Shown: piece by piece, positions 1 through 34,975 of the stretch | Numbering within the stretch: the stretch's first letter is position 1 | Layout: every line of letters starts with the position of its first letter | From: an uncultured Lentisphaerota bacterium | GTDB taxonomy: Bacteria; Verrucomicrobiota; Kiritimatiellia; RFP12; UBA1067 | Assembly: GCA_900320225.1 (NCBI GenBank) | Contig: ONRL01000007.1 | Span: 1-34,975 of the forward strand | Direction: 5' to 3' | Length of the DNA: 34,975 nt | Translations under genes and position numbers: made by a program | Notes under the pieces: generated by a model | Told to the model about the DNA's origin: nothing | Database searches by the model: none | What the model saw: the letters and a program-made list of their open reading frames with translations, nothing else

Positions 1-324
1 GGGCGCCGCGTAGAGTGCGTAGTGCATCCGGCTCAGCGGCTGCAGCGGGAAGGCGTAGTCCTCCTGCAGCGACGGCGCACGGAAGGCGGAGCAGATCACG
101 TCGACGTTAGTCTCCACGAACAGGCCGTCCGCGCCGAACGCGACGCGCTCCGTCTTCAGACCGGCCGTTTTGAACACGTCGGCCATCACGGTCTGGCAGA
201 ACTTGGCGTCGGCCGCCGCCCAGACGTCCAGGTCGGCGCTGCGCACGCAGTCTGCCACCTTTACGGTCTCCGCCACGGCGGCGAAAGCCGCCAGAAAAAC
301 AAATGCGCTCGCCTTAATCTTCAT
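1..324 (-). CDS. Secreted protein, N-terminal part; possibly a periplasmic solute-binding protein
   Basis: The reading frame starts at an ATG whose complement is at 322-324 and stays open for 108 codons to the window edge, so only the N-terminus is visible. The protein begins with MKIKASAFVFLAAFAAVAE, a clear Sec signal peptide with a probable cleavage after AVA or VAE. The mature part has features of extracellular solute-binding proteins of the SBP_bac_3 class: a short beta segment, then an aromatic stretch ending PLSRMHYALYAAP, which is the usual place where these proteins reach their first binding-lobe strands. That family link is an inference from a fragment. It is the only minus-strand gene in the window and is transcribed away from the rest, from a -10 box at 479-484, giving a leader of about 145 nt in which I recognise no riboswitch. 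Confidence 0.6.
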   Translation of the reverse strand, partial: MKIKASAFVFLAAFAAVAETVKVADCVRSADLDVWAAADAKFCQTVMADVFKTAGLKTERVAFGADGLFVETNVDVICSAFRAPSLQEDYAFPLQPLSRMHYALYAAP

Positions 325-557
325 ACGGTCTTCAGATTGCATCCAGTTTGTACATCGTGTCCGCTTTTCGATGATAGACCCATGAAACGTCTCGCCAAGA
401 CGGAATGCGGAATCCCTCTTGTCGCCGAAGGATCCCTCTTCTTCGTTTATGTCCCTTTCCTCTGGATTCACGGCGAGTATTATAACATATTTTTGCGTTG
501 TCACGGGATGGTTATTTTATTGGAGAAGAACTTGCCGGCTACCTGCCATCTCTCGCG
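325..557. other. Gene-free divergent intergenic stretch
   Basis: This stretch holds the 5' leader and -10 of the leftward gene. A plus-strand frame runs through it, but it has no ribosome-binding site, biased composition or recognisable product. I see no tRNA, riboswitch core or repeat. Confidence 0.5.
479..504 (-). promoter_or_regulatory. Promoter of the leftward secreted-protein gene
   Basis: On the minus strand a perfect TATAAT lies at 484-479 and a GTGACA at 504-499. The 14-nt spacing is short for a canonical pair, so the -10 is the firmer half. It is divergent from the plus-strand promoter at 558-586. Confidence 0.5.
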
Positions 558-586
558 TTGCGAAATGATGGGGGATTTTGTATACT
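558..586 (+). promoter_or_regulatory. Promoter in front of the 37-aa basic ORF
   Basis: TTGCGA at 558-563 and TATACT at 581-586 are separated by exactly 17 nt. The expected start of transcription is about 592-594, which places the following GTG codon (605) only about a dozen bases into the transcript. Confidence 0.55.
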
Positions 587-604
587 ACCCCCGCAGAGCG
601 GGCC

Positions 605-718
605 GTGGAGGCGGCGCAGGCCCTGAAGACCCCGCAGGTGCGCGAACGGGCCGTCAAGGACGTGAACCGCACGCTCCGCTACATCCAACGCCTGCGTGAA
701 AAGAAGCCGCAAAAGTGA
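605..718 (+). CDS. Possible 37-aa basic peptide or 5'-truncated gene remnant
   Basis: From 593 to the TGA at 716-718 the frame has the GC-rich third positions and natural composition of real genes here. It encodes a basic helical peptide ending RTLRYIQRLREKKPQK. No ATG exists in this frame: the nearest in-frame stop upstream is TGA at 566-568, and the possible starts are TTG 578 (inside the -10 box) and GTG 605. Because a well-spaced promoter ends at 586, GTG 605 with a very short leader is the likeliest start. The tail loosely recalls the C-terminal helix of ribosomal protein L29 (pattern of Arg and Ile residues followed by RLREKK), but this is weak. It could equally be the remains of a gene that lost its 5' end; an ATG at 565 would join this frame if one C of the C run at 588-592 were absent. 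Confidence 0.35.
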   Translation: MEAAQALKTPQVRERAVKDVNRTLRYIQRLREKKPQK

Positions 719-744
719 AATTTGCGGCGATTCTGATTTTGCGC

Positions 745-773
745 TTGCCTTTCGCCGCGAAAAAGAGCATAAT
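745..773 (+). promoter_or_regulatory. Promoter for the 72-aa protein and prmA
   Basis: TTGCCT at 745-750 and CATAAT at 768-773 are 17 nt apart. The Shine-Dalgarno GAGG at 803-806 lies 7 nt before the ATG at 814. Confidence 0.55.
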
Positions 774-813
774 ATACGCTCAATTTTCACTTCAAGAAAG
801 ATGAGGTCAAGAA

Positions 814-1032
814 ATGGGTACAGGTCGTACACTCCGTAAAGAATCGCATGTCCGTCCGTGCAAGACGCCGGCCGGCAAGGCTCGCCGTGCAAATGCGCAG
901 CGCCGCCGTCTGGTCAAATTCGGCCTTGGCGAGGAGGAAGTCAAGCTGATGGGCGACGAGGCCGTGCGCGTGCTCGTGCAGCGTCCGACGGTCGTCAAGA
1001 AGATGGTCGCCAAGAAGGCTGCGGCCAAGTAA
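814..1032 (+). CDS. Small basic conserved-type protein, possibly ribosome associated
   Basis: A 72-aa, very basic protein starting MGTGRTLRKESHVRPCKTP and ending in a Lys/Ala-rich tail. The start is fixed by GAGG at 803-806. The N-terminal half is dominated by Arg and Lys (RRANAQRRR), while the middle has an acidic helix (GLGEEEVKLMGDEAVRVLV) followed by RPTVVKK. I recognise no named family, but the size and charge resemble auxiliary ribosomal proteins, and it sits 10 nt before prmA, the gene for the ribosomal protein L11 methyltransferase, apparently in one transcript. A nucleic-acid or ribosome role is therefore an inference from charge and neighbour. I believe similar small proteins occur in PVC genomes, but cannot verify that here. 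Confidence 0.7.
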   Translation: MGTGRTLRKESHVRPCKTPAGKARRANAQRRRLVKFGLGEEEVKLMGDEAVRVLVQRPTVVKKMVAKKAAAK

Positions 1033-1042
1033 GCGGCGCGCC

Positions 1043-1888
1043 ATGACGGTCGTATCCTGTTCGGTCGACGAACGGTACGTCAATCCCCTCTTCGAGGTCT
1101 TCGACGGAGGGGATTTCGTTTTGACCTCGTACCGTGACGTGGAGGAGACCTCCGCGACGATGCAGATTTTCCTGCCGGACCCTGCGGACGCCCCGCGTGC
1201 GGCGGAGGCGCTCGCGGCGGCGGGCCGGATCGTGGGGCTGGAGCTCGCGCCCGCGACGGGGTCGATTCCCGACGAGGACTGGAAGTTTTCGTACCGTAAG
1301 CATTTTAAGGTCGAGGTGATCTCCCCGCGACTCGTGGTGCGGCCGCCGTGGGAGTCGGTCGCCCCCGCGCCCGGCCAGAAGGTGCTCACGCTCGACCCCG
1401 GCATCGCGTTCGGCACGGGCCAGCACCCCACCACGCGCGCGTGCCTCGACGCGATCGACGCGCTCGCGGCGGAGGACGCCGGGCGCACCTTCCTCGACGT
1501 GGGCTGCGGCTCGGGCATCCTTGCCATCGCGGCCGCGCTTGAGGGGTTCCGCGAGGTGCGCGGGTTCGACAACGACCCCGACGCCGTGCGCAACGCGAAC
1601 GAGAACGCGGCGGCGAACGGCCTCGGCGCGCTCTTCTTCGAGGGCGATCTCTCCGCGCCGGACGTGACCGCGCCGGCGGACGTGGTGGCGGCGAACGTGC
1701 TCGCGCCGGTGCTCGTGCGCTTCGCGCGCGAGGTCGGCGCGTTCGTGAACCCGGGCGGCCGCCTGATCCTGAGCGGCATCCTCGACGAGCAGTACGGCGA
1801 GGTGCGTGACGCCTACGCGGCGCTGGGTTTCGCGGAAATTTCAAGCCGCCTCATCGGCGAATGGCGCACCGGTCTCTTCTCCCGCTGA
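1043..1888 (+). CDS. prmA: Ribosomal protein L11 methyltransferase
   Basis: At 281 aa this is close to the usual PrmA length of about 290. PrmA is a cytosolic SAM-dependent enzyme that trimethylates ribosomal protein L11. The N-terminal substrate-recognition domain ends around YRKHFKV. The family signature DPGIAFGTGQHPTT is near residues 117-130, SAM motif I DVGCGSGILAIAAA near 152-165, and the acidic ribose-binding stretch FDNDPDAV follows. ADVVAANVLAPVLV near residues 215-228 corresponds to the PrmA ANILA motif, and LSGIL appears towards the C-terminus, as expected. The ATG at 1043 has only a weak ribosome-binding site and is probably coupled to the 72-aa gene 10 nt upstream. The first codons (MTVVSCSVDER) make a slightly short N-terminus compared with other PrmA proteins. 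Confidence 0.93.
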   Translation: MTVVSCSVDERYVNPLFEVFDGGDFVLTSYRDVEETSATMQIFLPDPADAPRAAEALAAAGRIVGLELAPATGSIPDEDWKFSYRKHFKVEVISPRLVVRPPWESVAPAPGQKVLTLDPGIAFGTGQHPTTRACLDAIDALAAEDAGRTFLDVGCGSGILAIAAALEGFREVRGFDNDPDAVRNANENAAANGLGALFFEGDLSAPDVTAPADVVAANVLAPVLVRFAREVGAFVNPGGRLILSGILDEQYGEVRDAYAALGFAEISSRLIGEWRTGLFSR

Positions 1889-1899
1889 AAAATTCGCGC

Positions 1900-1928
1900 T
1901 TGTCTGCGCGCGCGGAGTTTGCTATCCT
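1900..1928 (+). promoter_or_regulatory. Promoter of the hexokinase-galactokinase operon
   Basis: TTGTCT at 1900-1905 and TATCCT at 1923-1928, 17 nt apart, lie just after the prmA stop. AAAGGA at 1941-1946 is the ribosome-binding site for the ATG at 1954. Confidence 0.5.
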
Positions 1929-1953
1929 TTACCGCACCAGAAAGGACCAGAGT

Positions 1954-3252
1954 ATGCAGACACCTGAAGAATTCCTCGAATCCAACGGTCTCGCGACCCG
2001 CTCGCTTGACCGCGCCGGCCTCGTTGCGGCCTTCCACAAGGAGATGGAGGCCGGTCTTGCCGGCGAGCCGTCGTCTCTCAAGATGATCCCCACCTTCACC
2101 TCGCCCTACGGCGACATCGAGAAGGACACGCCCGTGACGGTGCTCGACGCCGGCGGCACGAACTTCCGCGCCGGCACGGTGACGATTCCCTCCGACGGCG
2201 GCGACATCAAGATCGAGCACGTCGAGAAGGGCGAGATGCCCGGCGCGAAGAGCCCGGTCTCGCAGGAGGATTTCTATGCGGTCCTCACCGGCCACGTGAA
2301 GCGCTGCGCGCCGTTCACGAAGGGCAGTTCGGTCGGCTTCTGCTTCTCCTATCCCGCCGAGGCGAGCGCCGCGGGCGACGCGAAGCTCCTCCACTGGACG
2401 AAGCAGATCCAGGCCCCGGAGATCGTCGGGCAGTGGGTCGGCGCGGAGATGGCGAAGCGCCTCGATCCCGCGCCGTCCAAGATCACGGTGGTGAACGACA
2501 CGGTGGCGACGCTCCTCGCGGGCAAGGCGATCGAGAAGGACGTGCGCTATTCCGCCTACCTCGGCTTCATCCTCGGCACGGGCACGAACGTGGCCTACAT
2601 CGAGAAGAACGAGAACATCACGAAACTCAAGGACGCGCCCGCGGGCTCGATGGCGATCAACACGGAGTCCGGCGGCTTCAACAAGATCGCGCAGTCGAAG
2701 TTCGACGAGGCGATGGACAAGAAGACGTCCGACTGCGGCAACCAGCGCTTCGAGAAGATGATCTCCGGCGCCTACCTCGGCCGCATCGGCCTCGAGGTGT
2801 TCAAGGCCGCCGCGCGCGAGGGCTTCTTCAGCGAGGACGCGAAGCTCGCCGTGCTCCAGCTCGGCGCGCTCGAGAGCTACGACCTCGACAACTTCTGCGC
2901 GATGTACGACAACGGCAGGCCGAACCCGCTCCTCAAGGTGTTCACCGCGCCGGCCGACGCCGCCATGGCGCGCCGCCTCGCGACGCCCGTCTTCGAGCGC
3001 GCGGCGATCCTCACCGCCATCCACCTCGCCGCGTTCATCATCAAGACCGGCGGCGGCACCGACCGCTACGCGCCCGTGAGCGTGTGCATCGACGGCTCCA
3101 CGTACTACAAGACGCGCGTCGTGAGCTTCCCCGAGATCGTCAAGAAGGAGCTCGACGAGATGCTCGGCCCGCGCAACATCTTCTACTCCCTCACCGTGTG
3201 CCCCGACAACGCGCCGATGGTCGGTGCGGGCGTGGCGGCGCTCCTGAAGTAA
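1954..3252 (+). CDS. Eukaryotic-type hexokinase
   Basis: A 432-aa enzyme of the eukaryotic hexokinase family (Pfam Hexokinase_1/Hexokinase_2), which transfers the gamma-phosphate of ATP to the 6-OH of glucose or related hexoses. It is not the shorter bacterial Glk or ROK type. Diagnostic motifs in order are LDAGGTNFRAG (phosphate-1, about residue 64), VGFCFSYPAE with the sugar-binding region, VNDTVATLLAG (catalytic Asp, about 179), GFILGTGTNVAYIE (phosphate-2, about 203), NTESGGF (sugar-contact Glu, about 236) and ISGAYLGRI (about 270). I chose the ATG at 1954 because AAAGGA precedes it by 7 nt and a promoter lies at 1900-1928; longer upstream extensions run back into prmA. It heads an operon with galactokinase (10-nt gap) and a sugar symporter, so it probably phosphorylates imported glucose or a related hexose. 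A substrate preference cannot be read from sequence. Confidence 0.88.
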   Translation: MQTPEEFLESNGLATRSLDRAGLVAAFHKEMEAGLAGEPSSLKMIPTFTSPYGDIEKDTPVTVLDAGGTNFRAGTVTIPSDGGDIKIEHVEKGEMPGAKSPVSQEDFYAVLTGHVKRCAPFTKGSSVGFCFSYPAEASAAGDAKLLHWTKQIQAPEIVGQWVGAEMAKRLDPAPSKITVVNDTVATLLAGKAIEKDVRYSAYLGFILGTGTNVAYIEKNENITKLKDAPAGSMAINTESGGFNKIAQSKFDEAMDKKTSDCGNQRFEKMISGAYLGRIGLEVFKAAAREGFFSEDAKLAVLQLGALESYDLDNFCAMYDNGRPNPLLKVFTAPADAAMARRLATPVFERAAILTAIHLAAFIIKTGGGTDRYAPVSVCIDGSTYYKTRVVSFPEIVKKELDEMLGPRNIFYSLTVCPDNAPMVGAGVAALLK

Positions 3253-3262
3253 GGAAAAAACA

Positions 3263-4447
3263 ATGCAGAACCAAGAAGTGTACGACAAGGTAATGGCCGC
3301 GTTCGCGGCCAAGTTCGGCGGCCAGCCGGCGGCGGTGGCCTACGCGCCCGGGCGCATCGAGGTGCTCGGCAACCACACCGACTACAACGAGGGCTTCGTG
3401 TTCTCGGCGGCCATCGACAAGGGCACGTTCTTCGCCGCGGCGCCGGCGGACGACGACGCCGTGACGCTCGTCGCGCTCGACATCAACGGCGGCGAGACGT
3501 ATTCGTGCAAGCTCGCGGACGTGAAGAAGGTCGAGACCGGCTCCACGTGGGCCAATTACCCGCTCGGCACGTTCAACTGGCTCTTCGACGGCGAGCCCGC
3601 GAAGGCCGGCAAGGGCTTCAAGGCCGTGTTCGGCGGCAACATCCCGCTTGGCGCGGGCCTCAGCTCCAGCGCGGCGCTCGAGATGTCCACCGTGCTCGCG
3701 CTCGCGAAGATTTACGGCATCGAGAAGGACAACACGACGCTCGCGAAGATCGGCCAGAAGGCCGAGCACACCTTCGCCGGCTGCCCGTGCGGCCTCCTCG
3801 ACCAGGCCTCGTCGCTCTACGGCAAGGAGGGCGCGCTCGTGAAGAGCGATTTCCGCACCTGCGAGTTCGAGAACGTTCCCATGGGCGATTCCGTGGCGTT
3901 CATGATGGTGAAGTCCAACGCGAAGCACGCCCTCGTGGACGGCGCGTACGCGAGCCGCCGCCAGGCGTGCGAGGATGCGGCGAAGTACTTCGCCGGCGTG
4001 CTGAAGCACCCCGTCACCCACCTCCGTGACGTCTCGTGCGCCGAATGGGTGCTCTACCGCGGCGGCCTCCCGGAGACCACGGCCAAGCGCGCCATCCATC
4101 CCATCGGCGAGGACGAGCGCGTGCTCCTGGGCGCGCAGCTCCTGGAGAAGGGCGACGTGGCCGGCTTCGGCTCGCTCATGTTCGATTCGCACGAGTCGAG
4201 CCGCAACTGGTTCGAGAACTCCTGCGAGGAGCTCGACACGATCGTGGACGCCGCGAAGGCGATTCCCGAAGTGCTCGGCGCGCGCCTCTCCGGCGGCGGG
4301 TTCGGCGGCAGCTGCTGCCTGCTCGTCAGGCCCGAGGCGGCCGACAAGATCGCCGCGCAGATCACGCAAGCCTACAAGACCGCCTACGGTGACGAGCCGA
4401 CGTGCGCGGTGATCAAGCCGAGCGCGGGTGCGCATCTGGTGCAGTGA
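3263..4447 (+). CDS. galK: Galactokinase (GHMP kinase family)
   Basis: A 394-aa GHMP kinase that phosphorylates galactose at C1, the first step of the Leloir pathway. The N-terminal galactokinase signature appears as GRIEVLGNHTDYN near residues 29-41. The ATP-binding motif PLGAGLSSSAALE is near 128-140, followed by CGLLDQASSLYG carrying the catalytic Asp, and the C-terminal SGGGFGGS motif is near 343-350. One difference is that the widespread GEHTDYN is GNHTDYN here, replacing the first acidic residue of that signature; the following H, D and Y are intact. The start has AAGGAAAAA just upstream and lies 10 nt after hexokinase. Neighbouring hexokinase and symporter genes support hexose uptake and activation. 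Another GHMP sugar kinase is possible, but length and motifs favour galactokinase. Confidence 0.88.
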   Translation: MQNQEVYDKVMAAFAAKFGGQPAAVAYAPGRIEVLGNHTDYNEGFVFSAAIDKGTFFAAAPADDDAVTLVALDINGGETYSCKLADVKKVETGSTWANYPLGTFNWLFDGEPAKAGKGFKAVFGGNIPLGAGLSSSAALEMSTVLALAKIYGIEKDNTTLAKIGQKAEHTFAGCPCGLLDQASSLYGKEGALVKSDFRTCEFENVPMGDSVAFMMVKSNAKHALVDGAYASRRQACEDAAKYFAGVLKHPVTHLRDVSCAEWVLYRGGLPETTAKRAIHPIGEDERVLLGAQLLEKGDVAGFGSLMFDSHESSRNWFENSCEELDTIVDAAKAIPEVLGARLSGGGFGGSCCLLVRPEAADKIAAQITQAYKTAYGDEPTCAVIKPSAGAHLVQ

Positions 4448-4475
4448 ACAGGTAACAGTGAATCGTGAATAGTTA
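4444..4475 (+). repeat. Short degenerate GTGAA-type direct repeats between galK and the symporter gene
   Basis: GTGAACAG, GTAACA, GTGAATC and GTGAATAG follow one another directly, starting inside the galK stop codon. They make an AT-rich spacer ahead of the AAAAAGGA ribosome-binding site of the next gene. The function is unknown. Confidence 0.4.
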
Positions 4476-4490
4476 AAAAGGAAAAAAACA

Positions 4491-5759
4491 ATGGCTAACG
4501 AAAACAAGGGCAACGTGTTCGCGATCGCGATCATGTTCATGCTGTTCTTCATGATCGCGTTCGTGACGAACTTCGCGGGCTCGATGGGCATCATCGTCAA
4601 GAACCAGTTCGGCGCGTCGAACACGGCGTCGCAGTTCGGCTCGGCGGCGAACTTCTTCGCCTACCTGTTCATGGGCATTCCGGGCGGACTGATCCTGAAG
4701 CGCAAGGGCTACAAGTTCACGGCGCTCCTCGCCGTGGGCGTGGGCATTGCCGGCCTCGTGGTGCAGCTGACGTCGGGTTTCGTGAGCTCGTTCACGGTGT
4801 ACGTGACCGGCGCGTTCATCGCCGGCTTCTCGATGTGCCTGCTGAACCTCGTCGTCAACCCCTTGCTCAACACGCTCGGCGGCGGCGGCAACAAGGGCAA
4901 CCAGCTCGTCCAGTTCGGCTGCTCGCTGAACTCGATCGGCGCGACGCTCGCCCCGATCCTGCTCGGCTACCTGATCGGCGGCGAGGTGGCGAAGGCCAAG
5001 GTGATGGACGCGGCGCCCGCCATGTACATCGCGATCGGCATCTTCGTGCTCGCGTTCCTCGTGCTGGCGTTCTCCGCCATCCCCGAACCGCACATGGAGA
5101 CGGCCGAGGAGAAGGCCAACCGCACGCCCGTCCTGAAGGACATCCTGGCGACGCTCAAATTCCGCCACTTCACGCTTGGCGCGATCGCCATCTTCATGTA
5201 CATCACGGTCGAGACCGGCATCCCGAACCAGGCGAACCTCTACATGTCCGCCGAGAAACTCGGTGATGCGGCGAACCCGGCGTACGTGGGCGCGACCGTG
5301 GCCGGCGCCGTCGTCGGCGTCTACTGGTTCTGCATGATGATCGGCCGTCTGCTGGGCGGTGCGATCGGCGGCAAGGTCTCCTCCCGCGCGCAGATCGCCT
5401 TCTGCTCCCTCGTCGGCATCCTGCTGATGCTCGCCACGATCTACACGCCTGTCAAGATGGTCACCGTGTTCGGCAAGACCTTCCCGCTCTCGATGTGCTT
5501 CATGGCGGCCTGCGGCCTCGTCACCTCGGTGATGTGGGGCGGCATCTTCAACATGGCCGCCGAGGGCCTCGGCAAGTACGTGCCGATGGGCTCGGGCATC
5601 TTCATGGCGATGGTCGTGGGCGGCCTCATGCTGCCGGTGCAGGGCATGATCGCGGACAAGGTCGGCTACCTGAACAGCTACTGGTTCACGATCGCGCTCC
5701 TCGCGTACATCCTCTTCTACGCGCTCGTCGGCTCCCGCGTGACGAAGCGCGCCGAGTGA
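4491..5759 (+). CDS. MFS sugar:proton symporter, FucP/GluP (FHS) type
   Basis: A 422-aa polytopic membrane protein with about 12 hydrophobic segments, the size and layout of the major facilitator superfamily. The stretch FAYLFMGIPGGLILKRKGYK after the second helix matches the fucose-galactose-glucose:H+ symporter (FHS) family. So do the asparagine-rich NLVVNPLLNTLGG and the FGCSLNSIGATLAPILLG helix. A long cytoplasmic loop (EPHMETAEEKANRTP) separates the two six-helix halves, and the second half has MMIGRLLGGAIGGKV, the repeat of the MFS loop motif. Coming directly after hexokinase and galactokinase, it probably imports glucose and/or galactose to be phosphorylated by its neighbours. AAAAAGGA precedes the ATG, and a strong terminator follows at 5785-5810, closing the operon. 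Confidence 0.85.
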   Translation: MANENKGNVFAIAIMFMLFFMIAFVTNFAGSMGIIVKNQFGASNTASQFGSAANFFAYLFMGIPGGLILKRKGYKFTALLAVGVGIAGLVVQLTSGFVSSFTVYVTGAFIAGFSMCLLNLVVNPLLNTLGGGGNKGNQLVQFGCSLNSIGATLAPILLGYLIGGEVAKAKVMDAAPAMYIAIGIFVLAFLVLAFSAIPEPHMETAEEKANRTPVLKDILATLKFRHFTLGAIAIFMYITVETGIPNQANLYMSAEKLGDAANPAYVGATVAGAVVGVYWFCMMIGRLLGGAIGGKVSSRAQIAFCSLVGILLMLATIYTPVKMVTVFGKTFPLSMCFMAACGLVTSVMWGGIFNMAAEGLGKYVPMGSGIFMAMVVGGLMLPVQGMIADKVGYLNSYWFTIALLAYILFYALVGSRVTKRAE

Positions 5760-5784
5760 CCGCGCAACGTGCGTACAACACGGG

Positions 5785-5810
5785 AAAGGCGCGGCTTCGG
5801 CCGCGCCTTT
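5785..5810 (+). terminator. Rho-independent terminator of the sugar operon
   Basis: A perfect 11-bp stem (5785-5795 with 5800-5810) is closed by a TTCG tetraloop and runs into TTTCTTC. It lies 26 nt after the symporter stop. Because the stem ends in AAA and TTT, it could work in both directions. Confidence 0.85.
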
Positions 5811-5816
5811 CTTCGG

Positions 5817-5846
5817 TTGGAGCGGTGCGGGAGAATGTGGTATACT
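5817..5846 (+). promoter_or_regulatory. Promoter of the aspartate kinase operon (extended -10)
   Basis: TTGGAG at 5817-5822 and TATACT at 5841-5846 have an 18-nt spacer, and TGG directly before the -10 makes it an extended -10. It starts 7 nt after the terminator of the previous operon. Confidence 0.65.
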
Positions 5847-5875
5847 ATACGCGTTCTTCCAAGAGGGACTAAAAG

Positions 5876-7243
5876 ATGAAAGTATGCAAATTCGGCGGTA
5901 GCTCGCTTGCGGACGCAGGCCAGCTGACCAAAGTGATTGACATCGTGCTGTCCGATCCGCAGCGCCGCATCGTGGTGGTGTCGGCGCCCGGCAAGCGCAA
6001 CAAGGGCGACACGAAGGTCACCGACCTCCTCATCGCGCTCGCGCAGAAGGCGCTCGACGGCGCGGACACGACGGCCGCCCTGGCCGCCGTGGTGGCGCGT
6101 TACGCCGAAATCGCCTCCGACCTCGGCCTCGGCGACGGCGTGGTGCGGGAAATCGAGACGGATCTCACGGAACGCCTCGCCCAGGTCCCGTCCGCCGGCG
6201 GGGACGCCGGCGGCTTCATGGACCTCCTGAAGGCGGCGGGCGAGGACAACAACGCGAAGCTCGTGGCCGTCGCGTTCCAGAAGCGCGGCAAGAAGGCGCG
6301 CTACGCCTCCCCGAAGGACACGGGCATGATTCTCGAGGGCGAGGCGGGCAACGCCACGCTCCACCTGGATTCGTACAAGCGCCTCGCGCGCGCCTTCTCC
6401 GACTTCGAGGGGATTGTCGTGTATCCGGGCTTCTTCGGCTACCGCATGGACGGCTCCGTGGCCACGTTCCCGCGCGGCGGCAGCGACATCACGGGTTCCA
6501 TCCTCGCGGCGGCCGTGCGCGCCGACGTGTACGAGAACTTCACCGACGTGGACAGCGTCTACCCCGTCGACCCCCGCCTCGTGCCCGAGGTGAAGGCCGG
6601 CATCGACACGATGACCTACCGCGAGATGCGCGAACTCTCCTACGCCGGTTTCGGCGTGTTCAACGACGAGGCGATCTTTCCCGCCGTGCAGGCGCGCATC
6701 CCGATCAACGTGCGCAACACGAACCACCCCGGCGAGCCGGGCACGATGATCGTGCAGACGCGCCGCGTGATGCCGGGCACCGTGACCGGCATCGCCTCCG
6801 CGGGCGGCTTCACGAACATCATCATCGACAAGTATCTGATGAACCGCCAGGTCGGCTTCACGCGCCGTCTGCTCACCATCCTCGAGGAGGAGGGCGTGAG
6901 CTACGAGCACATCCCGAGCGGCATCGACTCCATCTCCGTGATCATCCGCGGCGACCACTTCGAGCCGGCCGTGGAGAAACGCACCGTCACGCGCATCAAG
7001 CGCGAGCTCGACCCCGACAGCGTGATCGTGTCGCACGACTACGTGGTGCTGATGGTCGTGGGCGAGGGCATGTGCTACTCCGCCGGCATGCTCGCGCGCG
7101 CCACCACGGCGCTCGCCGACGCCGGCATCAACATCTCCATGGTCAACCAGGGCGCGAGCGAGATCTCGTTCATGCTCGGGATCAAGTCCGCCGACCGCGA
7201 CCGCGCGGTGCGCGCGCTTTACGGCGCGTTCTTCGGCGAATGA
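5876..7243 (+). CDS. lysC: Aspartate kinase
   Basis: A 455-aa monofunctional aspartokinase that makes aspartyl-4-phosphate, the first step to lysine, threonine and methionine. The N-terminal KFGGSS (residues 5-10) is the amino-acid-kinase signature. GGSDITGSILAAAVRADVYE near residue 201 and TDVDSVYPVDPR are the nucleotide- and aspartate-binding core. The C-terminal 150 residues form two ACT domains (around TGIASAGGFTNIIID and VVLMVVGEGM...INISMVNQGAS), the usual site of feedback inhibition by lysine and/or threonine. The start has GAGGG upstream and lies about 23 nt after the expected transcription start. The next genes, a stand-alone RAM domain and an aminotransferase, suggest an amino-acid metabolic operon. 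Confidence 0.93.
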   Translation: MKVCKFGGSSLADAGQLTKVIDIVLSDPQRRIVVVSAPGKRNKGDTKVTDLLIALAQKALDGADTTAALAAVVARYAEIASDLGLGDGVVREIETDLTERLAQVPSAGGDAGGFMDLLKAAGEDNNAKLVAVAFQKRGKKARYASPKDTGMILEGEAGNATLHLDSYKRLARAFSDFEGIVVYPGFFGYRMDGSVATFPRGGSDITGSILAAAVRADVYENFTDVDSVYPVDPRLVPEVKAGIDTMTYREMRELSYAGFGVFNDEAIFPAVQARIPINVRNTNHPGEPGTMIVQTRRVMPGTVTGIASAGGFTNIIIDKYLMNRQVGFTRRLLTILEEEGVSYEHIPSGIDSISVIIRGDHFEPAVEKRTVTRIKRELDPDSVIVSHDYVVLMVVGEGMCYSAGMLARATTALADAGINISMVNQGASEISFMLGIKSADRDRAVRALYGAFFGE

Positions 7244-7269
7244 AACACCAGAGGACAAGGGAGGAAGCG

Positions 7270-7584
7270 ATGAAGAAGAAAGAAAACGTCACGGCGGTGA
7301 TCGAGCTGAAGATCACGCCCGCAAAGGACACGGGCTTTGCGAAGATCGCGCAGAAGATCGCGAAGTTCCCGCAGGTGGAGGCCTGCTTCCTCATGAGCGG
7401 CGCGTACGACCTGCTCGTGTTCGTGAACGGCGCGTCCCTGCAGGAGGTGGCGCTGTTCGTGAGCGGCCAGCTCTCGACGATCGAGGGCGTGCTCTCCACG
7501 GCCACGCACTTCATGCTCAAGACGTACAAGGCCAAGGGACTGCTCGCGGACTTCGCGCCGGATCGCCGTCTTCCCGTCGTCTGA
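7270..7584 (+). CDS. Stand-alone Lrp/AsnC ligand-binding (RAM) domain protein
   Basis: The 104-aa product starts MKKKENVTAVIELKITPAK after a GGGAGG ribosome-binding site (7259-7264). It shows the beta-alpha-beta-beta-alpha-beta pattern of the AsnC_trans_reg domain: KIAKFPQVEACFLMSGAYDL is the typical first helix and the second strand, and LLVFVNGASLQEVALFV continues it, with a final THFMLKTYK strand. There is no helix-turn-helix before it, so it is not a classical DNA-binding Lrp. Known stand-alone RAM proteins oligomerise and bind amino acids. Here it lies between aspartate kinase and an aminotransferase in one operon (26 nt and 19 nt gaps), so it may sense an amino acid made or consumed by them, possibly acting on the enzymes or on a partner regulator. 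That role is an inference. Confidence 0.85.
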   Translation: MKKKENVTAVIELKITPAKDTGFAKIAQKIAKFPQVEACFLMSGAYDLLVFVNGASLQEVALFVSGQLSTIEGVLSTATHFMLKTYKAKGLLADFAPDRRLPVV

Positions 7585-7603
7585 GCAGGGAGACCCTCCC
7601 GGC

Positions 7604-8797
7604 ATGCGCAGAACGTTTATCGCCCCGCACGTGGCGGAGCTGCCCAAAAGCGGCATCCGCGCGTTCTTCGACATCGTCGCCCAGCGGAAGGACGTCATTT
7701 CTCTCGGCGTCGGCGAGCCGGACTTCGACACGCCCTGGCATGTCTCCCGCGCGGCGGTGACGGCGCTTGAGAACGGCCAGACGCACTATACTTCCAACCT
7801 CGGCACCCCCGAGCTGCGCCAGGCCATCGCCGCCTACCTGAAGCGCCGTTTCAACGCGCCGTACGACTGGCGCCGCCAGATCCTCGTGACGGTCGGCGTC
7901 TCGGAGGCGATCGACCTCGCCATCCGCGCCATCACCTCGCCTGGCGACGAGATTCTCTACCACGAACCCTGCTTCGTGAGCTACGCCGCGACGATCCGCC
8001 TCGCCCACGGGACGCCCGTCGCGGTGGAGACGCGCGTGGCGGACGCCTTCCGCCTCACCGTGGCCGACCTGGAGCGGAAGGTCACGCCGCGCACGAAGGC
8101 GCTCCTCCTCAACTTCCCCTGCAACCCCACGGGTGCCACGCTTTCCCGCGCGGACATGAAGGCGATCGCGAAGTTCGTGCTGAAGCACGACCTGCTGCTT
8201 CTCGCGGACGAGGTCTACTCCGAGCTGATCTACCCGCCGAAGGGCGTGTCCGCCAAGCCGCTGAGCTTCGCGTCGATGCCGGAGCTGAAGGACAACCTCG
8301 TGCTCCTGAACGGGTTCTCGAAGTCGTGGGCGATGACGGGCTACCGTCTCGGCTACGCCTGCGGTCCGCACGACGTGGTGGACGCGATGATGAAGATCCA
8401 CCAGTACGGCATCATGAGCGCGCCGACGCTCTCGCAGGCCGCCGGCGTGGAGGCGATGGAGCACGGCGACGAGGACGTGGCGCGCATGCGCGCCGAGTAC
8501 CGCCGCCGCCGCGACTTTCTTGTGGCCGCGCTCAACGCCGCCGGACTGAAGACCCTTCTTCCCGCCGGGGCGTTCTACCTCTTTACCGACATCACGTCCA
8601 CGGGACTCACCTCGCAGGAATTCGCCGTGCGCCTCCTGGAGGAGAAGTCCGTCGCCTGCGTGCCGGGCTCGGCGTTCGGCGCCTGCGGCGAAGGCTTCGT
8701 GCGATTCAGCTACGCGACTTCATACGAAAAGATCCAGGAGGCCGCCGCGCGCATCGCCGCGTTCGCGAAGGGCCTTAAGAAAAGGAGGGGAGCATGA
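7604..8797 (+). CDS. PLP-dependent aminotransferase, class I/II
   Basis: A 397-aa fold-type I aminotransferase of the aspartate aminotransferase family. ISLGVGEPDFDTP is the N-terminal substrate-lid region, HYTSNLGTPELRQAIA the conserved Y-T/S-x-x-x-G stretch, and NFPCNPTGATLS (about residues 170-181) holds the NPTG motif. LADEVYSELIY carries the PLP-contacting Asp and Tyr, and SKSWAMTGYRLGY (about residue 239) contains the Schiff-base lysine, near K240. FVRFSYATSYE has the Arg that binds the substrate alpha-carboxylate. The substrate cannot be fixed from sequence: aspartate, aromatic amino acids or an aminotransferase of lysine biosynthesis are all possible. Its pairing with a RAM-domain protein and aspartate kinase favours the aspartate family. 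The ATG at 7604 follows CAGGGAG. Confidence 0.9.
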   Translation: MRRTFIAPHVAELPKSGIRAFFDIVAQRKDVISLGVGEPDFDTPWHVSRAAVTALENGQTHYTSNLGTPELRQAIAAYLKRRFNAPYDWRRQILVTVGVSEAIDLAIRAITSPGDEILYHEPCFVSYAATIRLAHGTPVAVETRVADAFRLTVADLERKVTPRTKALLLNFPCNPTGATLSRADMKAIAKFVLKHDLLLLADEVYSELIYPPKGVSAKPLSFASMPELKDNLVLLNGFSKSWAMTGYRLGYACGPHDVVDAMMKIHQYGIMSAPTLSQAAGVEAMEHGDEDVARMRAEYRRRRDFLVAALNAAGLKTLLPAGAFYLFTDITSTGLTSQEFAVRLLEEKSVACVPGSAFGACGEGFVRFSYATSYEKIQEAAARIAAFAKGLKKRRGA

Positions 8798-9084
8798 GCA
8801 TGAAGGCAACGTATATCAGTCGTATGTCAGAGCGCGGACAGGTCTCGGTGCCAATCGCCATCCGCAACGCCCTCGGATTGACGCCCAGCAGCCGGATTGC
8901 GTGGACGCTCGACACCGAGACCGGCACTGCGACCCTCTCGCCCGTTCGCGCGCCCCGAAAGGGCGGCGCGCAGGCGGCGCTCGGATTCGCCGCCCGCTTC
9001 CGCAAGACGCGCCGGACGGCAGACTGGCTGCGCGGCGTGGACGACACGGGCCTCGATAATCTGCAGGGGGGGGCGAAACGATGA
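8794..9084 (+). CDS. AbrB/SpoVT-like antitoxin of a toxin-antitoxin pair
   Basis: A 96-aa protein whose N-terminal half is a swapped-hairpin AbrB (SpoVT/MazE) domain: SERGQVSVPIAIRNALGLTP followed by SRIAWTLDTETGTATLSPV, the usual fold for DNA-binding antitoxins that repress their own operon. The C-terminal half is basic (FAARFRKTRRTADWL) then polar, the part expected to wrap the toxin. The ATG overlaps the aminotransferase stop (ATGA) and has a near-perfect AAAGGAGGGG 5 nt ahead; the next ATG, 8800, is an alternative start. The toxin-like PIN gene overlaps its end, also by ATGA. The run of eight G at 9066-9073 lies only 12 codons from the start of that gene. Confidence 0.8.
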   Translation: MSMKATYISRMSERGQVSVPIAIRNALGLTPSSRIAWTLDTETGTATLSPVRAPRKGGAQAALGFAARFRKTRRTADWLRGVDDTGLDNLQGGAKR

Positions 9085-9497
9085 AGGCCGCTTACGTTGT
9101 CGACACGCCGATTCTCCTGGACATCCTGGAGAACGACCCCGAATACGGGGCGTCGTCCGCCGCATTGCTGGACCGCTATTCGGATGCGTCGCTCCACATC
9201 TCCTTGATCTCCTATTTCGAGCTTGCGCCGGCGTTTGACGGCAAGCGGTCATTGCAGGACGAATTCCTGGGACAGATCGGAGTCGTCCTTTCCCACCAGA
9301 ACGTGCGGGAAACGGGGCCGCTCGTCTATCGCGCATGGGCGCGCTATTATCGACGCGTAAAGGCCCTGGGTGGGCAGGCATTCCAGTTCGTCCCCTGTCT
9401 CCTCGGCACGCTTGCCTGTTGCTATGACGGCATCATCACGCGTCGCGGCGCGATCTACCGGGCGATTTTCCCCGACCTCAACGTGATTACGGAGTAA
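9081..9497 (+). CDS. PIN-domain (VapC-like) toxin homologue, probably catalytically degenerate
   Basis: A 138-aa PIN-domain protein, the size of VapC ribonucleases. AAYVVDTPILLDIL gives the first catalytic Asp (D8), SLISYFELAPAF the conserved Glu (E47), and the C-terminus DGIITRRGAIYRAIFPDL matches the end of the PIN fold. In related proteins the helix before this reads P-D-x-L-I-G-A and the strand reads T-R-D. Here they are VPCLLGTLA and ITRRGA, so two of the four metal-binding acidic residues seem to be Cys106 and Arg122. The fold is recognisable but the nuclease may be inactive or changed in specificity. It overlaps the AbrB-type antitoxin gene by ATGA, the arrangement of type II toxin-antitoxin operons. 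Confidence 0.75.
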   Translation: MKAAYVVDTPILLDILENDPEYGASSAALLDRYSDASLHISLISYFELAPAFDGKRSLQDEFLGQIGVVLSHQNVRETGPLVYRAWARYYRRVKALGGQAFQFVPCLLGTLACCYDGIITRRGAIYRAIFPDLNVITE

Positions 9498-9507
9498 GAA
9501 GCAATAT

Positions 9508-10056
9508 ATGGCGCAGGAATGGAACATCAGGAGCCGCGGGCACGTCTGCTCCGTCTGCACGAAGCCGCTGGTCGACAAGGCACCGGTCATCTCGGTCCTA
9601 AAGGAACTGCCCGAGGGCTATGAACGCTTGGACTGCCATCCCGAATGCTGGAAGACGTTCCCGCACGATTGGGAGCCGTTCAGCTCCTGGGAGGGCGTTT
9701 ACCTCGCGCCGCCGCCCCCCGACGCGAAGAAGGAGCCGCTCAAGAAGGAGACGGCGGACGATCTGCTGCGCCACCTGATCGCGCTTGAGGATCCGGCGAT
9801 GAAGAACGTCGTGTACGTGCTTGCCGTGATGCTGGAGCGCTCGAAGATCCTCATCGAGCGCGACGCGCGCGAGCAGGAGGACCACACGATTCTTCGGGTG
9901 TACGAACATCGCCGCACGGGCGAGTCGTTCGTCGTGCTTGACCCGCGCCTGCGCCTTGAGAACCTCGCGGAGGTCCAGCAGCAGGTCGTGGCGCTCCTGT
10001 CCGGCACGAAGACGCTCGGTGAGGTGTCCGCCGCCGAGGAAGGCGCGGCGTCATGA
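9508..10056 (+). CDS. Conserved-type protein with paired Cys motifs, function unknown
   Basis: A 182-aa soluble protein. Near the N-terminus HVCSVCTKPL and LDCHPECWKTF give two CxxC/CxxxC pairs about 30 residues apart, a probable single zinc-ribbon. A proline- and lysine-rich linker (APPPPDAKKEPLKKE) leads to a helical section (DDLLRHLIALEDPAMKNVVYVLAVMLERSKILIERDA) and a C-terminal VYEHRRTGESFVVLDPRL, a pattern I associate with unnamed planctomycete and verrucomicrobial proteins. No catalytic motif is visible. It starts 10 nt after the PIN gene and overlaps the GH106-like gene by ATGA, but nothing ties its job to either neighbour. Confidence 0.7.
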   Translation: MAQEWNIRSRGHVCSVCTKPLVDKAPVISVLKELPEGYERLDCHPECWKTFPHDWEPFSSWEGVYLAPPPPDAKKEPLKKETADDLLRHLIALEDPAMKNVVYVLAVMLERSKILIERDAREQEDHTILRVYEHRRTGESFVVLDPRLRLENLAEVQQQVVALLSGTKTLGEVSAAEEGAAS

Positions 10057-12491
10057 CCGCCGGCGTCCTCCTCGCCGCCGCGGCACTCGCGTGGCCGGAA
10101 CCGACCCGCGACGCGAAGCCGTGGGTCTACAACTGGTGGATGGGGTCCGCCGTGGACGCGGCCGGACTCGAATACCAATGCAAAGAACTGGAACAGGCCG
10201 GCTTCGGCGGCTTCCACGTGATTCCCATCTACGGCGCGAAGGGCTACGAGAAACAATGGCGTGAATTCCTCTCCCCCGCCTGGGCGGAGGGTTGGTCGCT
10301 CGCCAACTCGACGGCCGCGCGGCACAACCTCGGCGTGGATCTCACGATGGGCAGCGGGTGGTGCTTCGGTGGTCCCCAGCTGACGAAGGAACAGGGCGTG
10401 CGCGCCCTCGTTGCCGTCACGAATCGCGTCGCCCTCCCGCGTGGCGCTCAGATTCTTTGGGAGGGCCGCGCTCCCGCGCAACCGAACGAGAATCATCTGA
10501 TCACTCTCGCCCAATGCCTCACGGGCCAATCCGTCAAACGCGCGGGGCCGGGCGGGAAGGGCCCGATGATGGATCCGTTCTCCACGGACGCGATGGACGC
10601 CTTCATCCGCCCGTACACCGCGTTCTTCGACCAACCCGGCATCCCCAAACCCACTCACCTCTACCACGACTCCTACGAGTACTTCAAGAGCGGCTGGACG
10701 CCGGCGCTTTTCGACGCGTTCCGCGCGAAGCGCGGCTATGACCTGCGCGACCACCTCGCCGAGCTCGCGGGTGTGGGCGACCGCGAGGCGGTCTGCCGCG
10801 TCAAGTGCGACTATCGCGAGACGCTGAGCGACCTGATCATCGAGGACGTGTTCCCGCGCTGGACGGCGTGGTGCCGCGCGCGTGGCATCCTCACGCGCAA
10901 CGAGGCGCATGGCGCGCCCGCGAACCTGCTCGACTTCTACGCGCTCGCGGACGTGCCCGAGACGGAGATGTTCGGGAAGGGGGACCGCAGCATCCTCGTC
11001 TCCAAGTTTGCCTCCTCCGCCGCGCACGTCACGGGCAAGCCGCTCGTCTCGTCCGAATCCTGCACATGGATCAACGAGCACTTCAACGAAACGCTCGCCG
11101 AGACGAAGGTGTTCCTGGACCGCCTGTTCCTCGCGGGTGTCAACCACGTGTTCTTCCACGGGTTCTGCTACTCGCCCGTCGACGCCGTCTGGCCGGGCTG
11201 GTGCTTCTACGCCTCGCTCCAGATGAACCCGCGCAACCCGTTCTGGCGGGACGTGCCGACGCTCGCCGCGTACATTACGCGGTGCCAGAGCATTTTCCAG
11301 ACGTGGACGCCGGACGAGGACGTGCTCGTGTACTGGCCGATCCGCGACCTTTGGTGGAACGCCGAGGGCTTTGAGCAGCAACTGACGGTCCACCGGCGCG
11401 CCTGGTTCGAGGGACAGCCCATCGGCACGCTCTGCCAGGCGCTTTACGACCGGGGGTATGCGTACGATTACGTGTCGGACCGCATGTTGCGTCAGGTGGC
11501 GGCGGGAACGCTGAAGCTGCCCGCGCGCTACCGCGTGCTCGTGGTGCCGCAGTGTCGGCACATGCCGGAGGCGACGGCGCGCGCGATCGCCGCGCTGGAG
11601 ACGAAAGGCCTCCGCGTGGTGCGAGAAGGAACGGACGAAAGCCGCCCAGATGGCGGCTCCCCATGCGGAAGGAGCGCGCTTGTCGCGGCCCTGGACGCCG
11701 CCGGTGCGGTGCGGATGCCGTTCAACGCGTCGAACGGCCTGCTCAGTACACGGTTCGCGAAGGACGGGACGAGGATACATTTTGTTGCCAACCAAGGCAA
11801 AAGCGCAAAAACGGTCACATTTGAGCGGCCGTTCACCGTCATGGATCCGATGACCGGGTCGATCCGCACCGTAATCTCACTTGAACTCCCCCCCGGCCAT
11901 TCCGCGTTTGTAACTGGGTTCAACACGGTCGCGCAGGAGCGCGACCCTCCCGGGAGGGGCGCAATTTGTTGTGCCCGCAGCACTGAATCCGGGAGGGGCG
12001 CGCTCCCGCGCGACCGCATCCCCGTCCCCGGCCCCTGGCGCCTCGCGCCCGTCTGCGGCGGCCCCACTCTCCCGTCCGCCACCAACCTCGCGTCCCTCGT
12101 CGCATGGTCCACCTTTGACCCGGCGTTCTGCGGCACGATGCGCTACACAACCACCTTTGACGCCCCGGCACAAGCGGTCACGCAACTTGATCTCGGCGAC
12201 GTGCGCGAGTCGGCGCGCGTGCGGCTCAACGGCGTGGACCTTGGTTGTCGTATTCTGTCGCCCTTTACCTTTGATGTCCCAGCGGGAACCCTCAAGTCAC
12301 ACGGCAACGAACTCGAGGTGGAAGTCACGTCGTTGGGCGCCAACCGCATCCGCTGGAACGACCTCAACGGCGTGAAATGGAAGTACTTCACGGACATCAA
12401 CATCGTCACAAGTGACTACAAGAAATTCGACGCCTCGACTTGGCCCGTGCGCACGAACGGCCTCCTTGGCCCCGTCACGCTCCTTCCGTAA
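10053..12491 (+). CDS. GH106-like alpha-L-rhamnosidase, interrupted in frame by REP-like repeats
   Basis: An 812-aa protein with the layout of glycoside hydrolase family 106. It has WVYNWWMGSAVDAAGLEYQC and GFGGFHVIPIYG at the start of the barrel, then VDLTMGSGWCFGGPQLT and YHDSYEYFKSGWTPALFDAF. ESCTWINEHFNETLAE and VNHVFFHGFCYSPVDAVWPG follow. The C-terminal part (VPGPWRLAPVCGGPTLPS, CGTMRYTTTFD, ARVRLNGVDLG) forms the galactose-binding-like module seen at the end of GH106 enzymes. The family removes terminal alpha-L-rhamnose from plant or microbial glycans. The first residues (MTAGVLLAAAALAWPEP) look like a short signal peptide without a basic n-region, so export is uncertain. Residues around 136-144 (WEGRAPAQP) and 624-655 are encoded by palindromic elements and look foreign to the family. 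It overlaps the upstream gene by ATGA. Confidence 0.82.
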   Translation: MTAGVLLAAAALAWPEPTRDAKPWVYNWWMGSAVDAAGLEYQCKELEQAGFGGFHVIPIYGAKGYEKQWREFLSPAWAEGWSLANSTAARHNLGVDLTMGSGWCFGGPQLTKEQGVRALVAVTNRVALPRGAQILWEGRAPAQPNENHLITLAQCLTGQSVKRAGPGGKGPMMDPFSTDAMDAFIRPYTAFFDQPGIPKPTHLYHDSYEYFKSGWTPALFDAFRAKRGYDLRDHLAELAGVGDREAVCRVKCDYRETLSDLIIEDVFPRWTAWCRARGILTRNEAHGAPANLLDFYALADVPETEMFGKGDRSILVSKFASSAAHVTGKPLVSSESCTWINEHFNETLAETKVFLDRLFLAGVNHVFFHGFCYSPVDAVWPGWCFYASLQMNPRNPFWRDVPTLAAYITRCQSIFQTWTPDEDVLVYWPIRDLWWNAEGFEQQLTVHRRAWFEGQPIGTLCQALYDRGYAYDYVSDRMLRQVAAGTLKLPARYRVLVVPQCRHMPEATARAIAALETKGLRVVREGTDESRPDGGSPCGRSALVAALDAAGAVRMPFNASNGLLSTRFAKDGTRIHFVANQGKSAKTVTFERPFTVMDPMTGSIRTVISLELPPGHSAFVTGFNTVAQERDPPGRGAICCARSTESGRGALPRDRIPVPGPWRLAPVCGGPTLPSATNLASLVAWSTFDPAFCGTMRYTTTFDAPAQAVTQLDLGDVRESARVRLNGVDLGCRILSPFTFDVPAGTLKSHGNELEVEVTSLGANRIRWNDLNGVKWKYFTDINIVTSDYKKFDASTWPVRTNGLLGPVTLLP
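10459..10484 (+). repeat. REP-like palindromic element, copy 1 (inside GH106 gene)
   Basis: The element has GGGAG and CTCCC arms (10459-10463, 10471-10475) around GGCCGCG, followed by GCGCAACCG. It is translated as EGRAPAQP. It matches copy 3 at 11989-12015 almost base for base and copy 2 as reverse complement. Confidence 0.6.
11640..11658 (+). repeat. Perfect 7-bp hairpin inside GH106 gene
   Basis: AGCCGCC (11640-11646) and GGCGGCT (11652-11658) pair perfectly around CAGAT. It is translated as SRPDGGS in a stretch not expected in the family, and differs in sequence from the three larger repeats. Confidence 0.4.
11927..12015. repeat. Inverted pair of REP-like elements (copies 2 and 3) inside GH106 gene
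   Basis: The 27 nt at 11927-11953 read as reverse complement match the 27 nt at 11989-12015 at all but two positions (core GGGAGGG, then CGCGCTCC, then GCGCGACC). Between them is a 14-nt perfect palindrome (11945-11958), which also starts a partial fourth copy at 11950. The pair could form a long stem. It is translated in frame as a stretch of about 30 residues of low complexity (ERDPPGRGAICC..., then SGRGALPRD). Confidence 0.65.
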
Positions 12492-12513
12492 TTTTTAAAA
12501 GTTTGTCGTTGTT

Positions 12514-12541
12514 TTGTCGTCGGGACTGCCTCCTTTATGAT
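12514..12541 (+). promoter_or_regulatory. Promoter of the Tat-exported barrel gene, nearly leaderless
   Basis: TTGTCG at 12514-12519 and TATGAT at 12536-12541 are 16 nt apart; an overlapping TATACT lies at 12541-12546. Transcription would begin at about 12548-12553, at or just before the ATG at 12554. Confidence 0.5.
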
Positions 12542-12553
12542 ATACTTCACCAC

Positions 12554-13669
12554 ATGAAAACACTTCTCGACAGACGCGAGTTCCTCGCACTTTCCGCGGT
12601 GGCCGGTCTCGCCGGCTACGCAGCGTCGCCTTCGGCGACCAAGTGGACGGGCACTGACAAGATCAAGGCCCTGTTGCTCCACCTCGGCCACAACATGTGG
12701 TGCGAATGGCTGCCAGACGACGTGCAGCGCGTCGCCACGATACACGAGAGGTACCGTCCGGACGACACGCTCCGCAACAAGGACGAGCTGTGGCGGCGCG
12801 TGGTCGACCGCATGGCGAAGCGCGGACTCAACATGCTGGTCATCGACGTCGGCGAAGGCCTCGTGTACCCGAGCCATCCGGAGCTCGCGATCAAGGGCAG
12901 CTGGTCGCCGGACAAACTCCGCGACGAAGTCGTGCGCCTGCGCGGCATGGGCATCGAGGCGATTCCCAAGCTCAACTTCTCCGCCACGCACGACGGCTGG
13001 CTCAAGCACTACCACCGCATGCTCACCCTGCCCAAGTACTACGAAGTGGTGAAGGATGTCATCCGGGACGTGGCCGAGGTGTTCCAGACGCCCCGCTTCT
13101 TCCACCTCGGCTACGACGAGGAGATGGTCGGCTTTTCCTCGAACCGCAACTATTTCGTCATGCGCGCGGGCGACATGTGGTGGCACGACTTCCTCTACAC
13201 GGTCAAGTGCGCGGAGGACTGCGGATGCCGTCCGTGGGTGTGGAGCGATTACGGCTGGGACCATCCCGACTACTTCACGCGGTGTCCGAAGAGCGTGGTG
13301 CAGTCGAACTGGTATTACGATGAGTGTCTCGGCGGGTTCGACCTCGCGAAGGACAAGACGCCCCACCGCAAGCGCCTCAAGGAGTTCTGGGACCTCGAGA
13401 AGGCCGGCTTCGACCAGATCCCGTGCGGCACGAACTGGATCGGGCACGAACGGCGCAGGGCGAAGATCGGCGCCAACGACGTGATCGGCAAGCTCGTCAA
13501 GCTCGGGCGGGAGGTCGTCTCGGACAAGCATCTCCTCGGGTTCATGATGGCCCCGTGGGCGTCGTGCAACAACGAGCAGAGCACGCAATTCAACCTTGAA
13601 GGCGTGGATCTCTTCGCCGATGCCCTGGACGGCAAGATCGCGGACGCCGGCCCGTTCGTCGAGCGGTAG
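12554..13669 (+). CDS. Tat-exported TIM-barrel protein, GH20-like
   Basis: The 371-aa product begins MKTLLDRREFLALSAVAGLA, a twin-arginine (RREFL) export signal ending in GYAASPSA. The mature part alternates predicted strands and helices like a TIM barrel. It has LNMLVIDVGEGLVYPSHPEL and a loop MGIEAIPKLNFSATHDGWL, then FHLGYDEEMVG near residues 182-192, which resembles the HLGGDE catalytic stretch of GH20 hexosaminidases (Asp-Glu pair). WVWSDYGW near residue 230 and PCGTNWIG near residue 293 resemble the later barrel strands. A glycosidase role on an unknown glycan is therefore plausible but not proven, and the family is not one I can name. ATG 12554 was chosen over a longer upstream frame because the Tat signal starts here and the promoter lies immediately before it; there is no Shine-Dalgarno. 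Confidence 0.72.
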   Translation: MKTLLDRREFLALSAVAGLAGYAASPSATKWTGTDKIKALLLHLGHNMWCEWLPDDVQRVATIHERYRPDDTLRNKDELWRRVVDRMAKRGLNMLVIDVGEGLVYPSHPELAIKGSWSPDKLRDEVVRLRGMGIEAIPKLNFSATHDGWLKHYHRMLTLPKYYEVVKDVIRDVAEVFQTPRFFHLGYDEEMVGFSSNRNYFVMRAGDMWWHDFLYTVKCAEDCGCRPWVWSDYGWDHPDYFTRCPKSVVQSNWYYDECLGGFDLAKDKTPHRKRLKEFWDLEKAGFDQIPCGTNWIGHERRRAKIGANDVIGKLVKLGREVVSDKHLLGFMMAPWASCNNEQSTQFNLEGVDLFADALDGKIADAGPFVER

Positions 13670-13716
13670 TTCATGCTTGCCAACGTGCGCCAGCGTAAAA
13701 TGGACAGGATTTTCCC

Positions 13717-13746
13717 TTGCGGAAAAAGGCTGGAAAGTGATATGAT
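13717..13746 (+). promoter_or_regulatory. Promoter of the giant surface-protein gene
   Basis: TTGCGG at 13717-13722 and TATGAT at 13741-13746 have an 18-nt spacer. It precedes a leader of about 70 nt. Confidence 0.6.
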
Positions 13747-13779
13747 AGCAACACGTAAACTTGTAGTCAGGTAAGTCTG

Positions 13780-13803
13780 CGCGCCGCGTAAGCGGTGCGC
13801 GCC
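13780..13803 (+). promoter_or_regulatory. Hairpin in the leader just before the ribosome-binding site
   Basis: GCGCGCCGC and GCGGTGCGC pair around GTAA (one G-U pair in a 9-bp stem), ending a few bases before AAGAAGGAG (13807-13815). A translational control or mRNA-protecting role is possible. There is no T-run, so it is not a terminator. Confidence 0.45.
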
Positions 13804-13823
13804 GACAAGAAGGAGCGCAGAAA

Positions 13824-16800
13824 ATGACGAAGAGACTGTTCGTGAGCATGGCGGCGATGGGAATTGCCGGCGGCATGGCGTTCTCGGCGAATGCTGAGAC
13901 GCTCACGTGGAACGGCGCGCGCGGCGCGCGGTGGAACGACGCGAACTGGCTGGACGCCGGGAACAATCCCGTCGCGTGGCAGGACGGCGCGGACGCCGTT
14001 TTCCCCGCCGGCGCGTTCGTGGAGGTTCACGACTCGGTGCGGCCGGCCTCGATCACGTTTTCAGGCAACGGCGCGACGCTCGTCGGCGCTGGGCGCATCA
14101 TCCTTCCCGGCGACCTGACCGCGTCCGTTGCGGGCACGACCAACTCCATCGTCGCGAAGCTGGTGGGCGACGCGACGTTTACGAAGCGCGGCGCAGGCGC
14201 GGTGGCCGTTGGCTTCGCGAAGGGTTCGGCCCTTGCGGCGGAGGGGACACTCCTCGTCGCCGGGTCGCGCAGCGCGAACCTCCGCACGACGGCGTCGGGC
14301 GGCACAATCGAGGCGCTGGCCGAGGGCACGAAGGCGGCTAGCCTGCTCGCGAACGGCTCGTTCGAGGCCACGACGGCCAGCAGCAGCTACGTCTACATGA
14401 ACGGCCAAGAAGCGGGAACGGGCGTAGCGGACAAGGAGAACACGGCCGTCGCGCCGTGGAAGGTGACCGAGCAGGTGGTGCTGGCCAACAGCGCGGGCGT
14501 GAAGACCTGGTGCGGGAGCGGCGGCATCACCGGCACGGGCATCCCGGACGGCGACCAGCTCTGCATCCTCCAGCGCTTCGGATCGATCATGCAGGAAGTG
14601 ACCGTCGCCGAGGCTGGATGGTACGATCTCTCCTTCACCTATTACAAGCGCGGGAACAGCTACCTCGACCACCGCATCACCATCTCTTTGGACGACGTGG
14701 CGGCCATATCGCTCCTCGCGAACATGGTTCAGCCTCATCAGGTGCGGTTCTCCTCCGGCCCCATCTGGCTCACGGCGGGCACGCACGCGATACGGTTCTC
14801 GGGCGAAGGCTGGTGGCGCGACGTCTCCACGTTCGTGGACGACATCCGTCTCGCGCCGCCTACTGCGGGCGTCCTGCCGCAGTCCGCCGCCAAGGCCGCG
14901 AACGCCGTCTCGGGCAACTGGTCCTCCGCCGCCCTGTGGGCGGACGGCACGCCCCCGCCCGCAGGCGGCAGCGCGGCCACGTCGCTCTATTTCCCGCTCG
15001 TGGACGGCCTCGCGAGCGCGAACGACCTCGCGGGCACGTTCCTCTTCAACAGCCTCCGCTTCAACGGCGTCGCGTCCGGCGAGACGGCGACGCTCTCCGG
15101 CAACGCGCTCTCCAGTCGCCGCGACGGCTCCTACCACGGTTACCTCTACCTGGACACGCCCGGCGAGCTGTGCATCGGCCCGGCGTTGACCGTCAACTCC
15201 AACCTCGTCGTCGACACGGAAGGCGACTTGATTGTGACCGGCGGCGTCAACACGGTTCTCGCCGAGGGTTCCGCCTTCGAGAAGACCGGGAACGGAACGT
15301 TTGCGGTCGGCGGAAGCCTTTCAAACGTCGGGCGCGTCTACGTGACGGACGGAACGTTTGAGTTGAGGACTGCTCCGACCGCAATGGGCTGCTTTCTGAG
15401 GTCCGCGACGAACACCGCGCCGACCGTCAGTTTCAACGTCTCCGCAGACACATCGGCGAATGTTTTCGTGGATGCGCAGGGGGCGGGGCTCCCGACGGTC
15501 GTCATGCGCACGGGGAAAGGGGTCAAGCTGACGAACAGCAACACCCTCAACTGCTACGGTCCTCAGGTGCGCGTGGACGTGGGCGAGGGCGACACGCTTG
15601 AATTCACGTATGTCTATCAGTGCACGTGGCGTTACCCGTTGGGCAGCACCAGCCTGCTCAAGACGGGGTCGGGGACCTTCTCCATCAAGGAGGCCCCGAC
15701 CGCGATGACTCCGCTTCCGGCGAATCCCGAGGGTGTTCTCGGCGCGTTGCGCGGAGGCGTCACCGTGCGTGAGGGCACGCTTCTGTTCTATGCGGACGAC
15801 TTCAACCCTGGCGAGGGGCTCGCCAACATCTACACCGGCACGGTATTCCCGAGCAGCAGGGAAGGTACGCTCGGCCATGACACGGCCGTTCCTTTGATGC
15901 TGGGCGACGAGCAGACGCCGTCGGACGCGACTGTCGGCATCGGCTGCGGGACCGCCCACACCTGTTCCACTCGCACATACATCGCCACGCCCTATCCCGA
16001 ACAGGTCGTCCTCAGCGCGATCAGCAACGGCGTCTACCAGATGGGCACGGTCGTTCTCCGGCGCAGCGACTTGACGCTCGGCGGGCCGACGGGCGACGTG
16101 GCCGAGGTGAACGTGATGCTCACGAACGTGGAGTTGGACGGCGTCCCCGCCGCCACGATCACGCGTTCGGGCAACGTTCGCGCGATCCTGAACGCGACGA
16201 ACTATCCCGCCGGGATGACGCTGACGTCGGACCGGATGTTCGAGGTCGGCTTCCGCCGTTCGCTTCCCGTCTCCATTGGCACTCTCACGCTTTCCGGCGG
16301 CTGGCAGGTCAGCTTCGACGCGGCGGGCCACGACAGCGTGTCCGCCACGAACCTCGTCCTCGGCGCGACGGAGGTCACGCTCTGGGACGACGTGAACGCG
16401 CGGACGTTCGCGCAGCCCGGCACCTACACGCTGCTCCGCTACGGCACGCTTTCGGGCGACGTCTCGTCGCTCACGGTCGCCGAGAGCTGCAAGGTGCCCG
16501 GCTACGGCTACGCGATCGCGGACGACGGCCACGGCGCGATCACGCTCACCGTCACGACGGCGGCCGACAATCCCGTCTATACGTGGACCGCCCCGGCGGG
16601 TGGCACGTGGGGCGAAGCGTCCAACTGGGACCACCCGGCGGCGCCAGACGGCGCGACGGCGCAGGCCGTCCTCGGACCCGCCCCGCAGGCCGCCGCCACG
16701 GTGACGCTCGCCGATCCCGTCACGGTGAACGCCTTGACGCTTTACAACGCGAACGGCTACACCGTCGCGGGCGAACCCCTGCGCCTTGGCGGCGACGCGC

Positions 16801-19800
16801 CGTTCATTCTCGCATCGGCCGGCGACCACGTGATCCAGTCCGCCGTGACGAACCTCGCCGCGACGCCGATTTCCGTGCAGAGCACGGAGGAGGGCCGCGT
16901 GCGTTTCGCGGGAGACGTGACGGGCAGCCTGGCGGTCGAGCGCGGGCAGGCGACGCTCGCCGAGGGCATGACGCTGGACGGCAACGTCACGGTGACCGGC
17001 GCGACGCTCACGGTCGAGAGCGGAGTGGACATTACCGGCACGGCCACGCTCGGCACGAACGGCAAGCTGGCGACGGCGACGCCCGTCGTCCTTGATCGGC
17101 TCGCGGGCGCGGACGCGACGGCGGAGATCGTCGTGAACGACACGCTCACGCTCGGCGGCGGTGCCTCCACTTTCGGCGGCACGGTCAGTGGAACGGGCGC
17201 GCTGGTCAAGGACGGGGACACGACGCTCACGCTGAACGGCCCGTCGTTCACCCATGCGGGCGGAACCGTCGTCAAGGCGGGCACGCTCGCGGTGGGCTCG
17301 GCGCTCCTGCCGGGCGAGACCTGGCTGGCGGAGGGCGCCACGCTCACGTCCTCCGGCTTCAACCACGGCCTGACGGGCCGCTACTACGGGTACTACACGG
17401 CCGCCAACCAGGACTCGTTCGTCGGCCAGGTCTATTCACGGCAGGACTACGAGGCGATGCTGGCCAAGATGACGTTCCGCGGACAGTTCCACCAGCCGCT
17501 CGCCACGGCGTTCTCCATCGGCGACACGAAGGAAAACCCGTTCGCCTCGAACTTCAAGTCGCAGGACCGCTGGGCGGCGGTCTATACGGCCAATCTGATC
17601 GTCCCCGAGACGGGCCTCTACAGTTTCTACGTCGTGGCCGACGACCAGATTATCCTCATGATCGACGACTGCAAGGTGCTGTCCTCGACGCGCGTCGGCA
17701 AGGCGAACTACGGCGGCTGTTACCTCACGGCCGGCATCCACACCTTCTACTTCGGGCTGTTCGAGATCACGGGCGACGCCTACGCCGACCTCTACGTGAA
17801 GCAGCCGAGCGAGAGCGCCTACAAGCTGCTGCCGGGCGCGTGGCTGACGCCGGACGCCGGCGCGGCGAAGGCCGCGGGGAAGGGCGTCGTGGCGGCGGAC
17901 GCGGGAACGGTGACGACCGTGGGGACGGGCGTGGATTCCGGTTTCGACTCCGGCTTCGCGGGCACGTTCGCGGCGGCGAACGGCGGCCTCGTGCAGAAGA
18001 CCGGCGGCGGCATCCTGACCGCCAGTCACGCGAGCGGCGGCGTGGCCGTGAGCGGTGGCGAGCTCGTGCTTGCCGGCAACGATGCCTTCGACATGGTGCG
18101 CACGACGGGCGACGGCACCGTGCGCATTTCCGGCGGCACGATCCGCAATCTCTCCGGCGACGGCAAGGCCGCGTTCGGCAACGGCGTGTACACGGTCCCG
18201 CTCATCACCGGCGACGCGGACAGCGGCTTTTCCACGAACAAGACCTACACGCACCTCGTGAACTTCCCGGAGGGAAGCCAGGCGGCGGTGATCAACGGCG
18301 TGACGGTCGACAACACGGGCGTCTGGACGCACTCCGGAAAAGCATGGGCGAATAACTGGGGGGGGGACGGCGGAACGACGGAAACTGGCTTCGGACGCCT
18401 GGTCTACCGCTTCCACCACGGCAGCCCAGACTTCACCATCACGCTCTCCGGCCTCACGCCCGGGAAGCGCTACGACCTGCGCCTCTATTTCCGCAACTTC
18501 TCCAGCGACTTCAGGCGCAACTTCACCGCGTACTTCACCCGCGGCAACGGGGAGGAAATCGGCCGCCAGGACTGGAATGCCGACTACGACGCGGCCAAGG
18601 GCGCGGGGCGGAGCGGCAACTCCGCCATCGGCTGCCGCTATGTGGCGGGGGCCGATGGAACGGTGACGTTCAGGATCGTCAGCTACGACGGGAGCAACTC
18701 GTGCCACACGTACGGCTTCTCCAACGAGCTGCTGGGCGACGCGCCGGGCGCGTCGGCGGTCTCGCTCGTGCCGGCGGCCGGCGAGACGGCGCGCCTGACG
18801 GGCGGCGTCTCCGGCACGGTTCCGCTCTCGCTCGACGGCGCGGGCACGCAGGTGCTCGGCGGCGACATCGCGCTCCCCGCCCCGTTCGCCGTGAACGCGG
18901 GACGCCTCGTGCTGGAGTCCGGCGCCACGGTGACGACAGGCGTGACGGTGGCGAGCGGCGCGGCGGTCGAGCTGCAGGGCTCCGCGCGGGTCGACGGGCT
19001 CTCCGGCGCGGGCACGCTCCACCTCGGCCTCGGCGACAACGACCCATGGGGCGCGCTGCAGGCGGACGGCACGTTCGCCGCGCCCGAGTGGCCGCGCCGC
19101 GTGAACATCTCCGGCGATGCGGACAGCGGCATCGCACCGTTCAAGAAGTACACGCATTTCTTCAATCCCGGCCACAAGGCAGACACCATCCTGCTGGTGA
19201 ACGGCGTGCCGATCAGCTGCATCGTGGACAACTCCGGTGCCACCACGATCCATACCGACCACCATCACGGCGGGGCCCTGACGGGATTGCCGCAGACACA
19301 GCTTCTCGACGACAACGCCACCAGAAACGCGCCCATCCACATTTCCAACACGAACGCGATGTGGCGGTTCTTCAACAGGTTCCAGTATGCGTCGAACAAC
19401 GCGCTGTCCCTCAGCAACCTCACCGCCGGCGCGACATACGAGCTGCGTCTCTACGTGCGGCCGTGGACGATTCCCGGGACACGCAACATCACCTTCACCT
19501 ACAATGACGGCACGGGAAGCAAGAGCTACCACTTCAACGAAGACGCCAATACCACGTCCGACGACTTCATCGCCCTGCGCTACACGCCCACGGGCACGTC
19601 GTTTACGCTGTCGTGGAATGCCGACGTGGCCAAGGACGGCTTCCACCTCTACGCCTTCAGCAACGAGGAGGTGGCGGAGCACGTGCGCGTCGTCAACGTC
19701 GACGCGAACTTAACCTACTCCGGTGCGATCTCCGGCAACGGCGAGCTGCGCAAGACGGGCGCGGGCACGTGGACGCTGACGGGCGCAGGCACGGCGAGCG

Positions 19801-20312
19801 GCGCGTGGGCCGTGGCCGAGGGCGCGCTCGTGCTGGACAATGCGACGGCCACGACGGGACCTGTGGCGGTTGCCCCCGGCGCGTCGTTCGGCGGCGTCGG
19901 CTCCGCAGGCGGCTTGATCGGCGTCGCCTCGGGCGCGACGCTCCTCCTCGGCACGGACAACTCGGCCGGCACGCTCGCGGCGGGCAGCAACGTTGTGGTT
20001 GCCGCCGGCGCGGCGGTCACGATGCGCTACGCGTCCGACGGTTCGTGCGGCGCGCTCGCGTCGTCTGGTTCGGTGACGGTGCCCGCGAGCCTCACGGTCA
20101 CGGCGTCCCCGCTCGTCGCGGGCACGAAGCTCACGCGCCGGGTGCGGCTGTTCGCGGCGGAGACCGCGCTGAACGGTCCGTCCGACCTCTCGGGCTGGAC
20201 GGCCGTCGACGCCGAGGGCGCACCCATCCGTGGCGCGAAGTTCACCTACGGCGACGACGGCAAGAGCATCTGGCTGAACGCCACATCCGGCACGGTCCTC
20301 TTCTTCCGCTAA
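13824..20312 (+). CDS. Giant secreted surface protein with autotransporter-associated repeats and a PA14 domain
   Basis: A 2162-aa protein with a signal peptide (MTKRLFVSMAAMGIAGGMAF, cleavage after SANA) and strong AAGGAG 8 nt before the ATG. Most of it is repeats of the autotransporter-associated beta-strand type, for example LVKDGDTTLTLNGP...GGTVVKAGTLAVG (about residues 1130-1155) and LRKTGAGTWTLTGAGTASG near 1974, which form a beta-helix. Residues 172-349 look like a carbohydrate-binding jelly roll (NGSFEA...FTYYKRGNSY...DDIRLA). GNWSSAALWADGTPP and GTWGEASNWD (about 365 and 925) open repeat blocks. Residues about 1180-1340 are a PA14 domain (GLTGRYYGYY...YSFYVVADDQIILMIDD). Two related modules follow (about 1458-1641 and 1760-1952). 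It ends GTVLFFR without an outer-membrane barrel. A G9 run lies at 18358-18366. Adhesion or glycan binding is inferred. Confidence 0.82.
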   Translation: MTKRLFVSMAAMGIAGGMAFSANAETLTWNGARGARWNDANWLDAGNNPVAWQDGADAVFPAGAFVEVHDSVRPASITFSGNGATLVGAGRIILPGDLTASVAGTTNSIVAKLVGDATFTKRGAGAVAVGFAKGSALAAEGTLLVAGSRSANLRTTASGGTIEALAEGTKAASLLANGSFEATTASSSYVYMNGQEAGTGVADKENTAVAPWKVTEQVVLANSAGVKTWCGSGGITGTGIPDGDQLCILQRFGSIMQEVTVAEAGWYDLSFTYYKRGNSYLDHRITISLDDVAAISLLANMVQPHQVRFSSGPIWLTAGTHAIRFSGEGWWRDVSTFVDDIRLAPPTAGVLPQSAAKAANAVSGNWSSAALWADGTPPPAGGSAATSLYFPLVDGLASANDLAGTFLFNSLRFNGVASGETATLSGNALSSRRDGSYHGYLYLDTPGELCIGPALTVNSNLVVDTEGDLIVTGGVNTVLAEGSAFEKTGNGTFAVGGSLSNVGRVYVTDGTFELRTAPTAMGCFLRSATNTAPTVSFNVSADTSANVFVDAQGAGLPTVVMRTGKGVKLTNSNTLNCYGPQVRVDVGEGDTLEFTYVYQCTWRYPLGSTSLLKTGSGTFSIKEAPTAMTPLPANPEGVLGALRGGVTVREGTLLFYADDFNPGEGLANIYTGTVFPSSREGTLGHDTAVPLMLGDEQTPSDATVGIGCGTAHTCSTRTYIATPYPEQVVLSAISNGVYQMGTVVLRRSDLTLGGPTGDVAEVNVMLTNVELDGVPAATITRSGNVRAILNATNYPAGMTLTSDRMFEVGFRRSLPVSIGTLTLSGGWQVSFDAAGHDSVSATNLVLGATEVTLWDDVNARTFAQPGTYTLLRYGTLSGDVSSLTVAESCKVPGYGYAIADDGHGAITLTVTTAADNPVYTWTAPAGGTWGEASNWDHPAAPDGATAQAVLGPAPQAAATVTLADPVTVNALTLYNANGYTVAGEPLRLGGDAPFILASAGDHVIQSAVTNLAATPISVQSTEEGRVRFAGDVTGSLAVERGQATLAEGMTLDGNVTVTGATLTVESGVDITGTATLGTNGKLATATPVVLDRLAGADATAEIVVNDTLTLGGGASTFGGTVSGTGALVKDGDTTLTLNGPSFTHAGGTVVKAGTLAVGSALLPGETWLAEGATLTSSGFNHGLTGRYYGYYTAANQDSFVGQVYSRQDYEAMLAKMTFRGQFHQPLATAFSIGDTKENPFASNFKSQDRWAAVYTANLIVPETGLYSFYVVADDQIILMIDDCKVLSSTRVGKANYGGCYLTAGIHTFYFGLFEITGDAYADLYVKQPSESAYKLLPGAWLTPDAGAAKAAGKGVVAADAGTVTTVGTGVDSGFDSGFAGTFAAANGGLVQKTGGGILTASHASGGVAVSGGELVLAGNDAFDMVRTTGDGTVRISGGTIRNLSGDGKAAFGNGVYTVPLITGDADSGFSTNKTYTHLVNFPEGSQAAVINGVTVDNTGVWTHSGKAWANNWGGDGGTTETGFGRLVYRFHHGSPDFTITLSGLTPGKRYDLRLYFRNFSSDFRRNFTAYFTRGNGEEIGRQDWNADYDAAKGAGRSGNSAIGCRYVAGADGTVTFRIVSYDGSNSCHTYGFSNELLGDAPGASAVSLVPAAGETARLTGGVSGTVPLSLDGAGTQVLGGDIALPAPFAVNAGRLVLESGATVTTGVTVASGAAVELQGSARVDGLSGAGTLHLGLGDNDPWGALQADGTFAAPEWPRRVNISGDADSGIAPFKKYTHFFNPGHKADTILLVNGVPISCIVDNSGATTIHTDHHHGGALTGLPQTQLLDDNATRNAPIHISNTNAMWRFFNRFQYASNNALSLSNLTAGATYELRLYVRPWTIPGTRNITFTYNDGTGSKSYHFNEDANTTSDDFIALRYTPTGTSFTLSWNADVAKDGFHLYAFSNEEVAEHVRVVNVDANLTYSGAISGNGELRKTGAGTWTLTGAGTASGAWAVAEGALVLDNATATTGPVAVAPGASFGGVGSAGGLIGVASGATLLLGTDNSAGTLAAGSNVVVAAGAAVTMRYASDGSCGALASSGSVTVPASLTVTASPLVAGTKLTRRVRLFAAETALNGPSDLSGWTAVDAEGAPIRGAKFTYGDDGKSIWLNATSGTVLFFR
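18358..18366 (+). repeat. G9 homopolymer in the surface-protein gene
   Basis: Nine consecutive G encode part of NWGGDGG near residue 1512. Gain or loss of one G would shift the frame and remove the last 650 residues. It is a candidate slipped-strand phase-variation tract. Confidence 0.6.
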
Positions 20313-20321
20313 AAAGAAACG

Positions 20322-21767
20322 ATGTACGACCAGATCTACAAGCGGATTGACGATACGCTCTGGAAGGACGCTGGATGCGGAAGCGAGCTCGACTACGTGG
20401 AGCAGTCGAGCTGGATCCTCTTTCTCAAATACCTCGATGACCTCGAGCAGAGCCGTGCGGCCGCGGCGGAGCTCGACGGGCGCACCTACAAGCCCATCAT
20501 CGAGCGGAAATTCCGCTGGAGCACGTGGGCCGTGCCGAAGAAGAACGGTGAGAAGGACCTGTCGAAGACGCTCACGGGCGACGACCTCCTCGGATTCGTG
20601 CGCGGCGAGCTTTTCCCATACCTCCGCGCGTTCAAGACATCCGAGGCCTCGCCCGATACCCTCCAGTACAAGATCGGTGAAATCTTCAGCGGCATCCAGT
20701 GCAAGCTCACGAGCGGCTACGTGATGCGCGACGTATTCGACGAGGTGGACAACCTCCGCTTCCAGTCGAGCGAAGACCAGCACGAGATGAGCTCGCTCTA
20801 CGAAATCCGCATCAGCCGCATGGGCAACGCGGGCCGGAACGGCGGCGAATACTACACCCCGCGTCCGCTCATCCGCTCGATCATCGCCGTGCTGGAGCCG
20901 AAGATCGGCGAGCGCATCTACGACGGCGCATGCGGCTCGGCGGGCTTCCTTTGCGAGGCGTTCGCCTATCTCATCAAACTCTGCAGGACGGCGAAGGACC
21001 GCGAGACCTTGCAGAAGAAAATGCTCTTCGGCAAGGAGAAGAAGGCGCTTCCCTTCATCATCGGCACGATGAACATGATCCTCCACGGCGTGGAGGCGCC
21101 GAACATCCTCCTCGCGAATACCCTCGCCGAGAACCTTGCCAACATCCAGCCGTCGCAGCAGGTCGATCTCATCCTCGCCAATCCGCCATTCGGCTCGAAC
21201 TCCGAGCGCGGCGAGATCAAGGAGAACTTCACGATCAAGACGGGCGAGACGGCCTATATGTTTCTTGAGCATTTCATCCGCATGCTCAAGCCGGGCGGTC
21301 GCGCGGGCGTGGTGATCAAGAATACCTTCCTCTCGAACGGCGATGCGACCGCGCTTCGCAAGATGCTGCTTTCCGACTGCAACCTCTTCGCCGTGCTTGA
21401 TTTGCCGCAGAAGGTTTTCACGGCGGGCGTGAAAACGGTGGTGCTTTTCTTCGAGAAGGGCCGCCCCACGAAGAAGACCTGGTTCTACCAGCTCAACCTC
21501 GACCGCACGCTCGGCAAGACCAACCCGCTCACCGAAGATGACCTGGCCGAATTCCGCACGCTCTTCAAGAAGAAATGCGATAGCGCGAACTCATGGACGG
21601 TCAACATCGCCGACCTCGACCCCGATACGCTCGACCTCACCGTGCGCAACCCAAATGCGAAGGAAGAGAAAGTGATGCGCGCGCCAAGGGAAATCGCGGC
21701 GGAGATGGCCAAGCTCGACAAGTCGAATGCAGCGCTTCTCGCCGACATCCTGAAAGCGCTGGGGTGA
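20322..21767 (+). CDS. hsdM: Type I restriction-modification system, DNA methyltransferase subunit
   Basis: A 481-aa N6-adenine methyltransferase subunit (HsdM). The N-terminal helical part (YDQIYKRIDDTLWKDAGCGS...LFLKYLDDLE) is the type I N-terminal domain that contacts HsdS. GGEYYTPRPLIRSIIAVL introduces the catalytic domain, with SAM motif I DGACGSAGFLCEAF near residue 200 and motif IV NPPFG near residue 286, which flips and methylates adenine. With HsdS it forms the sequence-specific modification enzyme. It starts 9 nt after the giant surface gene, with neither a promoter nor a terminator visible in the gap and only weak Shine-Dalgarno pairing. Its stop overlaps an ATG (TGATG) and the next real start is 4 nt later, so the downstream transposase-like gene is expressed with it. 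Confidence 0.93.
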   Translation: MYDQIYKRIDDTLWKDAGCGSELDYVEQSSWILFLKYLDDLEQSRAAAAELDGRTYKPIIERKFRWSTWAVPKKNGEKDLSKTLTGDDLLGFVRGELFPYLRAFKTSEASPDTLQYKIGEIFSGIQCKLTSGYVMRDVFDEVDNLRFQSSEDQHEMSSLYEIRISRMGNAGRNGGEYYTPRPLIRSIIAVLEPKIGERIYDGACGSAGFLCEAFAYLIKLCRTAKDRETLQKKMLFGKEKKALPFIIGTMNMILHGVEAPNILLANTLAENLANIQPSQQVDLILANPPFGSNSERGEIKENFTIKTGETAYMFLEHFIRMLKPGGRAGVVIKNTFLSNGDATALRKMLLSDCNLFAVLDLPQKVFTAGVKTVVLFFEKGRPTKKTWFYQLNLDRTLGKTNPLTEDDLAEFRTLFKKKCDSANSWTVNIADLDPDTLDLTVRNPNAKEEKVMRAPREIAAEMAKLDKSNAALLADILKALG

Positions 21768-21771
21768 TGGC

Positions 21772-23307
21772 ATGGCCGAAGAGGTAAGGCGAGATATCAT
21801 TCACCACATGGGTCGCCGGTGCCGCGATTGGGATTACGGCGGGCGGGCGATCTACATGATCACCATCAACTTGAAAGAGCGCGGCCGCCCGGTGATGGCT
21901 GAATGGCCACGATTCCTCGACGTTTCCGCCGAGGCGCAGGAGCAGAACCTGCCCGTTTCCGGGCAGGCGCAGAACAGGCCCGGCAACGGGCGGCGCAGCG
22001 CTTCGGCGCGGTTCTGCGCTTCGGCGGAAACGGCGAAGTTACCATGCGCTTCGGCGGAAACGCCGAAGGTATATATGCCCCTCACGCCCTTGGGCGAGAA
22101 GGTGCTATCATGCTGGCGGCGCATCCCCGAATTCTGGCTGATGGTTGAATTGCTTGAATGCCAGGTGATGCCCGATCACTTCCACGGCTTGCTTTTCGTG
22201 AAAGGGGCCTTGCTTTCCAGCAGCGGGCGACCGAAAACCTTAGGCGATGTGGTGCGGGGCTTCAAAACCGGCTGCCGGGAAGTTGGATGGGAAGAAGGAT
22301 ATGTGGATAATATCCTTTTCCGCGAAGGGCAACTCAAGCGCATGGCCGATTACATCCGCGATAATCCGCGCCGCCTTGCCGAAAAAAGGGCCAACCCCGG
22401 GCTTTTTAGGCACGTGGCGGATTTGACGATTGACCTGCTCGTTTCCGAGCAGGCGCAGAACCGGCCCGTATCCGGGCAGGCGCAGAACCGGGCCATATCC
22501 GAGCAGGCGCAGAAGCGGGCCGCAGCTCGGCCAGAGCAACTTCAGCTCTTTCCCGAGCATGATTTGCGCCAGCCCGGAAACGGGCCGATCAGTGCTTCGG
22601 CGGAAACGGCGCGGTTCTGCTCTTCGCCGGAAACGGCGAAGTCTTTCCGAGCCCACTTTTCTGCCATTGGCAATGCCGCGCTTCTGCGGTGGCCGGTGAT
22701 TCTGCAGGTGCAGTGCTCGCGCAGCGATTTCAGATACCAGCGCGTGCGCCTCCCGACCGGCGGATGGAAGATCCTGCGCAATGCCGCCGGCGAGCCGCTG
22801 GTGGAATACGCCTCGCCCGCTTTCGAGGCAAAGTGCGAGGATGCCCTGCGCTGCGCCAAAAACGGCGCGGCGCTGATCAGCCCGTGCATTTCGCACGGCG
22901 AGCGCGAAATCGCCCGCCGCGCCCATCTCGCCGGCATGCGCGTGATCGCGTTGTGCAACAAGGGCTTCTCGAAGTTCGAGAAGCCCAACGGCGCGCTCTT
23001 CGATCAGTGTGCCAAGGGCAATCTGCTCATGCTCGCGCCAGCAGCCTGGCCGTATGTGCCCGGCGAAAAGCCACCCACGCGCGAATCGTCGCTTGTGCTG
23101 AACCGCATCGCGCAGTTGATCGCCGGCGAGGGGCGGGCGGAAATCAAATACAACGGCATGGTGCTCAAAGATATCGATTCCAAGGTCCGCGAGGCCCTGC
23201 GCCCGCGGCTGGATTCGGTTATTGGCAGCGTACCTAAAGAGGAGGCCGACTTCGTTCGCAAGGCCATCGCAGAGCAGCACGTCATCGATGAGGAGATGTG
23301 GAAATGA
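21772..23307 (+). CDS. REP-associated Y1 transposase domain fused to a Rossmann/SLOG-like domain
   Basis: A 511-aa protein lying between hsdM and hsdS. Residues about 15-215 are a REP-associated tyrosine (RAYT, Y1/HUH-type) transposase domain: RDWDYGGRAIYMITINLKER is the usual first strand, LLECQVMPDHFHGLLFV (about 128-144) holds the His-x-His metal site, and MADYIRDNPRRLAEKR (about 191-206) carries the likely nucleophilic Tyr. Residues about 290-511 form a second domain (SAIGNAALLRWPVILQVQCS, ISPCISHGEREIARRAHLAG, VIALCNKGFS, GNLLMLAPAAWPYVPG). Its strand-helix order and loops resemble Rossmann-type SLOG/DprA folds. I recall the same fusion from Bacteroidetes proteins; the SLOG identity is an inference. 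Two blocks (about residues 50-100 and 222-284) are translated REP-like repeats. It overlaps hsdS by ATGA, so it travels with the restriction system. Confidence 0.78.
   Translation: MAEEVRRDIIHHMGRRCRDWDYGGRAIYMITINLKERGRPVMAEWPRFLDVSAEAQEQNLPVSGQAQNRPGNGRRSASARFCASAETAKLPCASAETPKVYMPLTPLGEKVLSCWRRIPEFWLMVELLECQVMPDHFHGLLFVKGALLSSSGRPKTLGDVVRGFKTGCREVGWEEGYVDNILFREGQLKRMADYIRDNPRRLAEKRANPGLFRHVADLTIDLLVSEQAQNRPVSGQAQNRAISEQAQKRAAARPEQLQLFPEHDLRQPGNGPISASAETARFCSSPETAKSFRAHFSAIGNAALLRWPVILQVQCSRSDFRYQRVRLPTGGWKILRNAAGEPLVEYASPAFEAKCEDALRCAKNGAALISPCISHGEREIARRAHLAGMRVIALCNKGFSKFEKPNGALFDQCAKGNLLMLAPAAWPYVPGEKPPTRESSLVLNRIAQLIAGEGRAEIKYNGMVLKDIDSKVREALRPRLDSVIGSVPKEEADFVRKAIAEQHVIDEEMWK
21921..22068. 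repeat. REP-like palindrome cluster I inside the transposase ORF
   Basis: Closely packed palindromes. TGCCCG and CGGGCA (21950-21965) surround TTTC. CTTCGGCG and CGCCGAAG (22049-22068) form a perfect 8-bp stem with a GAAA loop, and a near-copy with one mismatch lies at 22019-22038. The left part (CGTTTCCGCCGAGGCGCAG, then GAGCAGAACC) recurs inverted on the right as GGTTCTGCGCTTCGGCGGAAACG (two pieces: GGTTCTGCG, CTTCGGCGGAAACG). It is translated as SAEAQEQNLPVSGQAQNRP and further residues. Confidence 0.7.
22437..22517 (+). repeat. 27-nt tandem repeat, three units, inside the transposase ORF
   Basis: Units at 22437-22463, 22464-22490 and 22491-22517 share GCAGGCGCAGAA and a short stem around TTTCC or TATCC. 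27 nt is nine codons, giving VSEQAQNRP, VSGQAQNRA and ISEQAQKRA. The same unit occurs once in cluster I (21950-21975). Confidence 0.8.
22572..22642. repeat. REP-like palindrome cluster II, second half (inverted units)
   Basis: GCCCG-GAAA-CGGGC (22573-22586) is a perfect 5-bp hairpin with a GAAA loop. It is followed by two GCTTCGGCGGAAACGGCG / CTTCGCCGGAAACGGCGAAG units joined by CGGTTCTGCT. These are the reverse-orientation partner of the 27-nt repeats just upstream, so the whole block 22437-22642 is head-to-head. Translated as SASAETARFCSSPETAKS. Confidence 0.65.
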
Positions 23308-24506
23308 GCGGCTGGACCACAAAGAAACTGGGCGAGGTGTGCGAGATATTTCGCGGAGGTTCGCCAAGGCCAATAAAAAGCTTTATCACTAATGAACCAA
23401 ATGGCATAAATTGGATTAAAATTGGTGATACAGATTTAGGAGGGAAATACATTTCGAGCTGTGCCGAGAAGATTAAGCCGTCAGGAGTTCAGTATTCACG
23501 CTATGTTGAACGCGGTGATTTTTTGATTTCAAATTCCATGAGTTTTGGACGCCCATATATTTTGAAGATAAACGGGTGTATTCACGATGGTTGGTTAGTC
23601 ATCAAAAAATATGAAGGCACTTTTGACCAAGATTTCTTGTTCTATCTGCTACAATCACCGAGTGTTCAATTCCAGTTTAATGATTTGGCCAGAGGAAGTA
23701 CGGTTAGAAACTTAAACCGTGAATTGGTAGCACGCGTGAAAGTGCATTATCCTGAGACAGTTGCCGAGCAGAAGCGGATTGTGGCGAAGATCGACGCGGC
23801 GTTTGAGAAGATCGACAGGCTGAAGGCCAACGCCGAGAAGAACCTTGCGAACGCGAAGGAGCTATTCCAATCCGCGCTTGACGAGGCCATGCGCCCGAAG
23901 AAGGGGTGGGTAGAGAAGCGGCTGGGGGAGGTGTATGAGATAACATCAAGTAAACGAGTGTTTAAATCTGAATGGAAAACCGCTGGCGTTCCATTCTATA
24001 GAGCGCGTGAAATAGTAAAATTGGCTGCGAATGGGTTTGTTAAAAATGAACTTTTTGTAAGCGAAGAGATGTATGAAACATATGCCCAGAAATATGGCAT
24101 ACCGAAAGCCGGTGATATTATGATTACTGGCGTAGGAACGCTGGGTGTTTGCTATGTCGTAAAAGAAGACGATAAGTTTTATTTCAAGGATGGGAATATT
24201 ATTTGGTTAAAGAAATGCTCTAATGATGTGGATTCGAAATTCATTTCACTAGCATTTTCAACATCCCCTGTGCGAAAGCAGGTGCTCGCCAATGCAGGAA
24301 CGACTGTTGGCACATATACGATTATTATGGCAAAGAATACTGTTGTACAGATGCCAACAATCGTAGAGCAGAAAAAGATCGTAAACTATGTTACTAGCTT
24401 ACGGAGACAAATCGAAACCCTCCAGCAGAACTACGCGCGGCAGATCGCCGACTGCGCGGAGATGCGGCAGGCGATCTTGCGTGAGGCATTTGAGGGGAGA
24501 CTATGA
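23304..24506 (+). CDS. hsdS: Type I restriction-modification system, specificity subunit
   Basis: A 400-aa HsdS that reads the bipartite target site. It has two target-recognition domains: TRD1 from WTTKKLGEVCEIFRGGSPRP and TRD2 from WVEKRLGEVYEITSSKRVF, each with the LGEV-I start typical of the family. Each is followed by a helical spacer (EQKRIVAKIDAAFEKIDRLK and EQKKIVNYVTSLRRQIETLQ). The DNA of both TRDs (about 23365-23755 and 23937-24400) is visibly AT-rich, whereas the central and terminal conserved parts match the GC-rich genome, which suggests TRD exchange by recombination. ATG 23304 has AGGAG 8 nt ahead and overlaps the upstream stop (ATGA); a GTG at 23298 would add two residues. Its end overlaps hsdR by ATGA. 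Confidence 0.9.
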   Translation: MSGWTTKKLGEVCEIFRGGSPRPIKSFITNEPNGINWIKIGDTDLGGKYISSCAEKIKPSGVQYSRYVERGDFLISNSMSFGRPYILKINGCIHDGWLVIKKYEGTFDQDFLFYLLQSPSVQFQFNDLARGSTVRNLNRELVARVKVHYPETVAEQKRIVAKIDAAFEKIDRLKANAEKNLANAKELFQSALDEAMRPKKGWVEKRLGEVYEITSSKRVFKSEWKTAGVPFYRAREIVKLAANGFVKNELFVSEEMYETYAQKYGIPKAGDIMITGVGTLGVCYVVKEDDKFYFKDGNIIWLKKCSNDVDSKFISLAFSTSPVRKQVLANAGTTVGTYTIIMAKNTVVQMPTIVEQKKIVNYVTSLRRQIETLQQNYARQIADCAEMRQAILREAFEGRL

Positions 24507-26878
24507 ACGAAGCGCAGACGAGGCTGAACCTGATCGATCCCGCGATACGGGCGGCGGGATGGACGGAGGAGAACGACTGCCAGGTGCTGGTGGAGCAGAC
24601 CGTCGCGCCGGGGCGCGTGGGGAAGGTGCGCGGCAAGCCGCTCCGCGCCGACTACATCCTCTCCTATCGCGGGCGGCGGCTCGTGGTGGTCGAGGCGAAG
24701 GGCGACGAGCATCAGGCGATCGAGGGCTACGAGCAGGCGCTCAAGTACGGGCGCATGCTGGGCGTGCAGGTGGCGTATGCGACGAACGGACGCGAGATCC
24801 TCGAGATCGACCTCGCGACGGGCGGGGCGAATCCCGTGTCCGAATTCCCGGCGCCGCAGGAACTGTGGTCGTTCATGGGGCTCGGCGGCGGCGAGGGATG
24901 GGTCGAGGCGTTTTCCCTCGTGCCGCTCTGGTTCGACGCGGTAAAAAGGCCGCGCTACTACCAGGAGCTGGCGGTCAACCGCGTGACCGATGCCATCGCG
25001 GCGCGGCAGCGGCGCATCCTCCTCACGCTCGCCACCGGCACGGGCAAGACGTTCATCGCGTTCCAGATCGCGTGGAAGCTCTTCAAGGCGAGGTGGAACC
25101 TCCAGGCGGCGGCGGGCGACGGACGTCCGGGCGCGCGGACGCCGCGCATCCTCTTCATCACCGACCGCAACATCCTCGCCAACCAGGGGCTGATCGACTT
25201 CAGCGGGTTCGACGAGCACGCGCTCGCCCGCGTCACGCCCAAGGCGATCCACAGGCGCGACGACAAGGTGCCCACGAACGCGACCGTTTTCTTCACGATC
25301 TACGAGACGCTCATGCAGGGCGAGCCGGGCCGGGAATTCTACCGACAGTACGCGCCCGACTTCTTCGACTTCATCATCATCGACGAATGCCATCGGGGCG
25401 GCGCGAAGGACGAAAGCACGTGGCGTCAGATCCTCGAATACTTCGAGCCCGCGTACCAGCTCGGCATGACCGCCACGCCCAAGCGCGACGTCAACGCCGA
25501 TACCTACCGCTACTTCGGGAGGCCGGTCTACGAGTATTCGCTTCTGCAAGGGATTGAGGACGGCTTCCTCACGCCGTTCCGCGTCCAGAAGGCGACCTGC
25601 ACGATCGACGACTACGAATACGACGACTGCGATACCGTCGTTTCCGGCGAAGAGGAGCTGGACAAGGAGAAGACCTACGAGGAGCGGGACTTCTACCGGG
25701 GGCGCATCCGCATCCGCGAGCGCGACGAGGAGCGCGTGCGGGAGCTGTTGGACAAGATCAACCCGATGGACAAGACCATCATCTTCTGCTACAACCAGCC
25801 GCACGCCATGGAGATCATGTCCATGGTCAACAAGTTCCAGAAGCTCGCGGAGAAGACGCCCGACTACTGTCGCCGCGTGACGGCGAACGACGGCGAGGAG
25901 GGGGAGCGCTTCCTGCGCGAGTTCCAGAACAACGAGAAGCAGTTACCGGTCGTCCTCACCACGTCGCAGAAGCTCTCGACGGGCGTCGACGCGCGGAACG
26001 TGCGGAACATCGTGCTGATGAGGCCCGTCAACTCGATGGTCGAGTTCAAGCAGATCGTCGGGCGCGGAACGCGTCTCTTCGACGAGAAGTACTACTTCAC
26101 CATCTACGATTTCGTGGGCGCGAGCGACAAGTTCGACGACCCGGCGTGGGACGGCCCGCCCGTGTGTCCGAAATGCGGGTGCGACCCGTGCGTATGCACA
26201 CGCGGCGGGAAGGGCCGGGGCGGCGGCGAAGGGGGCGACGGCCCGAAGGCGTGCCCGATCTGCGGCAATCTTCCCTGCACGTGCGAGAAAATGGAGAAGA
26301 CGATCGTCATCCGCCTCGGGAAGGACCGTAAGGTACAGGTGAACACCGCGTGGGAGAGCCTCATCATGTATGACGGGAAGATGGTTCCCGTGGAGGCGTT
26401 CGTGAAGAAGGTGTTCGCGAAAGTGACGGGGCTCGTCGGCTCGGCGGAGGAGCTGCGCCAGGCGTGGAGCGAGCAGACGACGCGTCGGGAGCTGCTCGCG
26501 AAGCTGGCCGAGAACGGATTTGAGATGGATCGGCTGAAGGAACTGCAGAAGCTGATGGACTCCGAGGACTGCGACCTGCTCGACGTGCTGGAGTACGTGG
26601 CGTTCGAGGTGCCCATGCAGAAGCGCGTCGCGCGCGCGGGCGCGGCGAGGAAGGGGCTTTCGCACTGGGTCACGGATGAGCATGCGAAGGGCTTCTACAC
26701 GTTCGTGCTCGACAACTACGTGCAGGAGGGCGTCGACGTGTTCACGCGCGACGACGCGCTCTCGCAGCTCATCGTCACGAAGTACCACACCATTGACGAC
26801 GCCCGCAGTACGCTTGGTAATCTCGCCGAGATCCGCACTGGCTTCGCCACCCTCCAGCGTGCGGTCTACGCGGCGTAA
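24503..26878 (+). CDS. hsdR: Type I restriction-modification system, restriction (translocase/nuclease) subunit
   Basis: A 791-aa HsdR. The N-terminal nuclease domain shows RADYILSYRGRRLVVVEAKG, a PD-(D/E)xK site with Asp and the E-A-K pair near residues 50-66. The superfamily 2 motor follows with LATGTGKTFIAFQ (Walker A, about 177), IIIDECHRGG (motif II DECH, about 290), GMTATPKRD (motif III) and VLTTSQKLSTGVDARN, then QIVGRGTRLFDE (motif VI, about 516). It cuts unmodified DNA after ATP-driven translocation in complex with HsdM and HsdS. Between the motor and the C-terminal helical domain is an unusual Cys-rich insert (about residues 554-596) with two CPxCGxxPCxC motifs separated by a Gly-rich linker, likely zinc binding. 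Start overlaps the hsdS stop (ATGA). Confidence 0.92.
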   Translation: MNEAQTRLNLIDPAIRAAGWTEENDCQVLVEQTVAPGRVGKVRGKPLRADYILSYRGRRLVVVEAKGDEHQAIEGYEQALKYGRMLGVQVAYATNGREILEIDLATGGANPVSEFPAPQELWSFMGLGGGEGWVEAFSLVPLWFDAVKRPRYYQELAVNRVTDAIAARQRRILLTLATGTGKTFIAFQIAWKLFKARWNLQAAAGDGRPGARTPRILFITDRNILANQGLIDFSGFDEHALARVTPKAIHRRDDKVPTNATVFFTIYETLMQGEPGREFYRQYAPDFFDFIIIDECHRGGAKDESTWRQILEYFEPAYQLGMTATPKRDVNADTYRYFGRPVYEYSLLQGIEDGFLTPFRVQKATCTIDDYEYDDCDTVVSGEEELDKEKTYEERDFYRGRIRIRERDEERVRELLDKINPMDKTIIFCYNQPHAMEIMSMVNKFQKLAEKTPDYCRRVTANDGEEGERFLREFQNNEKQLPVVLTTSQKLSTGVDARNVRNIVLMRPVNSMVEFKQIVGRGTRLFDEKYYFTIYDFVGASDKFDDPAWDGPPVCPKCGCDPCVCTRGGKGRGGGEGGDGPKACPICGNLPCTCEKMEKTIVIRLGKDRKVQVNTAWESLIMYDGKMVPVEAFVKKVFAKVTGLVGSAEELRQAWSEQTTRRELLAKLAENGFEMDRLKELQKLMDSEDCDLLDVLEYVAFEVPMQKRVARAGAARKGLSHWVTDEHAKGFYTFVLDNYVQEGVDVFTRDDALSQLIVTKYHTIDDARSTLGNLAEIRTGFATLQRAVYAA

Positions 26879-26879
26879 G

Positions 26880-26924
26880 ACAGCAAGCGTACAACAGCAA
26901 GTCTTGTTGTAGTACGCTTGCTGT
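26880..26924 (+). terminator. Long hairpin after hsdR, probable terminator
   Basis: ACAGCAAGCGTAC (26880-26892) pairs perfectly with GTACGCTTGCTGT (26912-26924). The inner AACA and TGTT can extend the stem. Only a short TTTC follows, so it may be a weak terminator or an mRNA 3'-end stabiliser. It begins within the last bases of the stop region. Confidence 0.6.
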
Positions 26925-27017
26925 TTCAAGAGCCAGCCTTGCCACACCGTACATGCACGGTTTTGCAATTGCCTCGACAGAAAACGCAGGCTTAGAATCT
27001 TAGGACGGAGGAATTTA

Positions 27018-27026
27018 TGGTATAAT
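27018..27026 (+). promoter_or_regulatory. Extended -10 promoter of the oxidoreductase gene
   Basis: TGGTATAAT at 27018-27026 is a perfect extended -10. No convincing -35 is present at the usual distance. GAAAGGA precedes the ATG at 27051. Confidence 0.65.
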
Positions 27027-27050
27027 TGGCGGCCGAAAGGAACACCAAAG

Positions 27051-28520
27051 ATGAAAACGATGCAGTTTGCGCCCACGCGGCGCTCGTTCATGACGGGAAT
27101 CGGGGCGTTCGGGCTCTCGCTCGGCGCGTTCGGAGTTGACCTTGCGCCGCAGGACGCGTTCAAGGGAAAAATCGCGGGGCGCAAGCTCAAGATCGCGGCC
27201 ATCGGCTGCGGCGGCATGGGCCGCGGGGCGACGGAGAGCCTCATCAGCGCGGGGTGCGACCTCGTGGCGATCTGCGACATCGACCCCTCGATGTTCGACT
27301 ACTGGGAGAAGAAGCATCCCGGCATCCCGAAGTTCACCGACTACCGCAAGATGCTGAAGGCGATGGGCGACAAGTTCGAGGCGGTGCAGGTGGGCACGCC
27401 CGACCACACGCACGCCTACATCTCCATCGACTGCATGAACGCCGGCAAGCACGTGTACGTGCAGAAGCCGCTCGCGCGCACCGTGGAGGAGTGCGAGCTG
27501 ATGCTGAAGACCTCTCTCCGCACGCGGCGCGTGGTGCAGATGGGCAACCAGGGGCACCCGGGCGTGTGGCGCTACAAGGCGCTGCGCGACGCGGGCGTGT
27601 GGGGTGAGATCAAGGAGATCTACAGCTGGAGCGACCGTCCCATCTGGCCGCAGGGCATGAAGGAATACGCGAAGCCCGAGCCGGTTCCGTCGCACTTCGC
27701 GCCGGACTCCTGGGACTGCTGGTGCGGTCCGAGCGCGGACCACGGCTACTCGAGCGCCTACCACCGCTTTAAGTGGCGCGGCTGGTGGGATTACGGCTGC
27801 GGTGCGATCGGCGACATGGCGGTGCACAATGCCGACCCGGCGTTCTGGACGTTCGCGCTGGGCCTGCCCACGAAGGTCCAGGCCGACACCTTCGGCGAAG
27901 GACCCGTGGGGGTGGCCTATCCGAAGAAGTCGCGCATCGAGATGGATTTTGCCGCGAATCAATGGATTCCGAACGGCATCAAGCTCGTGTGGACGGACGG
28001 CGGAATCAAGCCCGACATGAAGTCCATCGCCGGCCTTGAGGCGTACGCGGCCGACTATGCCGCGGCGGAGGAGGCTCGGAAGGCGAAGAAGGCCAAGAAG
28101 GCAGGCAAGCCCTACACGCCGCCCGCGAAGGTCGATCCGCTCGTGCCGGGTAACGGGCTCATCATCGTGGGCACCAAGGCGACAACGATCGGCGGCTCCC
28201 ATGCGGCGCATCCCGTTTGCATTGCCGGCGACAAGGCGGCGGTTGCCGCCGCGATCGCGAAGGGCGACGCGGCTTCCAAGTACAGCCACTACCGCGAATT
28301 CGTGGAGGCCTGCCTCGCGAACGACCTTGAGAAGTGCGGCTCGAAACTCTCCTATGCGGCACCGCTCACCGAGGCACTCCTGATCGGCTGCGTGGCACTC
28401 CGGTATCCGGGCGAGGCGCTCGCCTTCGACGCGAAGAAGATGTGTTTCTCGAACAACACGGCGGCGAACGCATTCCTCAAGGCGCCGAAGCGCGGCGCCT
28501 GGGATTTTGCGCGCCTGTAG
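27051..28520 (+). CDS. Tat-exported Gfo/Idh/MocA family oxidoreductase
   Basis: The 489-aa product has a twin-arginine signal (PTRRSFMTGIGAFGLSLGAF) and then an N-terminal NAD(P)-binding Rossmann domain with LKIAAIGCGGMGRGATESL (about residues 46-64) and LVAICDIDPSMF. The family motif (usually EKP) is QKPLARTVEE near residue 139, so the catalytic Lys is retained but Glu is replaced by Gln. The C-terminal substrate domain includes WDCWCGPSADHGYS and RGWWDYGCGAIGDMAVHNAD, as in the exported members of this family in PVC and Bacteroidetes, many linked to sugar oxidation or glycoside cleavage. A low-complexity stretch EARKAKKAKKAGKPYTPP sits in the C-terminal domain. It precedes the phosphoglycerol-type cluster by 2 nt but need not share its function. 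Confidence 0.86.
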   Translation: MKTMQFAPTRRSFMTGIGAFGLSLGAFGVDLAPQDAFKGKIAGRKLKIAAIGCGGMGRGATESLISAGCDLVAICDIDPSMFDYWEKKHPGIPKFTDYRKMLKAMGDKFEAVQVGTPDHTHAYISIDCMNAGKHVYVQKPLARTVEECELMLKTSLRTRRVVQMGNQGHPGVWRYKALRDAGVWGEIKEIYSWSDRPIWPQGMKEYAKPEPVPSHFAPDSWDCWCGPSADHGYSSAYHRFKWRGWWDYGCGAIGDMAVHNADPAFWTFALGLPTKVQADTFGEGPVGVAYPKKSRIEMDFAANQWIPNGIKLVWTDGGIKPDMKSIAGLEAYAADYAAAEEARKAKKAKKAGKPYTPPAKVDPLVPGNGLIIVGTKATTIGGSHAAHPVCIAGDKAAVAAAIAKGDAASKYSHYREFVEACLANDLEKCGSKLSYAAPLTEALLIGCVALRYPGEALAFDAKKMCFSNNTAANAFLKAPKRGAWDFARL

Positions 28521-28522
28521 CA

Positions 28523-30130
28523 ATGCACCTCGGTTGGTCATCACACGTCTATCCGCTGGAAGCGGCGGATTTCGACGATGTGCCGGACTATGCGGGAGAG
28601 CCAATCCCCGCAGGCGAGTTGCCGTCCGACCGTGTCGTCCTCCTCATCCGCACGGGCCATCCCGATTCGCTGGTGCGCGGACGGGACGAGATCGCGCGGC
28701 AGGCGGGCGGCACGGTGGACGTGCGCGTTGTGTTTGTCCCTTCCGTTGCACGGTGGAACCTGTTCGGCACCCTCATACGGGTGTTCCGGAACCGCTACCG
28801 TTACCACGGCACGCATGTCTACCACATCTCGGCGAGAGCCGTGCGGAGCATGAAACTCGAGCGGGCCATTCGTACGACGGACAATCCGCATGTGCGGGCT
28901 GGTCAGAACCAGGCTCAGAGCCTGGACAGGATGGCCAAGCTCCTGGAAAGCCTGAATCGGGACGGCTACCGCGACGACAAGCCCATTGTGGTGATGCTCT
29001 GCCGCACAGGCGGACTTGCGGATTCGCTGCGGCAGGGACACCACCGCGTGAGTGCATGCCTCGCGTGCGGCGTCGACCGCATGGCGGTCGAATTCGCGGC
29101 GGCCGGCGTGGCGCCTTGGCAGCGGTGGGGCGTGTTCAGGCGCGCGGCGGCGATTGCCGTCGCGTGCGCCGGAATTGCTGCAGCGGCGTGGGCGCTCTGG
29201 CCCGCGGCGCCGTGGGAGGCGAAGATGGACATGCGGGGTTTGCCGCAGATCTCCCCGATCGGCGAGTTCGTTCGTCCCCGCGTGCCCGAGGAGCTGAGCG
29301 GCATCACGCACGTGGAGGGCGATAGCTACTACGCCGTCAGCGACGACGGCAGCGGCATTTGGCCGATGCAGATCGGCATCGACCGGGCGACCGGCGTGAT
29401 CACGAACTGCGTGATGGGACGGAACGTGCGCGTGGGCGGGGACAACGAGGGCATCGTCTGGGACGCACAGCGCCGTACCGTGTTCGTGACTGACGAGAAG
29501 ACGCATGCGATCGGCGAAATCAATCCGGAGACGGGAAAGCTCGTGGCGGAGGTGCATCTTCCCGATCACCATCGGAAAAGGCGCAGGAACCGGGGATTGG
29601 AGGCGTTGGCCCTGTCACCGAACGGCGAGTTCCTCTGGACGGCGAACGAAGAGGCCCTTTCGGGCGACGGTGACGCCTCCAGCGTGGAGAAGGGCACGGT
29701 CGTGCGCCTGACGAGGTTCCGGCGGCAGAACGGCGCGGCGTGGGCGCATGACGGGGAATGGGCCTATCTCACGGATGCCATCGGCGGCGGGAAGACGAAG
29801 CGCATGCGCTCGGGCGTGTCCGACCTGTGCGTGCTGGAGGACGGGACGCTTCTCGTTCTCGAACGCGAGCTGAGCCGGAAGGGAGTCGATCCCGCGTACC
29901 GGGCCCGCCTCTACGCAGTGCGGCCGGGCCGGGACCTGCCCTTTGACGTCAAGCGCCCCATTGCCAAGAAACTGCTCTTCGGCGCGGACACGGGTTCGGC
30001 GAACTATGAGGGCGTGTGTCTTGGACCGAAGCTGGACAACGGCGACCGCACGCTGGTGATGGTGTCTGACGGCGGCGACGCGGATGACGAGCGGCTGTAC
30101 GTGCTCCGCATGAAGGAGGAGCGTGAATGA
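28523..30130 (+). CDS. ParB-like / transmembrane / phytase-like beta-propeller fusion
   Basis: A 535-aa protein joining two unrelated parts. Residues 1-200 are cytosolic, with a ParB-like stretch (SLRQGHHRVSACLACGVD, about 167-184) like the DGhHR-A-G motif of ParB/sulfiredoxin folds. This is preceded by KPIVVMLCRTGG. A single membrane helix (AAAIAVACAGIAAAAWALW, about 208-226) follows. Residues about 240-530 are extracytoplasmic and resemble the esterase-like phytase/SdiA-regulated propeller: PEELSGITHVEGDSYYAVSD, GDNEGIVWDAQRRTVFVTDE, and NRGLEALALSPNGEFLWTANE. The ATG at 28523 lies 2 nt after the oxidoreductase stop, with no clear Shine-Dalgarno, so it is probably coupled. It overlaps the next gene by ATGA. 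Its role in the polymer cluster is unknown; the ParB-like part could bind a nucleotide or nucleotide-sugar. Confidence 0.6.
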   Translation: MHLGWSSHVYPLEAADFDDVPDYAGEPIPAGELPSDRVVLLIRTGHPDSLVRGRDEIARQAGGTVDVRVVFVPSVARWNLFGTLIRVFRNRYRYHGTHVYHISARAVRSMKLERAIRTTDNPHVRAGQNQAQSLDRMAKLLESLNRDGYRDDKPIVVMLCRTGGLADSLRQGHHRVSACLACGVDRMAVEFAAAGVAPWQRWGVFRRAAAIAVACAGIAAAAWALWPAAPWEAKMDMRGLPQISPIGEFVRPRVPEELSGITHVEGDSYYAVSDDGSGIWPMQIGIDRATGVITNCVMGRNVRVGGDNEGIVWDAQRRTVFVTDEKTHAIGEINPETGKLVAEVHLPDHHRKRRRNRGLEALALSPNGEFLWTANEEALSGDGDASSVEKGTVVRLTRFRRQNGAAWAHDGEWAYLTDAIGGGKTKRMRSGVSDLCVLEDGTLLVLERELSRKGVDPAYRARLYAVRPGRDLPFDVKRPIAKKLLFGADTGSANYEGVCLGPKLDNGDRTLVMVSDGGDADDERLYVLRMKEERE

Positions 30131-31485
30131 GCGGCCAGCCGAGCGAGCTTCATCTCTTCGTTCTCTGGCAGAAGGCGCGTCGCGTCGAGGCACGGATTCT
30201 CGAAGACCTTGGACAGCAGAAGGACATTGAGATCCTCGGGAAATGGGAACTCGCCTTCTCCGGTCCCGCGGCGGAGGCGTATCCGGCCTTTTACGGCGGG
30301 AAGAAGCCGATGGACGGGCCGCTCAAGGTGCGCAAGTGCGGCGGGGGACCTTTCCTCCTGATCGTGGTGCGCAACTTGAACCCCACCTACGGCTCGCGGT
30401 GGGCGCGTGACGAAAAATACTACATCGCTAACGAGCTGATGTACGACCTCAAGGTGCGCTACCGGGAATGGGCGGGGCGCAAGCACCGCGTCCACGGGAC
30501 GACGGACGCGGCTGAGTTCGCCCGCGACATCTTCATCCTGTCCGGCCATACTGCGGAGGAGTGGGCGCGTGGTATCCCCGACGACATCCGCCTGAACATT
30601 CCGGCGTGCGCGGGGTGGCGGCTGGTCATGGACGATGTGGGCCCTGGACTGGGACTTGCCGACTGCCGCGTGCTTCTTGAGAACAAGTACATCAACGACG
30701 TCTTCTTCGAGGGACGCTTCCACGGCCGCCCGGCCGTCGTCAAGTGCTCCTCTACGTGCGCGTGGTCGATCAACAACGAGTTCCGTCTCGCATCGCGCCT
30801 TCACGCCGTTGCGCCGTCGGTCGTGGCGGAGCCGCTCGCGGTGTGGACTTCGGACGACGGGCGGCGGGCGTTCGTCGTGACCGAGAAGGTGTCTGGTCCG
30901 TCGCTGACGGAATTGCTCGAGCAGGGTGTCACGGCTGCACAGGCGGACGGCTTCGCGGCGGACATCCTCGCACTGGCGGAAGCCTTGAAGGAGACGGGCA
31001 TCCTCCATCGCGACGTCTACACCGACAATTTCCTGCTCGGCGCCGACGGGCATTTGAAGGTGATTGACTTCCAGATGTCCATCGACCGGAACGACTACCG
31101 CGAGGATCCGTGGGTGGCCGCACACCCGAAGTTCCTCTACGTCGTGTTCGGCGTGAACCACAACACGCCCTGCGGGTGCTGGGACGACCGTGCGGCCCTT
31201 GACGCTGTGCTCACGCTTCTGCCGACGACAGACGCGGTGGCGCAGGCGCGCCGCAAGCTGGCGGCGATGCCGGACGTCGCGTTTACGGCGCGCCCGCCGT
31301 TGGGCGTACGCGTGAAGTTGGGCTTGTATGCTGTCAGCCTGATGATCCAGGCGCACGTACCGTGGCGGTCGCGCAAGCGGCGCAATCAGGCGCGCAAGCG
31401 CCTCGACACGATTCGCGCACGTGGCGGGACGGACGTTGACGGACGCGATCCCGAAGCCATCAACGCGGGGAAGGTCACGCGATGA
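30127..31485 (+). CDS. Fused nucleotidyltransferase-like and protein-kinase-like (LPS/sugar kinase) protein
   Basis: A 452-aa protein. Residues 1-150 (LHLFVLWQKARRVEARILED, CGGGPFLLIVVRNLNPTYG, REWAGRKHRVHGTTDAAEFA) resemble an N-terminal domain I have seen in teichoic-acid or capsule cluster proteins, probably a nucleotidyltransferase-like fold (inferred). The rest is a eukaryotic-like kinase fold of the WaaP/RfaP class: a lysine in HGRPAVVKCSS, RAFVVTEKVSGPSLTELL as hinge, ILHRDVYTDNFLLGADGH (catalytic loop, about residue 292) and LKVIDFQMSIDR (DFG-like DFQ, about 312). Such kinases phosphorylate sugars of LPS core or cell-surface polymers. The membrane-adjacent basic tail (RSRKRRNQARKR) suggests attachment to the inner leaflet. 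Overlaps by ATGA on both sides put it in a tight operon. Confidence 0.65.
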   Translation: MSGQPSELHLFVLWQKARRVEARILEDLGQQKDIEILGKWELAFSGPAAEAYPAFYGGKKPMDGPLKVRKCGGGPFLLIVVRNLNPTYGSRWARDEKYYIANELMYDLKVRYREWAGRKHRVHGTTDAAEFARDIFILSGHTAEEWARGIPDDIRLNIPACAGWRLVMDDVGPGLGLADCRVLLENKYINDVFFEGRFHGRPAVVKCSSTCAWSINNEFRLASRLHAVAPSVVAEPLAVWTSDDGRRAFVVTEKVSGPSLTELLEQGVTAAQADGFAADILALAEALKETGILHRDVYTDNFLLGADGHLKVIDFQMSIDRNDYREDPWVAAHPKFLYVVFGVNHNTPCGCWDDRAALDAVLTLLPTTDAVAQARRKLAAMPDVAFTARPPLGVRVKLGLYAVSLMIQAHVPWRSRKRRNQARKRLDTIRARGGTDVDGRDPEAINAGKVTR

Positions 31486-32228
31486 TTTACGCAGACCTCA
31501 TCCTCATTGTTTTGGCGATCTACGCCCTTTGCACGTGTACGTGGTGGTGGCCGCGCTGGCCGCGCGGCGTGCCGTCGTTCCTGATGCTCCATTCCGTTTC
31601 CGACGAAGTGGTGGATGCGTCCTGTCCCAACAACACGATCCGGCCGCGCGAGCTGGAGGCGTTGATTGTCCGGCTGCTCAAAGGCGGCTACAGGTTCCGC
31701 ACGTTCACGGATGCGGCGTCCGATCCGGGACCGCGCGACGTCGTCCTGACGTTCGACGACGGCTACGTCGACAACTACGCAGAGCTGCTGCCTATTCTGA
31801 AGCGACACAGCGTCCCGGCGACCTGTTTCGTCACGAGCCGGTTTGACGATCCGCGATTCCTCTCCCGCGAACAGCTGCGCGAGATGGACGCGAGCGGTCT
31901 GGTCGAGATCGGGGGGCACACGTCAGGACATTGCGTTCTGACGTCCGTGGATCTTGCCGAGGCGCGCGAACAGATCCGCGCGAACAAGCGCGACCTTGAA
32001 TCGGTCCTCGGACACCCGATCGCCTCGTTCGCCTATCCCTGCGGGGGCGAGAACGACGACATCGTGTCGGAAGTCGTCGCGGCGGGCTACCGCTTCGCCG
32101 CCGCGATGGTCAAGAAGATGCGTCCCGTGGGGACAGACCCCTACCGGATCCATCGCCAGATCATTCCGCGCGGCATGAAGACGTGGCAGGCCTATCTGCT
32201 GGCCACGCGGGGGAAGTACAAGATATGA
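31482..32228 (+). CDS. Membrane-anchored polysaccharide deacetylase (CE4, NodB homology)
   Basis: A 248-aa protein with one N-terminal membrane segment (ADLILIVLAIYALCTC) followed by a NodB-homology domain. The metal-binding and catalytic motifs are VVLTFDDGYVDNY (about residues 87-99, Asp-Asp), IGGHTSGHCVL (about 143-153, His-x-x-x-His) and SFAYPCGGEND (about 182-192). It should remove N-acetyl groups from a cell-surface glycan or a lipid-linked intermediate at the membrane. Starts at ATGA with the kinase gene and ends at ATGA with the glycosyltransferase gene, indicating coordinated surface-polymer assembly. Length is short for a NodB protein with extra domains, so this is the bare catalytic domain. 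Confidence 0.88.
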   Translation: MIYADLILIVLAIYALCTCTWWWPRWPRGVPSFLMLHSVSDEVVDASCPNNTIRPRELEALIVRLLKGGYRFRTFTDAASDPGPRDVVLTFDDGYVDNYAELLPILKRHSVPATCFVTSRFDDPRFLSREQLREMDASGLVEIGGHTSGHCVLTSVDLAEAREQIRANKRDLESVLGHPIASFAYPCGGENDDIVSEVVAAGYRFAAAMVKKMRPVGTDPYRIHRQIIPRGMKTWQAYLLATRGKYKI

Positions 32229-33247
32229 AGATCGCCGTCTACAAGGACACCTTTGCGGCCCGGCGCGGGGCGGACGTGGCCGTGCAGTTCCTCGTCGACG
32301 GCCTGCGCGCGCGCGGACACGACGTGGTGGCGGTTACGGATGAGGACCCTGACGTGCAGGGGCGCATTTCCGGATGTGACGTCTGCATCGCCGCAGGAAC
32401 GAACGAAATGCTGGCGCTGACGGACGGCGGGCGGAACCGGCCGCCGGTCAAGACGATCCTCCAGTTCCACACGCATCCACTCTATCCCTTTCGGCATTGG
32501 CTTCGCCGGTGGCGGAGATGCCGCGCCATTCGGCGGGCCATCGCGCTGGCGGATGCGGTGCAGGTGCTTCTGCCTTCGCACGAGGGCGTCCTGCGCCGCA
32601 AGGTTGGATACGCGGGGAAGGTCTACGTAATTGGCAACGCCTCCCGTTTCGGGACGTGCGCCGCCTCTTCCGATGACGGGCAGACGATCATCTACCCAGC
32701 AGCTTTGAACGACGATAAGCGGCAGGCTCTCCTGATTGACTCTTTTGCACGCGTGGCGGGAGATTTCCCCGGGTGGCGCGTCGTTCTGTACGGGACGGGG
32801 AAGGCCTCGTACGAGGCGAAACTTCGCGCGCGCGTAGCGGCGGCGGGGTTGGGGGACCGTGTCGCGTTCGCGGGGTACTGCGATGATCTGACGGCGGCGT
32901 ATTCTTCTTGTTCGTTTGTCGCGTTTCCGTCCGCCAACGAGGGGTTCCCGTTGACGGTTGTCGACGCGGCGGCGTTTCGCAAGCCGGTGATTGGGCTCGC
33001 GGAGACGCCGGCGGTTGCAGAGATCATCGCCGACGGCGAGACGGGGATGTTGTGCGGGTCGACGGTTGCGGCCTACGCGGACGGATTGGCGCGGTTGATG
33101 CGTGACGCAGAAGTGCGCCGTCGGTTGGGCGATGCCGCCCGTCGCCAATTCGCGTCCGCGTATTCGCGCGAGGCATTTCTGGACCGCTGGGAAGCCGCCC
33201 TGCGCGACGTGTGCGGGGACGACGGATTGCGCTTCAAGGCGCCGTGA
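32225..33247 (+). CDS. Glycosyltransferase, GT4 family (GT-B fold)
   Basis: A 340-aa retaining glycosyltransferase. MKIAVYKDTFAARRGADVAV is the N-terminal Rossmann strand with the glycine-containing acceptor loop. The C-terminal nucleotide-sugar domain begins around QTIIYPAALNDDKRQALLID. It continues with WRVVLYGTGKASYEAKLRA, VAFAGYCDDLTAAYSSCSFV and the donor-binding motif SANEGFPLTVVDAAAFRKPV (about residues 235-254), an E-x7-E type site whose second residue is Asp here. The ATG at 32225 is preferred over 32183, because it overlaps the deacetylase stop by ATGA and gives a standard GT4 start. Acceptor and donor sugars cannot be read from the sequence. Confidence 0.88.
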   Translation: MKIAVYKDTFAARRGADVAVQFLVDGLRARGHDVVAVTDEDPDVQGRISGCDVCIAAGTNEMLALTDGGRNRPPVKTILQFHTHPLYPFRHWLRRWRRCRAIRRAIALADAVQVLLPSHEGVLRRKVGYAGKVYVIGNASRFGTCAASSDDGQTIIYPAALNDDKRQALLIDSFARVAGDFPGWRVVLYGTGKASYEAKLRARVAAAGLGDRVAFAGYCDDLTAAYSSCSFVAFPSANEGFPLTVVDAAAFRKPVIGLAETPAVAEIIADGETGMLCGSTVAAYADGLARLMRDAEVRRRLGDAARRQFASAYSREAFLDRWEAALRDVCGDDGLRFKAP

Positions 33248-33252
33248 AATTA

Positions 33253-33261
33253 TGGTATAAT
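33253..33261 (+). promoter_or_regulatory. Extended -10 promoter before the cytidylyltransferase-like gene
   Basis: TGGTATAAT at 33253-33261, the same nine bases as at 27018-27026. TTCAAG at 33233-33238 is 17 nt upstream. Transcription would begin near 33268. Confidence 0.6.
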
Positions 33262-33313
33262 ACCCGCATGGCCCACAAGGCCGCGTTCAAGACAAGATGC
33301 GAGAGAGCCAGAA

Positions 33314-33700
33314 ATGAAGCACTACGGGCACAAGGAACTGTTTCGCAAGGCCAAGGAGCTGGGCGGCCCGGACTGCCAGCTGGTCGTGGCGGTGCACGAC
33401 GGGGAGTGGATCAAGAAGTTCAAGCCGGACGCAGAGATCGTCTATTCGACTCAGGAACGGCTGGAAATGGTGCAGCAGTGCCGCTACGTGGACGAGGCGG
33501 TTGTCTACCAGACTGTGGACCAGGGGGTCCGCGACATCCCGTTCGACATCTTGCTCCTCGGGGCCGACCATGGCGAACATGCCGCATGGAAGGCTGCGCT
33601 GGCATGGTGTGCCGAGCACGGCAAGACCGTGATGCGCACGACGCGCACGGAGGGCATCTCCTCCACGATCCTGCGCGATCGCATCCGCAGGTTGGCCTGA
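33314..33700 (+). CDS. Glycerol-3-phosphate cytidylyltransferase-like protein, N-terminally shortened
   Basis: The 128-aa product begins MKHYGHKELFRKAKELGG. It contains the second half of the nucleotidyltransferase signature (HYGH, residues 3-6) and the conserved C-terminal RTTRTEGISSTILRDRI (about residues 107-123), both of which bind CTP in TagD-type enzymes. The middle part has STQERLEMVQQCRYVDEAV and FDILLLGADHGEH, as in the family. The usual first strand and the GTFDxxH stretch, about 12 residues, are missing: upstream of the ATG the frame reaches a stop at 33244 without encoding them. The enzyme would make CDP-glycerol, or a related CDP-polyol, for the CDP-glycerol transferase-like gene that follows. 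The gene is transcribed from its own promoter at 33253-33261. Confidence 0.72.
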   Translation: MKHYGHKELFRKAKELGGPDCQLVVAVHDGEWIKKFKPDAEIVYSTQERLEMVQQCRYVDEAVVYQTVDQGVRDIPFDILLLGADHGEHAAWKAALAWCAEHGKTVMRTTRTEGISSTILRDRIRRLA

Positions 33701-33715
33701 GGGGGAGATGTCGCC

Positions 33716-34975
33716 ATGTCCTTGGGGAAGACCATTATCCGCCTTCTGACGGCGCTGATCCCCATCAGGGGATTGCGCAGGAGCCTGCGCCGCAGATTGC
33801 TGGAAGGGCACGCGCGCAAATGGCTGGAAAAGACTCTGCCGGTCGTCCGCAGCCGCTATGTCCGGCATGAGGAGGAATGTCGCGCCCGATTGGCCCGGGG
33901 CGAGAAGATCCGCGTGGCGTTCGTGGTGTGCGACGTGTCGATGTTCTCGTTTGAGCCCGTCTACATGCGGATGAGGGAGGATCCGGCATACGACTGCTTT
34001 ATCGCCGTTGTGCCGCGCGTCACCCGCGGCGAGCGATTCCTGCGGGACACGCTGAAGAAGACGGTGGACACGCTCGTGGCGCGTTACGGCGGTGCCGTGC
34101 GCTGCCTGTACGATCCCGACACGCGCGAGGAACGCCCGCTCGAGGGGACGGCGGACGTCGTCTTCACGTCGATCGTCTACGACGACCAGACGTGCGCCCG
34201 CTACACGGCGCTGCCGATCAGCGCGTACGCGCTTGTCGTGGGGACGCCGTACGGGTATGGCGGCATTTTCAATTCCAGTGTCTACCGCATGGCGACGCTG
34301 AACCAGCCCGCCCTGTTCTGGCGGCTTTTCGTTTCCAATGACGTCATTGCCGAGCTTTTTGCGTCCGCACGTCCGCTGTTGAGGGAGACCATGCGGTCCT
34401 GCGGTTACCCCAAGATGGACCGCATGGCCGGAATCTCCCGCCGGCGAGACCGGGTGAAAACCGTCCTCATCTGCCCGCACCATACGCTCGCACGCGGCAA
34501 GGACGAGATCTTGGCAATCTCCACCTTCCTCAAATTCGCAGATTTCTTCCTGCGTCTGCCGACGATCTTCCCCGACATGCGTTTCGTATTCCGGCCGCAT
34601 CCGCTGTTGTTCCCCCGCCTTGAGACGGATGAATGGTGGGGCCGCCAGAAGGCGGACGACTACCGTGCGGCGCTGGAGGCCCAGCCCAACGTGGAGTTCC
34701 AGCAGGGCGGCGACTATTTTGAGACGTTCGTCAATTCAGACGCGATGGTGCATGACTGTGGATCGTTCATGGCCGAGTACTTCTATGCGGGGCATCCGCA
34801 GTGTTACCTTCTGGAGGCGCCGGGCGCGCTTGACGCGCAGTTGACGCCGTTCGGGAAGCGTCTTCAGGAGCATGTGGCGCACGCCTGCACCGAGGATGAG
34901 ATCGTGGACTTCGTCCGCCGCGTGGCGGAGGGCCGCGTCACGATGGCAGACGATCCAGCGTGGAGGGACTTCGCG
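33716..34975 (+). CDS. CDP-glycerol glycerophosphotransferase-like protein, 3' end cut by the window
   Basis: An open frame of 420 codons from ATG 33716 (GGGGGAGA upstream) to the window edge. It begins with a basic amphipathic stretch (TIIRLLTALIPIRGLRRSLR) that would peripherally attach it to the membrane, like TagF-type enzymes. The body has KIRVAFVVCDVSMFSFEPVY, VLICPHHTLARGKDEI, MRFVFRPHPLLFPRL and SDAMVHDCGSFMAEYFYAGH (about residues 341-360). This His-Asp-x-Gly-Ser-Phe-x-x-Glu pattern is typical of CDP-glycerol:polyglycerophosphate transferases (Glyphos_transf). It should add glycerophosphate, or another phosphopolyol, to a lipid-linked surface polymer, using the product of the cytidylyltransferase-like gene 15 nt upstream. 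Confidence 0.8.
   Translation, partial: MSLGKTIIRLLTALIPIRGLRRSLRRRLLEGHARKWLEKTLPVVRSRYVRHEEECRARLARGEKIRVAFVVCDVSMFSFEPVYMRMREDPAYDCFIAVVPRVTRGERFLRDTLKKTVDTLVARYGGAVRCLYDPDTREERPLEGTADVVFTSIVYDDQTCARYTALPISAYALVVGTPYGYGGIFNSSVYRMATLNQPALFWRLFVSNDVIAELFASARPLLRETMRSCGYPKMDRMAGISRRRDRVKTVLICPHHTLARGKDEILAISTFLKFADFFLRLPTIFPDMRFVFRPHPLLFPRLETDEWWGRQKADDYRAALEAQPNVEFQQGGDYFETFVNSDAMVHDCGSFMAEYFYAGHPQCYLLEAPGALDAQLTPFGKRLQEHVAHACTEDEIVDFVRRVAEGRVTMADDPAWRDFA

Follow-up and report, generated by a model that had tools for sequence, protein, structure and literature searches.

The closest described systems to the gene analysed here are the class 2 TnpA_REP (RAYT) genes, in particular subclass 2.4, some of which carry REPs in frame within the gene (PMC6006769). 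There is no evidence for mobility of class 2 TnpA_REP genes (PMC6006769), and RAYTs have been described as domesticated, vertically inherited genes without self-copying (PMC8049555). Further points of comparison are the TnpA transposases of IS200/IS605 elements, the DprA/SMF proteins together with ShosA, and the YhcG/DUF1016-, RhuM-, Fic- and KilA/Bro-N-like genes that are carried as cargo by restriction-modification (RM) operons. Our literature searches on RAYT and DprA, or on RAYT and restriction operons, returned nothing on point.

The gene in question, here called X, lies mid-contig in a stretch of 34,975 nucleotides (the window) from a 351-contig draft genome of 5.2 Mb. It forms part of a type I operon with the order hsdM-X-hsdS-hsdR, in which all genes share the plus strand and all junctions are coupled. 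The EcoAI-type methyltransferase gene hsdM (20322..21767, +; Pfam and PADLOC; Pfam N6_Mtase 1.8e-58, plus HsdM_N) ends in TGA, which is followed by TGGC and then by the ATG of X (TGATG, a 4-nt gap). X itself (21772..23307, +) encodes 511 aa and stops with the TGA at 23305-23307. The likely start of hsdS (23304..24506, +; Pfam and PADLOC; Pfam Methylase_S 1.4e-26) is the ATG at 23304 (MSGWTTKKLGEV...), giving a 4-nt ATGA overlap with X; the list of open reading frames holds an alternative GTG start upstream, at 23298. An EcoAI-family hsdR (24503..26878, +; NCBIfam NF046051 8.5e-219; Pfam ResIII and EcoEI_R_C) overlaps hsdS at its start. These coordinates verify the coupled M-X-S-R unit described in the initial annotation. 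On the same strand, a gene for a 2162-aa protein with PATR repeats and PA14 (13824-20312) ends 9 nt upstream of hsdM.

The product of X is a RAYT-type HUH transposase fused to a DprA-like SLOG domain. Its HUH motif MPDHFHG (residues 133-139; 22168..22188, +) and its catalytic tyrosine motif YIRDNP (residues 194-199; 22351..22368, +) had already been read as a Y1 HUH-type core, and their key residues (M133, H136 and H138; Y194, N198 and P199) proved invariant in 28 relatives. A profile of the family matches IS200/IS605 TnpA structures (ISDra2, E 2.4e-4), PF01797 is found in 6 of 28 family members, and the NCBIfam REP-associated transposase model NF047646 scores 24 bits on X, below its cut-off of 80. 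None of Pfam, PADLOC and NCBIfam supplied a family name for X.

For the C-terminal domain (about residues 287-478; 22630..23205, +), the initial annotation had guessed at a SLOG/DprA relationship. Pfam does not recover it: the domain receives no Pfam name, and DNA_processg_A (DprA) has no match in the window and matches only one of 62 members, at E 0.093. Structure prediction, however, confirms a DprA-type SLOG Rossmann fold. An AlphaFold model built from 62 related sequences (pLDDT 92.2) has ShosA as its nearest solved structure (Z 10.5, 137 aligned, 3.6 Å), followed by DprA (Z 8.4-9.4), with the next matches at Z 4.9 and below. A weak sequence match also aligns the LL-x-P...SR segment of X to LL-x-P...TR of DprA, and the SPCISxGE segment presumably stands at the SGxAxGID region of DprA. 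Beyond this domain, X of the window ends in a 33-residue tail (23206..23304, +) that is present in no other aligned copy and has no homologue among the fetched loci by tblastn; it may derive from the insertion site. In a phylum sample of 289 genomes, 29 have relatives of the C-terminal domain, the RAYT half being attached in nearly every copy read, and the fusion also extends to Bacteroidota. It is thus a standing family of Kiritimatiellota/Verrucomicrobiota-type MAGs and Bacteroidota, and no local accident.

X shares with class 2 TnpA_REP, and especially with subclass 2.4, its HUH core, the Y---NP motif, REPs in frame within the gene and paired inverted hairpins (PMC6006769). It differs in having DHFH where class 2 has NH[IFV]H, and in adding a DprA-like C-terminus of about 190 aa, so that RM-linked copies measure 365-511 aa against a class 2 median of 194. 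With IS200/IS605 TnpA (ISDra2 TnpA 2xm3) it has in common the HUH/Tyr fold, as recognised by HMM, and element-associated hairpins; yet IS200/IS605 has Y---Q and subterminal hairpins outside the ORF, whereas X has Y---NP, a fused domain and internal hairpins. DprA/SMF and ShosA resemble X in their SLOG Rossmann fold and LL-x-P start segment, but X is HUH-fused and lacks a Pfam DprA match. In X, DprA-like handling of ssDNA and an HUH nuclease would be joined in one chain.

Two in-frame palindrome arrays, absent from the initial annotation, lie within X. The first (21915..22069) precedes the HUH motif and has units in both orientations, such as 21948-21975 (-) and 22011-22038 (+). The second (22434..22641) occupies the linker between the HUH and DprA-like domains, with minus-strand units at 22434-22461, 22461-22488 and about 22488-22515, and plus-strand units at about 22587-22613 and at 22614-22641. 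The arrays of the window therefore flank the HuH-Y segment, one before HUH and one after Tyr, whereas the insertion of subclass 2.4 lies between HuH and Y; four other X copies (L016, L017, L018 and L054) do have in-frame palindromes between HuH and Y. The common form combines a GTTCTGYG foot with a stem of 8 bp and a loop of 4 nt, and the GAAA-loop hairpin of X has the form GTTCTGCG-CCTGCCCG-GAAA-CGGGCAGG. In an alignment of ten units, of which eight come from the window and two from another locus (L094), pairing reaches 91%, and 4 of the 8 pairs show compensatory changes; not one of 500 shuffles attained the observed pairing or covariation score. The foot was set post hoc, from data already viewed; permuted feet gave 0-2 matches in total, inside and outside X taken together, with the exception of GTCCTGT, itself a variant of the foot. 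Because in-frame REPs are already known from subclass 2.4, in-frame hairpins alone are no novelty.

What sets these palindromes apart is their foot and their confinement. Class 2 has the foot GT[AG]G, whereas X has GTTCTGYG, or GT[TC]CNG across its family. The canonical GT[AG]G foot was considered and ruled out for X: hairpins with this foot number 6 in X (170 kb) and 44 outside (1.59 Mb), about equally per Mb. Class 2 REPs are dispersed, whereas the X palindromes are private to the gene. Allowing up to 3 mismatches, the window hairpin has six sites in the 5.2-Mb genome, and all six are within X, which rules out a dispersed REP family in the same genome. Other X copies have loop sequences of their own, mostly in both orientations. 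Palindrome density per Mb is 587 in X, 103 in the flanks of RM-linked X and 22 in the flanks of other X, against baselines of 10 in a sample of the window's genome and 6 in RM relatives lacking X; the background rate was taken from a 206-kb own-genome sample and whole-genome pattern searches.

Some palindromes have nonetheless entered neighbouring genes. The HsdR of one X-bearing operon (L060) contains two in-frame hairpin insertions with loops like those of the local X, and both are missing from an X-less relative whose HsdR is 84% identical (L295). Comparable repeats occur in the HsdR of L056, L057 and L054. Palindromes in the hsdR of L074 and L118, at VLFRGLLAPARLL, fall on conserved native sequence and were left out of the insertion count. 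In L094, at 1100-1320, the gene downstream of X has X-cognate GAAA-loop hairpins, in frame, within its first codons and around a likely signal peptide.

X shows signs of gene mobility, unlike class 2 genes. Where near-identical copies occupy unrelated sites, their similarity breaks off near the start codon at one end and no more than about 20 nt from the stop codon at the other (L074/L127, L118/L127, L061/L101, L070/L122 and L084/L085), although in some pairs divergence extends into the 5′ part of X and the left edge is less sharp. L074 and L127 are about 93% identical in nucleotides over most of X. L084 and L085 share one complete, single-contig genome, and their similarity runs from start -1 to stop -2; the comparisons otherwise draw mostly on MAGs. 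Since similarity is limited to the ORF, the unit that moves probably differs little from the ORF, with the stop and the few codons before it perhaps supplied by the target. No consensus target was seen upstream of X among the sites compared, and no target duplication was found at X sites.

We therefore favour, with a probability of roughly 0.6, the interpretation of X as a single-gene mobile element of RAYT/TnpA_REP type, whose movable unit is roughly its own ORF and which in the window would be a co-translated passenger cargo of the operon. Neither this ORF-exact mobility nor the empty sites described below featured in the initial annotation. Transposition is the mechanism suggested by sequence comparison, and the ORF-limited similarity could in part reflect recombination or lateral transfer. 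Indeed, ordinary recombination or the lateral transfer of operon cassettes might account wholly for the movement of X, its own HUH activity playing no part. We regard this as rather doubtful. Unrelated genes are swapped at the same junctions of RM operons, so that a general slot mechanism may exist, and class 2 TnpA_REP genes offer no evidence of mobility (PMC6006769); but X copies away from RM operons, and two copies sharing a genome (L084/L085), have ORF-exact edges as well, and cognate palindromes have entered the neighbouring hsdR.

A link between X and type I operons, for which the initial annotation had proposed a survey, does recur. Profiles of M, S and R assign 15 of 114 non-redundant X copies to such operons, every one on the operon strand and with HUH and Tyr motifs intact, and only at M|S or S|R junctions. 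The order M-X-S-R is found in the window and in L060, L074, L103 and L118; X stands between S and R in L016, L054, L056, L057, L087, L101, L107, L111, L112 and L130, a group in which some have extra genes between or an operon partly lost at a contig end. Within the order to which the window belongs (11 genomes, 25 hsdS loci, merged by hand), 8 of 29 X copies are within 8 kb of an hsdS locus against 0.29 expected, an enrichment of about 28-fold (binomial P 3e-10); a cautious variant allowing 30 kb per hsdS locus gives P 7e-7. Other RAYT loci of the same 11 genomes are near hsdS in 0 of 56 cases (Fisher against X, 9e-5).

This survey rules out a one-off insertion, and it is scarcely credible that X is a chance event or an assembly artefact at one hsdM-hsdS junction. 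The draft state of the genome, with its 351 contigs, would leave room for an artefact, but the M-X-S-R order recurs in independent assemblies (L060, L103, L074 and L118), X is mid-contig, and the enrichment has a binomial P of 3e-10. Because the RM label changes 11 times on the X tree (at least 9 changes forced; mean with shuffled labels 13.5), X appears to have entered type I operons repeatedly, with little clustering on the tree. The 28-fold enrichment also exceeds what random landing would lead one to expect, and in this respect it counts against the mobile passenger that we favour.

Most copies of X are outside RM operons, beside ordinary genes (upstream, for example, a hydrolase, isomerase, regulator, aldolase or aminotransferase). 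None of the 20 closest hsdM relatives of the window (most 55-68% identical) carries X, and in many of them M|S or S|R is occupied by other genes. Close relatives of L074 (L288, L289 and L291-L293; M 82-91% identical) have M adjoining S with no X, although their hsdS varies and the right junction cannot be aligned base by base; relatives of L060 (L294 and L295; M 94% identical) have a YhcG-like gene at the junction of X. Further cargo at M|S or S|R junctions includes RhuM-, Fic-, KilA/Bro-N-, ORF6N- and AlbA-like genes (L203-L222 and L294-L300), identities that were judged by reading the sequences themselves. Like X, such genes occupy these junctions with stop/start overlaps, but X is a transposase-family protein that is also widespread outside RM loci. 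X is best read as interchangeable cargo of type I operons. The X tree and the X-less hsdM relatives rule out a domesticated RM subunit of single origin, and the domesticated component proposed in the initial annotation is not supported, given the scatter of RM copies on the tree and the location of most copies elsewhere. That annotation had also held that a functional association would fail if related hsdM-hsdS pairs lacked X and its homologues stood at random sites: related pairs without X do exist, but the homologues are not at random sites.

Three pairs of orthologous X-bearing operons bear on what X does once installed. The dN/dS of X is 0.11 in L056/L057, 0.18 in L074/L118 and 0.28 in L060/L103, and HsdS is 42-45% identical within pairs against 79-95% for X, M and R (M compared in L074/L118 and L060/L103). 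Given the purifying selection on X and its retention alongside M and R, the operon possibly gains some benefit. A purely neutral passenger would be unlikely to keep so low a dN/dS for long, and this weighs most heavily against the idea of a pure passenger.

X could accordingly be a functional type I accessory, in which the DprA-like domain senses or captures ssDNA (from phages, plasmids or restriction products) and the HUH domain processes it as a defence partner. We consider this unlikely, although several observations are in its favour: the repeated association, with 15 of 114 copies in RM operons and 11 tree changes; the constant strand of X, always between M and R, with intact catalytic motifs; its retention under purifying selection despite the change of hsdS in three pairs; other defence genes in X-bearing operons (DSR2-like in L016, Tmn-like in L056); and the proximity of its C-terminal domain to ShosA, DprA homologues being known to act in phage-defence and toxin-antitoxin loci (PMC9122126). 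Against it are the absence of X from all 20 closest hsdM relatives and from close relatives of two X-bearing operons, the non-defence neighbours of most copies and the lack of any matching PADLOC family.

The same identities could suggest that X, as an HUH nuclease beside hsdS, drives diversification by promoting the swapping of specificity genes, a role in hsdS recombination that the initial annotation had raised. HsdS has been replaced, with X kept, in all three pairs, and to that extent the proposal stands. HsdS replacement is, however, common in type I systems without X, and X-less relatives of these operons differ in hsdS too. Moreover, hsdS has no visible target, because the palindromes of the window occur only in X genome-wide. 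We think it very improbable that X acts in this way.

As the mobile element that we favour, X would use its HUH domain to nick and join its own hairpins on ssDNA, at the replication fork or on incoming DNA, while the DprA-like domain would hold ssDNA or recruit recombination proteins. The sequences show its entry into gene junctions at start and stop codons, with the neighbours left unbroken, and it may be tolerated in the window because its insertion preserves translational coupling. A more ambitious version, in which a RAYT lineage transposes as its own ORF with recognition hairpins in the coding sequence, is steered by its DprA-like domain via ssDNA into coupled defence operons, seeds hairpins in hsdR and benefits restriction, is speculative, and we doubt that all of it holds. 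RAYTs have been described as immobile, against which stands a RAYT-DprA family with ORF-exact edges, empty sites, internal hairpins and hsdR insertions. Through this family, the movement of RAYTs, the function of their hairpins and the reasons for a cargo slot in restriction operons become tractable questions.

Some X-bearing operons contain additional genes. In the genome of the window, a second type I operon (L016, 1-11047, C173) has a DSR2-like SIR2 gene (PADLOC 2e-176) and a 250-aa ORF between hsdS and X. L064 has a 25-aa hsdS remnant, the same ORF as in L016 and X, without DSR2. A Tmn-like YobI-ATPase gene lies within the X-bearing RM operon of L056 (10476-14138) and is missing from the otherwise similar L057.
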